64,000 nt of DNA, taken from Corynebacterium coyleae (GTDB taxonomy: Bacteria; Actinomycetota; Actinomycetes; Mycobacteriales; Mycobacteriaceae). This document shows positions 1 to 64,000 of the stretch, piece by piece (the stretch's first letter is position 1; every line of letters begins with the position of its first letter). A model generated the notes under the pieces. It saw only the letters and a program-made list of their open reading frames with translations. It was not told where the DNA came from and did no database searches. The translations under genes were made by a program, and so were the position numbers. The stretch covers positions 434,001-498,000 of the forward strand of contig NZ_CP047198.1 of assembly GCF_030408635.1 (NCBI RefSeq), written 5' to 3'.

Positions 1-465
1 GTAGGGGACAGTGCCTGGTCGTTCGGTATCGGTGAACTTGCGCCGGATGTGGACGCGCTCAACCGCGCAACCGAGTGGGTGCTCGCAGAAGGTCTGAAAG
101 CCATGGTTCCGGGCAACAAGCTCACTGACGTGTCTCACGCGTTGGAGTTGGCAACCTACGCCGCCGAGGAGCGTTTCGGCGTTGAGCTCGGCATTGTGGA
201 TGGCTACGGCGGGCACGGCATTGGCCGCACGATGCACGAAGACCCGTACCTGGCTAATGAGGGCAAGCCGAATCGGGGTCCTGTGATTCAGGAAGGTTCG
301 GTGTTGGCGATCGAGCCGATGTTGATCCTGGGTGGTGGCTACGACACACGCGTACTTGACGACGAATGGACGGTTACCACCCTCGATGGTTCACCGGCAG
401 CACACTGGGAACACACCGTGGCAGCGACCGCTCAGGGACCACGAATTCTTACTCCGCGCGTATAA
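1..465 (+). CDS. map: Type I methionine aminopeptidase, 3' part
   Basis: This is the C-terminal 154 codons of a type I methionine aminopeptidase; the reading frame is open from base 1, so the gene begins outside the window. The enzyme removes the initiator methionine from nascent proteins in the cytoplasm and uses a dinuclear metal centre. Visible family signatures are [15 protein letters not shown], which carries a metal-ligand histidine, the glutamate of LAIEPM, and the final glutamate of HWEHTVA. A map gene just upstream of infA and the ribosomal protein genes is the usual actinobacterial order. The call is secure; only the N-terminus is missing. Confidence 0.96.
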
Positions 466-504
466 ACGGCTGGCGCGTCGATGCGTGATTCATAGCTATA
501 CGGT

Positions 505-510
505 TATACT
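505..510 (+). promoter_or_regulatory. Sigma-A -10 element of a probably leaderless L,D-transpeptidase mRNA
   Basis: TATACT lies 6 nt before the ATG at 517, and there is no Shine-Dalgarno sequence in between. This spacing puts transcription initiation at or next to the start codon, as in leaderless actinobacterial mRNAs. No good -35 hexamer is visible. Confidence 0.6.
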
Positions 511-516
511 TCCGGC

Positions 517-1314
517 ATGTCTTACCGTCCTCGCCATGCAAAGCAGTCGCCGTTGAAGCGACGTGCAATTACGTTTGCCGCCGGTTTTGGTGTCGTCGCT
601 ACGCTTGCTGCACCTGTGACTGCGCAGGCAGCGCCTGCTCCGGCCCCGAATCCGGTTGCAACCTCCAGCCTTGATGCGCTGTCCTCGTCGGCAAACACCG
701 CGTTTGCAAACCTGGATAAGTCTGCACGGGATGCAGCTTGGGATCTTCGCAACAACCTGCGCTTGCAGGCAGACGGGTTGGCGAATATCAGCCCGGATCT
801 GCCGGCGAAGGCGAAGCAGCGTATCGACGAGATCGTGGAGGTTTTCTTCCCCGGACTCATCGCCGAGAAGACTCCGAAGCCGAAGCCTGCACCGAAGCCG
901 GCTCCCGCTCCGGCACCAGCTCCTGCTCCGGCGCCGGCTCCGAACCCGCGTGCTGGCTTTGACTACGGTCCGTGCCCGGCCGATGCCAAGGCCTGCATTG
1001 ACATTGATGGTCGCCGTTCCTGGCTGCAGAACAACGGTGTCATGTACTACCAGTCGGGCCTGATTGGTCCGGGCCGACCGGGCTACGAGACGCCGCGCGG
1101 CACCTTCTACGTCAACCGTAAGGTCAAGGACGAGATCTCCTGGGAGTTCGGCAACGCACCGATGCCGTACGCCACGTACTTCACCTACAACGGTATTGCG
1201 TTCCATGAGGGGGACCCGAGCATTCTGTCTCACGGCTGCATCCGCATGTACCGCGGTGATGCACAGCGCTACTTCAGTGATCTGCAGATCGGTGACAAGG
1301 TCTACGTCTACTAG
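517..1314 (+). CDS. Secreted L,D-transpeptidase with Pro-Ala linker
   Basis: A 265-residue exported YkuD-family L,D-transpeptidase. It would form 3-3 cross-links between peptidoglycan stem peptides outside the membrane. Residues 1 to about 41 form a basic N-terminus, a hydrophobic stretch and an AQAAPAP-type cleavage region. A helical segment follows, then a Pro/Ala/Lys linker near residues 122-144 that probably spans cell-wall layers. The catalytic domain is C-terminal, with the motif ISW...HEGDPSILSHGCIRMY; the cysteine of SHGC is the nucleophile and the arginine of the motif is conserved. It follows map on the same strand but has its own promoter at 505-510 and terminator at 1333-1359, so it is probably monocistronic. 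Confidence 0.92.
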   Translation: MSYRPRHAKQSPLKRRAITFAAGFGVVATLAAPVTAQAAPAPAPNPVATSSLDALSSSANTAFANLDKSARDAAWDLRNNLRLQADGLANISPDLPAKAKQRIDEIVEVFFPGLIAEKTPKPKPAPKPAPAPAPAPAPAPAPNPRAGFDYGPCPADAKACIDIDGRRSWLQNNGVMYYQSGLIGPGRPGYETPRGTFYVNRKVKDEISWEFGNAPMPYATYFTYNGIAFHEGDPSILSHGCIRMYRGDAQRYFSDLQIGDKVYVY

Positions 1315-1332
1315 GCATCTTTGTTGCATATT

Positions 1333-1359
1333 GGCCCCGGCGAAATGCTGGGGCCTTTT
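1333..1359 (+). terminator. Rho-independent terminator of the L,D-transpeptidase gene
   Basis: GGCCCCGGC and GCTGGGGCC form a 9-bp stem with one wobble pair around the loop GAAAT, followed by TTTT. It lies 18 bp after the L,D-transpeptidase stop codon. Confidence 0.8.
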
Positions 1360-1486
1360 GCGTTTTCGCAGGTGAGCGGATAAAGTAGTCCAGCGGTGCT
1401 GCCACGAAGTGTTGGCAGGTACCGACTGTCACGGTAAGAAAACGTTTCTGCCTGCACATTTGCGGGCAGTGTAGGAAGTGGAGTGT

Positions 1487-1705
1487 ATGGCAAAAGAAGG
1501 CGCAATCGAGGTTGAGGGCCGCATCGTCGAGCCCCTGAAGAACGCCATGTTCCGTGTCGAACTCGACAATGGGCACGAGGTTCTCGCCCACATCAGTGGC
1601 AAGATGCGCCAGCACTACATCCGCATCCTCCCTGAGGACCGTGTCGTGGTGGAGCTCTCTCCCTACGACCTGGAACGCGGGCGTATCACTTACCGCTACA
1701 AGTAA
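1487..1705 (+). CDS. infA: Translation initiation factor IF-1
   Basis: A 72-residue OB-fold protein that binds the 30S A site during initiation. Family features are [15 protein letters not shown] at the N-terminus, the conserved [20 protein letters not shown] segment and the terminal GRITYRYK. An in-frame ATG lies three codons upstream at 1478. I chose 1487 because it gives the canonical 72-residue product and sits 7 nt after GGAAGTGG. The 172-bp gap before rpsM contains no rpmJ (ribosomal protein L36), although many bacteria place it there. Confidence 0.97.
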
Positions 1706-1878
1706 GCATTTCAGCCTCCTCACCCAGACCTGCTCATAGTGGGTCGTTTACCTCCGGCCACGGTGGCTGGAGCCGCGTGTAATCCCAACCCATCCTCCGG
1801 CGCGGTCCGGATAAAGCGTTGGTTGACGTGGACGGGTGGGGAGAAAACCACCGTAACAACCCGAAAGGTACGTACCTC

Positions 1879-2247
1879 ATGGCACGTCTAGCTGGTGTTG
1901 ATCTCCCGCGCAATAAGCGCATGGAGATCGCTCTCACCTACATCTATGGCATCGGTGCAACCCGATCCAAGGAACTGCTCGAGAAGACGGGCATTTCTCC
2001 GGACCTGCGCACGGACGATCTGAGCGATGACCAGCTCTCCGCTCTGCGTGACGCGATTGAGTCCTCCTACACCGTCGAGGGCGACCTGCGCCGCGAGGTT
2101 CAGGCAGACATCCGCCGCAAGATCGAAATCGGCTCCTACCAGGGCATGCGCCACCGTCGTGGCCTGCCTGTCCGCGGCCAGCGCACCAAGACCAATGCGC
2201 GTACCCGCAAGGGCCCGAAGAAGACCATCGCAGGAAAGAAGAAGTAA
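1879..2247 (+). CDS. rpsM: 30S ribosomal protein S13
   Basis: A 122-residue S13, a protein of the 30S head that contacts the 50S subunit and P-site tRNA. The opening [14 protein letters not shown], the [10 protein letters not shown] segment and the basic C-terminal tail ending KKTIAGKKK are typical. The frame extends upstream, but the ATG at 1879 matches the family start. It is the first gene of the rpsM-rpsK-rpsD-rpoA-rplQ unit and is followed after 3 bp by rpsK. Confidence 0.98.
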
Positions 2248-2250
2248 CCT

Positions 2251-2652
2251 ATGGCTACTCAGACTCGTTCCGGTGCACGTCGCGGACGTCGCATCGTCAA
2301 GAAGAACGTGGCCGCAGGCCACGCATACATCAAGTCCACCTTCAACAACACCATCGTGTCCATCACGGACCCGCAGGGCAACGTCATCTCCTGGGCGTCC
2401 TCCGGCCACGTTGGCTTCAAGGGCTCCCGTAAGTCCACGCCGTTCGCTGCGCAGATGGCTGCAGAGAACGCTGCCCGCAAGGCAATGGACCATGGCATGA
2501 AGAAGGTCGACGTTTTCGTCAAGGGTCCGGGCTCCGGCCGCGAGACCGCTATCCGTTCGCTCCAGGCTGCCGGCCTGGAGGTGTCTTCGATCTCCGACGT
2601 GACGCCTCAGCCGTTCAACGGCTGCCGTCCGCCGAAGCGTCGTCGCGTTTAA
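2251..2652 (+). CDS. rpsK: 30S ribosomal protein S11
   Basis: A 133-residue S11, which helps shape the 30S platform and mRNA exit channel. Diagnostic segments are the central [20 protein letters not shown] and the C-terminal [13 protein letters not shown]. It starts 3 bp after rpsM and precedes rpsD by 27 bp, where AAAGGAAAAGAGG gives the next ribosome binding site. The operon context confirms the call. Confidence 0.98.
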
Positions 2653-2679
2653 GGCTGAAAGGAAAAGAGGTAAAGAGAC

Positions 2680-3285
2680 ATGGCTCGTTACACCGGCCCT
2701 GCTACCCGTAAGTCCCGTCGCCTCCGCGTCGACCTCGTCGGCGGCGACATGTCCTTCGAGCGTCGCCCGTACCCTCCGGGGCAGGCTGGTCGCGCTCGCA
2801 TCAAGGAATCCGAGTACCTGCTCCAGCTGCAGGAGAAGCAGAAGGCTCGCTTCACCTACGGCGTGATGGAGAAGCAGTTCCGTCGCTACTACGAAGAAGC
2901 GAACCGTCGTCCGGGCAAGACCGGCGACAACCTGCTCATCCTGCTGGAGTCCCGTCTGGACAACGTTGTCTACCGTGCTGGTCTGGCTAAGACCCGCCGT
3001 CAGGCACGTCAGCTCGTGTCCCACGGCCACTTCACGGTCAACGGCAAGAGCATCGACGTTCCGTCGTTCGCGGTAACGCAGTACGACATCATCGACGTCC
3101 GTGAGAAGTCCCGCAACATGCTGTGGTTCGAAGAGGCTCAGGACAACCTCCTGGACGCTGTCGTTCCGGCTTGGCTGCAGGTCGTTCCGGACACCCTGCG
3201 CATCCTCGTGCACCAGTTGCCCGAGCGCGCTCAGATCGAGGTGCCGCTGCAGGAGCAGCTCATCGTCGAGCTTTACTCGAAGTAA
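2680..3285 (+). CDS. rpsD: 30S ribosomal protein S4
   Basis: A 201-residue S4, a primary 16S rRNA-binding assembly protein. It has the N-terminal MARYTGPATRKSRRLRVDL and an S4 RNA-binding domain around LDNVVYRAGLAKTRRQARQLVSHGHFTVNG (about residues 88-120). It lacks the four-cysteine zinc site of some S4 proteins and so belongs to the zinc-independent type. In many bacteria S4 represses its own operon; no such leader structure was identified here. Confidence 0.98.
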   Translation: MARYTGPATRKSRRLRVDLVGGDMSFERRPYPPGQAGRARIKESEYLLQLQEKQKARFTYGVMEKQFRRYYEEANRRPGKTGDNLLILLESRLDNVVYRAGLAKTRRQARQLVSHGHFTVNGKSIDVPSFAVTQYDIIDVREKSRNMLWFEEAQDNLLDAVVPAWLQVVPDTLRILVHQLPERAQIEVPLQEQLIVELYSK

Positions 3286-3387
3286 ACTTTCACACGTTTG
3301 CTTCACCCCGCGCGCCGTCCACGGTGCACGGAATCTTCCATATCAGTCCCTACCGGCTTCATATAGCGGGAGCCAAAGGAGAAGTTC

Positions 3388-4401
3388 ATGCTCATCTCTC
3401 AGCGTCCTGAATTGACCGAGGAGTACATCGATACCAACCGCTCGAAGTTCGTCATCGAGCCGCTCGAGCCTGGTTTCGGTTACACCCTGGGCAACTCCCT
3501 GCGTCGCACGCTGCTGTCGTCCATCCCGGGCGCAGCCGTGACGTCCATCAAGATCGACGGTGTGCTCCACGAGTTCACCACGATCAACGGTGTCAAGGAG
3601 AATGTCTCCGAGATCATCCTCAACATCAAGGACCTCGTGCTGTCTTCCGACTTTGACGAGCCGGTAGTCATGCAGCTTGCAGTCGAGGGGCCGGGCGACG
3701 TCACCGCAGGTGACATCGAGCCACCGGCAGGCGTGGAGATTCACAACCCGGATCTGCACATCGCCTCCCTTAACGAGCAGGCACGCCTGGAGATGGAGCT
3801 TGTTGTCGAGCGCGGCCGTGGCTACGTCCCGGCTATGCCGAACTCCGGTGGAGAGGCCGGCCGTATCCCGGTCGACCAGATTTACTCGCCGGTGACCCGT
3901 GTTGCTTACAAGGTTGAGGCAACTCGTGTTGAGCAGCGCACCGACTTTGACAAGCTCATCATCGACGTTGAGACGAAGAACTCGATGACCGCACGTGACG
4001 CGCTCGCGTCGGCTGGTTCCACCCTGGTGGAGCTCTTCGGCCTGGCTCGTGAGCTCAACACCGCTGCAGAGGGCATCGAGATCGGCCCGTCGGCTCAGGA
4101 GTCCGAGTACATCGCTGCGTACTCCACGCCGATCGAGGATCTGAACTTCTCTGTTCGTTCCTACAACTGCCTGAAGCGTCAGGAGATCCACACCGTGGGC
4201 GAGCTTGCTGAGTACAGCGAGACCGACCTGCTGGACATCCGCAACTTCGGCCAGAAGTCGATCAACGAGGTCAAGATCAAGCTCGCTAACCTGGGCCTGA
4301 CCTTGAAGGACGCTCCGGAAGATTTCGACCCGACCCAGCTCGAAGGCTACGACGCCGAAACTGGCGATTTCGTGGACGACGGCGCGGACGAGACCGAGTA
4401 A
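3388..4401 (+). CDS. rpoA: RNA polymerase alpha subunit
   Basis: A 337-residue alpha subunit, the dimerisation platform of RNA polymerase. The N-terminal domain (about residues 1-225) contains [31 protein letters not shown] in the dimer/beta-binding region. The C-terminal DNA- and activator-binding domain includes [41 protein letters not shown]. An acidic tail rich in Asp and Glu ends the protein. The gene sits between rpsD and rplQ, with a GGAGAAG ribosome binding site before the ATG. Confidence 0.98.
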
Positions 4402-4447
4402 CACAACAGAGCACGCGCTCAACTAACCGCATACGAGGAGTTCGAAT

Positions 4448-4942
4448 ATGCCTACCCCCAAGAAGGGTGCCCGCCTCGGAGGGTCCGCCTCGCACCAGAA
4501 GCACATTCTGGCCAACCTGGCGCAGTCCCTCTTCGAGAACGGCGCTATCAAGACGACGGACGCTAAGGCACGCGCCGTGCGTCCGTACGCTGAGAAGCTG
4601 ATCACCAAGGCGAAGAAGGGCACTGTGGCTGACCGCCGCGCAGTCCTCGCTGAGCTGCCGAACAAGCAGGTTGTTAACTACCTGTTCAACGAGCTCGCGC
4701 CGAAGTTCGAGAACCGTGAGGGCGGCTACACCCGCTCCATCAAGCTCCCGAACCGCTCCGGTGACAACGCTCCGATGACCCAGATTTCCCTGGTGCTCGA
4801 GGAGACCGTTACCACCGAGGCAACCCGCGCTGCACGCGCAGCTGCATCCCGCCAGGCTGAGGAGGCCAAGGCTGAGGAGGCTCCGGCAGAGGAGACCACC
4901 GAGGCTCCGGCAGAGGAGACCGCTGCTGAGGAAGAGAAGTAA
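4448..4942 (+). CDS. rplQ: 50S ribosomal protein L17 with acidic tail
   Basis: A 164-residue L17 located near the peptide exit tunnel. The conserved core ([21 protein letters not shown]... to about residue 118) is followed by an Ala/Glu-rich low-complexity extension of about 45 residues built from [16 protein letters not shown]-like repeats. Such extensions are common in actinobacterial L17. AGGAG precedes the start, and the gene ends the transcription unit just before the terminator at 4963-4993. Confidence 0.97.
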
Positions 4943-4962
4943 ACTTACTTCCTTCCTCGCGT

Positions 4963-4997
4963 AACGCCCAGCTACCCCGTGTAGCTGGGCGTTTTGT
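4963..4997 (+). terminator. Terminator of the rpsM-rplQ operon
   Basis: A perfect 13-bp stem, AACGCCCAGCTAC with GTAGCTGGGCGTT, around the loop CCCGT. It is followed by a short T-rich tract and lies 20 bp after rplQ. Confidence 0.9.
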
Positions 4998-5021
4998 ATT
5001 GCCCAGTTAAGATTGATCGCC

Positions 5022-5852
5022 ATGGATGAGACGATGCGGCTGCGATTGGATATCGCCTACGATGGCACCGATTTTCACGGTTGGGCGCGCCAGAAAAGCG
5101 GCATCCGCACAGTCCAACAGACCATCGAAGAGGCGTTGAGCCTGGTGCTGCGTAGTAGCGTCTCCCTTACCGTCGCTGGACGCACCGACGCAGGAGTCCA
5201 TGCCTCGGGACAGACCGCCCATGTGGATATTCCTCGCAGCAGCCTTGATCAGCGTTCGATTGAGGGGGACCCGGGACGGTTGGTTCGTCGATTAGCAAAA
5301 CTGCTCCCGGAAGACGTCCGCGTATTTAATGTCGAGGAAGCGCCAGAGGGGTTTGACGCGCGTTTCTCGGCGTTGGCCCGCACCTACGTATATCGGGTGA
5401 CTACGCATCCGGCAGGTGCGTTGCCAACACGGGCGCGCGATACGGCGGTGTGGCCAAAACCTATCAACCTTGAGACGACACAGGCGTGTGCCGATGCGCT
5501 TGTGGGCTTGAACAACTTTGCGGCGTTTTGCCGCCCGAAGGAGCATGCCACCACGATCCGCGACGTGCATTCTTTCGAGTGGTCGCAGGTCGAGGACACC
5601 GTGTACGAAGCGCGCATTGTTGCGGATGCGTTTTGCTGGAATATGGTTCGCGCGCTGACCGCGACGTGTTTAACCGTCGGGGAGGGCCGCCGGGGGAGTG
5701 ACTGGCCAAAGGAGCTCTTGCTTCGCGACGAACGCGCGCCCGAAGTCCCACTCGCTCCCGCTCGTGGCCTGACGTTGGTCGGCGTCGAGTATCCCGCTGA
5801 TTCTGAGTTAGCTGCCCGCGCCGAAGCTACCCGCGCGCGTCGCGAGATGTAG
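5022..5852 (+). CDS. truA: tRNA pseudouridine(38-40) synthase
   Basis: A 276-residue TruA that converts uridines 38-40 of the tRNA anticodon arm to pseudouridine. The catalytic aspartate is in GRTDAGVHA (about residue 56). The opening LDIAYDGTDFHGWARQ and the C-terminal FCWNMVR segment are also typical. An upstream TTG (5013) is in frame, but the ATG at 5022 is preceded by TAAGAT at -10 spacing, suggesting a leaderless mRNA starting here. Its position after rplQ is the usual actinobacterial one. A basic tail ends the protein. Confidence 0.95.
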   Translation: MDETMRLRLDIAYDGTDFHGWARQKSGIRTVQQTIEEALSLVLRSSVSLTVAGRTDAGVHASGQTAHVDIPRSSLDQRSIEGDPGRLVRRLAKLLPEDVRVFNVEEAPEGFDARFSALARTYVYRVTTHPAGALPTRARDTAVWPKPINLETTQACADALVGLNNFAAFCRPKEHATTIRDVHSFEWSQVEDTVYEARIVADAFCWNMVRALTATCLTVGEGRRGSDWPKELLLRDERAPEVPLAPARGLTLVGVEYPADSELAARAEATRARREM

Positions 5853-5885
5853 CATGCTTGGGTTACTGACAATCTGGGAGGTGCG

Positions 5886-7991
5886 ATGACCACAGCAGCC
5901 GCAGCATGGTTTGCAGTTGTGTTTTTCCTGCTTCCCGGATTCCTGGTGGCGTGGGTTGCAGGCCTCCGAGTTCCTGCAGCGGTGACCACGGCGCTGCCGG
6001 TGACCTTCGGTGTTATCGGAGTGTCGTCGTGGATGTGGGGCGTGACTAGTGCGCCGTTTAACCTGTGGACGTTCGGGGTGAGCATGGTGCTTGCCCTCGC
6101 GGTGGCTGGCGGGTGGCGCTATGCGTTTGCACGCAAGGCCCGCCGCGGTGGTGATGTGCCGTGGCACCGTGCGCTTTTTCCCGGCAAGGTGGAGTGGACG
6201 CACTGGGGCATTCCGTTTGTCGGGGTAGCGGTCGCGGCGTGGATGGCAGTTACGGACCGGCTGTCGTGGTTGGCTCAGATGCCCAACGGTGCGGACAATA
6301 TCGTCCAGGGGTGGGATTCGCAGTGGCATGCGAATGCGGTGCGGTTTGTGATGGAGACGGGCGTGGCGTCGTCGACACGCATGGGCGAGCTGCAGAACTT
6401 CGAAACGCACGCGCGGCTGTTCTACCCGTCGGGATTCCACGCGGGTGTTGCTCTCTTTGCGGAGGCTGCTGGACTTGAGCCGATTCGGGCGGTCAACATC
6501 GCGTCGACGGTGCTGCCAGCGGTGGCACTGCCGCTGACCATGGTGAGTCTGGTGTTCGCGTTTATGCGCTCGACTGGGCTCACCGCGCAGATTGCCGCCG
6601 CGTTTGCCGCGATCATGGCGTACGCGGCCCCGCAGCTGCTGTGGGTGCCCGACTACGTGGGGATGTGGCCGTACCTGTTTGCGATGACCCTGACCGGCAT
6701 CGTGGTTTGGCAGTTCCTTGAAGTTCCGGCACGGCATGCGGGTGCGCTGCCTGCTGCGATCGGGTTCCTTGGCGTGTTGTGCACACACCCGGCTGCGGTG
6801 ACCGTGGTGGTACTCGGCGTCATCTTTGCGTGGGCGACGTCGCTGCTGGTTCGCCCGGTGCGCTCGCGTCGCAGCGATACGGTGTGGATGGCACTCCCGG
6901 CAGCCGCGGCAACGCTCGTGTTTTTGCCCCAAGTGCTGGCGGGGTCGGACCAGGCGAGTGAGGTTGCCTCGTGGGCGCCGCAGGAGAAACTAGGCCGCGG
7001 CGGCGCGTGGGGGAGTGCGTTTCGGATGGACACCCGGCACGTCTCTCAGTTTTTCCCGGACTTCGACCCGACGGTGATGCTGTGGCTCGCCGGTGCAGGC
7101 GCGCTGGCGTTGGTGCTGTGGCGCGGCCAGGTGTGGCCTGTGCTGTTGTATGTGGTTTCGCTTGCGGTGACCGCAAATGCGCTCACACCATTCGATAACG
7201 CGTGGGGCGATGTACTGGCCATGGTGGGCAACCTGCACTACAGCACGGGGCACCGGCTGATCATGCCGGTGGTGATGTGCGTGTGGGCAGCGGCCGCCAT
7301 CGGCATTGCTGTGATTATCCGCCTTGTCACCTTCGCTCCACTCGCAACACGAACCGGTACGGGGCAGCGAGCCACGGTGCTGGCGTCGATCGCGGTGGCG
7401 GTGATCGCCGGGTCGGCGGCGGTGCCACAGGTACGCAACCACACTGAGGCTGGTGCACAGGACGCGTTTGCTACCCCGCGCCAAAGCGGACGGATGGTAA
7501 GCGCGGATGACCTCCAGGTGTTTGACTGGTTGGCGACCCAGGACGCAGCGTGGGAAGGCACGATCATGGGTGATCCTGCGGATGGATATTCGTGGATGTA
7601 TGCCTACAACGGGTTGCCGTCGGTTTCCCGGCACTACCTATGGCCGACCGGCGGGATTGGCTCAGCGCACGACACAATTTTCCAGCACGCGGACTTCATC
7701 GGAGAAGACAACGGCGAAGTGGTGGAGCAGGCGCTGAAGGACTTGAACGTACGGTTCTTTGTGCTCAGCCCGGGGTCGTTTTGGGCGGACCAGAAACCGC
7801 AGTATCCGATGCTGCGGGCGTTCTGGGCGTCAAACGGGGTGACGCCGGTGTATCGCAAGGGCACGACGTCGGTGTTTGCGGTCAACAGCGAGTTCTCCAC
7901 CGCCCAGTTGCGGGCGATGCGCAAAGACGGACAGGACCACGGCTCGGATGAGCTATTCGAGCTTGAAGATGCCGGTGTAGCCGCCTGGTAG
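5886..7991 (+). CDS. Large polytopic membrane protein (DUF6541-like)
   Basis: A 701-residue protein with about 12 or more hydrophobic helices, beginning WFAVVFFLLPGFLVAWVAG, and a soluble C-terminal region from about residue 520. The loop with NIVQGWDSQWHANAVRF after an early helix and the overall design resemble actinobacterial DUF6541 proteins, which are suspected to have a GT-C glycosyltransferase-like fold. A role in cell-envelope glycan assembly is therefore an inference, not shown. GGGAGGTG precedes the ATG. The gene is co-directional with truA (33 bp gap) and with eccB downstream (59 bp gap). Confidence 0.7.
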   Translation: MTTAAAAWFAVVFFLLPGFLVAWVAGLRVPAAVTTALPVTFGVIGVSSWMWGVTSAPFNLWTFGVSMVLALAVAGGWRYAFARKARRGGDVPWHRALFPGKVEWTHWGIPFVGVAVAAWMAVTDRLSWLAQMPNGADNIVQGWDSQWHANAVRFVMETGVASSTRMGELQNFETHARLFYPSGFHAGVALFAEAAGLEPIRAVNIASTVLPAVALPLTMVSLVFAFMRSTGLTAQIAAAFAAIMAYAAPQLLWVPDYVGMWPYLFAMTLTGIVVWQFLEVPARHAGALPAAIGFLGVLCTHPAAVTVVVLGVIFAWATSLLVRPVRSRRSDTVWMALPAAAATLVFLPQVLAGSDQASEVASWAPQEKLGRGGAWGSAFRMDTRHVSQFFPDFDPTVMLWLAGAGALALVLWRGQVWPVLLYVVSLAVTANALTPFDNAWGDVLAMVGNLHYSTGHRLIMPVVMCVWAAAAIGIAVIIRLVTFAPLATRTGTGQRATVLASIAVAVIAGSAAVPQVRNHTEAGAQDAFATPRQSGRMVSADDLQVFDWLATQDAAWEGTIMGDPADGYSWMYAYNGLPSVSRHYLWPTGGIGSAHDTIFQHADFIGEDNGEVVEQALKDLNVRFFVLSPGSFWADQKPQYPMLRAFWASNGVTPVYRKGTTSVFAVNSEFSTAQLRAMRKDGQDHGSDELFELEDAGVAAW

Positions 7992-8050
7992 ATGCGCGCG
8001 GGGTGCTAAGGCTGTAGCCTGTTGAGTACTTACTCGGGGGAGGGGGAATT

Positions 8051-9355
8051 ATGGCGAAACTTTTGCCTACTACACGTGCCCAGGTTTCGGGCCACCAGTT
8101 CATGCGCCGTCGTATGGAGCATGGGTTGTTGTTCGGGGATATCCGGATGATTCATGACCCGTTGTCGGCGCGCCATCGCGCCACGGTGTTTGGTGTTGCT
8201 GCGGTGGTGATGATCGCCGGGGTGATGGGGTTGTTTGCGTGGATGCGTCCGAATGCAGATCCGGGGGATGCCCCGATTCTGCGGGCGTCGGACGGCACGC
8301 TGTATGTGCGTGTTGATGACACTGTTCATCCGGTGACCAATCTTTCTTCTGCACGCTTGATTGCTGGTGCGGCGGCTGATCCGTCGCGGGTGGGTGATGA
8401 GCATTTGGCGGCGATGCCACGTGGCGTTCAGGTGGGTATTGTGGCTGCGCCGGCGATGTTTGCGCCGGAGGGTGCGGTTGATGCTGCATGGTCGGTGTGT
8501 GCGGTGCCGGGCCGTGTGACGGTGGTTGCGGGGCAGCGTCCGGAGCCTTTGCTTGGCGACGATACCGTGCTGGCCACCGACGGCACCCGCCAATGGCTGG
8601 TGACTGGTGAGGGCAGACAGTTGCTGCCTGATGCGGCGTCCCCGCAGGGGCGTATCGTGCGCCGTGCGTTGGGGGTCGGGCACACCACTCCGGTGTGGGA
8701 GCCACCGTTGCAGGTGATGACGGCGCTGAAGGAATTGCCACCGGTATCAGTACCTACGCCCGACCGGTTGCCAGAAGTATTGGTCGCTGAGAGCGGTGCG
8801 TGGGCGCTGTTCAACGGGAGAATCGAGCCGCTCAGTGAGGTGCAGCAGGCAGTGCTGTTGGATGCTGGCGCGAAGCAACGCAGCATCGGCCGCGAACAGT
8901 TAGCCACGTATCAGGACGGGGACTTAGGGCTGACGATTCCAGAGCGTCGCCCGCAGTGGGTTGACCCGGTGCAGCAGACGGTATGCGTGGACCAGGACCG
9001 TGGTGGCGCGGTGCAGTCCGGTACAGAACACGACGGTACAAAACACGACGGTACAGAACACGCTGGTGCAGCACGGTACGGTGCAGTGCGATCCGGTGAT
9101 ACTTCGGCGATTGCGTTGTCTGGGGCGTCGGTGGCGACACACTTTGTGGGGCTTGCGGATGGCTCGATCGGTGTGGATTCCGGACATGGCTTCCACGTCG
9201 TGGCGAGCAACGGGTTGCGCCACCGTGCACCCGATGCGGAAACACTTGCCACGGTCGGTGCGGTGCATGTCGAGCGCGTGCCTTGGGAGATTGTCAGCCT
9301 CTTGCCGGAGGGCGAGGAGCTGACCCGGGCTGCGGCTTTGACCGCCACGTACTAA
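8051..9355 (+). CDS. eccB: Type VII secretion membrane protein EccB
   Basis: A 434-residue EccB, a core subunit of the ESX membrane complex with a large extracytoplasmic domain. The N-terminal cytoplasmic part contains TTRAQVSGHQFMRRRMEHGL, followed by one transmembrane helix (about residues 55-75) and an external region. That region has two cysteines, in SVCAVPG and QTVCVDQ, that can form the known EccB disulfide. An unusual run of six 5-residue units (GAVQS, GTEHD, GTKHD, GTEHA, GAARY, GAVRS) is inserted after the second cysteine. GGGGGAGGGGG precedes the ATG. The 3' end overlaps the convergent mycP by 62 bp. Gene order matches the mycobacterial ESX-4 locus. Confidence 0.93.
   Translation: MAKLLPTTRAQVSGHQFMRRRMEHGLLFGDIRMIHDPLSARHRATVFGVAAVVMIAGVMGLFAWMRPNADPGDAPILRASDGTLYVRVDDTVHPVTNLSSARLIAGAAADPSRVGDEHLAAMPRGVQVGIVAAPAMFAPEGAVDAAWSVCAVPGRVTVVAGQRPEPLLGDDTVLATDGTRQWLVTGEGRQLLPDAASPQGRIVRRALGVGHTTPVWEPPLQVMTALKELPPVSVPTPDRLPEVLVAESGAWALFNGRIEPLSEVQQAVLLDAGAKQRSIGREQLATYQDGDLGLTIPERRPQWVDPVQQTVCVDQDRGGAVQSGTEHDGTKHDGTEHAGAARYGAVRSGDTSAIALSGASVATHFVGLADGSIGVDSGHGFHVVASNGLRHRAPDAETLATVGAVHVERVPWEIVSLLPEGEELTRAAALTATY
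9005..9094 (+). repeat. 15-bp tandem repeat inside eccB
   Basis: Six successive 15-bp units in the eccB reading frame. Units at 9020, 9035 and 9050 are nearly identical (GGTACAGAACACGAC, with one or two changes), while the flanking units are degenerate. Each encodes a 5-residue block starting with Gly. The repeat adds a hydrophilic loop to the external domain and could vary in copy number between strains. Confidence 0.85.
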
Positions 9356-10490
9356 CAGCACGCAGTACAAGGACACCCAGCAGAGCGAACACAACTGCGC
9401 CGAGACCGACACTGCTGAACCGTTTCACGGCTAAGGAGGCGGTGCGCTCTGTTGGGGCCACGGTGACGGTGTCTCGGGGCGCGATGTCGTCCGGCGTGAG
9501 TTGGCTGATCACGTTGTGCGGGGTGATTGCGCCGCCGCCGTGTTGTGCTGCGGCGGTGATGAGCGTGCGCACGTGGTCCGGCGTGATGCCGGGGTAGCGC
9601 TGCATGAGTAACGCGGCCGCACCACTGACTACCGGTGCGGCGAAGCTGGTTCCAACGTAGGGGCGTGACCCGTCACGGGTGAGCGTGCCGTCGGCCCAGC
9701 CGTTGCCGCTGGATGCGAGCGCGTGTGGGACAAGACCGGTTGCGGAGATTTCCGCTGGCATGGAGTATGACGCGAGCGTGTGGGTGTCCTCGCGAGCCCC
9801 CACAGCAAGCACCGTGGGAAACAGAGCTGGGATCACGCTAAAGCCTGGTTCACAATCGGCGCTGGTGTTGCCGGATGCGGCGACTACGACTGCGCCGTCG
9901 GCCTCGGCACGGTGCAACGCGCCGCGCAGTCCATTGAGATCAATGCGTGAGGCAAGCCCCGGGTCCACACAGGACACGACAGAGACGTTGAGCACGTGCG
10001 CACCTTCGTCGAGCGCGTTGTTGATTGCAGAAGCGAGCGTCTCAAGGTCCCCCGCGACAGATTGGCCGCGGCCACCGCGGTAATGGGCTGACGTTTGGCG
10101 CACCGCCAGGATCTCCGCATCTGGTGCGATGCCGAGCGTGCGCCCAGCGATGACGCCGGCGACGATGGTGCCGTGGCTGTCGCAGTCCGCAAGCGCGTTG
10201 TCGCCGACAAAGTCGGCTCCGGGGCGCAGGTGATTAAGTTCCGGGTGTGGAGCGACGCCAGTGTCGATGACGGCGACGCGCACGCCGGCTCCGGTGGCGA
10301 AGCGACGGAGCTCGTGGAGCTCCGCAGGTGTCTCACCTGGTGGTTGTGCTGCCGAAGGCACGGCGCAGGCGATGTCTTGGGCGGAGGCGTAGGTAAGCGA
10401 GCCCGGCGCGAGTGCTGCAGGTGCGCAGAGTACAGGCATGGCGAGCATCAGTGGCAACAGTGCGGAAGCGGGCAGGGAACGTGTGCGCAT
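9294..10490 (-). CDS. mycP: Mycosin, membrane-anchored subtilisin-like protease of ESX
   Basis: A 398-residue mycosin. It has a signal peptide (residues 1 to about 35) and a subtilase domain with catalytic Asp in VAVIDTGV (about 76), His in DSHGTIVAG (about 106), oxyanion Asn in AASGNTS and Ser in GTSFAAPVVSG. A C-terminal transmembrane helix (LGAVVFALLGVLVLRAV) and a basic tail follow. Mycosins are needed for stability of the ESX complex and act outside the membrane. The reading frame runs further upstream; I chose the ATG at 10490 because it begins the signal peptide and lies 2 nt after the eccD stop. Its 3' end overlaps eccB on the other strand. Confidence 0.93.
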   Translation of the reverse strand: MRTRSLPASALLPLMLAMPVLCAPAALAPGSLTYASAQDIACAVPSAAQPPGETPAELHELRRFATGAGVRVAVIDTGVAPHPELNHLRPGADFVGDNALADCDSHGTIVAGVIAGRTLGIAPDAEILAVRQTSAHYRGGRGQSVAGDLETLASAINNALDEGAHVLNVSVVSCVDPGLASRIDLNGLRGALHRAEADGAVVVAASGNTSADCEPGFSVIPALFPTVLAVGAREDTHTLASYSMPAEISATGLVPHALASSGNGWADGTLTRDGSRPYVGTSFAAPVVSGAAALLMQRYPGITPDHVRTLITAAAQHGGGAITPHNVISQLTPDDIAPRDTVTVAPTERTASLAVKRFSSVGLGAVVFALLGVLVLRAVSTWRSKPQPGSAPRPPARG

Positions 10491-10492
10491 TG

Positions 10493-11785
10493 TTACAGCC
10501 CTCGAATCAGGTCGAAGACCCCGGTGAGGTGTACCGCGAGTGGGATGACGGCGATGAGGGCGGCGATTTCGGCACGTTCGAACCAGACAACGGTTGTCGG
10601 TTCTAGGTCGGGTACGCGCCGGGCCCACAGCACGGTGGTTGTAGCTGCCAGTGCGGTGAGGACGGCGATGGTGATGAGGGCGGGATGCGGGTCGTCGATA
10701 CGCACAACGCTGATGGCGGAAGCAATGACTGCCGCGAGTGCTATCGCCATCAGCGCAATGCGGGTTGCAGCCCAGTGGTGGCGCGATGCGTAGACGACGA
10801 GTGCGCCAGCGATGCAGGTGCAGAACACGAGGTTCCATGCACCGCCGCTGCTGCCGATCTGGAGGAGCGCAGGGATGCTCACTGTGGCAATTCCGGCGGT
10901 GACTGCGCTGGCGATGGTGGTGGCGACTCGGCTGCGTGCGTCGACGTCTGGTTGGTATTCGTCGGCGCGATCGAATTCTTCGCCGGCGGTGGGCACGTGC
11001 GCCACGGCAAGGCCTGCAGCACGGGTGGCGATGCCGGGTGTGGCGGCAACCGTAAACAGGCCGGTGAGGACGGATAATGCGGCAGGCGCGTTTGCGGCGG
11101 GCAGCCAGGTGCCTAACGTGCCGATGCCGCTGAGCACACCAACCGTGACAGCAAACGCCACCAATGCAGGGCCTGCAAGGCGCAGAGCCACTCCAATGCC
11201 GACGGTGATGAAGGCTGTGACGACACCTGCGAGTGCGCCAAGAGCAACGTCTGTGCTGTGCAGGTTCGGTTCTGCGCCACCGATGACCCATGTGGCGGCG
11301 GCCCAGCCGAGGCACAACGGCGCGGCAGCAAACACGGCGGGCGATTTCGCAACAGCAGCGAGGGTGAGCGCACATAACCCGGTGACGGCGAAGGTCGCGG
11401 GAGGTGGGGTAAACATGCTGAGCAGCAACGCAATGCACGCTAACCCTACGAGGGTTGCGGCGGCGTCGAGGCCGCGCACGCTGCGGGCATTGCGGCCTGC
11501 GTGCGCGAGGGCGTCGGCGGCGTCGCGTACCACGGGAGGTGCGATGGGTTCTTTGGGGCGCAGGGCGATCACGGCGCCGTCGTGAAGCTTGAGCGCGTAC
11601 AACGGCGTGTGCATGTCGAGTGGGCGTCCGCCTGCCGTGGAGATTTCCCACGGGCGGTGGATCTGCGGCAGTTCCACAAGACGCGCCAATTCGGGCAGCA
11701 CCTCTGCAAACGTTGAGGATGTCGGCAGTGTGACATCGATATCGCGGTGAAACGCCGCAACAGAAACACGTACGGTTACGCGCAC
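10493..11785 (-). CDS. eccD: Type VII secretion polytopic membrane protein EccD
   Basis: A 430-residue EccD. An N-terminal ubiquitin-like domain (about residues 1-85, starting VRVTVRVSVAAFHRDIDVTL) is followed by about 11 hydrophobic helices that build the ESX membrane pore region. The frame is open further upstream, but those residues do not resemble the family. The GTG at 11785 begins exactly at the first strand of the ubiquitin-like fold. eccD is divergent from eccC and is followed after 2 bp by mycP, so the two are co-transcribed. Confidence 0.88.
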   Translation of the reverse strand: MRVTVRVSVAAFHRDIDVTLPTSSTFAEVLPELARLVELPQIHRPWEISTAGGRPLDMHTPLYALKLHDGAVIALRPKEPIAPPVVRDAADALAHAGRNARSVRGLDAAATLVGLACIALLLSMFTPPPATFAVTGLCALTLAAVAKSPAVFAAAPLCLGWAAATWVIGGAEPNLHSTDVALGALAGVVTAFITVGIGVALRLAGPALVAFAVTVGVLSGIGTLGTWLPAANAPAALSVLTGLFTVAATPGIATRAAGLAVAHVPTAGEEFDRADEYQPDVDARSRVATTIASAVTAGIATVSIPALLQIGSSGGAWNLVFCTCIAGALVVYASRHHWAATRIALMAIALAAVIASAISVVRIDDPHPALITIAVLTALAATTTVLWARRVPDLEPTTVVWFERAEIAALIAVIPLAVHLTGVFDLIRGL

Positions 11786-12006
11786 AATGTGGTGCGCCGA
11801 AGTAGCAACCAAAACTCTTCCCCCGGAAGTCTCAACGCGTGGCCCCCATTTGCCACGCAACTTGGGCCAGTATGGCGCACCGTTACGCTGCAGTCCAGCT
11901 TTTCGTACCCCTTTGGCGGGCAAATGGTCTACACTGCGCTCAACACTATGCCCAACACAGTTCGGGGGAACTGTGGCCACATGGGGTGAAAAGGGGGGAT
12001 CCACGA
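11786..12006. promoter_or_regulatory. Divergent eccD/eccC promoter region
   Basis: A 221-bp spacer between divergent starts. TACACT at 11930-11935 could be a -10 element toward eccC, but no convincing -35 is visible at the right distance. AAAAGGGGGG just before 12007 is the eccC ribosome binding site. No operator-like palindrome was recognised. Confidence 0.4.
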
Positions 12007-15000
12007 ATGCTCGGGTTAGACCACGATGCTGTGCTCGCACCAACTGCGGGCACACCTGACGTGCCGGCACTGCCAACAGGACAACTGCGTGCAGAGCCAG
12101 TCCCAACAGCGCAAAAGCCGCAGACGCAGCCGGTGATCAAGATCTTGCTGCCAATTGTGATGGTGGTTGCCGTTGGTGCGGTGATGGCGCTGATGATGAC
12201 ATCTGGACGCACTGTGAGCCCAATGATGTTGATCTTCCCGCTGATGATGCTTTTCGGACTGTTGGGCATGATCAATCCGCAAGATCGGCAGGGAGATATC
12301 AACGAAACGCGCCGGGTGTACCTGCGCCACCTGGATGCGTTGACCCGGAAGGCGCGCGCGAACGCAGCGCAACAGCGCGCGCACGCGACAGGGTTGCACC
12401 CGGCTCCGGCAGATCTTGTTGCTGCGACACCGGTGGAGCGGGTTTGGGAGCGCACTGCGGCGTCACCGCTGGCGTTGACCGTCCGGTTGGGGACTGGCAG
12501 CGGTGCGCTGTGCACGCCTGTCGATGTAGAGGATCCGGGAAGCCCAGAGGACCTTGACCCGGTGTGCGCGGTGAGTCTTCGTCGCACTGTCGCTGCCGTA
12601 AGCACCGTGCCTGGCATGCCGATTGTTGTGCAGCTCGATGCATTTCCCGCGGTCACCTTGGCTGGTCCCGGCGCGCATGAGGTGGCGCGTTCCATCGTGT
12701 GCCAACTCGCGTTTTTTCATGGGCCCGAGTTGGTCAGCATCGACGCGCCATTCGCGTGGGCGAAGTGGCTGCCGCACGCTCGCGCGGAACATGCACGTTT
12801 TCGCGTGGTGCTTATCGACGCCACCGTGGAGCACCTCCACGCCCCCGACGCCGACTGTGTGATTGTCGTCCACCCGGACGAGCACTACTTTGTGGACCCG
12901 GATGCCTTCCACCTCGTGTGCACCGATACGCTCGCTGCGGTCACCGAACAGGGCATGGAGCAACTCGGCCTTCCGGACTCGTTCACTGACGCGCAGGCCG
13001 AGTTCATCGCTCGCCACCTCGGGTTCTACCGACGCCCAGAAGGTGCGAGTGAAGACACGGGCGATCTGCTTGCCATGCTGGGGATTACGGACCTGGATGC
13101 ACTCGATGCCACCACCATGTGGCCGGGGATGCGCAACAAGCTTGTCGTGCCCATCGGCGCGACCCCCGATGGGCAGCCGGTGTACCTGGACTTCAAAGAA
13201 TCAGCGCTCGGTGGCATGGGCCCACACGGGCTCTGCATCGGAGCTACCGGTAGTGGTAAGTCCGAACTGCTTAAGGAAATCGTTGTTGCGCTTGCCGCAA
13301 CGCACTCGCCGGACGAGCTCAACTTGGTGCTTGTGGACTTCAAGGGCGGCGCAACCTTCCTCGGCTGCGAGGACCTGCCCCACACCAGTGCGGTGATCAC
13401 CAACCTTGAAGACGAGGCCGTGCTGGTCGAGCGCATGTTTGATGCCATCTCCGGCGAGTTGAACCGCCGCCAGGAACTGCTGCGTGCCGCAGGCAACTTT
13501 GCCAACATCACCGACTACACCCGCGCCGGGCACACACTGCCGTCGCTGGTGATCATCGTCGATGAGTTTTCAGAATTGCTCTCGCAACACCCGCACTTCG
13601 CGGACCTTTTCGTCGCGGTGGGCCGCCTGGGCCGCTCACTTGGTGTGCACTTGTTGCTCGCCTCGCAGCGGCTCGAGGAAGGAAAGCTGCGCGGGCTCGA
13701 TTCCCACTTGTCGTATCGCATCGGGTTGAAGACGTTTTCCGCAGGGGAGTCGCGCCAAGTCCTCGGCGTGCCGGATGCCTATGAACTGCCCAGTGAGCCG
13801 GGCTCGGGTTACCTCAAGTCAGGTATGGAACTCACCCGCTTCAGGGGTTCTTACGTGTCCGGTCCGCTGACCCGCCAGGTGTTGTCGCACCCAGCGGACG
13901 CGCCGACAGTGCGGTTGTTTACCGGCGACGAGATAGAAATCGCCCCGCAAACTGTTACCGATACCGACTATTCGACAACGCTGTTCGACGCCGTTGTGGA
14001 GAAAGCCCGCGACGTCGCCGCAACCCGGAGCATGCGCGCCCACCAGGTGTGGCTGCCACCGTTGCCGGATACGCTCGCGCTTTCTTCGCTTGTCGACGAC
14101 ACCATCGCCCTCGTCGACGAGCCCTATCGCCAACTCCAAGTCCCCTTCGCCGTGGACTTTTCCCGTGCCGGTGGGCATGTTGCCATTGCTGGTGCGCCGC
14201 AGACGGGGAAGTCGATGGCGGTGCGGTCGATCGTCGCCAAGCAAGCGCTGTGTCGCACAACCGATGAGTTGGCGATCTACATCATCAACGCAGGCGGCGG
14301 CGACTACAGCGACATCGAGTCCCTGCCACACGTGGCGGGTGTGGCGAACGCGAAGGACGAAGAACGCACGCGCCGTGTTATCGACGAGGTCACCGGACTT
14401 CTGGATGTGCCTGCCTCGCGCGCGACACTGCTCGTTGTCGATGGTTGGCATGCGTTGCTGGCCAACGATTCCAAACTTGAGGACCTGCGCGATCCTTTGG
14501 CACGGATCGCCTCCGAAGGCCCTGCTGCACGCGTGCACCTGCTGGTTACCACACAGCGGTGGAACGCAGTGCGTGCGAATGTGCGCGACCTCATCGGCAC
14601 CCGCATCGAGATGCGCCTGACCGAGCCGATGGATTCGCTGATCGACCGCAAGGCCCAAGAACGTCTCGCCGCCGTGCCGGGACGTGCGCTCACCCCGGAC
14701 GGCAAAGTCATGCATGTCGCGCTGACCAGCGCCGAAGACATCGCACACATCGCAGCCCAGGCGGCGAGCCAGACGCCGGTGCCACGCCTGCGCGTGCTGC
14801 CAGCAAGAGTCGACGCGCAACCGCTTATCGACGGCACCCGCATCCCACTCGGCATTGGCGGAGCGGACCTTGCACCGCTGTACTCCACCGGCCACATCCT
14901 GGCCATCGGTGCAGGCGGCGCGGGCAAATCCGCCTTCATCGCCAGCACGATTGCGGCTATTTCAGCGATGCCACGCGAACAAGCCCGCATGGTGATCTGC

Positions 15001-15501
15001 GACCCGCGGCGGGCCCACCTGCGCAACGCCGACAGCGACATGGTCGCGGCGTACGCGGCCTCCTCGAGTGCGATCACCGATGCGGTGCGCTCGCTGGCCA
15101 CCACGCTGACCTCGCGACTGCCGGGCAGCGACGTCACGCCCGCCCAACTGGCAGACAGGTCCTGGTGGGCAGGCCCAGAGCTCTACTTGCTTATCGACGA
15201 TCTCGACCTGGTCGGCGACGAACCACTGCGCCCAATCATCGACTTGTTGCCCCACGCGCGTGACATCGGCTTGCACATCGTGGTGGCACGCAAGTTCGGC
15301 GGTGTTGGGCGTGCCATGTTTGGCCCGTTCCTCGCCGCTGTGAAAGACCTTCACCCAGACGTGCTGATTCTGGACGGCACCAAGGACGAAGGCGCACTCT
15401 TCGGCGTCCGACCGGCACCGCAGCCACCAGGGCGCGCAACGCTCGTACAGGGCGAGCCGAAGGGCATGATCCAACTGCCGATGCTGAATATGGAGGACTA
15501 A
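12007..15501 (+). CDS. eccC: Type VII secretion ATPase EccC
   Basis: A 1164-residue FtsK/SpoIIIE-type motor that recruits WXG100 substrates and powers export. Two hydrophobic helices occur near residues 40-85. Three ATPase domains follow, with Walker A motifs GATGSGKSE (about 411), GAPQTGKSM (about 727) and GAGGAGKSA (about 968). The first has the acidic Walker B VIIVDEFSE; the second has only VVDGW, lacking the usual second acidic residue; the third has LLIDDLD. A less active second domain is common in EccC. The start at 12007 follows a strong Shine-Dalgarno sequence. The stop codon is directly followed by the ATG of the next gene. Confidence 0.95.
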   Translation: MLGLDHDAVLAPTAGTPDVPALPTGQLRAEPVPTAQKPQTQPVIKILLPIVMVVAVGAVMALMMTSGRTVSPMMLIFPLMMLFGLLGMINPQDRQGDINETRRVYLRHLDALTRKARANAAQQRAHATGLHPAPADLVAATPVERVWERTAASPLALTVRLGTGSGALCTPVDVEDPGSPEDLDPVCAVSLRRTVAAVSTVPGMPIVVQLDAFPAVTLAGPGAHEVARSIVCQLAFFHGPELVSIDAPFAWAKWLPHARAEHARFRVVLIDATVEHLHAPDADCVIVVHPDEHYFVDPDAFHLVCTDTLAAVTEQGMEQLGLPDSFTDAQAEFIARHLGFYRRPEGASEDTGDLLAMLGITDLDALDATTMWPGMRNKLVVPIGATPDGQPVYLDFKESALGGMGPHGLCIGATGSGKSELLKEIVVALAATHSPDELNLVLVDFKGGATFLGCEDLPHTSAVITNLEDEAVLVERMFDAISGELNRRQELLRAAGNFANITDYTRAGHTLPSLVIIVDEFSELLSQHPHFADLFVAVGRLGRSLGVHLLLASQRLEEGKLRGLDSHLSYRIGLKTFSAGESRQVLGVPDAYELPSEPGSGYLKSGMELTRFRGSYVSGPLTRQVLSHPADAPTVRLFTGDEIEIAPQTVTDTDYSTTLFDAVVEKARDVAATRSMRAHQVWLPPLPDTLALSSLVDDTIALVDEPYRQLQVPFAVDFSRAGGHVAIAGAPQTGKSMAVRSIVAKQALCRTTDELAIYIINAGGGDYSDIESLPHVAGVANAKDEERTRRVIDEVTGLLDVPASRATLLVVDGWHALLANDSKLEDLRDPLARIASEGPAARVHLLVTTQRWNAVRANVRDLIGTRIEMRLTEPMDSLIDRKAQERLAAVPGRALTPDGKVMHVALTSAEDIAHIAAQAASQTPVPRLRVLPARVDAQPLIDGTRIPLGIGGADLAPLYSTGHILAIGAGGAGKSAFIASTIAAISAMPREQARMVICDPRRAHLRNADSDMVAAYAASSSAITDAVRSLATTLTSRLPGSDVTPAQLADRSWWAGPELYLLIDDLDLVGDEPLRPIIDLLPHARDIGLHIVVARKFGGVGRAMFGPFLAAVKDLHPDVLILDGTKDEGALFGVRPAPQPPGRATLVQGEPKGMIQLPMLNMED

Positions 15502-16485
15502 ATGACAGACCTGCGCATTACCGCGACCGATGCGTCGACCGTGTTCACCGGTGCAGCCGACGTCCACCGCTTCGACGCGCCAAGCAGCCGTGAAATCGCG
15601 AACACGATCCGCACTGTGCTGGGGCCGAACCCAGACGGGGCACACGTGCACATCACCGCAGACGACACGCGCCTACGCGAGCTCGAGTACGCCCTGGCGG
15701 ACTACGACATTGACTTAACCACCGAACTCCTTGGTCCCGATCCGGCAGACGTGCCACGTTCGCTCAACGCACCCTCCGCGCCACCTGCGCCGTGGGATCC
15801 GCCACGGGACCCGCCGACAGACACGTTCGCGGCAATTGCGGACAACCGCTCGTCAAACATCGGCGTCTGGATCATCGCCGCAGTCGTCGCGGTGGTCGCA
15901 GTCGTGTGTGCGGTGGTCATCTTCAACGTTGTCTGGAAAGGCAGCGTTGGCAGTGCCGGCAGCGCCAGCAGTGCAGCGAACACGGACAGTTCAATTGCGA
16001 CACCGACGGCTACTGAAGCTGCGGCGGGGGCAACGCCGTCTGTGGTGGTGGAGTCGTCGATACGCGAAGAAGCACCGCAGACCGTCCTGCTTGAACAAGA
16101 CGGCCTTCAAGTGGAACTGCCTGCCGGGTTCGCGCTTGAGGCCGACGATGGCACGTGGCGCGCAACCGGCGATGATCCGAATTTCCGCCTCCACATCGCC
16201 GTCGAGAGGCTGTACCAATTACCGGCCAAGACTATGGCCGAGCAACTCCTCGCCGATGTTGAGGCGGACCCGCAAACAGAACTTGTGGACACGGATGGCA
16301 CCTCGGTGACCTACCTGGAGCGCGCCGCGGATGGATCGCAGGCGCTCTGGAAGACCTGGCCGCACGGCACCACCCAGCTTTTCGTGGGCTGTCACACGCG
16401 CCATGAACCCACCACAGTGCAACGCGCAACGTGTCGAATGGCCATGGAAACCGCTGAATTTAAGGGGGCTGACATGCGGACATGA
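15502..16485 (+). CDS. Type VII secretion-associated protein, Rv3446c-like
   Basis: A 327-residue protein with an N-terminal domain (about 1-110), a proline-rich stretch, one transmembrane helix (IGVWIIAAVVAVVAVVCAVVIF, about 113-135) and an external C-terminal domain. That domain starts near TVLLEQDGLQVELPAGF and holds two cysteines near its end (GCHTRH, ATCRM). Domain order and locus position match the TIGR03931 family of Rv3446c in the ESX-4 cluster. Its exact role is unknown; co-translation with eccC suggests a part in the same machine. Confidence 0.85.
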   Translation: MTDLRITATDASTVFTGAADVHRFDAPSSREIANTIRTVLGPNPDGAHVHITADDTRLRELEYALADYDIDLTTELLGPDPADVPRSLNAPSAPPAPWDPPRDPPTDTFAAIADNRSSNIGVWIIAAVVAVVAVVCAVVIFNVVWKGSVGSAGSASSAANTDSSIATPTATEAAAGATPSVVVESSIREEAPQTVLLEQDGLQVELPAGFALEADDGTWRATGDDPNFRLHIAVERLYQLPAKTMAEQLLADVEADPQTELVDTDGTSVTYLERAADGSQALWKTWPHGTTQLFVGCHTRHEPTTVQRATCRMAMETAEFKGADMRT

Positions 16486-16535
16486 AAAACTTTTGAATTC
16501 GATGGAACCGAAAGCACCAAATGTCAGTCAGATAT

Positions 16536-16561
16536 ATGAACGGCAAACACACACCGTTCAT
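16536..16561 (+). promoter_or_regulatory. Stem-loop in the leader of the esx gene pair
   Basis: ATGAACGG and CCGTTCAT form a perfect 8-bp stem around a 10-nt loop, 27 bp before the first WXG100 gene and just after an AT-rich GATATATG stretch. It could be an mRNA-stabilising 5' hairpin or an operator. No T-tract follows, so it is not a typical terminator. Confidence 0.4.
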
Positions 16562-16588
16562 CCAACCTAAACACACAAGGGGGAAACC

Positions 16589-16900
16589 ATGGAGCTGTTC
16601 GCCACTGAAGCGGAGGTCATGCGCGCCGCCGCAGACCGTACCGACGACACCAACGCAAACGTCAACCGTGAAATCGATCGCATCCAACAGGTAGTCGAAT
16701 CCACTCGCAACTACTGGGTGGGCAACGCGCAGCGCAGTTTCGACGACCTGATGATGCGCTACGACGACGCTCAAAAGCGTTTGTCGGAGGCGTTGACCGC
16801 GATCTCCGCGAACATTCGCGACAACGCGAAGCACTACGAGTCCACCGACGCAACCAACACCGACAGCCTCCGTCAGCTCGCTGGCGGACTCGCACTCTAA
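16589..16900 (+). CDS. esxU: WXG100 protein, EsxU position
   Basis: A 103-residue helical-hairpin protein of the WXG100 family, secreted through ESX systems as a heterodimer. The turn motif is YWVGNAQRSF (W-V-G rather than W-x-G with an extra residue). It is preceded by AAGGGGGAAACC and followed after 18 bp by a second WXG100 gene. It occupies the Rv3445c (esxU) position; the symbol rests on synteny. No C-terminal YxxxD/E export signal is obvious, as expected when the partner carries it. Confidence 0.82.
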   Translation: MELFATEAEVMRAAADRTDDTNANVNREIDRIQQVVESTRNYWVGNAQRSFDDLMMRYDDAQKRLSEALTAISANIRDNAKHYESTDATNTDSLRQLAGGLAL

Positions 16901-16918
16901 CCACAAGGGGGAACCACC

Positions 16919-17203
16919 ATGCAGATCAAATACGACTTCACTCAGATCGCCGGCGCATCCGAAGATATGCGCGCATCCGCATCCCGCATCAACGGCGACC
17001 TGGCCGAACTGAAGCAGATGCTCCAGCCCATGGTCCAGACCTGGGAAGGTACCGCCGCCACCGCCTACCAGGCACACCAAGCCAAGTGGGACCAGGCAGC
17101 AGAGGACCTCAACCAGATCCTCACCCAGATCGCGCAGACCGTTGAGGATGGCAACTCCACCATGTTGGCCGTCAACAACGCTGCAGCGAACAGCTGGGGC
17201 TAA
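16919..17203 (+). CDS. esxT: WXG100 protein, EsxT position
   Basis: A 94-residue WXG100 protein with the turn motif TWEGTAATAYQAHQAKW between two predicted helices. It is the likely dimer partner of the preceding protein and the second substrate of the ESX-4-like system. CAAGGGGGAACCACC is its ribosome binding site. The position between the esxU-like gene and rplM matches Rv3444c. The unit ends at the strong terminator at 17306. Confidence 0.85.
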   Translation: MQIKYDFTQIAGASEDMRASASRINGDLAELKQMLQPMVQTWEGTAATAYQAHQAKWDQAAEDLNQILTQIAQTVEDGNSTMLAVNNAAANSWG

Positions 17204-17305
17204 TCAACAGACTTGCGTCGGGGCGACAACGCCGACCATCGGGGGATAGGGCGCGGCAGACCCGTCCCCGGCGCATCCACAAAAGAAAAAAGGGGGACTC
17301 GGGGG

Positions 17306-17358
17306 AAACGCCGCCGCAGGTGACTATGGGGAACACCTGCGGCGGCGTTTTTGTTTTG
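17306..17358 (+). terminator. Strong terminator after the ESX-4 operon
   Basis: A perfect 17-bp stem (17306-17322 paired with 17334-17350, containing CGCCGCCGCAGG) with an 11-nt loop, followed by TTGTTTTG. It separates secretion genes from the highly expressed rplM-rpsI pair. Confidence 0.93.
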
Positions 17359-17495
17359 TGGCCAGATTGCCGTAGTGTTTAACCCCTGTGTGTCCCGCCT
17401 GACGCGCGTTTCGGGTCTCCACCGGCCGCCGGAACCGTCGAGGAACATGCGAAGTATGGCCGGCAGCAATCTAGACAGACTTTAAGGAGTCATGC

Positions 17496-17939
17496 ATGTC
17501 TACTTACCACCCGAAGAGCGGTGACGTGACCCGTAACTGGTACGTCATCGACGCAACCGACGTGGTGCTGGGCAAGCTTGCTTCCACCGCAGCAGACCTG
17601 CTGCGCGGTAAGCACAAGCCGCAGTTCGCACCGAACGTTGACACCGGCGATCACGTCATCGTGATCAACGCCGACAAGATCCACATCTCCTCCAACAAGC
17701 GCGATCGCGAGATGCGTTACCGCCACTCCGGCTACCCGGGTGGTCTGAAGTCCATGACCCTGGGCCGCGCACTGGACGAGCGTCCGGACCGCGTGATCGA
17801 GGAAGCTGTGAAGGGCATGATGCCGCACAACAAGCTCTCCCGCCAGTCCATCAAGAAGCTGCACGTCTTCGTCGGCTCCGAGCACCCGTACGCTGCTCAG
17901 AAGCCGGAAACCTACGAGTTTAAGCAGGTGGCACAGTAA
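17496..17939 (+). CDS. rplM: 50S ribosomal protein L13
   Basis: A 147-residue L13, an early 50S assembly protein. It contains [16 protein letters not shown] near the N-terminus, [16 protein letters not shown] in the centre and the typical [14 protein letters not shown] segment. AAGGAG precedes the ATG. Its stop overlaps the rpsI start by one base (TAATG), giving translational coupling. Confidence 0.98.
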
Positions 17940-18478
17940 TGACCGAGCCGAACAACTACGACAACCTCGCTGCCGACACCGACATCGATGCCGCAACCGC
18001 AGCAACCGAGGAGTTCAACTACACCATCGGTGACGCAATTGCGCCGGAGGCTGACGCTGCTGAGGAGACCGTTGAGGTCGCACCGCTGCACGAGGGCCCG
18101 ATCCAGACTGTTGGTCGTCGTAAGCGCGCAATCGCTCGCGTGACCGTCGTCGAGGGCGAAGGCAAGATCACAGTCAACGGCCGTGAGTTCGAGGAGTACT
18201 TCCCGAACAAGCTGCACCAGCAGGACATCCTGACCCCGCTGACGCTGCTCGAGCGCGAGGGCCAGTTCGACATCAAGGCCAACATCTCCGGTGGTGGCCC
18301 GACCGGCCAGTCCGGTGCTCTGCGTCTGGCTATTGCCCGCGCACTGAACATCTACAACCCGGCTGAGCGCCCGACCCTGAAGAAGGCCGGCCTGCTCACC
18401 CGTGACGCTCGTGCCGTGGAGCGCAAGAAGGCTGGTCTGCACAAGGCCCGTCGCGCACCGCAGTACTCCAAGCGTTAA
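17939..18478 (+). CDS. rpsI: 30S ribosomal protein S9
   Basis: A 179-residue S9 whose C-terminal tail reaches P-site tRNA. The conserved core begins at [18 protein letters not shown] (about residue 56) and ends with the basic [17 protein letters not shown]. The first ~50 residues are an acidic Asp/Glu/Ala-rich extension, common in corynebacterial and mycobacterial S9. Translation is coupled to rplM. Confidence 0.98.
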
Positions 18479-18495
18479 TCGCTGGCTTACTCCAC

Positions 18496-18530
18496 ACGCC
18501 GTCGCCCGGTTTCGGGTGGCGGCGTTTGCC
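18496..18530 (+). terminator. Terminator after rplM-rpsI
   Basis: ACGCCGTCGCCC and GGGTGGCGGCGT form a 12-bp stem with wobble pairs and the loop GGTTTC, 18 bp after the rpsI stop. The downstream tract is only weakly T-rich. Confidence 0.7.
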
Positions 18531-18600
18531 GTTTCTTCTGTCATTGTTGGCGAGCGGACCGGTTGCGAGGGTTCGTCGATAAGCAATTGCAGCAAACATG

Positions 18601-18606
18601 CATAAT
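18601..18606 (+). promoter_or_regulatory. -10 element of a probably leaderless glmM mRNA
   Basis: CATAAT ends 7 nt before the glmM ATG at 18614. The intervening TGTGGGC is too close to act as a Shine-Dalgarno, so the transcript probably begins at the start codon. Confidence 0.6.
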
Positions 18607-18613
18607 TGTGGGC

Positions 18614-19957
18614 ATGACTCGATTGTTTGGAACTGATGGTGTTCGCGGCTTGGCCAACGAGGCGTTGACAGCGCCGTTGGCGTTGAAGCTCGGCGCGGCT
18701 GCGGCAACGGTGCTGACGAAGGATCGTCGCTCCGGGAAGCGTCGCCCAGTAGCGCTCATTGGGCGCGACCCGCGCGTCTCCGGTGAGATGCTGGCGGCAG
18801 CGATGGCAGCCGGCATGGCGTCGAAGGGCGTGGACGTGCTGCGTGTCGGTGTGATTCCGACGCCTGGCTTGGCGTTTCTTACGGACGACTACGGAGCCGA
18901 CATCGGTGTAATGATTTCCGCCTCCCACAACCCGATGCCGGATAACGGGATCAAGTTCTTCTCCGCTGGTGGTCACAAGCTGCCGGACGATATTGAAGAC
19001 GAGATTGAGCGCGCCATGGACGAGCTGGAGGAAACCGGTCCGACCGGCACCAGCATCGGCCGTGTGATCGAGGAGGCCCCAGATGCGCAGAGCCGCTACC
19101 TGGCGCATCTGGCTGATGCGGTGAGCACCGACCTGTCGGGCATCAAGGTTGTGGTGGACTGCGCGAACGGTGCAGCGTTCGAGGTAGCCCCGAAGGCGTA
19201 TGCGGCAGCGGGAGCTGACGTGACCGCGATCTTTAACAAGCCCGACGCCTACAACATCAACGACGGCGCAGGCTCCACGCACATGGAGCAGATTCAGCGC
19301 GCAGTGGTTGAGCACGGCGCGGACCTTGGTTTGGCGCACGATGGTGACGCGGATCGTTGCTTGGCTGTGGACGCCGAGGGCAATGTTGTCGACGGCGACC
19401 AGATCATGGCTGTACTGGCAACCGCGATGCGCGACAACAACTCGTTGCGCTCCAACACGCTGGTGGCCACGGTGATGAGCAACCTGGGGCTGAAGCAGGC
19501 AATGAAGCGCGAGGGCATCGAGATGCGGGAGACCAAAGTGGGCGACCGTTATGTCCTCGAAGAGCTCAACCGTGGCGACTTCTCCTTGGGTGGCGAGCAG
19601 TCCGGCCACATTGTGGTTCCGGAGCATGCGACCACCGGCGATGGCGTGCTGTCCGGTCTGATGCTCATGGCACGCATGGCTGAAACCGGGAAGTCGCTCG
19701 CTGAGTTGGCGAGTGTGATGACCGCGCTGCCGCAGACGCTGATCAACGTTCCGGTCTCAGACAAGTCGCGCATTCTTGACGACGAATCCGTTACCGCCGC
19801 GATCCGCGAAGCTGAAGCGGAGCTGGGCGATACCGGTCGTGTCTTGCTGCGTCCGTCGGGTACCGAGGAGCTGTTCCGCGTGATGGTGGAAGCAGCTGAG
19901 GAAGAACAGGCACGAAAGGTTGCCGGACAGCTCGCGGCGGTCGTCGCAGCCGTGTAA
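18614..19957 (+). CDS. glmM: Phosphoglucosamine mutase
   Basis: A 447-residue GlmM that interconverts glucosamine-6-phosphate and glucosamine-1-phosphate for peptidoglycan precursor synthesis. The start [12 protein letters not shown] is diagnostic. The phosphoserine loop is [17 protein letters not shown] (Ser about 104), the metal-binding loop is DGDADRC, and the sugar-binding GGEQSGH and phosphate-binding [10 protein letters not shown] motifs follow. The frame opens 17 codons earlier, but the family start and -10 spacing favour 18614. Location next to rplM-rpsI matches mycobacteria. Confidence 0.97.
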
Positions 19958-19978
19958 CTTCTGAGTAAGAAGTTTTTT

Positions 19979-20002
19979 GCCCCGGCAGGGAACCGCCGGG
20001 GC
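19979..20002 (+). terminator. Weak hairpin after glmM
   Basis: GCCCCGGC and GCCGGGGC form a perfect 8-bp stem with an 8-nt loop, 22 bp after the glmM stop. No T-tract follows on the + strand, so factor-independent termination is uncertain. Confidence 0.4.
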
Positions 20003-20060
20003 GTTGGGGGAGTCTAACTAAGTAGAAATAGTTGGACTGGAATCTTTTCAGGGGTGGGAA

Positions 20061-20378
20061 ATGACACGACATGTCAGTGCTGTCGACGTTGACGTTGACA
20101 ATGTTCGAACGCAGTACGGTGCCGCGATTAACGCGTACCGTGCTGCGGCGCACGACCTCGACGCGAGGCGCATCACGGTGGACCCGTCTGCTTTCGGCGA
20201 TGGCTTCGCGGAGCAAGGCCAGCGTGTTGCTGAGGCACTTGAAGCGCTTCACAGTACGTCGAAGCGGTTTTTAGAGGTCCGCAGCGAGAACTGGGAGCAG
20301 GTGCTCGCGCTTACCGACGACATCGTGGCCGCCGATGCACTCGCAGCCGAGGTACTTGAGGGGGTGGAGCAGCCATGA
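20061..20378 (+). CDS. Small helical protein, Rv3440c-position
   Basis: A 105-residue, mostly helical protein (two predicted helices, no membrane segment) whose size and design resemble EspC/WXG100-type secreted proteins, although a clear WXG turn is missing (a tryptophan occurs late, in SENWEQV). It starts a three-gene unit with coupled starts right after glmM. This is the position of Rv3440c (about 103 residues) beside the mycobacterial ESX-4 locus. I infer a possible link to type VII secretion; function is not established. Confidence 0.7.
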   Translation: MTRHVSAVDVDVDNVRTQYGAAINAYRAAAHDLDARRITVDPSAFGDGFAEQGQRVAEALEALHSTSKRFLEVRSENWEQVLALTDDIVAADALAAEVLEGVEQP

Positions 20379-21403
20379 TGCCGACAGTGCAAGATGATGT
20401 CCGTACCCTCGTCGAAGCAGTCGAGGTTGCACCTGAGGTGCCAGAGCACCAGCGCAATGCCGTGCGAGGCCTTGCCGGTGAGTTGATGTCCGAGTCCTCC
20501 TGTATCAGCGGGCTCGACCTTTCAGTGTTCGCACAGATCGGCTTGCAATTGGCGTTGAGTTGTGAGCGTCCGGATACGCCAGCGCGCACGTGCACGGCAG
20601 ATAACAGCGGATGGTTTGAAGAGGTGGGCATCCGGGATCGGGAGTGCCGAAATGAAGCCCGCGAGACCGACCACTTTGAACACGTCAAGCAGGTAGGCCA
20701 GCGTATTGGAGAGTGCTCTTCGGCGATAGAAGCGATCGTGCGCTCAGCTGATATGGCGATTCGTGCGATCTTGGAACCTGCGCGCCGTGTGTTCGAAATC
20801 GCGCAGCGTTGCGGGATCACTCAGATTGTGGAGATCGCCGTAGAGGTGATCATCGAAGCGCTGCGGTGTGCAACGGCAACGACCACGGACCGAAATGGGG
20901 TGATCCGGGAGTGCCTCGACAGCATTGCCGAGTGCACCGGTGAGGCGGCGCAAACCCAGCCAGAGCCTGCGGTGGAGAAACCATGCGACACGGTTGCAAG
21001 CTCCTCGGTCGGCACTGTGGCCGCCGGCGTGAATATCTCGGTCGATGTGGGGCTGAAGCTGGGCGTTGAGCTCGACCTCGCACAAGGAGAGGTGGAATGC
21101 CCGCCGGAGGAAGCACCGAAGCCGGAGCCTGAACCGCCGGCGAAACCAGCACCGAAACCTGCTCCAGCACCGGCGCCAACGCCACCGCCACCGCCACCGC
21201 CTGCACCTGCACCGACACCGACTAAGGATGGGGTTATCGCCCCACCGCCAGAACTGTCGCAGGTGCAAGAGCCGCCACCACCGCCGAAGAAGGCACAGCA
21301 CGTCGATACAACGGCTGCTTCCGTAGGTGGCGCAGACGGGGCACAATCAGGCGCTCAGGGCGGGCAGGATCCGTGGGCAATGAAGAAAACGGGGGAGTGG
21401 TAA
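20375..21403 (+). CDS. Cysteine-rich protein with Pro-rich C-terminus, Rv3439c-position
   Basis: A 342-residue protein of unknown function. It has 11 cysteines, all within about residues 40-250, an amphipathic helical region, and a low-complexity Pro/Ala/Lys tail (about 250-300), followed by QDPWAMKKTGEW at the end. No signal peptide or transmembrane helix is evident. Its start overlaps the previous stop (ATGATG over TGA), and the next gene begins 3 bp after its stop, so the three are co-translated. Synteny with the Ala/Pro-rich Rv3439c suggests a relative. Export via ESX-4 would explain a cysteine-rich product but is only an inference. Confidence 0.7.
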   Translation: MMPTVQDDVRTLVEAVEVAPEVPEHQRNAVRGLAGELMSESSCISGLDLSVFAQIGLQLALSCERPDTPARTCTADNSGWFEEVGIRDRECRNEARETDHFEHVKQVGQRIGECSSAIEAIVRSADMAIRAILEPARRVFEIAQRCGITQIVEIAVEVIIEALRCATATTTDRNGVIRECLDSIAECTGEAAQTQPEPAVEKPCDTVASSSVGTVAAGVNISVDVGLKLGVELDLAQGEVECPPEEAPKPEPEPPAKPAPKPAPAPAPTPPPPPPPAPAPTPTKDGVIAPPPELSQVQEPPPPPKKAQHVDTTAASVGGADGAQSGAQGGQDPWAMKKTGEW

Positions 21404-21406
21404 CCA

Positions 21407-21703
21407 ATGGATTACGAGTTGTTTGTGCTCCAGTTCCAACGTAGGACGCAAAAACGCATGGCTGATTTTGAGGCCATGATGCGCGAGCACCAGAACAAGA
21501 TGGAACAAACTGCGAAGCACTACGCCAGAGCACGCGAGACGATGGAACGGCCGAAGCCGGTCGCGCCGCGTGGGGATTACACCTTGGAACGCTCGCGTGT
21601 GTCTGCGGCGCGTCGCGCAAGAAGGGCGCAGGTGCATGCGGTGCTGCAAAGCCAGGCCCGGGGGACTCCGCCGGAGCAGCCCGGCGTGGGCGAAGAGGCC
21701 TAG
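21407..21703 (+). CDS. Small basic helical protein of the post-glmM unit
   Basis: A 98-residue hydrophilic protein with a long predicted helix (LQFQRRTQKRMADFEAMMREHQNKMEQTAKHYARARETMER) of coiled-coil character and a basic C-terminus rich in Arg and Ala. It begins 3 bp after the cysteine-rich gene. No family was recognised. Its tight coupling suggests a partner or chaperone of the preceding product. Nothing indicates membrane insertion. Confidence 0.6.
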   Translation: MDYELFVLQFQRRTQKRMADFEAMMREHQNKMEQTAKHYARARETMERPKPVAPRGDYTLERSRVSAARRARRAQVHAVLQSQARGTPPEQPGVGEEA

Positions 21704-21737
21704 CCCCTGAGTGAGAACCTCGCGGAAGCGCGCCGCC

Positions 21738-22592
21738 CTAGAACAGGGAGAAACCGGCGTTGTCGCGGGCCAGCCCCGCGGCCTTGGCGAGCTTCTCGCC
21801 AGAAAGGGAGACCACGCCAGAGCCTTCGGCGTCGGCTTCCGCGTAGCCGGCGTAGGCCTTCTCGTCGTTTAGCACGTGCAGCAAGTAGCCCACGAGCAAG
21901 CCGCGCACGGTTTCCTGCAGTGCGCGGTCGGACTTGCCCAAGCCGAGGATGCGCTTGATCATGCCGTCTTCGGAGAAGGACTGCTGATCGCCCTTCTTCG
22001 GTGCGCGGTAGACCACGTCGCCTGCCCAGTTGTAGGCAAGCTTTGCGGGGTTGCCCGGGTCGAACAAGGAATCGCCGTCCTCGCCGGGACCGATGACCAT
22101 GCCGGGGGCGAAGAGCGCACGGGCTGCTTCCACCGCGGACGGTGCGACGTTTGCCGGGTACACCGTCGCCACAGCCTTCACCTTCGGGTTGTCTACCGCC
22201 GCAAGCACTGCGGCGCCACCACCCATGCCGTGGCCAACGATGCCGAGTTTGCCTGGGGAGACAGAGATGTTGCCGTTGCCCAGTCGCACGCCGGCGAGGA
22301 TCTGCAGGCTCGTCTCCAGGTCTGCAGCAAAGCCACGGTGATCTGGCCTAAACCCGGTTTCGGTGTTGGGTGCTGCGACTGCGATGCCCCAGCTGGCCAG
22401 GTGGCGCAGTGTGCCGTGGTAGTCGTCGATGTCTTTCGTCCAGTCGTGGCCGAACGCGACAGCGGGCAGGTTCTTACCCTCGGCAGGGGTGTACACCTTG
22501 CCGGGCAGGCCCGTGTAGCCCAAGTCGCCTTCAAGGACGCGGTGGGGGCCACGCTTGGACAGGTCAGAGAGTTTCTTTAGCTTCGCAGACAC
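21738..22592 (-). CDS. Alpha/beta hydrolase (dienelactone hydrolase/lipase-like)
   Basis: A 284-residue cytoplasmic alpha/beta hydrolase. The oxyanion segment PAVAFGHDW is followed by the nucleophile-elbow region GIVGHGMGGGAA. There the usual serine of G-x-S-x-G is replaced by methionine (GHGMG), so serine-hydrolase chemistry is doubtful and the protein may be non-catalytic or use another residue. It starts at a GTG preceded by TAGGAT at leaderless spacing. The substrate is unknown. Confidence 0.7.
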   Translation of the reverse strand: MSAKLKKLSDLSKRGPHRVLEGDLGYTGLPGKVYTPAEGKNLPAVAFGHDWTKDIDDYHGTLRHLASWGIAVAAPNTETGFRPDHRGFAADLETSLQILAGVRLGNGNISVSPGKLGIVGHGMGGGAAVLAAVDNPKVKAVATVYPANVAPSAVEAARALFAPGMVIGPGEDGDSLFDPGNPAKLAYNWAGDVVYRAPKKGDQQSFSEDGMIKRILGLGKSDRALQETVRGLLVGYLLHVLNDEKAYAGYAEADAEGSGVVSLSGEKLAKAAGLARDNAGFSLF

Positions 22593-22667
22593 GCCGACGA
22601 TCCTACTGCATCCTTGTCTGGACTAGGGTGAGTCCATCGTTGCAGGCGGGGTTACTCAGGAGGCAGG

Positions 22668-23327
22668 ATGCTCGGCGCGTTACAGCTCGCATTCGTCGAT
22701 TCGGTGAACCTTCTGCTCATCGGGGTCATCGTTGCAGTAGGTATTGCGGTGCCGCGGGGAAACGGCCGCTACGCCAAGACGACATCGTTGCTGATTGCCG
22801 GTGACTGGCTGGGGGTGGCGGGGCTTGCGCTGCTGATGCTTGTCATTTTCGACGGGTTGGGCTCCGCCGTTGAACGTTTTGTCAACGGCCCTGTCTTCGG
22901 TGTGTTGCTGATCGCAACGGGTTTGCTGACGGCGGTGCTTGCCATGCGTGGCGGTGACAACCAGGCGCTGACGCAGAAGATCATGCAGCACCTGAACACG
23001 CCCGGTCCGCTGACGGTGCTGACGGGTTTTGTCTTGGGGCTGGTGCAGTCGGCAACCTCGGCACCGTTTTACGGCGGGCTTGCGTTGCTGTCCGCCTCGG
23101 GTATTGACGCGCAGGTGCGTTACGCGGCGATTCCGCTGTACGCCTCGGTGGCGTTGTCGCTGCCAACGCTGTGTGCGCTGCTGGTCGGGTTGGTGCGCGC
23201 TCGTCCTGAAAGTCTCGCAGGCAGGGGGTTTGCGTGGGCGCGCAGCCACCCGCAGCAGGTGACGGCAGCGGCGACGTGGGCTGTGGCAGTAATGCTGACT
23301 GTGCTGGGTGTCGTGCACCTGCTGTAG
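22668..23327 (+). CDS. Six-helix membrane protein, LysE/GAP-like
   Basis: A 219-residue integral membrane protein with about six hydrophobic helices, opening LAFVDSVNLLLIGVIVAVGIAV. A loop rich in charged residues follows helix 3, and another (RARPESLAGRGFAWARSHPQQ) precedes the last helix. The layout resembles small exporters of the LysE/GAP type, but no definite motif was seen. AGGAGGC precedes the ATG. The stop lies 19 bp before alr, whose own -10 element overlaps this gap. Confidence 0.6.
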   Translation: MLGALQLAFVDSVNLLLIGVIVAVGIAVPRGNGRYAKTTSLLIAGDWLGVAGLALLMLVIFDGLGSAVERFVNGPVFGVLLIATGLLTAVLAMRGGDNQALTQKIMQHLNTPGPLTVLTGFVLGLVQSATSAPFYGGLALLSASGIDAQVRYAAIPLYASVALSLPTLCALLVGLVRARPESLAGRGFAWARSHPQQVTAAATWAVAVMLTVLGVVHLL

Positions 23328-23333
23328 GTGGTG

Positions 23334-23339
23334 CACAAT
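23334..23339 (+). promoter_or_regulatory. -10 element of a probably leaderless alr mRNA
   Basis: CACAAT lies 7 nt before the ATG at 23347 without a Shine-Dalgarno sequence. It suggests a start at or next to the alr initiation codon. Confidence 0.45.
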
Positions 23340-23346
23340 GGGGCGT

Positions 23347-24432
23347 ATGTTTCCGCTCCGTACAACGATTGATCTAGGCGCGATTGCGCACAACACTCGC
23401 CGTCTGAAAGAGCAGGCAGGCGAGGCGAAACTCATGTGTGTGGTGAAGGCGGACGCCTATAACCATGGCGTCGAAAAGTGTGTTCCGGTGATGGATCGCA
23501 ATGGCGCAGATGCGTTCGGCGTGGCCACGTTGGCTGAGGCTCGTCGTGTCCGTGAGGTCACACAGAAGCCTGTGCTCGCCTGGTTGTGGAGTATCCACGA
23601 GGAGTTACCGGAGGGCATCGATCTTGGCGCGCCGAGTGTTGCCCATTTGCAGTTGCTTATCGACGAACCCACGCACCGCACCGTCTACCTCATGGTGGAT
23701 ACGGGCATGCACCGCTCCGGTATCGACGAACCCGAGTGGGAAGCAGCGTTCAAGATGGCATTTGAGGCGGAGCAGGCCGGCAAGATTGAGGTTGCTGGTT
23801 TGATGACGCACCTGGCGTGCGCCGACAACCCGGTCGACCCCTACACGGATTTCCAGGCGGAGAACTTCCGCAAGGCGATCGAGGCGGCGCGTGCGGCCGG
23901 ATTGCGTGTGGAGCGAAACCACATGGCGAACTCGCCAGCGACTTGGACGCGCAAGGATTTGCACTTTGACATGGTGCGCCCGGGCGTGAGCCTGTACGGG
24001 CTCGAGCCAGTGGCGGGGATTGACCACGACCTGAAACCGGCGATGACGTGGGTGGGACAGGTCATCGCGGTTAAGCCGATGAAGCAGGGCGAAGTAACCA
24101 GTTACGCACGCACCTGGGAAGCACCTGAGGACGGCTACACCGCAGTGATTCCGGCCGGTTATGCAGACGGCGTGCACCGTAGCTGGCAGGGTGCGTTGGA
24201 GATCGCCATCAATGGCCAGACCTACACCCAGGTTGGGCGTGTGAGCATGGACCAGATTGTGGTGTGGCTCGGCGCAAACGAGGACAACGTCCAGGCAGGC
24301 GACGAGGCAATCATCTTCGGTGCGGGTGGTCGCAGCGCAACTGATCTGGCTAAGGCCGCCGGCACGATCAACTATGAGGTTGTGTGCGCGCCGGAGGGCC
24401 GAACGCTTCGCACCTATGTAGGGGAGGAGTAA
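23347..24432 (+). CDS. alr: Alanine racemase
   Basis: A 361-residue PLP enzyme that makes D-alanine for peptidoglycan. The Schiff-base lysine is in CVVKADAYNHG (about residue 34), and the second catalytic base, a tyrosine, is in PAGYADGVHR. The C-terminal beta domain includes GRVSMDQIVV. The frame extends 13 codons upstream, but MFPLRTTIDLGAI matches family starts. It heads the unit alr-tsaE-membrane protein-tsaB-rimI-tsaD; its stop is immediately followed by the tsaE GTG. Confidence 0.95.
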   Translation: MFPLRTTIDLGAIAHNTRRLKEQAGEAKLMCVVKADAYNHGVEKCVPVMDRNGADAFGVATLAEARRVREVTQKPVLAWLWSIHEELPEGIDLGAPSVAHLQLLIDEPTHRTVYLMVDTGMHRSGIDEPEWEAAFKMAFEAEQAGKIEVAGLMTHLACADNPVDPYTDFQAENFRKAIEAARAAGLRVERNHMANSPATWTRKDLHFDMVRPGVSLYGLEPVAGIDHDLKPAMTWVGQVIAVKPMKQGEVTSYARTWEAPEDGYTAVIPAGYADGVHRSWQGALEIAINGQTYTQVGRVSMDQIVVWLGANEDNVQAGDEAIIFGAGGRSATDLAKAAGTINYEVVCAPEGRTLRTYVGEE

Positions 24433-24900
24433 GTGAAGGACTCGTTTGCGCGTGAGGGAAAGCGGGTGTGTGAGGGGGTCGTCGATACGCAGCAGCTTGG
24501 TGAGGAGCTCGGCGCAGCACTTGAGGCGGGGGATCTAGTGATCCTGGATGGCCCGCTCGGCGCCGGCAAGACCACATTCACACAAGGTATTGCGCGTGGC
24601 ATGCAGGTGAAGGGACGCGTGACCAGTCCGACGTTTGTCATCGCGCGCCAGCACGCTTCCACTGTGGGCGGGCCCACGTTGGTGCATGTGGATGCCTACC
24701 GTCTCGGCGACGATCCGCTGGGTGAGCTCGATGCGCTCGACCTGGATACCGAGTTGGAAGATGCCGTGGTGGTCGCAGAATGGGGCGGCGGTTTGATGGA
24801 GCAGTTGGGGGCGCGCCACATTCTCGTGCAGTTGGATCGGGAGACTCTCGCAGAGACTGAGGGGCGGATAGTTTCCTGGCGTGTCGTAGAGGGGATGTAG
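24433..24900 (+). CDS. tsaE: tRNA t6A synthesis ATPase TsaE
   Basis: A 155-residue P-loop protein needed for N6-threonylcarbamoyladenosine formation at tRNA position 37, acting with TsaB and TsaD. The Walker A motif GPLGAGKT lies near residues 40-47. TSPTFVIARQ and HVDAYRLGDDP are typical TsaE motifs. GTG start, directly abutting the alr stop. All three partners of the complex lie within 3.2 kb. Confidence 0.95.
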   Translation: MKDSFAREGKRVCEGVVDTQQLGEELGAALEAGDLVILDGPLGAGKTTFTQGIARGMQVKGRVTSPTFVIARQHASTVGGPTLVHVDAYRLGDDPLGELDALDLDTELEDAVVVAEWGGGLMEQLGARHILVQLDRETLAETEGRIVSWRVVEGM

Positions 24901-24910
24901 GCTTACACCC

Positions 24911-25414
24911 ATGCTGAAAACGAGTAGCAAAGCCCGTGGTTGGATCATTCTTGCGGCGGTGCTGTGGTTGGTGATCCTGATCGGGATCATCTTCATTCCG
25001 CAGTCCCGTGGCTCGAACGCTGTGGACGAGGTGAAGCCGACGAACTCGCTGACGCGTGCGTTGCTGCAGACCCGTCCGGGCGGTGACGTGGTTGCCGCGC
25101 AGCTCGTTGACCCGTCCAGGGTGTACGACGCAAACGAATACATGGGGTACACCACGCTGTGCCCAGGCGAGCCGGAGGAGCTGGTGAAGGCGAAGAAGGA
25201 AGCCTTCGCGCTGACGGATGAGGATGTGGACCTCAACGGCGAGATGGGTTACGTGCTGCTGATCCCAGCGGAGGGTGAGACTGCCCTGATCGACCCGGTT
25301 GAGTTGAAGAAGGTCGACATCTGCACTGTTCCGCAGTCGGAGACTTTCCCGCTGAACACCGCAATGCCGTTCTACAACACGAAGGGCCAGTGGGCTCTGG
25401 GGATGGGCCAGTAA
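24911..25414 (+). CDS. Membrane-anchored protein between tsaE and tsaB
   Basis: A 167-residue protein with one N-terminal transmembrane helix (GWIILAAVLWLVILIGIIFI, about residues 10-30) and an external domain with two cysteines (TLCPGEP, DICTVPQ) that could form a disulfide. Its stop overlaps the tsaB start (TAATG), so it is co-translated with a tRNA-modification gene, yet it looks like an envelope protein. No recognised family; probably a Corynebacterium-conserved insertion in the operon. Confidence 0.7.
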   Translation: MLKTSSKARGWIILAAVLWLVILIGIIFIPQSRGSNAVDEVKPTNSLTRALLQTRPGGDVVAAQLVDPSRVYDANEYMGYTTLCPGEPEELVKAKKEAFALTDEDVDLNGEMGYVLLIPAEGETALIDPVELKKVDICTVPQSETFPLNTAMPFYNTKGQWALGMGQ

Positions 25415-26052
25415 TGCTGGTGCTCGCCCTCGACACGGCGACTACGGATTTGGTCGCAGGTGTCGTGGATACCGAGGCGGCGAAAACGCTTGCTGAGGCA
25501 ACCGTTGCTACGCGTGCGCACAACGAGCAGCTTGTGCCGACAGTGCAGGTGCTTCTCGACGAAGCCTCGCTCACCTTCGCCGACCTCGACGCCATCGTTG
25601 TCGGTTGCGGGCCGGGCCCGTTTACCGGTTTGCGTGTCGGGATGGCCACCGCCTCTGCGCTTGGCCAGGCGCTTGGCATTCCGGTGCATGGGGTATGCAC
25701 CCACGATGCGGTAGCGGTAGACCGCCAAGGCGATGTGCTTGTGGTGACCGACGCCCGCCGCCGCGAGGTGTACTGGGCCCGGTACAACGACGGTGCCCGT
25801 GTTGCAGGCCCCGAGGTATGTAAGCCGGCGGATCTGCCAGTGGAGCAGGTGGACGTGCTGAGCGTGCCCGACAACCTTGCAGAGCAGGTCACGGTCGTAG
25901 CAGGCACTATTGCGTACCATGCGCCGGCCCCGGCTGGGTTGGTTGCTGTGGCGGATCTGAGCGCCACCCCGGAGCCTCTCGTCCCGCTGTATTTGCGTCG
26001 GCCGGATGCGGTGCCACCGAAGCAAGCTCCGAAGTCGCCCGCGCTGCCGTGA
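25414..26052 (+). CDS. tsaB: tRNA t6A synthesis protein TsaB
   Basis: A 212-residue TsaB, the non-catalytic ASKHA-fold partner of TsaD. MLVLALDTATTDL opens the protein, and IVVGCGPGPFTGLRVGMATASAL is the typical dimer-interface motif. The start at 25414 overlaps the preceding stop; an earlier in-frame start exists but adds non-family residues. The TGA stop overlaps the rimI ATG. Confidence 0.94.
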   Translation: MLVLALDTATTDLVAGVVDTEAAKTLAEATVATRAHNEQLVPTVQVLLDEASLTFADLDAIVVGCGPGPFTGLRVGMATASALGQALGIPVHGVCTHDAVAVDRQGDVLVVTDARRREVYWARYNDGARVAGPEVCKPADLPVEQVDVLSVPDNLAEQVTVVAGTIAYHAPAPAGLVAVADLSATPEPLVPLYLRRPDAVPPKQAPKSPALP

Positions 26053-26516
26053 TGGAGTTCCGTGAACTGACAGTCGGCGATGCGGCCGCGGCGGCAGCGA
26101 TAGAGGCTGTCCTGTTCGCCGGGGATAACCCGTGGTCGGAGGCAGCATTTCGTTCAGAGATTGCTGCGCCCCACACGTTTTACCTCGGTGCGTTTGAAGC
26201 AGGCCGGATGCTTGGGTACGCGGGGCTTGCAATGCTGGGCCCGCGCGACGACCCAGAGTTTGAAATCCACACCATCGGGGTGGACCCCGAACAGCAGGGC
26301 CGCGGCCTGGGCCGGGCGTTGATGGACCAGATGATGCACACCGCTGACCTCATGGATGGTCCGGTCTATCTTGAGGTGCGGGTGGAGAACGAGCCCGCGA
26401 TCGCGCTGTATAAACGTTTCGAGTTTTTCACCGCCGGCGTGCGGAAGAACTACTATCAGGCCTCCGGCATGGACGCGTACACCATGACGCGCCCGCGCAA
26501 GAGCGAAAGGGTGTAA
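26052..26516 (+). CDS. rimI: Ribosomal protein S18-alanine N-acetyltransferase
   Basis: A 154-residue GNAT acetyltransferase. The acetyl-CoA-binding motif is IGVDPEQQGRGLGRALMDQMM (about residues 75-96), followed by LEVRVENEPAIALYKRFEF, typical of RimI. TsaB-RimI-TsaD order is widespread. The ATG at 26052 overlaps the tsaB stop; a GTG one codon upstream is also possible. The literal target (S18 or other N-termini) is inferred from the family. Confidence 0.9.
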   Translation: MEFRELTVGDAAAAAAIEAVLFAGDNPWSEAAFRSEIAAPHTFYLGAFEAGRMLGYAGLAMLGPRDDPEFEIHTIGVDPEQQGRGLGRALMDQMMHTADLMDGPVYLEVRVENEPAIALYKRFEFFTAGVRKNYYQASGMDAYTMTRPRKSERV

Positions 26517-26519
26517 GCA

Positions 26520-27563
26520 ATGATTGTCCTCGGTATCGAGTCCTCCTGCGACGAGACTGGCGTAGGCATCATCAACCTTCATGACGACGGCACGATGGAA
26601 ATCCTTGCCGACGTCGTCGCGTCCTCGATGGAACAGCACGCCCGCTTTGGTGGTGTGGTGCCGGAGATCGCCTCCCGTGCACACCTTGAGGCGATGCCGC
26701 AGGTGATGGAAAAGGCGCTGGCGGACGCTGGTATTGAGAAGCCAGATGCCGTAGCAGCCACGATCGGGCCCGGTCTTGCAGGCGCACTGCTGGTTGGCGC
26801 TTCCGCCGCGAAGGCATACGCCGCCGCCTGGGGCGTGCCCTTTTACGGCGTGAACCACCTTGGCGGCCACGTCGCTGTGGCCAACCTCGAGGGGGAAAGC
26901 TTGCCGCACTCGATTGCGCTGTTGGTCTCTGGCGGGCACACGCAGCTGCTCGAGGTTGACGCGGTGGGCAAGCCGATGAAGGAACTCGGCACCACACTCG
27001 ACGACGCTGCTGGTGAGGCCTACGACAAGGTGGCCCGGCTTCTGGGGTTGGGCTACCCGGGTGGCCCGGTCGTCGACAAGTTAGCTGCGCAGGGGGATCC
27101 GAATGCGGTGCGTTTTCCGCGGGCGCTGTCGCGTGCGGAGGATCTGCGCGGCGAACACCGTTACAACTTCTCGTTCTCTGGGCTGAAGACCGCGGTCGCG
27201 CGCCACGTTGAGGCCGCCGAGCGTGAGGGCCGCGTGATCTCGCTGGAGGACGTGTGCGCGTCCTTCCAGGAGGCAGTCTGCGACGTGCTTACCGCCAAGG
27301 CGATCATGGCCTGCGAGGACACCGGCGCGAACACCCTGCTGCTCGGCGGGGGTGTGGCGGCCAACAGTCGTCTTCGTGAACTCGCGCAGCAGCGTTGCGA
27401 CGACCGCGGCATCGAACTGCGTGTGCCACGGTTCAAACTCTGCACCGACAACGGTGTGATGATCGCAGCGCTTGCGGGTCAGCTCATCCACGAAGGGGCC
27501 ACGCCGTCTGATTTGGGTGTAGGCACGGACACGTCGCTCGAGGTAGAGGTTCCGCTCGTGTAA
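26520..27563 (+). CDS. tsaD: tRNA N6-adenosine threonylcarbamoyltransferase
   Basis: A 347-residue TsaD, which transfers threonylcarbamoyl to A37 of tRNAs reading ANN codons. [14 protein letters not shown] is the family start. Metal-ligand histidines are in [10 protein letters not shown] (about residues 113 and 117). [10 protein letters not shown] and the C-terminal CTDNGVMIA motif complete the active site. It closes the alr-to-tsaD unit; a 75-bp gap and a new Shine-Dalgarno sequence precede the next gene. Confidence 0.96.
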
Positions 27564-27638
27564 TCGCTCGCCGAGCGAGGTCACCAGGGAGGGGCTACAT
27601 TGAGCACCTGAACTGTATCCCGTGAAAGGAAATCCTCC

Positions 27639-28091
27639 GTGACCACCGAGCAATTTAGCCAAGAGCAGGCCGAACGCGAACGCTTCGGGCTGCTCGTCAA
27701 CCCAGATCTGACGTACCGTCGCATCGTGTTCGATGAGGACTCTGCGCGCGAGATGCTCGGTGGCGGAACCGATGGAGTTGTGGACGTGGCGTTTGACCGC
27801 GACGGCAACCGGTTCCACGCGATTTACCGGGTTGACGCTGGAATTGTCGGAGCGGAGCCGAACCCTGTTGCGTCCCTTGCGCGTAACACTGCAGAGACGG
27901 ACACCCCGGAGTTTCTTACGGATCCCACCCGGTCGATCTGCGGGCCGGTGATCTTCGCGGCGCGCGGGGGCGGCAGCATCAGCGAAGGCACGGTCGAAGA
28001 GGTTGTCAACGCGATCCGTGCGGTGGAAAACTTCCGCAACGACAATCCCGAAGAGTTCGAGCTGTGGCGTAACGCGGTGAAAAACCGCTAA
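27639..28091 (+). CDS. Conserved hypothetical protein upstream of groES
   Basis: A 150-residue soluble protein without signal peptide or membrane segment. Segments such as GLLVNPDLTYRRIVFDEDSAREMLGG and SICGPVIFAARGGGSISEGTVEEVVNAIRAVENFR suggest a compact alpha/beta fold, but no family was recognised. A GTG start follows GAAAGGAAATCCTCC. Its 3' end lies 19 bp before the CIRCE element, so it is separately regulated from groES. Confidence 0.65.
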   Translation: MTTEQFSQEQAERERFGLLVNPDLTYRRIVFDEDSAREMLGGGTDGVVDVAFDRDGNRFHAIYRVDAGIVGAEPNPVASLARNTAETDTPEFLTDPTRSICGPVIFAARGGGSISEGTVEEVVNAIRAVENFRNDNPEEFELWRNAVKNR

Positions 28092-28110
28092 ACGCCACCA
28101 GTGTTGTTGG

Positions 28111-28137
28111 CTGGCACTCTCATAGGTAGAGTGCTAA
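28111..28137 (+). promoter_or_regulatory. CIRCE operator of groES-groEL
   Basis: CTGGCACTC, a 9-bp spacer and GAGTGCTAA match the CIRCE consensus (TTAGCACTC-N9-GAGTGCTAA), with the right half perfect and two changes in the left half. It lies 97 bp before groES and should bind the HrcA repressor, giving heat-shock control. Confidence 0.93.
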
Positions 28138-28234
28138 GGCAGGTTGTGTGAAGCACAGTTGTTCACCCGCGACGACGGCTGCGCCTCGTGAGACCTGAAC
28201 TATTGATTCATTCACCAATGAAAGGTTTTTGATC

Positions 28235-28534
28235 ATGGCAAACGTCAACATCAAGCCGCTGGAGGACAAGGTCCTCGTCCAGATCGCTGAGGCTGAAACC
28301 ACCACCGCCTCCGGCCTGGTTATTCCGGATTCCGCGGCGGAAAAGCCGCAGGAAGCCGTCGTCATCGCTGTTGGCCCGGGTCGTCTCGACGACAATGGCA
28401 ACCGCATCGCCGTGGACGTGAAGGAAGGCGACACGGTTATCTTCTCCAAGTACGGCGGCACCGAGCTGAAGTACGGCGGCGAGGAGTTCCTCCTGCTGTC
28501 CGCTCGTGACCTGCTGGCCGTCGTCGAGAAGTAA
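28235..28534 (+). CDS. groES: Co-chaperonin GroES
   Basis: A 99-residue GroES that caps the GroEL chamber. It opens [21 protein letters not shown] and has a mobile loop ([12 protein letters not shown]) plus a C-terminal [16 protein letters not shown]. The ATG at 28235 is chosen over an in-frame codon two positions earlier because it gives the canonical N-terminus. It is preceded by GAAAGG and controlled by CIRCE. groEL follows after 10 bp. Confidence 0.97.
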
Positions 28535-28538
28535 GTAA

Positions 28539-30155
<1,617 letters not shown>

Positions 30156-30172
30156 GGTGTCGTCGATACGCT

Positions 30173-30211
30173 AAAACAGTGCCCCACTTCGGTAGGGCAC
30201 TGTTTTTCTTT
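30173..30211. terminator. Bidirectional terminator between groEL1 and whcA
   Basis: AAAACAGTGCCC and GGGCACTGTTTT form a perfect 12-bp stem around a 10-nt loop, with T-runs on both strands. It would end groEL1 transcription and that of the convergent whiB-family gene. Confidence 0.92.
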
Positions 30212-30235
30212 TGGCGTGATTCTTCTGTCGTGCGC

Positions 30236-30544
30236 TTACTTGGCGGCGGCGACGTACTTCACGCTGCCAAGGCCGCGGCGCAGGGCAGTGGAGCGCTCAG
30301 ATTCACTCATGCCGCCCCAGATGCCATAGGGCTCGGCCACACGCAGGGCATGCTCGCGGCACTGGGTAAGCACCGGGCAGTTGAAGCAAATAGCCTTCGC
30401 TCGATTCTCACGCTGCGTGCGGGCGCGGCCCCGCTCACCCTCGGGGTGGTAGAAGATTTCCGAGGCTTCGCCTCGGCAGGCGCCGTGAAGCTGCCAATCC
30501 CAAAAGTCTGCATTGGGGCCGGGGAGTTGCTGTGGCAACGTCAT
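30236..30544 (-). CDS. whcA: WhiB-family iron-sulfur regulator, WhcA-like
   Basis: A 102-residue WhiB-type protein. Four cluster-ligand cysteines are at about residues 23, 53, 56 and 62 (GACRG, CFNCPVLTQC), and the GIWGGMSESER turn precedes a basic C-terminal DNA-binding tail. The frame is open upstream, but the ATG at 30544 follows AAAGGAG and gives the family length. In C. glutamicum the gene beside sigD and groEL is whcA, a redox-responsive negative regulator of oxidative stress genes; the symbol rests on this synteny. Confidence 0.88.
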   Translation of the reverse strand: MTLPQQLPGPNADFWDWQLHGACRGEASEIFYHPEGERGRARTQRENRAKAICFNCPVLTQCREHALRVAEPYGIWGGMSESERSTALRRGLGSVKYVAAAK

Positions 30545-30764
30545 GGTGTGAGATCTCCTTTGCCGTGGAAAACGCGATGTACACAACCAGCAGTGCAGTG
30601 TTCCGGCGGTGGGTGAACAAAGGGTTGCCGCGCGGTTACGGGACGGGTGTTTCTCGGACGTTCTTGTGAATAAAAGCGCAATTAGTAGGGAAAATGGCAA
30701 GAGTTAAAGGTTGGTGAATTCTTGAATACGCGTCGGTAACTCATATGGCGGGGGAATGGGTGTT

Positions 30765-30770
30765 TATAGT
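30765..30770 (+). promoter_or_regulatory. -10 element deciding the sigD start
   Basis: TATAGT lies 8 nt before the GTG at 30779. An in-frame TAG at 30767 excludes any earlier start. The arrangement points to a leaderless transcript beginning at or near the GTG. Confidence 0.5.
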
Positions 30771-30778
30771 GTTTGCTT

Positions 30779-31378
30779 GTGATTGGCAATACCGGCGCGA
30801 CAGCGGGTGACGAGGAAGATGAACTTGTCACCCTCGTTCCACGTGCCGCCGAAGGGGATGCGCGTGCTCTCCAGCGTGTGATTGCCATCGTCCATCCACG
30901 GGTGCTGCGCTACGCCAGGGCGCGCATTGGAGGCGGGCGCATGCCGACTGCGGAGGACGTCGCTCAGGAGATCTGCTTGGCGGTAGCGACGTCCATTGAC
31001 CGCTACGTGGATACCGGGCGGCCGTTCATGGCGTTTGTGTACGGCATTGCGTTTAACAAGGTCGCCGATGCGCACCGCAGCCTGGTGCGTGACAAGACAA
31101 CGCCTACTGAAGATGTCCCTGACCAGGAGGTTGTTGCGTTCACGCCGGAGGATGCAGCCGTTGTTGCAGACGGAAGTAACGAAGTTCGCGCATTACTCGA
31201 TTCATTAAGTGATAAGGCTCGCGACATTGTGATTCTGAGAGTGTTTGTGGGCCTCTCGGCGGAAGAAACGGCAGAGGTAGTGGGCAGTACTCCAGGTGCG
31301 GTGCGTGTCGCGCAGCATAGGGCGCTGTCCAAGTTGCGTGAGCAGTTGGAAGGAGACCATTCAGGCCATGACGCGTGA
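30779..31378 (+). CDS. sigD: Extracytoplasmic-function sigma factor SigD
   Basis: A 199-residue group 4 sigma factor. Region 2 includes AEDVAQEICLAVATSIDRYVDTGRPFMAFVYGIAFNKVADAHR, and region 4 is LLDSLSDKARDIVILRVFVGLSAEETAEVVGSTPGAVRVAQHRALSKLR. Possible starts are TTG 30773 and GTG 30779; the -10 spacing favours 30779. It overlaps rsdA by 11 bp and lies next to whcA, as in C. glutamicum and mycobacteria, where SigD is linked to cell-envelope (mycolate) genes. Confidence 0.9.
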   Translation: MIGNTGATAGDEEDELVTLVPRAAEGDARALQRVIAIVHPRVLRYARARIGGGRMPTAEDVAQEICLAVATSIDRYVDTGRPFMAFVYGIAFNKVADAHRSLVRDKTTPTEDVPDQEVVAFTPEDAAVVADGSNEVRALLDSLSDKARDIVILRVFVGLSAEETAEVVGSTPGAVRVAQHRALSKLREQLEGDHSGHDA

Positions 31379-32261
31379 TTTTGGTGGCGGCGACTTTGGA
31401 GAAGAGTGCGTTCGCGACGATGCGTTTCTTGATGCGCTTTCGAGTGGTGTAGACCCCAGTGACGGCAGTGACCCACTGGCTGCGGCGCTGCTTGGACTAA
31501 AGCAGGACGTCGATCGCCCGATGCCAGCGGCTCCCACGGTGATCCCGGTTGCGCCGGTTGCGCCGGTTGCATCGCTTGACGACGCCCGCGCGCGCCGCCG
31601 GACCGCCAACCCATGGGTCGCAGGTGTGGTCGGTGCTGCAGCTGCGTCTGTGGCTATCGTCGGCACTGGCGCTGCGGTGTATGGCACGCAGAGCTCGGCG
31701 AACGAAACCACGATGGTGGAGTTGGCAACCACGCTCGACGAGCTGGAGGCAGCGAACCAAAGCGGGGATATGGAGGCCGCCCGAAGCCTGCTTGAGCAGG
31801 CTAGGGGGCTTATGGCAGGTATCAAGATGCGTGAGGCGCGTAACGGTGAAGACGTAGTGCAACCAGCGCCACGCACGGTTACTGAAACCACGACTGTGGT
31901 GGAGGTCCATGAAGTTGAAGTTCCGCCGAGCGTGCAGCAGCCTGCGCCGGCGCCGGAGCAGAACCCTGCGCCTGCTCCGGAGAATGCGCAGCCGACGGCT
32001 GGGGCACCGGCGCCGGGGTCGGATGCCGTGGCGCCTTCGAACGGGAGCTTGCCGCCGCGCCAGCCGCAGGAGCAACCGCGACCGACGGTGGTGGAGCCGT
32101 CCGATTCGCGCGAGCAAACTCCGATCCCAGGAGATCAGCCGCCAGCACGGCCGACGGTCCGCGATAATGTCCCGTCGAACCCAGTTGATTCTGCATCGCG
32201 GTACGCAGCAACGCCCGCGCCGGTAGTGCCGGGCGGGGCGGGCTCGTCGGAAAATTTCTAG
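31368..32261 (+). CDS. rsdA: Anti-sigma-D factor RsdA
   Basis: A 297-residue membrane anti-sigma factor. A short cytoplasmic domain (FGEECVRDDAFLDALSSG, about residues 8-25) is where SigD is expected to bind. One transmembrane helix (WVAGVVGAAAASVAIVGTGAAVYG, about 82-105) is followed by a Pro/Ala/Glu-rich external region. Regulated proteolysis is the usual release route in this family. The ATG at 31368 overlaps the sigD end. Its stop abuts the stop of the convergent DUF5319 gene with no base between. Confidence 0.85.
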   Translation: MTRDFGGGDFGEECVRDDAFLDALSSGVDPSDGSDPLAAALLGLKQDVDRPMPAAPTVIPVAPVAPVASLDDARARRRTANPWVAGVVGAAAASVAIVGTGAAVYGTQSSANETTMVELATTLDELEAANQSGDMEAARSLLEQARGLMAGIKMREARNGEDVVQPAPRTVTETTTVVEVHEVEVPPSVQQPAPAPEQNPAPAPENAQPTAGAPAPGSDAVAPSNGSLPPRQPQEQPRPTVVEPSDSREQTPIPGDQPPARPTVRDNVPSNPVDSASRYAATPAPVVPGGAGSSENF

Positions 32262-34281
<2,020 letters not shown>

Positions 34282-34296
34282 GAGAACCAGCACAAC

Positions 34297-35451
34297 ATGC
34301 GTGACTACGTGGAAATCGGCATTGGGCGCGAAGCCCGCAAGGCTTACGGCTTGAGTGATTTGTCGATCGTTCCGAAACGACGCACCCGCTCCTCGCAGGA
34401 TGTGGACACCTCCTGGCATATTGATGCCTACACGTTCGATATCCCGCTTGCGTCCCACCCGACGGACGCGTTGGCAAGCCCTGAGTTTGTTATCGAGATG
34501 GGCAAGCAGGGTGGCCTCGGTGTGATTGACGCGGAAGGCCTGTGGGGCCGACACGCTGATCTGGAGGCTGCGGTGAAGAAGGTGGTGGACTCATGCGAGG
34601 ACCCCTTTAACGTCGATACGGCTGAGAAGTACCAGGAGTTTGTCGAGGCAGGTGAGCGTGCCGTGCGCACCTTGCAGGAGTTGCACGCCGCAGAACTTGA
34701 TCACGACTTGCTTTCGGAACGTATCGCCCAGGTGCGTGACTCTGGCGTGACTGTTGCGGTGCGCGTGAGCCCGCAGAACGTGCGCGAATTGGCGCCTGTA
34801 GTTATCGCCGCAGGTGCAGAAATCCTCTTCATTCAGGGGTCGATCGTGTCTGCAGAGCACGTGCAAAAAGGTGGGGAACCGTTGAACTTGAAAGAGTTCG
34901 TCGGTTCGCTCGACGTGCCGGTCATTGCCGGTGGTGTGTATGACTACACGACCGCGACCCACCTGATGCGCGCTGGCGTTGCTGGTGTCATTGTCGGTTC
35001 GGGCGATGCCGACACGGTGGTGAATGTCCCGATGGCTACCGCTATCGCAGATGTCGCGGCAGCACGTCGGGATTACCTCGATGAGACTGGTGGACGTTAT
35101 GTCCACATTCTTGCGGATACCACTATTTGGGGGGCAGGCGAGATTGCTGCAGCCATCGCTTGTGGTGCAGATGCTGTCATGCTTGGCAACCCATTGACGA
35201 AGGCAACTGAGGCTGCTGCCGGTGGCGTGTATTGGGAAGCTCAGACAGCTCACCCACGTTTTCCGCGAGGTAGCGTGCGGAAGGAACCTGACTTCACTTC
35301 TTCGGCGCCACTGGAGGTAGTGCTCTTCGGTCCATCGAGCGATCCTTGGGGTGCGATGAATCTCATTGGTGGACTGAAAAGAATTATGGCGAAATGTGGC
35401 TATACTGGGATCAAAGCTTTCCAGAAAGCCGATTTGGCAATCCGTAACTAA
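34297..35451 (+). CDS. guaB3: GuaB3, IMP dehydrogenase-related protein
   Basis: A 384-residue GuaB3-family protein of the IMPDH/GMP reductase superfamily found in actinobacteria. It opens MRDYVEIGIGREARKAYGLSDLSIVPKRRTR and lacks CBS domains. The catalytic Cys loop of IMPDH (GSICTTR) is replaced by a GSGDADTVVN segment, so classical IMPDH chemistry is not expected from this loop. GADAVMLGNPL corresponds to the phosphate-binding region. It is probably co-transcribed with guaB. The precise reaction here is not established by sequence. Confidence 0.9.
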   Translation: MRDYVEIGIGREARKAYGLSDLSIVPKRRTRSSQDVDTSWHIDAYTFDIPLASHPTDALASPEFVIEMGKQGGLGVIDAEGLWGRHADLEAAVKKVVDSCEDPFNVDTAEKYQEFVEAGERAVRTLQELHAAELDHDLLSERIAQVRDSGVTVAVRVSPQNVRELAPVVIAAGAEILFIQGSIVSAEHVQKGGEPLNLKEFVGSLDVPVIAGGVYDYTTATHLMRAGVAGVIVGSGDADTVVNVPMATAIADVAAARRDYLDETGGRYVHILADTTIWGAGEIAAAIACGADAVMLGNPLTKATEAAAGGVYWEAQTAHPRFPRGSVRKEPDFTSSAPLEVVLFGPSSDPWGAMNLIGGLKRIMAKCGYTGIKAFQKADLAIRN

Positions 35452-35471
35452 GAACTGGATGAAATCGACCT

Positions 35472-36758
35472 ATGTCTAGCCGTGTAACGATTCTTCGCGA
35501 CGCCCCTGAGGGCCCATTCCACGAAGTTGATGTGAACGACATCTTCTTTTCGGTGACTGACGCCAAAGGTGTGATGACGCATGTGAACGATGTGTTCATC
35601 AAGTACGCGCAGTACTCCGCCGAAGAGATGATTGGTAAGCCGCACAACCTCATCCGTCATGAGGAGATGCCTGGTGCGGCGTTCAAACTCATGTGGGACA
35701 CCATCGAGGAGGGCCGTCCTTTCGCCGCGTATGTGCGTAATAAGGCGAAGAGCGGCTCCGCGTACGACGTGTTTGCCACTGTTACGCCGCTGCCAAACGG
35801 CGGTTACCTCTCGGTGCGTACCCGTCCGATGACGGAGAACTTCGAAGCAGCCGCTGGTATTTACCAAGAAGCAAACATCGTTGAGCACGAGGCGAAGGCC
35901 AACGGTGTTGGCCGCCGCGAGCGTGCAGTGATGGGCGCGGAGAAGGTTACGGAGCTGCTGCCGGACTACGACGCATTCCTGCGCGAAGTCCTTCCTGCTG
36001 AGGTCCAGGCACGTGAGGATGCAGGCTTTACGCTTCCGGAAGGCTCCGGCGACATCTACGAGGCTGCCGTGACGCTCTACCGTGAACTCGACGAGTTCAT
36101 GACGGTGCAGACCGCCATTAAGGACGCTGCTGAGGAGCTGCGCAAGGCCAGTGCGACGCTGGTCGAGGAAAACGCAGTGACCAACAACGTGAAGGCCGAG
36201 ATGGAAAACGTGGTCACCGAGGGTGCATCGCGTACGCTGCTGCTCGCACCGCTGCAGGTGTGGGCGACGATGCGTGGCATTATCGACGAGAACGCGAGGA
36301 CCCTCGAGGAGACCGCTCAGGAGCTCTACGCCAAGACGTCCAACGCACGTATGGCTATTGCTCTGGCTCGTCTGCACACCGCACAGACCGCACAGTTCTC
36401 CACGGAGGCTAACGTGCAGGAGTCGATGCAGCTTCTCGTCGACGCACTCGAGGCTGACGTCAAGCACATGGATGACGCCGTGTTCTTGCACTCGTCGTTC
36501 CGTCGCCGCGTGGAGCTGAAGGTTAACTCCATCACGGAGCTGACCAAGATTCCGCTCGAGATGATTCGTCGTTGGTCTGAGAACACCAACGACATGGGCG
36601 AAGAGGTCGCACCGCTGGTGGAGCAGGTGAACAAGGCAATGGCTGCTGCTGATGCCTCGATTAACCAGCTGCACCGCTCAGCTGAGCGCCTCGCACAGGC
36701 ACCTTCGACGGAGAAGGTGCGCGAGGCTCTGGACAGTCTCAGCGCTGCGGTCCGTTAA
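35472..36758 (+). CDS. Stand-alone Aer-like PAS protein with long helical region
   Basis: A 428-residue soluble protein. The PAS domain (about residues 15-115) closely resembles that of the aerotaxis receptor Aer: ITHVND-type segment TDAKGVMTHVNDVFIKYAQYS, then GKPHNLIRHEEMPGAAFKLMW and NKAKSGSAYDVFATVTPL. In Aer this domain binds FAD. The remaining ~300 residues are helical (for example ELTKIPLEMIRRWSENTNDMGEEVAPLVEQVNKAM), without HAMP, transmembrane or recognisable MCP signalling tip. No chemotaxis gene is nearby and corynebacteria are non-motile, so a redox-sensing role outside chemotaxis is inferred. It lies 20 bp after guaB3 and its stop overlaps that of the convergent exporter. Confidence 0.8.
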   Translation: MSSRVTILRDAPEGPFHEVDVNDIFFSVTDAKGVMTHVNDVFIKYAQYSAEEMIGKPHNLIRHEEMPGAAFKLMWDTIEEGRPFAAYVRNKAKSGSAYDVFATVTPLPNGGYLSVRTRPMTENFEAAAGIYQEANIVEHEAKANGVGRRERAVMGAEKVTELLPDYDAFLREVLPAEVQAREDAGFTLPEGSGDIYEAAVTLYRELDEFMTVQTAIKDAAEELRKASATLVEENAVTNNVKAEMENVVTEGASRTLLLAPLQVWATMRGIIDENARTLEETAQELYAKTSNARMAIALARLHTAQTAQFSTEANVQESMQLLVDALEADVKHMDDAVFLHSSFRRRVELKVNSITELTKIPLEMIRRWSENTNDMGEEVAPLVEQVNKAMAAADASINQLHRSAERLAQAPSTEKVREALDSLSAAVR

Positions 36759-37642
36759 ACCTGACGTCGGAGTCGCTTGCCGGCGAGTGTCTGGTTGACG
36801 GAAGCACCGATAACCAAGGCAATCGCCGCAAGCTTCAGCGGGGAGGGGCCCTGGCTGAGCACAAGCCATCCGACGAGTGCTGCAAATGCAGGCTCGAACG
36901 AGATGAGGATGGAAAATACCTGGGGGCGGAGTCGTCGCATAGCAATCAGTTCCAGTGATGTTGGGAGCAGCGACGCCAAGATTGCGGTACCAATTGCGAG
37001 GAGCAGCAGATTGGTATCGGAAACGATAACGAGTGCGCCTTCGAAACCGAAGGGCAACGTCACCAAACCACCAACTGCAAGGGCAACCGCGAGCCCACCT
37101 TGGCCGGCGATGAGGCGGCCAGTGCGCTTGTTGGCAAGGATGTACACCGCCCAGGCAGCGCCTGCGATCAGGATGTAGAACACGCCGAGGCGGTCGAGCG
37201 GCTCACCGGAGAGCGAATCAACGCCAAGCAGCGCCATACCTGTAAGCGCAAGCCCGACGGAGATGCCGTCGCGTACCGAACGGGACAACACCGCGGCGAG
37301 CAGCAGCGGGCCGAGGAATTGGATGGTTACCGCGGATGCGAGTGGCACAGTTGCAATACCGGCGTAGTAGAAGCCGTTCATGCAGCCTAGTGACACTCCG
37401 AGCACGATCGCTGCACCCCATTGTTCGGGAGTCCAGCGCCAAAACGCTGGCCGTGAGATTGCAAGCAGGATGACGGAGGCGATGAGTAGTCGGAATGAAC
37501 TCGTCGCCCAGGTTCCGGCATGGGGGAAAAGCTGCGTGGCAAGAGCTGCGCCAAGCTGCAGAAACAGGCAGGACCCAAGGATGCACAACACGGCGGTGCG
37601 GTCGGCATTGGGTTCAACCGGGGAGGGGGCACGCAATGTCAT
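36755..37642 (-). CDS. EamA/DMT-family permease
   Basis: A 295-residue membrane protein of the drug/metabolite transporter superfamily with about ten helices in two EamA halves. The second half contains [18 protein letters not shown] and the final [25 protein letters not shown]. RhtA-like efflux of amino acids or other metabolites is the family theme; the substrate here is unknown. The ATG at 37642 starts the protein just before the first helix. Its stop (TTA on + strand) overlaps the PAS gene stop. Confidence 0.85.
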
Positions 37643-37706
37643 GCAGATCATTCTGGGGCGAAACGTCGAAGAATGGACAATATATTCGGATTTATATGCC
37701 ATCAGC

Positions 37707-37712
37707 TAGTAT
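37707..37712 (+). promoter_or_regulatory. -10 element of a probably leaderless guaA mRNA
   Basis: TAGTAT ends 7 nt before the GTG at 37720 with no Shine-Dalgarno in between. It supports the GTG rather than the in-frame ATG at 37696 as the guaA start. Confidence 0.5.
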
Positions 37713-37719
37713 TTGGGCC

Positions 37720-39282
37720 GTGACTACCGCTCAGAAACGCCCTGTTCTTGTCGTTGATTTTGGTGCGCAATACGCGCAGTTGATCGCCCGCCGTGTGCGC
37801 GAGGCGCATGTGTTCTCGGAGGTTGTGCCGTCGACTATTACGGCTGCGGAGGTTCGTGAGAAGAACCCGCAGGCGTTGGTGCTCTCCGGTGGGCCGTCGT
37901 CGGTGTACGCGGAGGGTGCCCCGCAGCTCGATCCGGAGATCTTTGAGCTGGGGCTGCCGATCTTTGGTATTTGCTATGGCTTCCAGGTGATGACGCAGGC
38001 GCTCGGCGGCAAGGTCGAGGAGACCGGTGCCCGCGAGTACGGACGCACGGCGATGGCTGTCAAGGGTGGCGTGCTGCACGCTGGCCTGGATGAGCACCCG
38101 GTGTGGATGTCCCACGGCGATTCCGTGACGCAGGCGCCGGAGGGCTTTGAGGTCACTGCCTCGACCCCGGGTGCGCCGGTTGCTGCGTTTGAGAACGCGG
38201 AGCGCAAGTTTGCTGGTGTGCAGTACCACCCGGAGGTGATGCACTCGCCGCACGGCCAGGAGGTGCTGACCCGCTTCCTCACGGAGATTGCTGGTCTGGA
38301 GCAGAACTGGACGGCGTCGAATATTGCGCAGCAGCTTATCGACGATGTCCGTAACCAAGTCGGCGACGGCTACGCCATCTGCGGCCTGTCTGGCGGCGTG
38401 GATTCCGCCGTGGCGGCAGCGCTTGTGCAGCGTGCCATCGGTGACCGTTTGACTTGTGTGTTCGTGGATCATGGTCTGCTGCGTCAGGGTGAGCGCGAGC
38501 AGGTGGAGAAGGACTTCGTCGCCGCGACCGGTGCGAAGCTGGTCACTGTGGATGAGCGCAAGGCCTTCCTGGGCAAGCTCGCTGGCGTGACCGAGCCGGA
38601 GGCCAAGCGTAAGGCGATCGGTGCGGAGTTCATCCGTTCCTTCGAGCGCGCCGTGGCTGGAATCCTGGCGGATTCCGGGGAGGACCAAACCGTCGATTAC
38701 CTGGTGCAGGGCACCCTGTACCCGGATGTTGTGGAGTCCGGCGGCGGCACCGGTACCGCGAACATCAAGAGCCACCACAACGTCGGTGGCCTGCCGGATG
38801 ACGTGGAGTTCGAGCTCGTCGAGCCGCTGCGTCTGCTGTTCAAGGACGAGGTTCGTGCGGTTGGCCGCGAGCTCGGCCTGCCTGAGGTGATTGTGAACCG
38901 TCAGCCGTTCCCGGGGCCGGGCCTGGGTATCCGCATCATCGGTGAGGTCACCGAGGAGCGCCTGGAAACCCTGCGCGCTGCTGATGCGATTGCTCGCGAG
39001 GAGCTGACCAAGGCTGGCCTGGATGACCAGATCTGGCAGTGCCCGGTCGTGCTGTTGGCCGATGTGCGCTCGGTTGGTGTGCAGGGCGATGGCCGCACCT
39101 ACGGTCACCCGATCGTGCTTCGCCCGGTCGCATCCGAGGACGCGATGACCGCGGACTGGGTGCGCATCCCGTACGAGACACTTGAGGTGATTTCTACCCG
39201 CATCACCAACGAGGTGGCCGACGTCAACCGCGTGGTGCTGGACGTAACATCCAAGCCGCCGGCCACCATCGAGTGGGAGTAA
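37720..39282 (+). CDS. guaA: GMP synthase (glutamine-hydrolysing)
   Basis: A 520-residue GMP synthase converting XMP to GMP. The N-terminal class I glutaminase has its nucleophile in FGICYGFQ (Cys about 85) and the His/Glu pair in QYHPEV. The ATP-pyrophosphatase domain has the P-loop [12 protein letters not shown]. The C-terminal dimerisation domain ends [18 protein letters not shown], typical of GuaA. An in-frame ATG at 37696 would add eight residues, but the -10 element at 37707 favours GTG 37720. It completes the guanine pathway with guaB upstream. Confidence 0.96.
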
Positions 39283-39283
39283 G

Positions 39284-40348
39284 TCAGTTTCCTTCGCCTG
39301 CATCCTCGCGGGCGTAGTACGCGGACACGGATCCGACGCGCTGCGACACGTTAATCGTGAGTAGTGCGCTGTCCGTGTCCGCGTTTTGTCGTTCTTCGGG
39401 GCATGCGACTTCGCCGATGGTCACCTTGCAGTTGATGTCGACGGGAATGTGATTGGGAAGCTTGAGGTCGATCTTGCCGACGCCGTTGCTGATGTTGATT
39501 GTCTTCGGCTCGTCGAGTGGCTCGAGCATGGTGAGGTCGATCCGAGCCTCGCCGATGTTGTGTTTAAATTCCGGTATAGCCTCCGCGGAGTAGGCAGAGA
39601 CATTTGCAACGCCGTAGTTGCCGATTGAGCCGATGCGAAGTTGGCTAACCACGGTCATTGTCCAGAATGTTGCCGTTGTCAGCACCAGTGTGACGGGGAT
39701 CCACAGCCAGTAGCGCTTCTTTGGTTGCGCACGCTCCGGAGCTGGCTCGACAGGGTCCGGAAGGTGCCACAGCTCAGGTGCCGCGCCGAGTGGGTCCCAT
39801 GCCGGTGGTTTCTGCCCGGGGTGTTCGTAACCTTCCGGCACGGTCAGGTGGGAGGTGTCCACAACAGGGCCTTTACTTGTCTGCGACTCCACGCCCACCA
39901 CGAGTCCCTCCGGGGCCTCTGGCTGGCGCTGGTAGGCGAGGTACCAACCAAGTGCGAAGAGCGCGAAGGTGACCAAAACCCCGCGCAGGTCGCTGGCAAC
40001 GGCGACGGAGGGGAAGAAGATGACAAGGCCGAGGAGCAGCAGCCAGCCCGTGTCGCGCTCTTTCTTCTCTACCTTGGTCAGCTGCTCTTTCGGGGTGGCG
40101 ATCGAACTTGCTGGGGTGCGGGTCAGCCCGAAGCGGGGCATGTTGATCCAGCACAACAGGTAAAGGAACAGGCCACCGCCGAAGGCGATTGACAATACGA
40201 CGAACAGGACGCGGATGAGCGTTGGGTCGATTTGGTAGCGGGCACCGATGCCTTCGCAGACGCCACCGATGAATGCCTTGCCGCCCTGGTCTTGCGGGAT
40301 GCGGGGCGGGCGGGTCTCCCACATGCGCTTCAGTGTGTTGGTTTCCAT
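39284..40348 (-). CDS. esrI: PspC-domain membrane protein, EsrI-like inhibitor
   Basis: A 354-residue protein with an N-terminal PspC domain (GGKAFIGGVCEGIGARYQIDPTLIRVLFVVLSIAFGGGLFLYLLCWINMP, about residues 20-70). Two further helices, a Pro-rich stretch, one more transmembrane helix (about 240-262) and an external C-terminal domain follow, the last probably beta-rich. It is divergent from a PspC-type histidine kinase and its regulator. This matches the EsrISR three-component envelope-stress system of C. glutamicum, where EsrI inhibits signalling. The frame extends upstream, but ATG 40348 fits the -10 at leaderless spacing. Confidence 0.82.
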   Translation of the reverse strand: METNTLKRMWETRPPRIPQDQGGKAFIGGVCEGIGARYQIDPTLIRVLFVVLSIAFGGGLFLYLLCWINMPRFGLTRTPASSIATPKEQLTKVEKKERDTGWLLLLGLVIFFPSVAVASDLRGVLVTFALFALGWYLAYQRQPEAPEGLVVGVESQTSKGPVVDTSHLTVPEGYEHPGQKPPAWDPLGAAPELWHLPDPVEPAPERAQPKKRYWLWIPVTLVLTTATFWTMTVVSQLRIGSIGNYGVANVSAYSAEAIPEFKHNIGEARIDLTMLEPLDEPKTINISNGVGKIDLKLPNHIPVDINCKVTIGEVACPEERQNADTDSALLTINVSQRVGSVSAYYAREDAGEGN

Positions 40349-40358
40349 GGCTTCTATT

Positions 40359-40371
40359 GTTGCGAGGCAAC
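40359..40371. promoter_or_regulatory. Inverted repeat in the esrI promoter
   Basis: GTTGCGAGGCAAC is an inverted repeat (GTTGC-N3-GCAAC) placed immediately upstream of an ATAG-type -10 on the minus strand for esrI. A sister site with the same arms lies at 40439 before esrS. Likely an EsrR operator (inference). Confidence 0.6.
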
Positions 40372-40438
40372 GCCAAGCGCGGTATCGGGAACGACCCTGA
40401 TTTTTCATCTCAGGGTTTACCCCGATGTGCCTGAGGGG

Positions 40439-40451
40439 GTTGCCGTGCAAC
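40439..40451. promoter_or_regulatory. Inverted repeat in the esrS promoter
   Basis: GTTGCCGTGCAAC (GTTGC-N3-GCAAC) lies just before CGATAG and the esrS ATG at 40462. Arms and distance to the start mirror the esrI site at 40359. Likely a NarL-type response-regulator site (inference). Confidence 0.6.
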
Positions 40452-40461
40452 GATAGGGGAC

Positions 40462-41589
40462 ATGTCTGCGTTGTATCCTCGGCTGACCCGTGATCGTTCC
40501 CGCCGCGTTATTGCTGGCGTGGCGTCCGGGGCGGCTGACCTGCTCGGGGTGGACGTGAAATGGGTGCGTCTGTTTTTGGTTGCGGCGAGTTTCGCTGGTG
40601 GCTTCGGGGTGCTGCTGTACGCAGGTCTGTGGGTGTTTACCCCGGTTGCTGAAAGTGCTGCGCCGCGGCAGCGCCCGAGTGCGCTCGACATCTTCCTGGT
40701 GCTTGCAGGGTTCGCGGGTGCGTTGACGTCGCTGCAGATTTCCTCCGGTGCGGGCTCCATGGTGGTGTTCATCATCGGTGTGCTCATCGTCGGTGCAGTG
40801 ATCGCGTTGCAGGCGTATGACCGTGGCACGGATTCGTGGGGCAACATCGCAGCGTTGTCCTTGGGTGCGCTATTGGTCATGAGCGGGGTGCTGGCTGTGG
40901 CACTCCTTGGGGAGAGTGCCGGGGTCGCCGGTGTGGTTGTTTCCGTGCTGGTGACGGTGCTTGGTGTCGGGGTGCTTGTGGTGCCGCTGATTGCCAAGTT
41001 GGCCAACTCGCTTGTCGCGGAGCGTGAGGCGAAAGCGGTGGCGGATCAGCGCGCGGAGATCGCCTCGCGCCTGCACGATTCAGTGCTGCAGACCTTGGCG
41101 TTGATCCAGCGTCAGGCGGATGATCCGGACGAGGTGGTGCGCCTTGCCCGTGGTCAGGAGCGCGAACTTCGGGCATGGCTTTTCGACGACACCGTGTCCA
41201 ACCACACCACCACCTTCGCCGCGTTGCACAAGGCCGCAGGCGAGGTCGAGGATGCCTACGGGGTCGTGATTCAACCGGTCACGGTGGGCGAGGATATTCC
41301 TTTCGACGAGCGCACCGAAGCGGTCGTGCTCGCCGCCCGGGAAGCGATGGTCAACGCCGCAAAGCATGCCGGGGTGGATTCGATTGACGTCTACGCCGAG
41401 CACCTCGCGGGCAGGCTCGAGGTGTTCGTGCGCGACCGGGGTGCCGGCTTCGACCCGGATCGGGTGCCTGCGGACCGGCACGGGCTGCGCGATTCCATCG
41501 TGGGCCGGGTTGAGCGGGTTGGGGGAGAGGTGCACGTGGTGTCGTCGATAGGCAATGGCTCCGAGATCGAACTAGCGTTAGACCTATGA
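40462..41589 (+). CDS. esrS: PspC-type sensor histidine kinase EsrS
   Basis: A 375-residue sensor kinase of the DesK/NarX (HisKA_3) class. It begins with a PspC segment (RRVIAGVASGAADLLGVDVKWVRLFLV) and about five transmembrane helices. The phosphoacceptor region is RLHDSVLQTLALIQRQ (His about 205), and the ATPase domain has REAMVNAAKHAG and DRGAGFD motifs. Its stop overlaps the start of the response regulator (ATGA). Location and architecture match C. glutamicum EsrS, which senses cell-envelope stress. Confidence 0.88.
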   Translation: MSALYPRLTRDRSRRVIAGVASGAADLLGVDVKWVRLFLVAASFAGGFGVLLYAGLWVFTPVAESAAPRQRPSALDIFLVLAGFAGALTSLQISSGAGSMVVFIIGVLIVGAVIALQAYDRGTDSWGNIAALSLGALLVMSGVLAVALLGESAGVAGVVVSVLVTVLGVGVLVVPLIAKLANSLVAEREAKAVADQRAEIASRLHDSVLQTLALIQRQADDPDEVVRLARGQERELRAWLFDDTVSNHTTTFAALHKAAGEVEDAYGVVIQPVTVGEDIPFDERTEAVVLAAREAMVNAAKHAGVDSIDVYAEHLAGRLEVFVRDRGAGFDPDRVPADRHGLRDSIVGRVERVGGEVHVVSSIGNGSEIELALDL

Positions 41590-42221
41590 CGCGCGTGTTT
41601 CTGGTGGACGATCACTCGGTGTTTCGGGCCGGGGTGAAAGCCGAGCTGGCTGCCGCAGGTAACGGCCAGCTGGAGGTTGTCGGGGAGGCGGGCACGGTTG
41701 CGGAGGCGGTGCGCGGGATCGAAAAGACGCAGCCAGATGTGGTGCTGTTGGACGTGCACATGCCCGACGGTGGTGGGTTGGCTGTGCTCAAACGCGCGCC
41801 GGGGCCTGCGTATTTAGCGTTGAGTGTCTCCGACGCCGCTGAGGATGTTATTGCGCTGATCCGTGCCGGGGCGCGTGGGTACGTGACCAAGAACATCGCA
41901 GGGACAGAACTTGCGGAGGCGATTGAGCGGGTGCGCGGCGGAGACGCATACTTCTCGCCGCGGCTTGCCGGGTTTGTGCTCGACGCGTTTGCCTCTGGTC
42001 CGGTTGTGGAGGAGGACGACCCGGCGGTGGACTCGCTGACCCGGCGTGAACTTGAGGTGTTGCGGCTGCTTGCGCGTGGTTACACCTACAAGGAAATCGC
42101 CGAGCGGCTGTTCATTTCGGTGAAGACGGTGGAGACGCACGCCTCCAACATTTTGCGCAAGACGCAGACGTCGAACCGCCACCAGTTGACCCGGTGGGCG
42201 GTTGCGCGCGACTTAGGGTAG
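41586..42221 (+). CDS. esrR: NarL-family response regulator EsrR
   Basis: A 211-residue response regulator. The receiver domain has the acidic pocket VFLVDDH and phosphoacceptor Asp of VVLLDVHMPDGGG (about 56). The C-terminal LuxR-type helix-turn-helix is LTRRELEVLRLLARGYTYKEIAERLFISVKTVETHASNIL (about 148-190). It is co-translated with esrS. It probably binds the paired inverted repeats in the esrI/esrS intergenic region. Confidence 0.92.
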   Translation: MTRVFLVDDHSVFRAGVKAELAAAGNGQLEVVGEAGTVAEAVRGIEKTQPDVVLLDVHMPDGGGLAVLKRAPGPAYLALSVSDAAEDVIALIRAGARGYVTKNIAGTELAEAIERVRGGDAYFSPRLAGFVLDAFASGPVVEEDDPAVDSLTRRELEVLRLLARGYTYKEIAERLFISVKTVETHASNILRKTQTSNRHQLTRWAVARDLG

Positions 42222-42241
42222 CGCTCCAGGAAATTTGGCAA

Positions 42242-42454
42242 TCAACTAATTGTGGCTGCCTTTTCTTCATCCGGCCACACCGTCACTGCTTTGTATGTGT
42301 AGTAGACACACGCTACGAAGACAACAATATTTCCAAAGATGAGCCACTGCGGTGCATCGTTCGGCAGAACTATCTGGAGAACAGCACTCACTAAACAAAG
42401 CATGGCAATGTTCGTACTCAACGCAATGATCAGCATTCTGCGTCCAAGGCTCAT
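42242..42454 (-). CDS. Small two-helix membrane protein (possible immunity partner)
   Basis: A 70-residue protein with two hydrophobic helices (MLIIALSTNIAMLCLVSAVLQIVL and WLIFGNIVVFVACVYYTYKAVTVW) joined by a short NDAPQ loop, and a charged tail DEEKAATIS. The ATG follows AAGGAACGAA. It starts 30 bp after the stop of the secreted-protein gene on the same strand, so the two form a transcription unit. Base composition is lower in GC than the flanks. No family was recognised. Small two-helix proteins beside bacteriocin precursors often give immunity, which is only a hypothesis here. Confidence 0.65.
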   Translation of the reverse strand: MSLGRRMLIIALSTNIAMLCLVSAVLQIVLPNDAPQWLIFGNIVVFVACVYYTYKAVTVWPDEEKAATIS

Positions 42455-42484
42455 TTCGTTCCTTACTGTTCGTGGTACTTATAT

Positions 42485-43084
42485 TTATCCGCACTGATCA
42501 GCAGCGGTTACGATAGAACCAGATGCGGTTGCCATGGTAGCTGCAGCCATCATAGGGCCAATAGGACCTGTGAGCGGCGCAGTGGCGACTCCGACTGCAG
42601 ATGCTGTAGTCCCTCCGATCCCTACGAGGATGGCCCCCACACACCCAGCAGTAGACCGAGGTTGAATGAGGGCGGCATCGACTAACTCTGGATCAACGTT
42701 CGTTGAATACTTTGCAGTGATCTGGTCACCTTCAACCGAGTATTCGATGTTTACTTTCTCTCCAGTAGTGAGAGTCTTTGAAGTGGGCAGAGCTTCTTCT
42801 TCGCCCTTCGGGCTTTCTACAAATACTGTGTCCGCTTCTTTGCGAACGTTACCGTTTACTACTTCAGCGGAATATCCGCTCTCATCAGCGTCATTGATTA
42901 CGAGAAGCGCTTGTCGCTCCTCTTGTGCCTTAGCAATCCTTTCCTCAAGGACATCATTTCCCGCCCCGGTGCTAGTTGGCTGCTGAACCTCGTTCTGAGA
43001 AATCTCTGCGGACGTAGCGACTGGCATTGGTACGAGCACAGAAGCTAGAGCGATAGAAGTAGCAAGCTTAGTTCCAAACTTCAA
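42485..43084 (-). CDS. Secreted precursor-like protein with hydrophobic two-cysteine C-terminus
   Basis: A 199-residue exported protein. A signal peptide (MKFGTKLATSIALASVLVPMPVATSAE) is followed by a hydrophilic acidic middle (about residues 28-140). The last ~56 residues are Gly/Ala/Thr-rich and hydrophobic, bracketed by two cysteines (STAGCVGAILVGIGG and the final AADQCG). Such a leader, propeptide and hydrophobic Cys-bounded tail is reminiscent of processed bacteriocin precursors, but no known family was identified. TTG start with AGAGG upstream. The gene and its small membrane neighbour have lower GC than surrounding genes, suggesting transfer. Confidence 0.65.
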   Translation of the reverse strand: MKFGTKLATSIALASVLVPMPVATSAEISQNEVQQPTSTGAGNDVLEERIAKAQEERQALLVINDADESGYSAEVVNGNVRKEADTVFVESPKGEEEALPTSKTLTTGEKVNIEYSVEGDQITAKYSTNVDPELVDAALIQPRSTAGCVGAILVGIGGTTASAVGVATAPLTGPIGPMMAAATMATASGSIVTAADQCG

Positions 43085-43173
43085 GGAAAAACCTCTTTCT
43101 GAATTCTCGAAAACGAATGAATGTAGGTAGACGATAACACGTTCGCTTAATCTAGTGCCGGCCTAGAACAGGC

Positions 43174-45051
43174 CTAGAGCACGCGCGCCTGGGTGAGCAG
43201 CGACAACGCAGTTTTGTCGGTTTCTTGCAGCATGAGCGGGTTCGTGCCCGGCATCGGCGAGATCGTCGTGTCCGCCCACTGCTTGCCGGTCGGGATGCCC
43301 ACGATGTGCAGGCGGGGATCCAGGGCGCCGTCGGGGTGGACGGCGCGGCGGGTGTCCGCGTCGGTTTCGGGTGAGGCGGTGTGGGCGAAGGGGCGGACGC
43401 GGTTGGCGTCGACAAGCGAGCGCACCAGCGGGTCCTTGGTGTTGCGGATGTCCGGGCCAGGCAGGAACGCGTCGGCGAGTGCAGTCGCGGTGGTGGTGCG
43501 CCCGTGGCTTGCGGCGGTGAATGCGCCTTCTTGCGTATCGACGACCGGCTGCGGGCCCAGGAACGTCACCAGGCCGGCGTCTGCAAGTGCAAGCAGTTCG
43601 CGGGTGCGGAACAGTGGCGGGCCGGAGCCGACCATCTGACCGAACGCCATGTACTGCGAGCGGGCCACCTCCGGGGTGCCTTTGCCGTTTTCGGTGGCGA
43701 TGGCGCTGGGTTTGCGGCCGGCTGAAATCGCCCACAGCCCGGCCTTGATCGGGGAGTCCCAGGCGGCGACGGCCTCGGCGATGTCGCCCGCCATGGAGTC
43801 GGTGACCACGCGCTGGAGTTCGTCCAGGCTGAGATCTTCCGTGCCGGCGAGCGGGTCGACCCAGGCAGCCATGTCGAACGGTTCGGTGCTTGTGCCCTCG
43901 AGTGCTTCGGTCAGGGCGCGGGCGACCGGCAGGATGTCCTCGGGGGAGGCGTGGACGGCCAGGTCGGTGTCGTCGATACGCGTGATGATCTCCTCGAGCG
44001 GCACCTTCAGCGCCTCGGGGCGCACGCGCGCGAGGGTGCGGTAGTACTCGGCGAAGGCATCGCGGGCGAGCGCTGGCCACAGGGTGCGGCCGAACGACAA
44101 GGTGCCGCTGCCGGGCTCGGCAGGGTTGGCATCGATGGCTGCGCGCAGGCGTGACAAATCGGCCTTTGGCGGCAGCGAGTTGTACTCGGACTTAGGCAGG
44201 TAGGGGTAGCCGCGGCCGGAGGTGACTACGAAGTGGGGTTCCTCGCCGGTGGCGTCGTAACGCAAACCGGAGCGGGCCGTGTCGTCCTCGAAGAAGCGGC
44301 CGCCCCGGTTGATGGTGGTCAGCGCCATGAGGTCGAAAAAGCCCATGCCCATACCGCGCACGAGCAGGCGCTCGCCCTCGCCGATGCGGTCCACGTCCTG
44401 CTCAACCGGGTTGCCGGGCGGGATGTAGGTCAGGCCAGATTTGGCAAAGGCCTGCTGTGCCGGGGTTGGGGCGGGCAACACCCAACCGGAGGCGACCACG
44501 GTGGCGTCGGCGTGGATCAACGTGCCATCTGCAAGCAAGATCGCGTCGCGGCCTCCGTCGCTGTACAGCGACATCGCGCGGAACTGGTGCTCAACCACGG
44601 TGACGGAGTCCGGCAGCTCGGCCAGCGCAACCTGCCACACCCAGCGCAAGTACTCGCCATACAACGCGCGCGACGGATTAGATTCAGGCCGCGTCACACG
44701 GATTTCAGCGTCGAAGGTGCTGGGGACGGCCGGCGGGTGGTCGCTGATAAGCGGATGCGCGAATTCGCCGCGAAGCGCCTGGATCCACTCAAACATGGTG
44801 GGGCCTTCGAGCACAGGTGCGGTGACGGTCGCGCCGGGCTCGGTGAACAGGGTCACCGCGCCAGCCAGGGTGTTCATGCACAGTGTGCGGGTTTGTTTGG
44901 TGTCCCAGATGCGGCCGGCGCCGAGCTGGGCGTCGTCGATGATGTGCAACGTCAGTGGTGTGGCGCCACGGTCGTTGAGGAAGGCTGCGATGCGCTCGGT
45001 GATGGAGATGCCTCGCGGTCCTGCTCCGACGATGGCGATGTCTGCTCCCAC
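43174..45051 (-). CDS. FAD/NAD(P)-binding protein
   Basis: A 625-residue flavoprotein. The N-terminal dinucleotide-binding motif is IAIVGAGPRGISITERI (about residues 6-22), and later LCMNTLAGAVTLFT and SGRGYPYLPKSEYN segments resemble the NAD_binding_9 type of FAD-dependent enzyme. No membrane helix. GTG start after TGGAGG. It is divergent from an ABC transporter operon that ends in a carboxymuconolactone decarboxylase-like gene. The combination suggests uptake and redox processing of a small organic compound; the substrate is unknown. Confidence 0.8.
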   Translation of the reverse strand: MGADIAIVGAGPRGISITERIAAFLNDRGATPLTLHIIDDAQLGAGRIWDTKQTRTLCMNTLAGAVTLFTEPGATVTAPVLEGPTMFEWIQALRGEFAHPLISDHPPAVPSTFDAEIRVTRPESNPSRALYGEYLRWVWQVALAELPDSVTVVEHQFRAMSLYSDGGRDAILLADGTLIHADATVVASGWVLPAPTPAQQAFAKSGLTYIPPGNPVEQDVDRIGEGERLLVRGMGMGFFDLMALTTINRGGRFFEDDTARSGLRYDATGEEPHFVVTSGRGYPYLPKSEYNSLPPKADLSRLRAAIDANPAEPGSGTLSFGRTLWPALARDAFAEYYRTLARVRPEALKVPLEEIITRIDDTDLAVHASPEDILPVARALTEALEGTSTEPFDMAAWVDPLAGTEDLSLDELQRVVTDSMAGDIAEAVAAWDSPIKAGLWAISAGRKPSAIATENGKGTPEVARSQYMAFGQMVGSGPPLFRTRELLALADAGLVTFLGPQPVVDTQEGAFTAASHGRTTTATALADAFLPGPDIRNTKDPLVRSLVDANRVRPFAHTASPETDADTRRAVHPDGALDPRLHIVGIPTGKQWADTTISPMPGTNPLMLQETDKTALSLLTQARVL

Positions 45052-45093
45052 AGCGATGTACCTCCACGATTTCGATGAATCTTTATAACGTGT

Positions 45094-45111
45094 ATAGACT
45101 GCGCAGTCTAT
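45094..45111. promoter_or_regulatory. Perfect 18-bp palindrome between divergent flavoprotein and transporter genes
   Basis: ATAGACTGCGCAGTCTAT is a perfect palindrome in the 128-bp intergenic region, 43 bp from the flavoprotein start and 69 bp from the binding-protein start. It is placed to act as a shared operator, for example for a TetR-type repressor. No regulator gene adjoins it. Confidence 0.65.
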
Positions 45112-45179
45112 TAAGAAAGAACCGAATTGTCTAAAAGTGGTATGGTGCCGAAAACCACAAGGGAAAAGAGGACGATAAC

Positions 45180-46826
45180 GTGCCGAAGAAAACGGTTGCG
45201 GCCCCAGTTGTACTTGTAGGTGCAGTTGCCCTGCTGAGCGGCTGCACCGCAGGGGGTGGCGCTGAATCTCACGCAGAGGGTGACAATGTGCTCACCTATC
45301 TGGAATCCAACTGGTTTAACAGCCTCTACCCGCCGGCTGCCGGGTTTTACCCCAACGGCGGTGTGGTCAATCAGTTAACAGACAGGTTGCTCTACCAAGA
45401 CCCTGAAACGCTCGAACTCCAGCCGTGGATTGCCACCGACCTGCCGGAGATCAACGAGGACGCCACCGTGTTCACCTTCGATATCCGCACGGATGTGACC
45501 TACTCCGACGGCACACCGATGACCGCGCAGAACATCGTGGACAACTTCGACCTCTACGGCCAGGGCGACAAGGATCGCCTGCTCAACGTCTCGGAGCAGA
45601 TCTCCAACTACGACTACGGCGAAGTTGTCGACGAGGACACGGTTCGCTTCCACTTCACCGCACCTTCTCCGGGCTTCGCGCAGGCTACGTCCTCGTACAA
45701 CGCGGGCCTGCTGGCGGATTCCTCCCTGCAGCTGCGCAACGAGGACTTCGGCCCAGGCGGGGCGGCGAATGTGATCGGTTCGGGCCCCTTTGTCGTCGAT
45801 AGTGAAACGCTGGGTACTGACCTTGTGCTGAAAACGCGCGAGGATTACGACTGGGCGCCACCGTCGCTCGAGCACCAGGGCCGGGCGCGCATTGACGGCA
45901 TCCACTACACCCTCGCCGCCGAAGAAGCCGTCCGCTCCGGCGCGTTGCTGTCCGGCCAAGCGGACGCCGCGCGCACGATCTCTCCGCCAGTGGAGCGGCA
46001 CCTGGAAGACCAGGGCGTGCAGATTGTCGCTGCCGCAGCCAACGGTATGAACAATCAGTTTGCCTTCCGCTTCAACCACCCATTGCTGCAGGACATTCGA
46101 GTACGTAAGGCGATTATTCATGGTGTGAACCGCGAGGAAATCGTCCGCATTCTGCTGTCGGATTCCTACCCGTTAGCCACCGCGCCGATGACCTCGAGTG
46201 CCCTTGGCTACGCGGAGCAGCCCGGCGCGTACACGTTCGATCCCGATCAGGCGCGTGCGCTTCTCGACGACGCCGGCTGGACCCCCGGCCCCGACGGCAT
46301 CCGCGTGAAAGACGGGCAGCGGTTGAGCCTGTCGGTCAACCACGCGCTGCCGCAGCCGCGCTCGAAGGAGATTGTCACGATGGTGCAGTCGGACCTGCGT
46401 GACCTCGGCATTGAGTTGAACATGGTGGCCGGTGACCGTGCCACGCAAAACGCAGCGCAGAAGGACATCAACCGTGTGCAGTTGATGCACACGATGGTGG
46501 GGCGTGCGGATTATGACGTGATTGAGTCGCACTTGTCGGTGAACCGCCGCGACTCGCTGCTGAACAACGCAGGAGATGGCACCCCAGTGGATGCCAAGCT
46601 CGAGGAGTTGTTGCAAAAGGTGGTTTCCACGCCGGACGATGCGGGCCGTGCGGCCGCGTCGAAGGCGGTGCAGGACTACCTCACCGAACAGGCCTACGTG
46701 CTGCCGTTGTTTGAGGAGCCGCAGGTGTACGCACTTGCGCCACACGTGAAGGGCTTTGTTACCGAATCGGTGGCCCGCCCGAGTTTCTACTCGGTGTACT
46801 TCGACCGTGATGGGGAGGACAACTAA
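45180..46826 (+). CDS. ABC transporter substrate-binding lipoprotein, family 5
   Basis: A 548-residue solute-binding lipoprotein of the peptide/nickel (SBP_bac_5) family. The signal peptide ends in the lipobox LLSGC. The body contains LTDRLLYQDPETLELQPWIATDLPEI and FDIRTDVTYSDGTPMTAQNIVDNFDLY, typical of the family. GTG start after AAGAGG. The next gene starts immediately after the stop. The set resembles the KPN_01854-type binding proteins that occur with CMD-domain enzymes, so the ligand may be a redox-active small molecule rather than a peptide. Confidence 0.88.
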   Translation: MPKKTVAAPVVLVGAVALLSGCTAGGGAESHAEGDNVLTYLESNWFNSLYPPAAGFYPNGGVVNQLTDRLLYQDPETLELQPWIATDLPEINEDATVFTFDIRTDVTYSDGTPMTAQNIVDNFDLYGQGDKDRLLNVSEQISNYDYGEVVDEDTVRFHFTAPSPGFAQATSSYNAGLLADSSLQLRNEDFGPGGAANVIGSGPFVVDSETLGTDLVLKTREDYDWAPPSLEHQGRARIDGIHYTLAAEEAVRSGALLSGQADAARTISPPVERHLEDQGVQIVAAAANGMNNQFAFRFNHPLLQDIRVRKAIIHGVNREEIVRILLSDSYPLATAPMTSSALGYAEQPGAYTFDPDQARALLDDAGWTPGPDGIRVKDGQRLSLSVNHALPQPRSKEIVTMVQSDLRDLGIELNMVAGDRATQNAAQKDINRVQLMHTMVGRADYDVIESHLSVNRRDSLLNNAGDGTPVDAKLEELLQKVVSTPDDAGRAAASKAVQDYLTEQAYVLPLFEEPQVYALAPHVKGFVTESVARPSFYSVYFDRDGEDN

Positions 46827-47819
46827 ATGAGTACCACTGTGCTGAAACGGATCGGGCAAGCGTTGCTTGTACTACTGCTTGCCTACACGCTTGCGTTCTT
46901 CCTGCTTTCCGCCCTGCCATCGGACGGCGTGGCCGCGCGCTATGCGGACCCCGCGCTTGGGCTGTCCCAGGCAGAGATCGAAGAGATCCGCGAGCAGATG
47001 GGCGTGGATAAACCGCTCGTCGAGCAGTACCTGGCCACCCTTGCCGGGCTGTTTACCGGCAACCTGGGGTTCTCGGTTGCCTCGGGCACGCCGGTGTTCG
47101 ACCTCATCGTCGACGCCGCACCACACACCTTTGCGCTGGCCGCGACCTCGATCGGTCTTGCCGTCATCGTCGCGCTGCTCACCGCATATGTGGCCACCCT
47201 GCCCGGCGGTGGCGCGCTGCGAAGCTTCTTCCGCGCACTGCCGTCGTTCATGGTGTCGCTGCCAGGTTTCTGGATCGCGATCCTGCTACTGCAGTTTTTC
47301 TCCTTCCAACGCGGTTGGGTCAACGTGGTCGACCCGACCCCGCTGGAAGGGCTGATCCTGCCGTCGCTCACCCTGGCCGTGCCCATGGCGGCACCGCTGA
47401 TGCAGGTGCTCATCCGGTCTATCGACGAAGTCCGCGCCCAACCATTCGTCCAAGTCATCCGTGCCCGCGGCGCCAGCGAAGCCCGCATCTTCTGGCGCGA
47501 CGTGCTGCGCAACTCACTACTGCCCGCCATCACCATGGCTGGCCTGCTGTTTGGTGAACTCGTCGGCGGGGCAGTGGTCACCGAAACCGTCTTCGGCCGC
47601 GCAGGTTTGGGTTCGCTGACCGTCAACGCGGTATCCAGCCGCGACATGCCAGTACTGCTCGGCGTGGTGCTCATCGCCGCGACCGCATACGTGCTGATCA
47701 ACCTCATCGTCGACCTGCTCTACCCGGTGCTTGATGTGCGCCTGCGGGATGCGGGGCCACAGAGCAACAAGGCTAAGAAGAGCACCGCTCAGGCTGCCGT
47801 GAAGGAGGGCGCCCGATGA
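46827..47819 (+). CDS. ABC transporter permease, DppB type
   Basis: A 330-residue inner permease with six helices. The long external loop after helix 1 (DGVAARYADPALGLSQAEIEEIREQMGVDKPLVEQYLATLAGLFTGNLGFS) is diagnostic of the DppB/OppB type. The cytoplasmic coupling motif is RARGASEARIFWRDVLRNSLLPAI. It abuts the binding-protein gene and overlaps the next permease by ATGA. Confidence 0.92.
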   Translation: MSTTVLKRIGQALLVLLLAYTLAFFLLSALPSDGVAARYADPALGLSQAEIEEIREQMGVDKPLVEQYLATLAGLFTGNLGFSVASGTPVFDLIVDAAPHTFALAATSIGLAVIVALLTAYVATLPGGGALRSFFRALPSFMVSLPGFWIAILLLQFFSFQRGWVNVVDPTPLEGLILPSLTLAVPMAAPLMQVLIRSIDEVRAQPFVQVIRARGASEARIFWRDVLRNSLLPAITMAGLLFGELVGGAVVTETVFGRAGLGSLTVNAVSSRDMPVLLGVVLIAATAYVLINLIVDLLYPVLDVRLRDAGPQSNKAKKSTAQAAVKEGAR

Positions 47820-48703
47820 CAACACAAACAACACAAGCAGCAACGAATCCTGTTGCGCGGGCGAATACGCGCGCTGGCGTGCGGGCGAAGTCGCGCAAGA
47901 ACCGCCGGTGGCGCTCGCCGGCGACGTTCCTGTCGCTGATCGTCCTGGTCATCGCTGCCCTGTGGGCGCTGCTGCCGGGTGTGTTTGCCACCTACGACCC
48001 GTACAAGGGCGTGGATGTGGCGCTGCTCGCGCCGAATAGTGAGCACATCTTCGGTACCGACGCCGTGGGCCGCGACGTGTACTCGCGCGTGGTTTACGGC
48101 GCACGCCAGTCGCTGCTCGGCGCGCTGATCGCCGTGGTGGTCGGCCTGGTCCTGGGTACGCTCATTGGCCTGGTTGCAGGTACGCAGCGTGGCTGGGTAG
48201 AGACCGTGCTGATGCGGTTCGTGGACGTGCTGCTGGCTATCCCGGGCATTTTGCTTTCGCTGTCCATCATCATCGTCACCGGTTTCGGTTCGCTGCAGGC
48301 GGCGTTTGCTGTTGGTATGACATCGGTGGCCACGTTCGCTCGTTTGGCTCGCTCGCAGGTGATCCAGATTGCCGGTGCGGACTTCGTCGAGGCTGCCTAC
48401 GGCTCTGGCGCAACCCAGACCCAGGTGTTGTTCCGCCACGTGCTGCCCAACTCGCTGACCCCAGTGTTGGCGCTGGCTGCGCTGCAGTTCGGCACCGCAA
48501 TCCTGCAGTTGTCCATCCTTGGCTTCCTGGGCTACGGCGCACCGCCACCAGTGCCGGAGTGGGGACTGTTGATCGCGGAAGGCCGCGACTTTATGTCCAC
48601 CGCCTGGTGGCTGATCCTGCTGCCGGGTCTGGCCATTGTGGCCACCGTGATGTCCACCAACCACATCTCCCAGGTCATCCAGACAGAAGGTGATGCGAAG
48701 TGA
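47816..48703 (+). CDS. ABC transporter permease, DppC type
   Basis: A 295-residue permease with a basic N-terminus, a first helix (FLSLIVLVIAALWALLPGVF) and five further helices. The segment HIFGTDAVGRDVYSRVVYGARQSLLGALIAV is the classic DppC/OppC signature, and the coupling motif is AAYGSGATQTQVLFRHVLPNSLTPV. Start and stop both overlap neighbours, giving strict operon coupling. Confidence 0.92.
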   Translation: MTTQTTQAATNPVARANTRAGVRAKSRKNRRWRSPATFLSLIVLVIAALWALLPGVFATYDPYKGVDVALLAPNSEHIFGTDAVGRDVYSRVVYGARQSLLGALIAVVVGLVLGTLIGLVAGTQRGWVETVLMRFVDVLLAIPGILLSLSIIIVTGFGSLQAAFAVGMTSVATFARLARSQVIQIAGADFVEAAYGSGATQTQVLFRHVLPNSLTPVLALAALQFGTAILQLSILGFLGYGAPPPVPEWGLLIAEGRDFMSTAWWLILLPGLAIVATVMSTNHISQVIQTEGDAK

Positions 48704-50304
48704 GTATCCCTTTGCTTGAAGTTGACAGCCTTACCGTTGCGTACGGTGATGCCGAGCCGACCGTGGAAAACATCGCGTTTGCTGTCGAGGCAGGCAAGAT
48801 GACCGCGATCGTCGGCGAGTCCGGCTCCGGCAAGACCACCTCAGCCATGGCGGCGCTCGACCTGTTGGGGCCCACCGGCAACGTGCGCGCGGGCTCCATC
48901 CGGTTTAAGGGCCAGGATCTTGCCAGCCTGAGCGCTGCCGAGTGGCGCGAGCTGCGCGGCGCAAAGATTGGTTTGGTCCCGCAGGATCCGAACAACTCGC
49001 TCAACCCGCTGAAAACCATCGGCGCATCCGTGGAAGATGGGGTGGAGATTCATGGGGTGGGGGACGCAGCGTCGCGTCGTCGTCAAGCAATTGCCCTGCT
49101 TGAGCGCGTCGGCATCGATGATCCTGAAAAGCGCTACAACCAGTACCCGCACGAGTTGTCCGGCGGCATGAAGCAGCGCGTGCTCATCGCTGCTGCGGTA
49201 GCACTCGAGCCCGAGGTGCTCATTGCGGACGAACCCACGTCCGCACTCGACGTGACCGTGCAGAAAACCATCCTTGACCTGCTCGATGAGATGCGTACCG
49301 AGTTGGGCCTGGGCGTCATTTTCATCACCCACGACCTTGCCGTGGCGGGCGATCGCGCCGATGACGTGGTCATCATGGAGCGCGGCCGCGTCGTCGAGCA
49401 CGGTCCTGTGAGCACGGTGCTGACCAACCCCACACAGGACTACTCCAAACGCCTGCTGGCAAACGTGCCGTCGCTGTCCGTGGCAAATGCGTATCGACGA
49501 CCCCCTGTCACCACCGACACCCTCCTGCGCGTAGACAACCTTGCCGTGCGCTACGGCGATTTCACCGCCGTATCCGATATCTCCTTCGAGGTCGCGCGCG
49601 GCTCCACGCACGCGCTGGTAGGCGGGTCGGGCTCCGGCAAAACCACCACAGGCCGCACGATCGCCATGTTTAACCAGCCTGCTGAGGGCAGCATCACCCT
49701 CGACGGTGAGGAACTGACCACGCTGAGCCCGAAGCAGAAGCGGCAGTTCCGCAACCGCATCCAGATGGTGTACCAAAACCCGTTTTCCTCGCTGGATCCG
49801 AAGATGCGGGTCGGCGAGATTGTGGCGGAGCCGCTGCGCAACCTCGCGGGGGCGTCGAAACGCGAAAGCCTTGCGCGCGCCAACGAATACCTGGAGCGTG
49901 TGGCGCTTGATCCGGAGCGGTTCGCCTCGCGCACCCCGGCGCAATTGTCCGGCGGGCAGCGCCAACGCGTCGCCATCGCACGCGCGCTCATCGTCGAGCC
50001 GGAACTGGTGGTGCTTGACGAGGCCGTTTCCGCACTCGATGTGACCGTGCAGGCACAGATCCTGGAACTGCTGGAAAACCTCCAGCGCGAACTGGGGCTG
50101 ACCTATGTGTTCATCTCCCACGATCTGGCGGTGGTGCGCCAGATTTCGGATACGGTGAGCGTGTTCAGTCGCGGCCAACAAGTGGAATATGGCCCCACCG
50201 ACGAAGTGTTCTCGCACCCGCACGACGATGTCACTCGTGAACTTATCGACGCCATCCCCGGCACCGTCTTCCGTGCCCGACAGTTAGGAGAGTTTGTTGT
50301 CTAA
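48700..50304 (+). CDS. ABC transporter ATP-binding protein with two fused ATPase domains
   Basis: A 534-residue fusion of DppD- and DppF-like ATPases. Domain 1 has Walker A GESGSGKTT (about 34), signature LSGGMKQR and Walker B VLIADEPTSALD. Domain 2 has GGSGSGKTT (about 310), LSGGQRQR and VVLDEAVSALD, where the usual P-T of the motif is A-V. Each half drives one permease. GTG start overlaps the previous stop. Confidence 0.93.
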   Translation: MSIPLLEVDSLTVAYGDAEPTVENIAFAVEAGKMTAIVGESGSGKTTSAMAALDLLGPTGNVRAGSIRFKGQDLASLSAAEWRELRGAKIGLVPQDPNNSLNPLKTIGASVEDGVEIHGVGDAASRRRQAIALLERVGIDDPEKRYNQYPHELSGGMKQRVLIAAAVALEPEVLIADEPTSALDVTVQKTILDLLDEMRTELGLGVIFITHDLAVAGDRADDVVIMERGRVVEHGPVSTVLTNPTQDYSKRLLANVPSLSVANAYRRPPVTTDTLLRVDNLAVRYGDFTAVSDISFEVARGSTHALVGGSGSGKTTTGRTIAMFNQPAEGSITLDGEELTTLSPKQKRQFRNRIQMVYQNPFSSLDPKMRVGEIVAEPLRNLAGASKRESLARANEYLERVALDPERFASRTPAQLSGGQRQRVAIARALIVEPELVVLDEAVSALDVTVQAQILELLENLQRELGLTYVFISHDLAVVRQISDTVSVFSRGQQVEYGPTDEVFSHPHDDVTRELIDAIPGTVFRARQLGEFVV

Positions 50305-51517
50305 CGACATTATCGATCTGCTCGCAGAAACCCCGGCCGACCTTGCCGACCTGCGCCGCCGCCGACCCGAAGCGGTTGAAAACGCCCAGCGCAGCTTCGC
50401 AGCCCTGTTTGAGCCCACCAACCCGACACTCATCGAGGCCCTGCCGGTTGCCACCCGCTACGCCGTCGCCGCTTTCGTCGCCGGCATTTCCGGTGCGCAG
50501 CGCGCCGCGGAGTTTTACGCGGATTTGCTTGTCGACGAAGACGAGGCGCTCGTTGCCGTGGTCGAAGACGCGGTGCGCGCAGGTGTATCCGCCGGCCCCT
50601 ACGCGGGCGGGGACTTTGTCACCTTCGGCGAGGGGCAGCTCGCCGCCGCCTTTGACTTCGCCCACCTGCTCACCTTCCACCCGAAGGACGCCTCGCCCGC
50701 GGCGATCGGGCACCTGCAGACCACTGGCTACACCGAGGACGCGATCGTCTCACTCGGCCAACTCATCTCCTTTGTGGCGTTCCAGCTGCGCGTCGTGCAC
50801 GGTGTGCAGGTGCTGGCTGGGGGAGCGGCTGCGGGTGGTTCGGGTGCTGCTGTTGCGGATGCTGCTGTTGAGCGCACCGCCGGCGTCGCCGATCCCGGCT
50901 GGACGCCCGCTGCGGTGACCCTGCAACCCGAGGTCGTCGCACCCGAGAAGTTTGTCAACCACTCCCTGGGGTGGAAGCCGTGGGTGGCACCACTTGAAGA
51001 TTCCGAGTTCACCGACGAGCAACGCGACGCCCTGATCAAGCCGGAACGCATCGGCATGGAGTACTTCCGTCTGCTCGCCCGCGACCCGCAGGCGCTGAAA
51101 GCCCGCACCCTGACCGACCTGGACATCTTCTACAACACCGAAGGTGGCCTGGGCCGTGCCGAGCGCGAACTTGCCGCCACCGTCGCCTCCCGTCTCAACG
51201 GCTGCGAGTACTGCGCATCAGTGCACCAGGCACGTTCGAAGGAGGAAGGCGGCGACGCGGAGGCGATCGACCGCCTGCTGGACGAAGGCGTGGAGGCGGA
51301 CCTTGGCTCTGATGCCTGGGACGCGATCCGCCAGGCTGCGGTTGCGCTGACCCGCACCCCGTTTGAATTCGGTGCCGAGCACGTCGAGGTATTGCGCGAG
51401 GTCGGGTTGGATGATCTGGCGATCATCGACGTGATCAACTCGTCAGCCTTCTTCAACTGGGCCAACCGTCTCATGCTCACGCTCGGCGCGCCGGATGTGC
51501 CGAAGCGCTACCGCTAG
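50297..51517 (+). CDS. Fused CMD/alkylhydroperoxidase-like protein
   Basis: A 406-residue protein made of two carboxymuconolactone decarboxylase (AhpD-like) halves. The N-terminal half (about 1-180) resembles CMD proteins of the Avi_7170 type and lacks a Cys pair. The C-terminal half (about 230-406) has the redox motif NGCEYCASVHQARSKE (C-x2-C with the proton-relay His) of the Avi_7169 type. These are usually separate genes beside a family 5 ABC transporter; here they are fused. TTG start, overlapping the ATPase stop; a TTG one codon earlier is possible. Confidence 0.82.
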   Translation: MSNDIIDLLAETPADLADLRRRRPEAVENAQRSFAALFEPTNPTLIEALPVATRYAVAAFVAGISGAQRAAEFYADLLVDEDEALVAVVEDAVRAGVSAGPYAGGDFVTFGEGQLAAAFDFAHLLTFHPKDASPAAIGHLQTTGYTEDAIVSLGQLISFVAFQLRVVHGVQVLAGGAAAGGSGAAVADAAVERTAGVADPGWTPAAVTLQPEVVAPEKFVNHSLGWKPWVAPLEDSEFTDEQRDALIKPERIGMEYFRLLARDPQALKARTLTDLDIFYNTEGGLGRAERELAATVASRLNGCEYCASVHQARSKEEGGDAEAIDRLLDEGVEADLGSDAWDAIRQAAVALTRTPFEFGAEHVEVLREVGLDDLAIIDVINSSAFFNWANRLMLTLGAPDVPKRYR

Positions 51518-52026
51518 CGCTTAAACCTGCGGCGGCGTTTCTGATCGCGCCACACGAGGTCGTCGGCACGCCATTGCTCGGGTGGCGTCGGGTTTTCGGC
51601 GTAGGCGAACAACCAAATGAACAGCAACACCACGAACACGCCAAAGGTCACACGGTTATCGCCTGCGTCAGCCGCCGCCGGGATGAAAATGATCAGTCCG
51701 AGCAGAAGCAGCCAGCCGGTGCGGCACTCCTTCTGTTCGATGGGGCTGCGCTGATCCTTGCGGGTAAAGATCGCCCGGCCAGGGCTGATGTCCTCCCCGA
51801 GGCGCGGCATGAGCAGCCAACACAACAGGTAAGCGAAAATACCGCCGCCGAAGAAGAACCCGGTGAGCACAAACGCGATACGCACCGCCACCGGGTCGTA
51901 GCCGTAGCGGGCGCCGAAACCGGTGCACACACCGCCGAATACGGCCCGACCACCTTGGTCTTTCGTGATGCGCCGCGGGCGGGTTTCCCACATGTGCTTC
52001 AGCGATGTCGATGAGTTTTGAGCCAT
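51514..52026 (-). CDS. PspC-domain membrane protein
   Basis: A 170-residue protein with the PspC core (GGRAVFGGVCTGFGARYGYDPVAVRIAFVLTGFFFGGGIFAYLLCWLLMP, about residues 25-75) and two later hydrophobic segments (GWLLLLGLIIFIPAAA and VTFGVFVVLLFIWLFAYA). It resembles the N-terminal half of EsrI, including the MWETRPxRI opening. An earlier ATG at 52035 is also possible. Its stop overlaps that of the convergent fused CMD gene (CTAG). Probably an envelope-stress-related paralog; no partner kinase is adjacent. Confidence 0.75.
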   Translation of the reverse strand: MAQNSSTSLKHMWETRPRRITKDQGGRAVFGGVCTGFGARYGYDPVAVRIAFVLTGFFFGGGIFAYLLCWLLMPRLGEDISPGRAIFTRKDQRSPIEQKECRTGWLLLLGLIIFIPAAADAGDNRVTFGVFVVLLFIWLFAYAENPTPPEQWRADDLVWRDQKRRRRFKR

Positions 52027-52093
52027 GCGTGCCATTATCCGTATCTCCGGCGGACTTCGCAGCAGAGGTTTCGAGAATGGCGGGGCCTGCGCG

Positions 52094-52196
52094 AGGGCCT
52101 TTGTAGTAACTCGAAAGCTACTAGAAAGCTACTCGAAAGGGAATGTTTCTAGGTTGAGCTGCGAAAACTCGTCTACTAGAAAGCCTTTCGAGTAGA
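52094..52196. repeat. Upstream copy of the ~100-bp direct repeat flanking the AlbA_2 gene
   Basis: This copy holds 11-bp units CTCGAAAGCTA (52110), CTAGAAAGCTA (52121) and CTCGAAAGGGA (52132), then a shared block ending in a near-palindrome at 52173-52195 (CTACTAGAAAG-C-CTTTCGAGTAG). The palindrome ends 10 bp before the GTG of the AlbA_2 gene, so it overlaps its promoter or leader. The first ten bases match the 3' end of that gene. Confidence 0.9.
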
Positions 52197-52205
52197 ATTC
52201 CTCGC

Positions 52206-53597
52206 GTGAACCCTGAAAGAAACTATCGAGATGACCCGAGCCTTCTTCTGCGTCTGCCGGAAGATCAATGGTTCGAGCGAAAGTCTTTCCGCATCAAGCC
52301 GAAGGATCTCGCCAAAACCATCGTCGGCATGGCAAATGCGGAGGGCGGCATTATTGCTGTCGGAATTACTGACCGGGAGTTTGATGGGGCACCGACGCCT
52401 AAACAGGACAATGATCTGAGACAAACATCGCTCGACCACACGGATCCAACCGTGCGCGTTCGAATCGAGCCGTTCGATATCGGCGACGGTGCACAGGTTT
52501 ACCTGTTTCATGTAGACCCGAGTGAGCATGTGCATTATTTGCGGTCGGGGGACTGCTTCCTGCGTGTCGGCGACGAATCTCGGTTACTGAATGCAGACGG
52601 CATTCTCGAACTGCGTTACACCAAGGGTGAGCAACAGTTCGATGCGACGGTGCTGCCCCGTGTCGGTATGGGTGATCTCGATATGGAGGTCGTTGGTGAA
52701 TGTGCCAACGTTATTGGTTCTTCTTCCGCTGAAGACGCTCTTAAAGCAAGAAATCTCATCGACCGTGAAGGTAGGCCCCGAACAGCAGCACTTTTGCTCT
52801 TCGGTAAAGACCCGCAAGAGTTCTTCCCTAATGCGCATGTCCGTGTTCTGCGGTTCGGTGAGGATGAGCGGCTCGCGGGGCATCAGCAACAGCTTTTGGC
52901 CGACGACCGGTTTGAGGGGCCGTTGCCACAACAAATTTGGGCTGCTCAGCGGGCGATTGAGGGGATGCTGCCGCAAGTCCGGCGCCTGGGTGCTTCGGGG
53001 TTGTTCGAGGATGAAAATCTCATCCCGAACGACGTTTGGCTTGAGGGATTAGTAAATGCTGTCATTCACCGGTCGTACAGCATGGCTGGTGACCATGTGC
53101 GGTTCGAGATCTATCCATCTCGCATCGAAGTTTCGAGTCCGGGGCGCTTTCCCGGTTTGGTGGACCCCACACGACCAGAATCTATTGCTCGATTTGCACG
53201 CAATCCTCTCATTGCGCGGGTGACGGCAGAGCTTCGGATTGGTCAAGAACTCGGCGAGGGTATCCGCCGTATGTTTGCAGGTATGCGGCGAGTGGGTTTT
53301 GCTGACCCGATTTACCAGCAGACGAGCGGAAGTGTTCTGCTCACGTTGAAGGCGGTTCAACGGCTTGATCCGAAGACCGCGGACTCCCTCCCGCCTCACG
53401 CCGACAGCGCCCTGTCAGTCATGCAAGCGAAAGGCACGCCAATGTCTACGGGGGAGGTTGCAGATGCTTTGGGGATTTCGAACCCGCCTGCCCGCCGCGC
53501 GTTGAAAGCGCTGCGGGAGGAGGGCCTTATTCAATGGCGCGGTAAAGGTCCGCGGGACCCTCGGGCGGTATGGCTTTTGGAAGGGCCTTTGCGGTAG
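52206..53597 (+). CDS. AlbA_2 (Schlafen-type) ATP-binding regulator-like protein
   Basis: A 463-residue protein. It has an N-terminal AlbA_2/divergent AAA-4 domain (about 15-130: EDQWFERKSFRIKPKDLAKTIVGMANAEGGIIAVGITD) and a central segment typical of RecG-like HATPase_c_4 proteins (LIPNDVWLEGLVNAVIHRSY, GRFPGLVDP, GQELGEGIRRMFAGM). A C-terminal winged helix (STGEVADALGISNPPARRALKALREEGLI) completes it. Such proteins are common on islands and next to defence genes; their biochemical role is unsettled. GTG start. The gene is bracketed by direct repeats with operator-like palindromes, so the winged helix may bind them and autoregulate (inference). Confidence 0.82.
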   Translation: MNPERNYRDDPSLLLRLPEDQWFERKSFRIKPKDLAKTIVGMANAEGGIIAVGITDREFDGAPTPKQDNDLRQTSLDHTDPTVRVRIEPFDIGDGAQVYLFHVDPSEHVHYLRSGDCFLRVGDESRLLNADGILELRYTKGEQQFDATVLPRVGMGDLDMEVVGECANVIGSSSAEDALKARNLIDREGRPRTAALLLFGKDPQEFFPNAHVRVLRFGEDERLAGHQQQLLADDRFEGPLPQQIWAAQRAIEGMLPQVRRLGASGLFEDENLIPNDVWLEGLVNAVIHRSYSMAGDHVRFEIYPSRIEVSSPGRFPGLVDPTRPESIARFARNPLIARVTAELRIGQELGEGIRRMFAGMRRVGFADPIYQQTSGSVLLTLKAVQRLDPKTADSLPPHADSALSVMQAKGTPMSTGEVADALGISNPPARRALKALREEGLIQWRGKGPRDPRAVWLLEGPLR

Positions 53598-53695
53598 CTC
53601 GAAAGCTACTAGAAAGCTACTAGAAAGCTACTCGAAAGGGAATGTTTCTAGGTTGAGCTGCGAAAACTTGTCTACTAGAAAGCCTTTCGAGTAGA
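53582..53695. repeat. Downstream copy of the direct repeat flanking the AlbA_2 gene
   Basis: This copy begins inside the last codons of the gene. It has units CTCGAAAGCTA (53598), CTAGAAAGCTA twice (53609, 53620) and CTCGAAAGGGA (53631), one unit more than the upstream copy. The following block is identical except for one C/T change. Another inverted TTTCTAGTAG follows at 53699. No gene start lies behind it. Confidence 0.9.
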
Positions 53696-53710
53696 TTCTT
53701 TCTAGTAGTT

Positions 53711-54127
53711 CTATGCGTACGCGAGGCGCCGCGTGCCGTCCACGTGCGGGTACAGCAACCACGCCGCCACTGCCGCAAGGATACCGACCAGCAGCCCCGC
53801 CACCGCGGACCAGTGCACCAGCGGGCCGATCATGAGCACAAGCCACCACACCATGAGCGGCACAACCATGCTTATCGACGGCACCCTGCTGACATTTTTC
53901 TCCTCCGCAAACGCCACAATCTGCTTCCGGTAGGGGTGCAGCCACGTCACCGCGATAGCAACAACGACGCAGACCAGTGCTGTGATCGCCTTGATGCCCA
54001 GCGGCGCTTCGGACACCGTCACGCCCACGGAACCGCCCACAGCCAGCGAACCCACCGCGCGCACGACGGCGGGCGTGGGGATCGGAGTGACGCGGTTGCG
54101 GACCTCGTTGGCGCTGATGGGGATCAT
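53711..54127 (-). CDS. Small integral membrane protein
   Basis: A 138-residue protein with about four hydrophobic helices: VVRAVGSLAVGGSVGVTV, IKAITALVCVVVAIAVTWL, ISMVVPLMVWWLVLMIGPLVHW and VAGLLVGILAAVAAWLLY. A basic loop (HPYRKQIVAFAEEKNVSR) lies between helices 2 and 3. The start is uncertain: the frame opens at 54211, but the ATG at 54127 begins MIPISANEVRNRV just before the first helix; no clear Shine-Dalgarno sequence was seen. No family was recognised. Confidence 0.6.
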   Translation of the reverse strand: MIPISANEVRNRVTPIPTPAVVRAVGSLAVGGSVGVTVSEAPLGIKAITALVCVVVAIAVTWLHPYRKQIVAFAEEKNVSRVPSISMVVPLMVWWLVLMIGPLVHWSAVAGLLVGILAAVAAWLLYPHVDGTRRLAYA

Positions 54128-54357
54128 GAAAGGCGACGTTACCAGGGCGCTCCACCGCCTTCTTATGCCTCTAAACTCTTCTGCATTGCACGTTTGAACC
54201 TCTCGTATCACAGCACATTCGCTTGCTTGCCAAAACTCTGGTTCATGGCGACGGATGGTGAGACGATCGCCGCGCCCGTCGTGGGGTGCTTGGTGGGGGT
54301 CTGAGGAGAGTTTCTCGTTAAGTTGACGCAGACATAAAAGTTCAAACAGGGGGTGTC
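54128..54357. other. Intergenic stretch before the insertion sequence
   Basis: No gene, promoter or repeat was identified apart from GGTGTC at 54352-54357, which is also found just outside the right end of the insertion sequence and is likely target-site duplication. Confidence 0.5.
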
Positions 54358-55744
54358 GGGTTAAGGCTCAAAAAGTGTGTCCGATTGGGCTGATTTTTAG
54401 CAGTTGATCTGGGCTAATGCTGAAAGTATAAGCGCTGCGGGTATATATCTGGCAGTTTCGCTCTCAATCCACGGTGTGGCTGCCTTGGTGTGCTACGGGG
54501 CGGTGGTTCGGTTGCCCAATGCCAAAGAACCGACCACGCTGCCATTGTGGCGGCGATATGAAACGAAACGGCACCACCAGCAACGGAACTACCCGATGGC
54601 GATGCAAGGCTTGCGGTGCGTCCAGCGTGAAACGTCGTGACGATCTAGCCAACGCTGCGGTGTTCGCTCAGTTCATCGATCACTGCACCACGTCAACCTC
54701 GTTAAGGGCAATGGCTCAACGCCACGGGATCAGCCTTGCCACCATGAAACGACGGTTTACTTGGTGCTGGCTGGTTGACGTGCCTGACCCGACCATCGGC
54801 CATACAGGCAGGGTCTACGACCAGATCTTCATCGACAGCCACCTACACCGCAGGTGGCTGTCTGATCGTGGCGGCAACGCTCGACCACGTCATCGCCTGG
54901 CACTGGTGCAAACAAGAAACCACGCACGACTACAAGCGCCTGCTCGAGCGCATCGAAGCACCGTTGATCGCTGTGATCGACGGTGGCCGAGGAGCCACAA
55001 GCGCAATTAAAACGTGCTGGCCAAACACCAAAATCCAACGCTGCCTCGTGCACGCCCAACGCAGAGTACGCCGCTACACCACCTCACGACCACGCACTGA
55101 TGCTGGCCGCACCATCTACCGACTCGCGCTGAAACTCACCCGCATCACCACCCTGGACGAGGCTGCACAATGGGGTGCACAACTGCAAGAGTTCCACACG
55201 CTCTACAAGGATTGGCTCAACGAAAAGACACAGGTCAAAGACCCGAAAACGGGGAAAGACACACTCGTGTGGACCCATGTCAACGTGCGCAAGGCCTACA
55301 ACAGCCTCAACCACCTGTGGCGCAATGACCTGCTGTTTGTCTACCTCAAGCCCCCGAAAGGTGTGCTTAAGCCGCATCGGATCAAATCCACCACCAACAG
55401 CCTTGAAGGCGGCATCAACGCCCAATTGAAGCTCCTTGCGAGAACTCATCGCGGCAGATCAGGTGAGCACCAACGCAAAATGCTGGATTGGTGGCTGTAT
55501 CTGAAAACGGAACTGCCTGGCGATCCAATACACATCGCCAGGCAGTCCAACTGGGGCCAGAACCAACTCGCCAAAGTTACAACCCTGACCCGAAACGAGA
55601 ACCAAGCCGACTATGAAACTTCGACGACCAGCCCTCTACGACAACGGTATCGATACCGAGTACACACACTCAATCGGCATCCAAAAAGGCCACATCTAAC
55701 CCCCGCGACACGCCGAGCCAGACACACTTTTTGAGCCTTAACCC
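54358..55744 (+). mobile_element. IS1249-like insertion sequence
   Basis: A complete element of 1387 bp. Perfect 24-bp terminal inverted repeats lie at 54358-54381 (starting GGGTTAAGGCTC) and 55721-55744. Both ends are flanked by GGTGTC (54352-54357 and 55745-55750), probably part of the target duplication. The length and the single transposase with an N-terminal zinc-ribbon agree with corynebacterial IS1249. The transposase frame is broken, so the copy is probably inactive unless helped in trans. Confidence 0.9.
54519..55734 (+). pseudogene. IS1249-type transposase, frameshifted
   Basis: The ATG at 54519 begins MPKNRPRCHCGGDMKRNG, a CxC...CKAC zinc-ribbon, then a helix-turn-helix (SLRAMAQRHGISLATMKRRF). 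At about 54839 one extra C shifts the frame exactly after the first catalytic aspartate (VYDQIFIDS). The continuing frame reads TYTAGGCLIVAATLDHVIAWHWC and carries the rest of the DDE/MULE-like domain (AVIDGGRGATSAIK, TNSLEGGINAQLK) to the stop at 55734. No slippery heptamer is seen at the shift, so an inactivating mutation is more likely than programmed frameshifting. Length corrected for the shift is about 404 codons. Confidence 0.85.
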
Positions 55745-55772
55745 GGTGTCTGGATCTTTTTTGCAAAGTAAG

Positions 55773-55802
55773 GTCCTGTACCGCCTCGGTGTGGTACAGG
55801 AC
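55773..55802. terminator. Hairpin after the 65-codon minus-strand gene
   Basis: GTCCTGTACC and GGTACAGGAC form a perfect 10-bp stem with a 10-nt loop, 31 bp beyond the stop of the minus-strand gene. The minus-strand transcript continues CTTACTTTGC, a poor T-tract, so termination efficiency is uncertain. Confidence 0.5.
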
Positions 55803-55833
55803 TTTCACGAAGTAATGCGATGAAATCGGAACT

Positions 55834-56031
55834 TTACTCGCGCACTTTGTCGGCATCCTTCGCTCGATGGAAGAAGAAAGCGGAGACAGGAAAGGCCACA
55901 GCAGCGATACCCCAACCAGCAATGGCAGCTCCTGTTACAGGGGTTGTTACTCCAAGAAGAGGTGCTGTCGCGCCGATCGCGAGTGCAACGAACCCACGCG
56001 ACTGATTTTCACTTTTGCCGGTGATTTTCAT
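55834..56031 (-). CDS. Small hydrophobic membrane protein, 65 residues
   Basis: The product opens MKITGKSENQSRG. It continues with two Gly/Ala-rich hydrophobic helices (VALAIGATAPLLGVTTPVTG, GWGIAAVAFPVSAFFF) and a charged tail HRAKDADKVRE. The ATG at 56031 follows AAGGAGAAACC, a strong ribosome binding site that also argues it is a real gene. It lies just outside the insertion sequence. No family was recognised. Confidence 0.6.
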   Translation of the reverse strand: MKITGKSENQSRGFVALAIGATAPLLGVTTPVTGAAIAGWGIAAVAFPVSAFFFHRAKDADKVRE

Positions 56032-56240
56032 GGTTTCTCCTTGTGTTGCTTGGGGCGTGTAGTTGAGCCTTATTGGTTGGCCCACTCTTCGTGCCGCTTG
56101 GTTTCCGGGAGGTCACCCTGATAGGCGACTCACATACGGAGTGTACACAGACAACGCAATGAATGTGTTCTGCATCACTCCAAATTTAAGCATTGCCACC
56201 ATCTGGGGTGCTTTGCGCCCTATTAACGCCACCGTTGTTA

Positions 56241-56256
56241 TGTCAGATATCTGACA
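56241..56256. promoter_or_regulatory. Perfect 16-bp palindrome of unknown function
   Basis: TGTCAGATATCTGACA is perfectly self-complementary and lies 210 bp upstream of the minus-strand 65-codon gene and about 310 bp before imuA'. It could be an operator, a remnant of a mobile-element end, or a recombination site. Confidence 0.5.
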
Positions 56257-56505
56257 AAATCAGTGGGTCAAGTCCCGTGTGGTGATGTGGCAGTGTGTTC
56301 TTTCGGCTCGGTATGAAGCGCGGCCTCTGTTCAAGCGGAAGGCCGATGGGGCGTACGCGATGACGGAGTTCAAGGGGGCTCGGAACGTTGTGACGAGAGC
56401 TTTCTTTGTGCTCCAGGGTCTGTTGGCGTTCGTTGCCGCATCATGAACGGGGAGATCATGGATTATTCGTATGGCCCCATAAGTCAGGTTCTCATGAAGA
56501 TGGTG

Positions 56506-56521
56506 TAGAAAACATGTTCGA
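56506..56521 (+). promoter_or_regulatory. LexA-type SOS box of imuA'-imuB
   Basis: TAGAAAACATGTTCGA matches 12 of 14 defined positions of the corynebacterial LexA consensus TCGAACANNTGTTCGA. It ends 45 bp before the imuA' GTG and 32 bp before its CATACT -10 element (56554-56559), a position suited to LexA repression. Confidence 0.82.
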
Positions 56522-56566
56522 CCAGGGACGTTGCCCGTGTCGTGGCATAGGTGCATACTAACTGAC

Positions 56567-57304
56567 GTGAGTGGAACACCTATTCGAGCGTCTTCTGCGG
56601 CGGCGCACCTGCATGAAGCGGGTGAAGCGCCTGCTCAGCCGACGCGTGCTGAGCAGATCGCGGAGCTGCGTGCGCGCATGGCTGCGCTCGGCGGGGAGGT
56701 CCCTCAGGAGATTGCGGCTGATACTGAGGTGCTCACGATCAGCGGTGGTCTTTCGACTGTGTTGCCGAATGGTGGCTTGGCGCGAAGGGCGGTCACGCAC
56801 GTCAGCGACACCCCGGCGCTGATCGTGGAGCTCATCGGCCAGGTGGTGGAAGCCGGTGGGCGCGCTGGCGTGGTGGGCTGGCCGGAGTTGTCGTATGCCG
56901 CGATCGGCGCCGATGCACTTGAGCGGGTCGTTGCGGTGCCGGAGCCGGGTATTGACGACCTCTCGGTGGCGGGCGTGCTCGCCGAGGGGCTCGATCTGGT
57001 GGTGCTGCGCACCCGCAGCCCGTTCCAGCTCACCCCGGTGCGCGCCCGGCCGCTGCTGGCCAGGATCCGGAAAGGGCAAGCGGCGCTTGTGTGCGTCAAC
57101 GTTGCGGTGCCGTCGCCGGCGCTCACACTGACGGGCACGCTCGCACAATTTCACGGCATCGGCCGAGGGACAGGGCGCATTACCGGGATCGATTTCGATG
57201 TCCGCGCAGAGGGCAAGGGGTACCGGCCGGCGAGTGCACGGGTGACGTTGGGTGCTGGTGGTGAGCGGGTCGTCGATAGGCGAAAGCTGCGACTGGTCAC
57301 ATGA
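56567..57304 (+). CDS. imuA': ImuA'-like mutasome protein
   Basis: A 245-residue RecA-like protein of the actinobacterial ImuA' type, an accessory of the ImuB/DnaE2 mutagenic translesion synthesis complex. ELRARMAALGG, the STVLPNGGLARRAVTHVSDTP stretch and ALIVELIGQVVEAGGRAGVVGWPELSY occupy the RecA-fold core, but a canonical P-loop GxxxxGK[ST] is absent. The GTG at 56567 is placed by a CATACT -10 at leaderless spacing. The stop overlaps the imuB ATG (ATGA). SOS control by the upstream LexA box is inferred. Confidence 0.88.
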   Translation: MSGTPIRASSAAAHLHEAGEAPAQPTRAEQIAELRARMAALGGEVPQEIAADTEVLTISGGLSTVLPNGGLARRAVTHVSDTPALIVELIGQVVEAGGRAGVVGWPELSYAAIGADALERVVAVPEPGIDDLSVAGVLAEGLDLVVLRTRSPFQLTPVRARPLLARIRKGQAALVCVNVAVPSPALTLTGTLAQFHGIGRGTGRITGIDFDVRAEGKGYRPASARVTLGAGGERVVDRRKLRLVT

Positions 57305-58854
57305 GGGTTGCGGCGTTGTGGTTCCCGGACTGGCCCGTGCAGGCCGCGAAGTTGGAGTCCGGCGACGAGTTGGTAGAACCCATTGCGATTGCTGCGCACC
57401 ACAGAGTGAAGGCGTGCTCGCAGGCGGCCCGCCAAGTGGGTATCCGGCGTGGAATGCGGGTGCGAAACGCACAGGCGGCAGCGCCGGAGCTGACGGTGGT
57501 GGAGGACAACACCGACCGCGACGGCCGGATGTTCGCAGCACTTGCAGCGGGGCTCGACGACGTCGCGGCGAGCGTAGAAGTGCTGCGCCCAGGCCTTGTC
57601 GTTGCGGACCTTGAGGCCGCGGGCAAGTTCCACGGCAGTGAGGACCGTGCGCTCGAGATGCTTATCGACGCCGCCTCGCGCCGCGGCATCGACGCCCTTG
57701 CCGGTGCCGCCGACGAGATCGCCACCGCAGTGATCGCCTCGCGCTCGTCTGACGTGGTGGCGCCGGGACAGTCGGCGACGTTCCTGGCAGACCAGCCGCT
57801 CGGTGTGCTCGTTGCTGAGGAAGCACTTGGCGCGGACACGGACACGGTGCGGGCGCTGGGGCAGTTGGGGATTTCCACGCTCGGGCAGTTGGCGGCGCTG
57901 CCCCCGGCGGCTGTCACCACGCGCTTCGGCCAGTCCGGGATGCTCATCTACCGGATCGCCGCAGCCACGCCGGACCGCCGCGTCGCGCCCGAAATTCCCG
58001 TGGAGGACCTCGCGGTGGCGATCACTCCGGAGGACCCGATCGACCGAGTTGATGCTGCAGCGTTCGCCGCCCGTGCGCTGGCCGCCAGCCTGCACGAACG
58101 GCTGAAGGAAACGGGGCGGAACTGCCTGCGGCTGAAGGTGACCGCCGAACTTGGCGACGGCACCCGCGTCGAACGCGTCTGGCGCACCCGCGAAGCACTC
58201 ACCGAGGCCGCGACCGCCGACCGGGTGCGCTGGCAACTCGACGGCTGGCTGACCGGCGGCGGTGCCGGTGAAATTACAAGTCTCATCCTGGAACCGCTCG
58301 AACTCGCCGCCCCAGAACCCGTCGGCGAACTGTGGGCCGACGGCGCCTCCACCGACACCGCCCGCCGCGTCGTGGAACGCGTGCAATCCCAACTCGGCAT
58401 CGACGCGGTGCTCCAACCCCGGCTCGTCGGCGGCCGTGGCGTGGCAGAACGGGTGCAGATGGTGCCGTACGGGGAGGCGGGGCCGGTCGTCGACAAGCTG
58501 TCCTGGCCCGGAGCAATCCCAGCACCGCTGCCTGCGCGCCTCGGTGGCGGCATTGAGCACCCCGCCTCGCGCATCGCGCTTATCGACGACACCGCAACCC
58601 CCGTCATCGTCACCGCCGAAGTACTGCTCTCAACCACGCCGTACGCCCTGGCCTGGGGCGATCGCCGGTTTCTGGTTACCGGTTGGGCCGGGCCGTGGCC
58701 CGTGGATGAAGGATGGTGGGCCCAAACCGAAGGGGCCACAGGACGGCTTGCGCGCATGCAGGTGGTCGGGCGCGAAGGCGGGCCAGACGGCGCGGTGACA
58801 GGGTGGCTCCTTGTGTGGAGCAGGCGCAGCTGGCGTGTCGAGGCGGTGTACTAA
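57301..58854 (+). CDS. imuB: ImuB, catalytically dead Y-family polymerase homolog
   Basis: A 517-residue Y-family-like protein. The opening RVAALWFPDWPVQAAKL stands where active polymerases have a metal-binding D-x-D motif, and VLRPGLVVADLEAAGKFHG replaces the S-x-D-E motif, so catalytic acidic residues are missing, as in mycobacterial ImuB. The thumb/helix-hairpin region (LGQLGISTLGQLAALPPAAVTTRFGQSG) and a long C-terminal scaffold are present. ImuB links DnaE2 to the sliding clamp. It is co-translated with imuA'. Confidence 0.92.
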   Translation: MRVAALWFPDWPVQAAKLESGDELVEPIAIAAHHRVKACSQAARQVGIRRGMRVRNAQAAAPELTVVEDNTDRDGRMFAALAAGLDDVAASVEVLRPGLVVADLEAAGKFHGSEDRALEMLIDAASRRGIDALAGAADEIATAVIASRSSDVVAPGQSATFLADQPLGVLVAEEALGADTDTVRALGQLGISTLGQLAALPPAAVTTRFGQSGMLIYRIAAATPDRRVAPEIPVEDLAVAITPEDPIDRVDAAAFAARALAASLHERLKETGRNCLRLKVTAELGDGTRVERVWRTREALTEAATADRVRWQLDGWLTGGGAGEITSLILEPLELAAPEPVGELWADGASTDTARRVVERVQSQLGIDAVLQPRLVGGRGVAERVQMVPYGEAGPVVDKLSWPGAIPAPLPARLGGGIEHPASRIALIDDTATPVIVTAEVLLSTTPYALAWGDRRFLVTGWAGPWPVDEGWWAQTEGATGRLARMQVVGREGGPDGAVTGWLLVWSRRSWRVEAVY

Positions 58855-58874
58855 CGGTGGGGTGAGCGGTGCGA

Positions 58875-59462
58875 TTAGTTCTGGACGATGTCGACGACCA
58901 CGCGCTTCGGGTCCTCCAACACCTGCACCGAATACGGCAAAGCAGAGCGCAGACCCACCACGACCTGGCTACGGCCCTCATAGGTGCCAGCGCTGATCAC
59001 GTCGATGACGTTGCCAGTATCGCCCGCCATCTTCACCTCAACATCGGAATCCTTACCCATCTCAAACGGATAAACGGTGCCGTCGACGTTGATGTTCAAA
59101 AACGCGTTACCCGCTACCTTCAACGGCTGGCCGGTGGTCTCCTGCATCGGGGTGGAGGTGTAATCCACAAACCAACCCGGATCCCCGTCGCCCTCAAGAT
59201 CCACCACGACGCGGTCGAATCCCTCATGTGCGCCAACACGGACCGCGGTGACCACAAGCTGTGACGGTGCCGACGGGCGCTGCGTCTTCGGAGACGGGTC
59301 AGCGTTGCCCAACGGTTTCAGACGCGGAGAGCTGGCGGACAAGCTGCTGGCCACCGTTTCGCCGGCCCCGAAGCTGGGTGTGGTGCAGGCGGTGCAGGCA
59401 GCGATCGTCGCTACGCAAGCGCCCACGACCGCAGCGCGGAAGGAACCGGAATTTTTTTGCAT
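58875..59462 (-). CDS. AMIN-like domain lipoprotein
   Basis: A 195-residue exported protein. The N-terminus has a basic start, a hydrophobic core and a likely lipobox (TIAACTAC region, cysteine near residue 22). After a Ser/Pro-rich spacer, a domain from about residue 68 (LVVTAVRVGAHEGFDRVVVDLEG...PGWFVDYT) to the end (VEDPKRVVVDIVQN-like) matches actinobacterial AMIN-like domains, which are thought to bind cell-wall material. No clear Shine-Dalgarno sequence. Convergent with imuB (20 bp between stops). Confidence 0.8.
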   Translation of the reverse strand: MQKNSGSFRAAVVGACVATIAACTACTTPSFGAGETVASSLSASSPRLKPLGNADPSPKTQRPSAPSQLVVTAVRVGAHEGFDRVVVDLEGDGDPGWFVDYTSTPMQETTGQPLKVAGNAFLNINVDGTVYPFEMGKDSDVEVKMAGDTGNVIDVISAGTYEGRSQVVVGLRSALPYSVQVLEDPKRVVVDIVQN

Positions 59463-59579
59463 TAAGCCACCGTAACCAGCAGGAGGAATCAGAACAAAAG
59501 CCTCAGAGCGAAATACCCAAAAGGTTATCTAACTGTTACAGAAGTAAAAGTTGTTCAAATGGGTCATCTAATAAGTTAG

Positions 59580-59591
59580 GCCAAGCTTGGC
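59580..59591. promoter_or_regulatory. Palindrome in the sucraseferredoxin-like gene promoter
   Basis: GCCAAGCTTGGC is a perfect 12-bp palindrome immediately before TATGGT (59592), the putative -10 of the leaderless gene at 59604. A repressor bound here would block RNA polymerase. Confidence 0.4.
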
Positions 59592-59603
59592 TATGGTGGT
59601 GAC

Positions 59604-60485
59604 ATGCGACAATTGCCTTGCTCAGATGTTGAGGTTGAACCGCTGCCCGGCACCGCCAAGCCTGGCGCTACCTACGTCATCTTTGAGTGGCCCGACCCGT
59701 GGCCCCGCGACGTGCTCGGTGATGCCGCGCTCGGCGAAGACCTTAGCCCCCGCATTGCGAAGCACCTCGACGAATACGACGCGTCCTTGCTGCTCATCCG
59801 CCACCCAACGCGCGAAGGCCGACACATTAAGGACCACCACCTCTACCTCGTCTTTGCCGACGAAGGCATCACCGAGGTCCTCCACGTCGACGGACCAGAA
59901 GCAATCCTGGATCTCGATCTGTCAGGGCCTGGCAAAAACGGTGGGAAGCGACGGGAACGTCCGCTGCTGCTGATCTGCACCCATGCCAAGCGCGATGTCT
60001 GCTGCGCCGTAAAGGGGCGCCCGCTGGTCAACGCGCTGCACGAGCGCTACCCATTCGGCCCGGGCAACGACGTTGCGTGGGAGGTCTCCCACATCAAGGG
60101 ACACCGTTTTGCCGCAACCATGCTGCTCATGCCGTGGGCGTATAGTTTCGGCCGCATGAACGTGGAAGCCACCGACGCGATGCTCACAGCCGCGAAGCGG
60201 GGCGAATACTTCGTACCCGGCAATCGCGGGCGCGGCACGCTCAGTCCGGTGGAGCAGGTGGCCGAGATTGCTGTTGCCAGCGAGGTCGCTGAGCCTCGTT
60301 ACGGGGAGTTCGACGTTGAGCCTGTGCGTATCGACGGCACCACCGCCACCGTCAACGTCACCACCGCCGGTAGGGAATACGTCGTCGAACTGGAAAAGCG
60401 TCCGGTCAGCGGGATTGTCGATTCCTGCGGCAAGGCCCCCAAGGAAGGCTCCGCCTGGGTCGCGCTCACTGTGCAGCCACGTTAG
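59604..60485 (+). CDS. Sucrase/ferredoxin-like protein
   Basis: A 293-residue protein of the Sucraseferredoxin-like family (thioredoxin-like fold, probable 2Fe-2S site). Cluster-type residues appear in LLICTHAKRDVCCAVKGRPL and HIKGHRFAATMLLMPWAYSFGRM. An N-terminal GATYVIFEWPDPWPRDVLGD segment is also typical. The ATG at 59604 lies 6 nt after TATGGT, suggesting a leaderless mRNA. The cellular role of the family is unclear. Confidence 0.85.
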   Translation: MRQLPCSDVEVEPLPGTAKPGATYVIFEWPDPWPRDVLGDAALGEDLSPRIAKHLDEYDASLLLIRHPTREGRHIKDHHLYLVFADEGITEVLHVDGPEAILDLDLSGPGKNGGKRRERPLLLICTHAKRDVCCAVKGRPLVNALHERYPFGPGNDVAWEVSHIKGHRFAATMLLMPWAYSFGRMNVEATDAMLTAAKRGEYFVPGNRGRGTLSPVEQVAEIAVASEVAEPRYGEFDVEPVRIDGTTATVNVTTAGREYVVELEKRPVSGIVDSCGKAPKEGSAWVALTVQPR

Positions 60486-60514
60486 GTGGTGCCGGGCGGG
60501 GGCGAAACCATGCC

Positions 60515-61285
60515 CTAGATGTACTCGTCGAGCACCTCAGCCACTGACCCGATGACCCGGTCGGTGGCTGCTTTCACGTCGGCGGGGGAGTGGTGGAAAC
60601 TGTGCGAGTGATCGGCGAGGGTATGCATGGTCAGGTCGTTCCAGGAATCGCCGAACGTGTAGAGCTCCACGTCGTCGCGGTTGATGCCGAGTACCTCGAA
60701 CAGCTCGAGGATGCCGGAGCCTTTCGACCGGCCCGGTGCCATGAGATCGATGTAGTCCTGGTTTTGGGCAACTTCTACGTCGCCGAGTTTGGTGGCCCAG
60801 GCGATGACTTCGGCGCGCAGCGCGTCGTTGTCAGGAATCCAGAACGGAATGACAGCGAAATGGTGGTCCGGGATGTCGCGAATCCTCATCGGCGTGAAGT
60901 GAGCCGTGAAGTCGTGGGTACGGCCGGTGTTGTTGGCAAACACGCCGTCGACACGTCCGATGGTGGTGCCGAAAATAGCCAGTCCCTCGCGCTCCCCGAA
61001 CTGTTCCACGGCGGCACGCAGGACGGCACCGTCGAGTTCGTGGCTGAAGAGCAGGTCGCGGTTGGCGCCGTCGGTAGCTGATGCACCGTTGGACAGCACC
61101 TGGTAGTCGAACGCTAGCGTGCTGCCGGCCATGCCGTGGGCGAGTGCTGTGCGGGAGCGTCCGGTGGCAGAAATGGCAAGATGCCCGGCGTTACGCCAGG
61201 CATCTATCGCGGCGATATCCTCCTGGTCGAAACCGTGGGGAGGGTGGTGGAGAGTGCCATCGAAGTCGAACGCCGCTACCTTCAT
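60515..61285 (-). CDS. Cof-type HAD phosphatase
   Basis: A 256-residue HAD-superfamily hydrolase of the Cof/IIB type. Motif I is AAFDFDGTLHH (catalytic Asp about residues 6 and 8), motif II is ISATGRSR, and motif IV is FGDSWNDLTMH near the C-terminus; the cap domain lies between. It starts 11 bp after metI on the same strand, so it is likely part of the met operon. A sugar- or cofactor-phosphate is the usual substrate. Confidence 0.9.
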   Translation of the reverse strand: MKVAAFDFDGTLHHPPHGFDQEDIAAIDAWRNAGHLAISATGRSRTALAHGMAGSTLAFDYQVLSNGASATDGANRDLLFSHELDGAVLRAAVEQFGEREGLAIFGTTIGRVDGVFANNTGRTHDFTAHFTPMRIRDIPDHHFAVIPFWIPDNDALRAEVIAWATKLGDVEVAQNQDYIDLMAPGRSKGSGILELFEVLGINRDDVELYTFGDSWNDLTMHTLADHSHSFHHSPADVKAATDRVIGSVAEVLDEYI

Positions 61286-61296
61286 GGCACTTCAAT

Positions 61297-61977
61297 CTAC
61301 CGGCGCATGACCTTCTTGGACAGCCAGTTGCCCAGGAACTGGGCGAGCTGGACGATGACCACGATGACCAGGACTGCAGCCCAGGTGACTTGTGGCTCGA
61401 AGGCGCGGTAGCCGTAGACGATGGCGAAGTCACCCACACCGCCACCACCGATGTAGCCGGCCATCGCAGACATATCGATGACTGCGATGAAGATGAAGGT
61501 GTAGCCCAGGATCAACGGGCCGAGTGCCTCCGGCAGGATCACCGAGGTGATGATCTTCCAGGGGCCGGCACCCATGGAGCGGGCGGCCTCGATAACACCG
61601 GGGTCGATGGCGACGAGATTTTGCTCCACAATGCGCGCCACGGTGAACGTGGCAGAGAAGCACATCACGAACGTTGCGGCAGCGCGGCCGATGGTAGTGC
61701 CCACGACCTCCAGAGTCAGTGGGTACAGCATCGCGATCATGATGATGAACGGGATTGGCCTGAAGAAGTTCACCGCAACGTTGATCAGGGTGTAGACCAC
61801 GTTGTTGCGCAGGATGCCACCTGGTCGGGTGGTGTAGAGCAGCATGCCCAACACCAGGCCGAAGAAGCCACCAACAATCATGGTGATGGCGACCATCCAC
61901 AGGGTGTCGCCGATGGCGTCGAGGAAGGTGGGGCCGAGGTTGTCCCAGTTCGGTTCAGCGAGCAGGTATTCGGTCAT
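61297..61977 (-). CDS. metI: Methionine ABC transporter permease
   Basis: A 226-residue permease with five to six helices. The typical MetI features are the opening with LGPTFLDAIGDTLWMVAITMIVGGFFGLVLGMLLY, the coupling EAARSMGAGPWKIITSVILPEALGPLI and the Gly-rich AGYIGGGGVGDFAIVYGYRAFEP. Start overlaps the metN stop (ATGA). Together with metN and metQ it forms a D/L-methionine importer. Confidence 0.94.
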   Translation of the reverse strand: MTEYLLAEPNWDNLGPTFLDAIGDTLWMVAITMIVGGFFGLVLGMLLYTTRPGGILRNNVVYTLINVAVNFFRPIPFIIMIAMLYPLTLEVVGTTIGRAAATFVMCFSATFTVARIVEQNLVAIDPGVIEAARSMGAGPWKIITSVILPEALGPLILGYTFIFIAVIDMSAMAGYIGGGGVGDFAIVYGYRAFEPQVTWAAVLVIVVIVQLAQFLGNWLSKKVMRR

Positions 61978-63002
61978 CGGGTGATCTCCTCAATCTCGGT
62001 GCTGCGCTGCAGTGTGGCCAGGAATTCGTTGATAGCGGCGTCGTCGCCGTTGAGGCGGACGGTCATCTTGCCAAAGGAACGTTCCTGCAAGGTGGTGATG
62101 CCGGCGTGGACCGGCTCGATGACAACACCGCGCGTGCGGGCGGTCTCGGCGGCGCCGAAGAACCCGGAGTCCTCGGAAAGATCCACGGTGAACAGACGAC
62201 CTGGTTTGGTCAGCAGTTCGGCGCGCTCAACATCATCGGGGGTGTTGCGCAGGCTCGTCGCTGCGAAACGCTGGGCGACGGGGGTTTGTGGGTTGGCGAA
62301 GACGTCGTAAACCCCGCCGTACTCCACAACACGGCCGTTCTCCATTACGGCAACCTTGTCGGCGATGGCTCGGATGACATCCATTTCGTGGGTGATCACC
62401 ACGATGGTGATGCCGAGTTCTTCGTTGACGCGACGCAGCACCCCGAGCACTTCGTGGGTGGTTTCGGGGTCGAGGGCGGACGTGGCTTCGTCGGCAAGCA
62501 ACAGCGACGGGTTGGTCGCAAGTGCTCGCGCGATGCCGACGCGCTGCTTCTGGCCACCGGAGAGCTGCTCCGGGTAGTTCTCGCCACGGTCAGACAGACC
62601 GACGAAGTCGAGCAGTTCAGCAACGCGACGCTTACGTTCCTTCTTGTCCACACCGGCCAGTTTCAGCGGGTACTCGATGTTGCCCGCTGCGGTACGGGAG
62701 GAAAAGAGGTTGAACTGCTGGAAGATCATGCCGACGTTGCGGCGGATCTCGCGAAGTTTGCGCTCGGGCATACCGGCGACGTTGGTGTCGTCGAGAAGCA
62801 ATTCGCCCGAGGTTGGCATATCAAGGCCGTTAATGAGGCGGACAAGCGTTGACTTGCCGGCACCCGAGTAGCCGATCACTCCGAGGATTTCGCCTGGCTC
62901 GACGGTCAAGGTGACGTCATCGACGGCCTTGACCTCGCGCTCTTTGGTTTTGAAAACCTTGGATACGTTCCGGAACTCAATCCGGGTGCCGGTTGTTGTC
63001 AT
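61974..63002 (-). CDS. metN: Methionine ABC transporter ATP-binding protein
   Basis: A 342-residue ATPase. Walker A is GYSGAGKST (about residue 40), the signature is LSGGQKQR, Walker B is LLLADEATSALD, and the switch His is in VITHEMD. The C-terminal ~80 residues (ARTRGVVIEPVHAGITTLQERSFGKMTVRLNGDD) correspond to a regulatory NIL domain that senses internal methionine in MetN. It directly follows metQ on the minus strand. Confidence 0.94.
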   Translation of the reverse strand: MTTTGTRIEFRNVSKVFKTKEREVKAVDDVTLTVEPGEILGVIGYSGAGKSTLVRLINGLDMPTSGELLLDDTNVAGMPERKLREIRRNVGMIFQQFNLFSSRTAAGNIEYPLKLAGVDKKERKRRVAELLDFVGLSDRGENYPEQLSGGQKQRVGIARALATNPSLLLADEATSALDPETTHEVLGVLRRVNEELGITIVVITHEMDVIRAIADKVAVMENGRVVEYGGVYDVFANPQTPVAQRFAATSLRNTPDDVERAELLTKPGRLFTVDLSEDSGFFGAAETARTRGVVIEPVHAGITTLQERSFGKMTVRLNGDDAAINEFLATLQRSTEIEEITR

Positions 63003-63893
63003 TTACTTGTACTCCTCCACAAGTCGGTCGAGGATCTCGTTGAGCTCCTCCTTGCTGCGCTGGACCTGCACGGCGGTGCCGTTGGAATCCTCGTCAAGCG
63101 CTGCGGTGACCTCCGGCGACTGCCAGACGTCGACCAACTTGGCGTACGTCTCGTTGTCCAGGTCATCGCCTGAGACAGTGAATACGTTGATGTACGGCTC
63201 CGCAAGCTCGGAGTTCGGATCGTCGGCCGCGACCGAGGAAGCCGGGTCGATACCTGCGCGTGCCAGCCAGTTGTTGTTGATCACAGCCGGGCGGCCCTCG
63301 TTGTAGGCGTTCGGCGTCTGGGACGCATCCACAGCGACAACCTTGACCTTGGAGGCATCCTTATCGATGTCAGCCGGGGTCGGGGTGAGCTTCGGCGCGC
63401 CTTCACGCAGCTTCAGCAGGCCAGCCTGAACCAGCACGTTGATCGCGCGACCCTGGTTGGACGGGTCGTTCGGCACTGCGATCTCGGTGCCCTCGATGCC
63501 GTCGAGCGAGTCGTGGTCCTTCCAGTACAGGCCAAGCACGTTGATCTCGCCAGAACCGATGATGCGCAGGTCCTTGCCAGCGGTGGCGTTGTACTGGGCC
63601 TGGTAGTTGATGGTCTGGAACTTCGAAATCTCGATCTGACCCTCGGTCTGTGCTGGGTTGACCTGCGGATACTCGGAGAAACGCACGATGTCGAGCTCGA
63701 TGCCAGCCTTCTGGGCTTCGTCCGCGAAGACACTCCAGGCCTTCTGGTCGGCGTCGGTGGTGCCGATCTTGACGGTCACAGCGTCGCCATCAGCACTGCT
63801 TGTCGACGACTCCGTTTCCGACGAGCACGCCACCAAAGAGGTTGCGGCGATGACAGAGGCTGCCGCCGCTGCGAGAAAACGCTTGGTACGCAT
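63003..63893 (-). CDS. metQ: Methionine-binding lipoprotein
   Basis: A 296-residue MetQ/NlpA-family lipoprotein. The lipobox is SLVACSSETESS (cysteine about 23). The body contains VFADEAQKAGIELDIVRFSEYPQVNPA, GEINVLGLYWKDHDSLDGIEGTEIAVPNDPSNQGRAI and the C-terminal EELNEILDRLVEEYK. AAGGAG precedes the ATG at 63893. A second copy lies immediately upstream. Confidence 0.92.
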   Translation of the reverse strand: MRTKRFLAAAAASVIAATSLVACSSETESSTSSADGDAVTVKIGTTDADQKAWSVFADEAQKAGIELDIVRFSEYPQVNPAQTEGQIEISKFQTINYQAQYNATAGKDLRIIGSGEINVLGLYWKDHDSLDGIEGTEIAVPNDPSNQGRAINVLVQAGLLKLREGAPKLTPTPADIDKDASKVKVVAVDASQTPNAYNEGRPAVINNNWLARAGIDPASSVAADDPNSELAEPYINVFTVSGDDLDNETYAKLVDVWQSPEVTAALDEDSNGTAVQVQRSKEELNEILDRLVEEYK

Positions 63894-63923
63894 GAACTAC
63901 GCGCTCCTTATTACTTCTTGTGC

Positions 63924-64000
63924 TTACTTGTTCTGCAGACGGTCGAGGATGTCGTTGAGTTCCTTCTGGTCGCGGTAGACCGGAACCGAGGTGCCCTTGG
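63924..64000 (-). CDS. Second methionine-binding protein, C-terminal fragment at window edge
   Basis: Only the last 24 codons are inside the window. They read KGTSVPVYRDQKELNDILDR followed by LQNK and a TAA stop, closely parallel to the C-terminus of the adjacent metQ (NGTAVQVQRSKEELNEILDRLVEEYK). The gene is 30 bp upstream of metQ on the same strand. A tandem duplication of the binding protein gene is therefore likely. Confidence 0.8.
   Translation of the reverse strand, partial: KGTSVPVYRDQKELNDILDRLQNK

Follow-up and report, generated by a model that had tools for sequence, protein, structure and literature searches.

In the window, the 64,000-nucleotide stretch of Corynebacterium coyleae DNA analyzed here, the gene for a bacterial Schlafen protein is framed by two copies of a direct repeat (R) that carries an operator-like palindrome. 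With moderate confidence, we read this arrangement, R-gene-R, as a one-gene cassette that would repress itself through R and whose gene may be lost, and possibly regained, by recombination between R copies.

Anatomy of the unit and its protein

Comparison of the two flanks showed that the same 88-bp block stands on both sides of the gene (Table 1). The three CTMGAAAG units upstream (at 52110, 52121 and 52132) and the four downstream (at 53598, 53609, 53620 and 53631) are as described by the first-pass annotation; the two copies of R are 98% identical, with two mismatches instead of the one counted there. Each R consists of tandem CTMGAAAG units, a centrally placed TTGAGCTGCG and, at its right end, a palindrome that is identical in the two copies and contains one more unit. 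The palindrome does precede the start codon, as had been noted, but its size is 25 bp rather than 23 (with one imperfect pair) and its gap to the GTG at 52206 is 9 bp rather than 10. Downstream, the unit array starts at the stop codon. The sequence AGGGCCTTTG, from the 3' end of the gene, recurs at 52094 ahead of the left R, in agreement with the earlier observation that bases of the gene end are part of the upstream repeat; once this stretch is counted, the likeness of the two flanks starts at 52094 and 53582, respectively. The scrap looks as if it were the remnant of an earlier tandem copy. The long ends of the unit are direct repeats, and inverted units occur only singly, at its outermost edges. 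The G+C content is 56.7% for the gene, 43% for R and 62% for the window.

A search of the genome with R returned the two blocks and three scraps (a palindrome half at 487683–487708 and two 15-bp matches). The first-pass annotation had proposed searching for the unit elsewhere; outside the two blocks, neither its longer form, a 12-mer (GCTACTMGAAAG), nor the pattern of the palindrome occurs in the 2.51-Mb genome and, because they are confined to these blocks, the pair is not a product of chance. Rfam gave no match between 51900 and 53900. A core like TTGACCTGCG is found between units and palindrome in the R of many relatives, corresponding to 52154–52163 and 53653–53662 in the window. Adjoining the right neighbor of the unit is a Mutator-type transposase region (54474–55734) in two overlapping frames, either frameshifted or decayed.

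Table 1. Positions, within the window, of the R-gene-R unit and the genes beside it
Feature	Positions	Strand	Remarks
Left neighbor gene	51514–52035	-	PspC domain; outside the element
Scrap resembling the gene 3' end (AGGGCCTTTG...)	52094–52108	+	Before left R; the solo R of G105 has such a scrap too
Left R	52109–52196	+	Three CTMGAAAG units, core TTGAGCTGCG, palindrome
Core TTGAGCTGCG	52154–52163	+	TTGACCTGCG or CTGACCTGCG in many relatives
Operator-like palindrome TCTACTAGAAAGCCTTTCGAGTAGA	52172–52196	.	By eye, may overlap the -10 element of a leaderless promoter
Bacterial Schlafen gene, 463 aa, GTG start	52206–53597	+	SLFN_AlbA_2 19–128, HATPase_c_4 295–381, winged helix 403–447
Right R	53608–53695	+	98% identical to left R; further unit ahead at 53598
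Palindrome, second copy	53671–53695	.	
Right neighbor gene, 166 aa	53711–54211	-	No Pfam match; outside the element; same-site probe in relatives

All three domains that had been assigned to the 463-codon gene were found by Pfam: SLFN_AlbA_2 (PF04326, E 9.8e-18), HATPase_c_4 (PF13749, E 1.3e-15) and a winged helix (HTH_24, E 1.5e-6). NCBIfam returned no match for the protein, and its PADLOC matches were Argonaute-associated models. The AlphaFold model has a pLDDT of 87.6. Its top Foldseek match, and thus the closest solved structure by fold, is DIP2311 of Corynebacterium diphtheriae (PDB code 3lmm, E 2.6e-22), with most of the chain aligned at about 20–22% identity. Chains of SLFN12, SLFN11, SLFN14 and SLFN13 matched much more weakly (E 1.6e-3 to 5e-3), amid unrelated winged-helix matches of similar E. 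We know of no tested function for DIP2311.

In the family alignment, all 70 rows have Glu19, and 68 of 70 have Glu or Asp at position 24. Their spacing is that of the SLFN13 active-site pair Glu205/Glu210, a putative equivalence judged by this spacing rather than by structural alignment. The candidate third acid, Asp56, is kept in just 46 of 68 rows. Passages of one paper (PMC5862951) give Glu205, Glu210 and Asp248 as the catalytic acids of rat SLFN13 and state that the loss of the two glutamates leaves SLFN13 inactive.

The protein family and its defense role are already known or proposed. A 2026 survey (PMC12839542) describes, in the part consulted, proteins composed of a Schlafen RNase, a minimal histidine kinase and a winged helix as effectors, proposed to act against phages, whose close linkage with BREX loci extends over at least 1017 taxa; for the part played by bacterial Schlafens in phage defense, it refers to a preprint of 2025. 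The window protein has the same domain order as the Schlafens of that part of the survey (SLFN_AlbA_2, HATPase_c_4, winged helix), and its family has candidate catalytic acids spaced as E-x4-E and homologues near integrase genes in temperate phages. In contrast to these bacterial Schlafens, the window gene stands alone, with a copy of its operator-like region on either side, and solo copies of that region outlast the gene. Among the five neighboring ORFs scanned by Pfam (PspC, CMD-family, the 166-aa gene and two Mutator-type transposase frames), none is a defense gene.

Sixteen phage records match the window protein, 11 of them at 48–50% identity; these 11 comprise nine Gordonia phage records (BatStarr, Nymphadora and their kin) and two of Mycobacterium phage Squirty. 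The Schlafen gene lies near an integrase and a repressor gene in the two phage regions examined, from Gordonia and Mycobacterium temperate phages. That slot holds other genes in the related Kita and Bunnybear, in the latter a RelE/RelB pair. IMG/VR contributed three relatives, two of which are the phages already found, as judged by length and identity, and plasmids yielded five distant matches (27–33% identity). The domain order, the BREX-linked survey and the phage homologues therefore make a defense role of the window gene likely, and the gene probably encodes an anti-phage Schlafen of the tRNase type.

Flanking repeats and gene-less sites among relatives

The gene is present in 45 of 242 Corynebacterium genomes (E<=1e-30), with a single match in each. 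A locus was scored as positive if direct repeats of at least 40 bp lay on both sides at a distance of at most 350 bp; 34 of 44 Corynebacterium loci scored as such, which marks R-gene-R as characteristic of the family, compared with 1 of 144 control ORFs (0/29 other ORFs of the window and 1/115 other ORFs in the fetched loci). These counts cover 44 of the 45 genomes, G176 being left out; L063–L072 and L101 (genomes already counted) and L104 (a partial match) were excluded. For the window controls, 32 ORFs of at least 250 aa, which are ORFs and not annotated genes, were selected and 30 were tested, 29 of them other than the Schlafen gene. Paralogues were dropped as a negative control since 6 of 18 had flanking repeats themselves (some far away; at the gene edges in L019, L027 and L030), and other ORFs were used instead.

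In other taxa, 7 of 30 loci were positive by the same test, although at least L099 among the seven owes this to an apparent duplication of other sequence, not R. As no flanking repeat was found in 10 of the 44 Corynebacterium loci and in 23 of the 30 others, the repeat is not needed for the gene. The 44 loci fall, by hand grouping, into 22 neighborhoods, nine common to at least two genomes and thirteen singletons, for which the adjoining 1.6 kb had no counterpart beside another locus (E<=1e-8); some singletons may be diverged shared sites.

The repeats found have a constant orientation relative to the gene (loci were re-oriented by the gene), and the unit sequence varies among genomes (TCGAAAG, TCGAAAC, TTGATAG, TCTAAC and others). 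Of 220 mismatched pairs, 15 gave a match, and these include related species at the same site. In 30 of 34 genomes, the left R resembles its right-hand partner more than it does any foreign R, a result favored by the use of within-genome matches to fix the limits of R; the exceptions are close sister species. Frequent recombination, conversion or re-making of such pairs seems to occur.

The window's site was compared between species with the right-hand 166-aa neighbor as the probe. The full R-gene-R is found in the window genome (G000) and in G129. Elsewhere, the comparison of related genomes that the first-pass annotation had suggested had a positive outcome: a single R without the gene stands at this site in G061, G216, G260, G002 and G105 (with a gene-tail scrap in G105), an internally deleted copy, with only the last 41 codons left between two R, in G139, and extra repeat copies at other sites in L058 and L059. 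The assembly of G260 is 77% complete, and its solo R was read at the site itself; the contig of G002 stops ~80 bp to the left of its solo R. Mere fragments resembling R ends are present in G142 and G161, and R is absent from the site in G016, G035 and G212. Among more distant relatives, the full form adjoins the same right-hand neighbor in G188 and G009 and lies between CMD and the 166-aa neighbor in G025, and G183 has the gene with the left R alone. In four gene-less genomes (L130, L131, L132 and L134), the ends of CMD and of the 166-aa gene are 20–32 bp apart.

A second site, at proA, shows the full form in G012, G186 and G189, a solo R in G159 and G160 and, in G126 and G192, two R copies that stem from a local duplication, with the gene absent; in the latter two genomes (L167 and L166, respectively), the flank is duplicated together with R and an inverted-repeat-like stretch lies between the copies. 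In G264, an IS256-like element splits the Schlafen gene and a 290-bp repeat frames the region; there, two inverted IS256-like transposase ORFs lie inside the gene and a 231-aa ORF adjoins (L168, 5254–8860). Two further arrangements were seen without a Schlafen gene. Locus L165 (G191) has two R copies (2707–2803 and 5374–5470), 93% identical and separated by 2.67 kb; duplicated ORFs, some protease-like and some small, lie between these copies and next to them. Loci L169 and L170 (G004 and G246) each contain two 31-bp unit blocks 76 bp apart, possibly a relic of R, between dihydrolipoamide-dehydrogenase-like and regulator-like ORFs.

These states suggest that the cassette is lost by recombination between R copies and, possibly, regained via R, and they back, at the level of sequence, the idea put forward in the first-pass annotation of a unit with its own operators that is lost or duplicated through its repeats. 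A solo R could arise by ordinary recombination without involvement of the protein; it is no proof of a dedicated mechanism, because 90-bp direct repeats alone may suffice for deletion. Target-site duplications were not readable at the sites compared, where no pre-insertion site was close enough.

A neutral origin was weighed against these same observations, in which the gene and its promoter would have been duplicated in tandem and one gene copy then lost, with repetition by chance. The gene-tail scrap before the left R, the R-scrap-R of G139, the 290-bp repeat around the IS-broken copy of G264 and the local duplications in G126 and G192 all fit such debris. However, 34 of 44 homologues show this state, as do members of other subfamilies, whereas 1 of 144 control ORFs does; this frequency already counts against debris, which we regard as very unlikely.

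The comparison of G000 with G129 also bears on transfer between species. At four-fold sites, the gene is identical at 178 of 238 positions and CMD, PspC and the 166-aa gene together at 94 of 194 (p 2e-8). DNA identity goes up at the left R edge, stays at 84–97% per 100-bp bin across R and the gene, and drops at ~53780, just inside the right-hand gene. In G061, the solo R agrees with the window R at 87 of 87 positions, compared with 146 of 263 four-fold sites in the flanking genes. Because the likeness of R and gene exceeds that of the flanks, either the cassette or R may have passed from one species to another, with breakpoints near the edges of R, or R is strongly constrained. The distant holders G188, G009, G025 and G183 have no excess of silent-site likeness of the gene over its neighbors; transfer is therefore supported within one close clade only.

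Probable regulation and recombination, and alternative readings

Ahead of the start codon, 41 of the 44 Corynebacterium loci and 16 of the 30 others have an ACT..AGT palindrome. By eye, it often overlaps TANNNT, a possible -10 of a leaderless promoter. TTGACC was rejected as a -35 element because, by eye, it is not suitably spaced from the likely -10. Half-sites pair with recognition helices, ACTCGAAA with the PPVRRAL type, ACTCTAACA with RPTVLRHL and ACTGTAACA with TRMTATRAL, with exceptions (L061 and L062 have the same helix and differ in one half-site base). An uncorrected mutual-information ranking of columns, dominated by shared ancestry, was discarded; one of its top 20 columns lay within the helix. 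After correction for distance, residues 423–430 rank second of 435 sequence windows for co-variation with the half-site. This speaks for the earlier proposal that the winged helix recognizes the units, although the region near residue 133 scores slightly higher and ranks first, and shared ancestry confounds the ranking. The palindrome before the start codon and the half-site/helix co-variation thus make autorepression through R likely.

The downstream R could also have a purely regulatory purpose, as a second operator. Repressor bound at both ends would loop the gene and silence its toxic product, selection and gene conversion would keep the copies alike, and a solo R would be the residue of gene loss. 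The prevalence of the upstream palindrome and the co-variation of operator half-sites with the recognition helix are compatible with this, and some homologues elsewhere have, by eye, related half-sites past the stop codon without a long repeat. However, identity between the copies spans the spacer and core too (131/131 bp in L008, 91/91 in L051), beyond the expected need of operator selection, and the extra and scrap copies of R show recombination. We consider a solely regulatory role unlikely.

In the one-gene cassette that we favor, the protein probably acts as a repressor of its own promoter, with the winged helix bound to the TACTCGAAA half-sites of R, as the family and the anatomy of the unit suggest, and repression would keep a toxic anti-phage RNase off until it is needed. 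Since a second R follows the gene, oriented like the first, the gene can be removed with a solo R left in place; recombination between the R copies, most simply by RecA, would have this outcome. Unequal exchange between R copies would give rise to extra or scrap copies, and a solo R of ~90 bp could take up R-gene DNA from another species. No match for the R-gene-R architecture, with an operator that doubles as a recombination end and with solo copies, was found in the literature searched, including the consulted parts of PMC12839542, PMC6299218 and PMC5862951.

A more active part for the protein can be envisaged, in which the unit is an autonomous mobile element of one gene: the Schlafen-ATPase-winged-helix protein would bind the R ends, pair them, and cut or join DNA, such that the cassette excises and inserts elsewhere. 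The occurrence of the gene in ~22 neighborhoods (hand grouping) among 44 genomes would agree with this, as would ends made of arrays of one half-site plus a core like TTGACCTGCG, and paralogous subfamilies that are also flanked by repeats, with other units. Against it, the element does not multiply, with one match (E<=1e-30) per genome in all 45; its single gene contains no known recombinase, transposase or integrase domain by Pfam; its long ends are direct rather than inverted repeats; the compared sites have no readable target duplication; and many homologues persist without a downstream R. Taken together, we judge an autonomous element quite unlikely. Just as doubtful is its broadest form, that the actinobacterial SLFN_AlbA_2/HATPase/winged-helix genes form a new class of mobile elements with a single gene each, whose protein would recognize operator arrays as its ends, perform or trigger excision and docking at a solo R around the conserved core TTGACCTGCG (CTGACC-like in the GATATAGAAAG family), and so shuttle a phage-defense gene between chromosomes and phages.

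Related systems and a second gene family

Defense genes turn over fast, usually aboard phages, plasmids or islands that bear a recombinase. In R-gene-R, the turnover of one gene seems to proceed via its own duplicated operator region, leaving a recognizable scar that is a potential landing site. A formal parallel is found in solo LTRs, where a gene-bearing form has two terminal direct repeats and a gene-less form has one; R-gene-R and solo R share these two forms, and the repeat pairs are likewise alike within a genome. Unlike LTR elements, R-gene-R has no reverse transcriptase or integrase, its repeat holds the operator-like palindrome of the gene, and a genome has a single copy. Integrase-dependent islands and pdif-type modules also have a gene between direct repeats, each with a short core and arms, and one repeat where the gene is missing. 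R-gene-R shares the gene between direct repeats and the lone repeat, but contains no recombinase and has repeats of ~90–140 bp built of operator-like units. The R signature offers a way to find one-gene defense cassettes, as well as sites that have lost one. Should the protein take part, this would be a recombination system without a known recombinase.

HATPase_c_4 genes of other subfamilies, 23–31% identical to the window protein where matched, have similar flanks with other units. Flanking repeats were found in 11 of 26 distinct loci of these subfamilies. The underlying scan scored 32 of 34 loci, 16 as positive, before sorting by subfamily; L208, L209, L216, L218 and L219 (four positive) belong to the window gene's own subfamily, and L188 and L207 are one locus. 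Three of the 11 are in doubt: the repeat of L204 is set apart from the gene, and the repeats of L195 and L198 match at only 81%.

One of these loci is in the window genome itself. A second R-gene-R, with a gene of another Schlafen/AlbA_2 subfamily, occupies 2278–4330 of L190 (G000:C1, ~2,439.8–2,441.8 kb), next to an ORF that we take to be leucyl-tRNA-synthetase-like. Its repeats, 148 bp long and 93% identical, contain GATATAGAAAGATATC units as well as a CTGACCTGGGG core. A CTGACC stretch akin to the core of the window R is seen in this subfamily (L190), and CTACCTGCGG in Gordonia phage BatStarr, upstream of gp38 (L185). The same genome has a third AlbA_2/HATPase gene, broken into two frames, with 56-bp repeats of CAACTTCCCAACTACTTACC-type units (L188, G000:C1, ~228.2–229.6 kb).

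The second family also comes in full and solo states. The gene with two R copies is found in G129, G139 and G161; at G129's site, G216 has a solo R and the gene is absent. G061 is likewise solo at this site, with 85% identity over 2,326 bp on the right and just 226 contiguous bp on the left. G216 and G129 are the cleanest full-versus-solo pair, the left flank with R being 92% identical over 1,590 bp and R with the right flank 86% identical over 2,239 bp.
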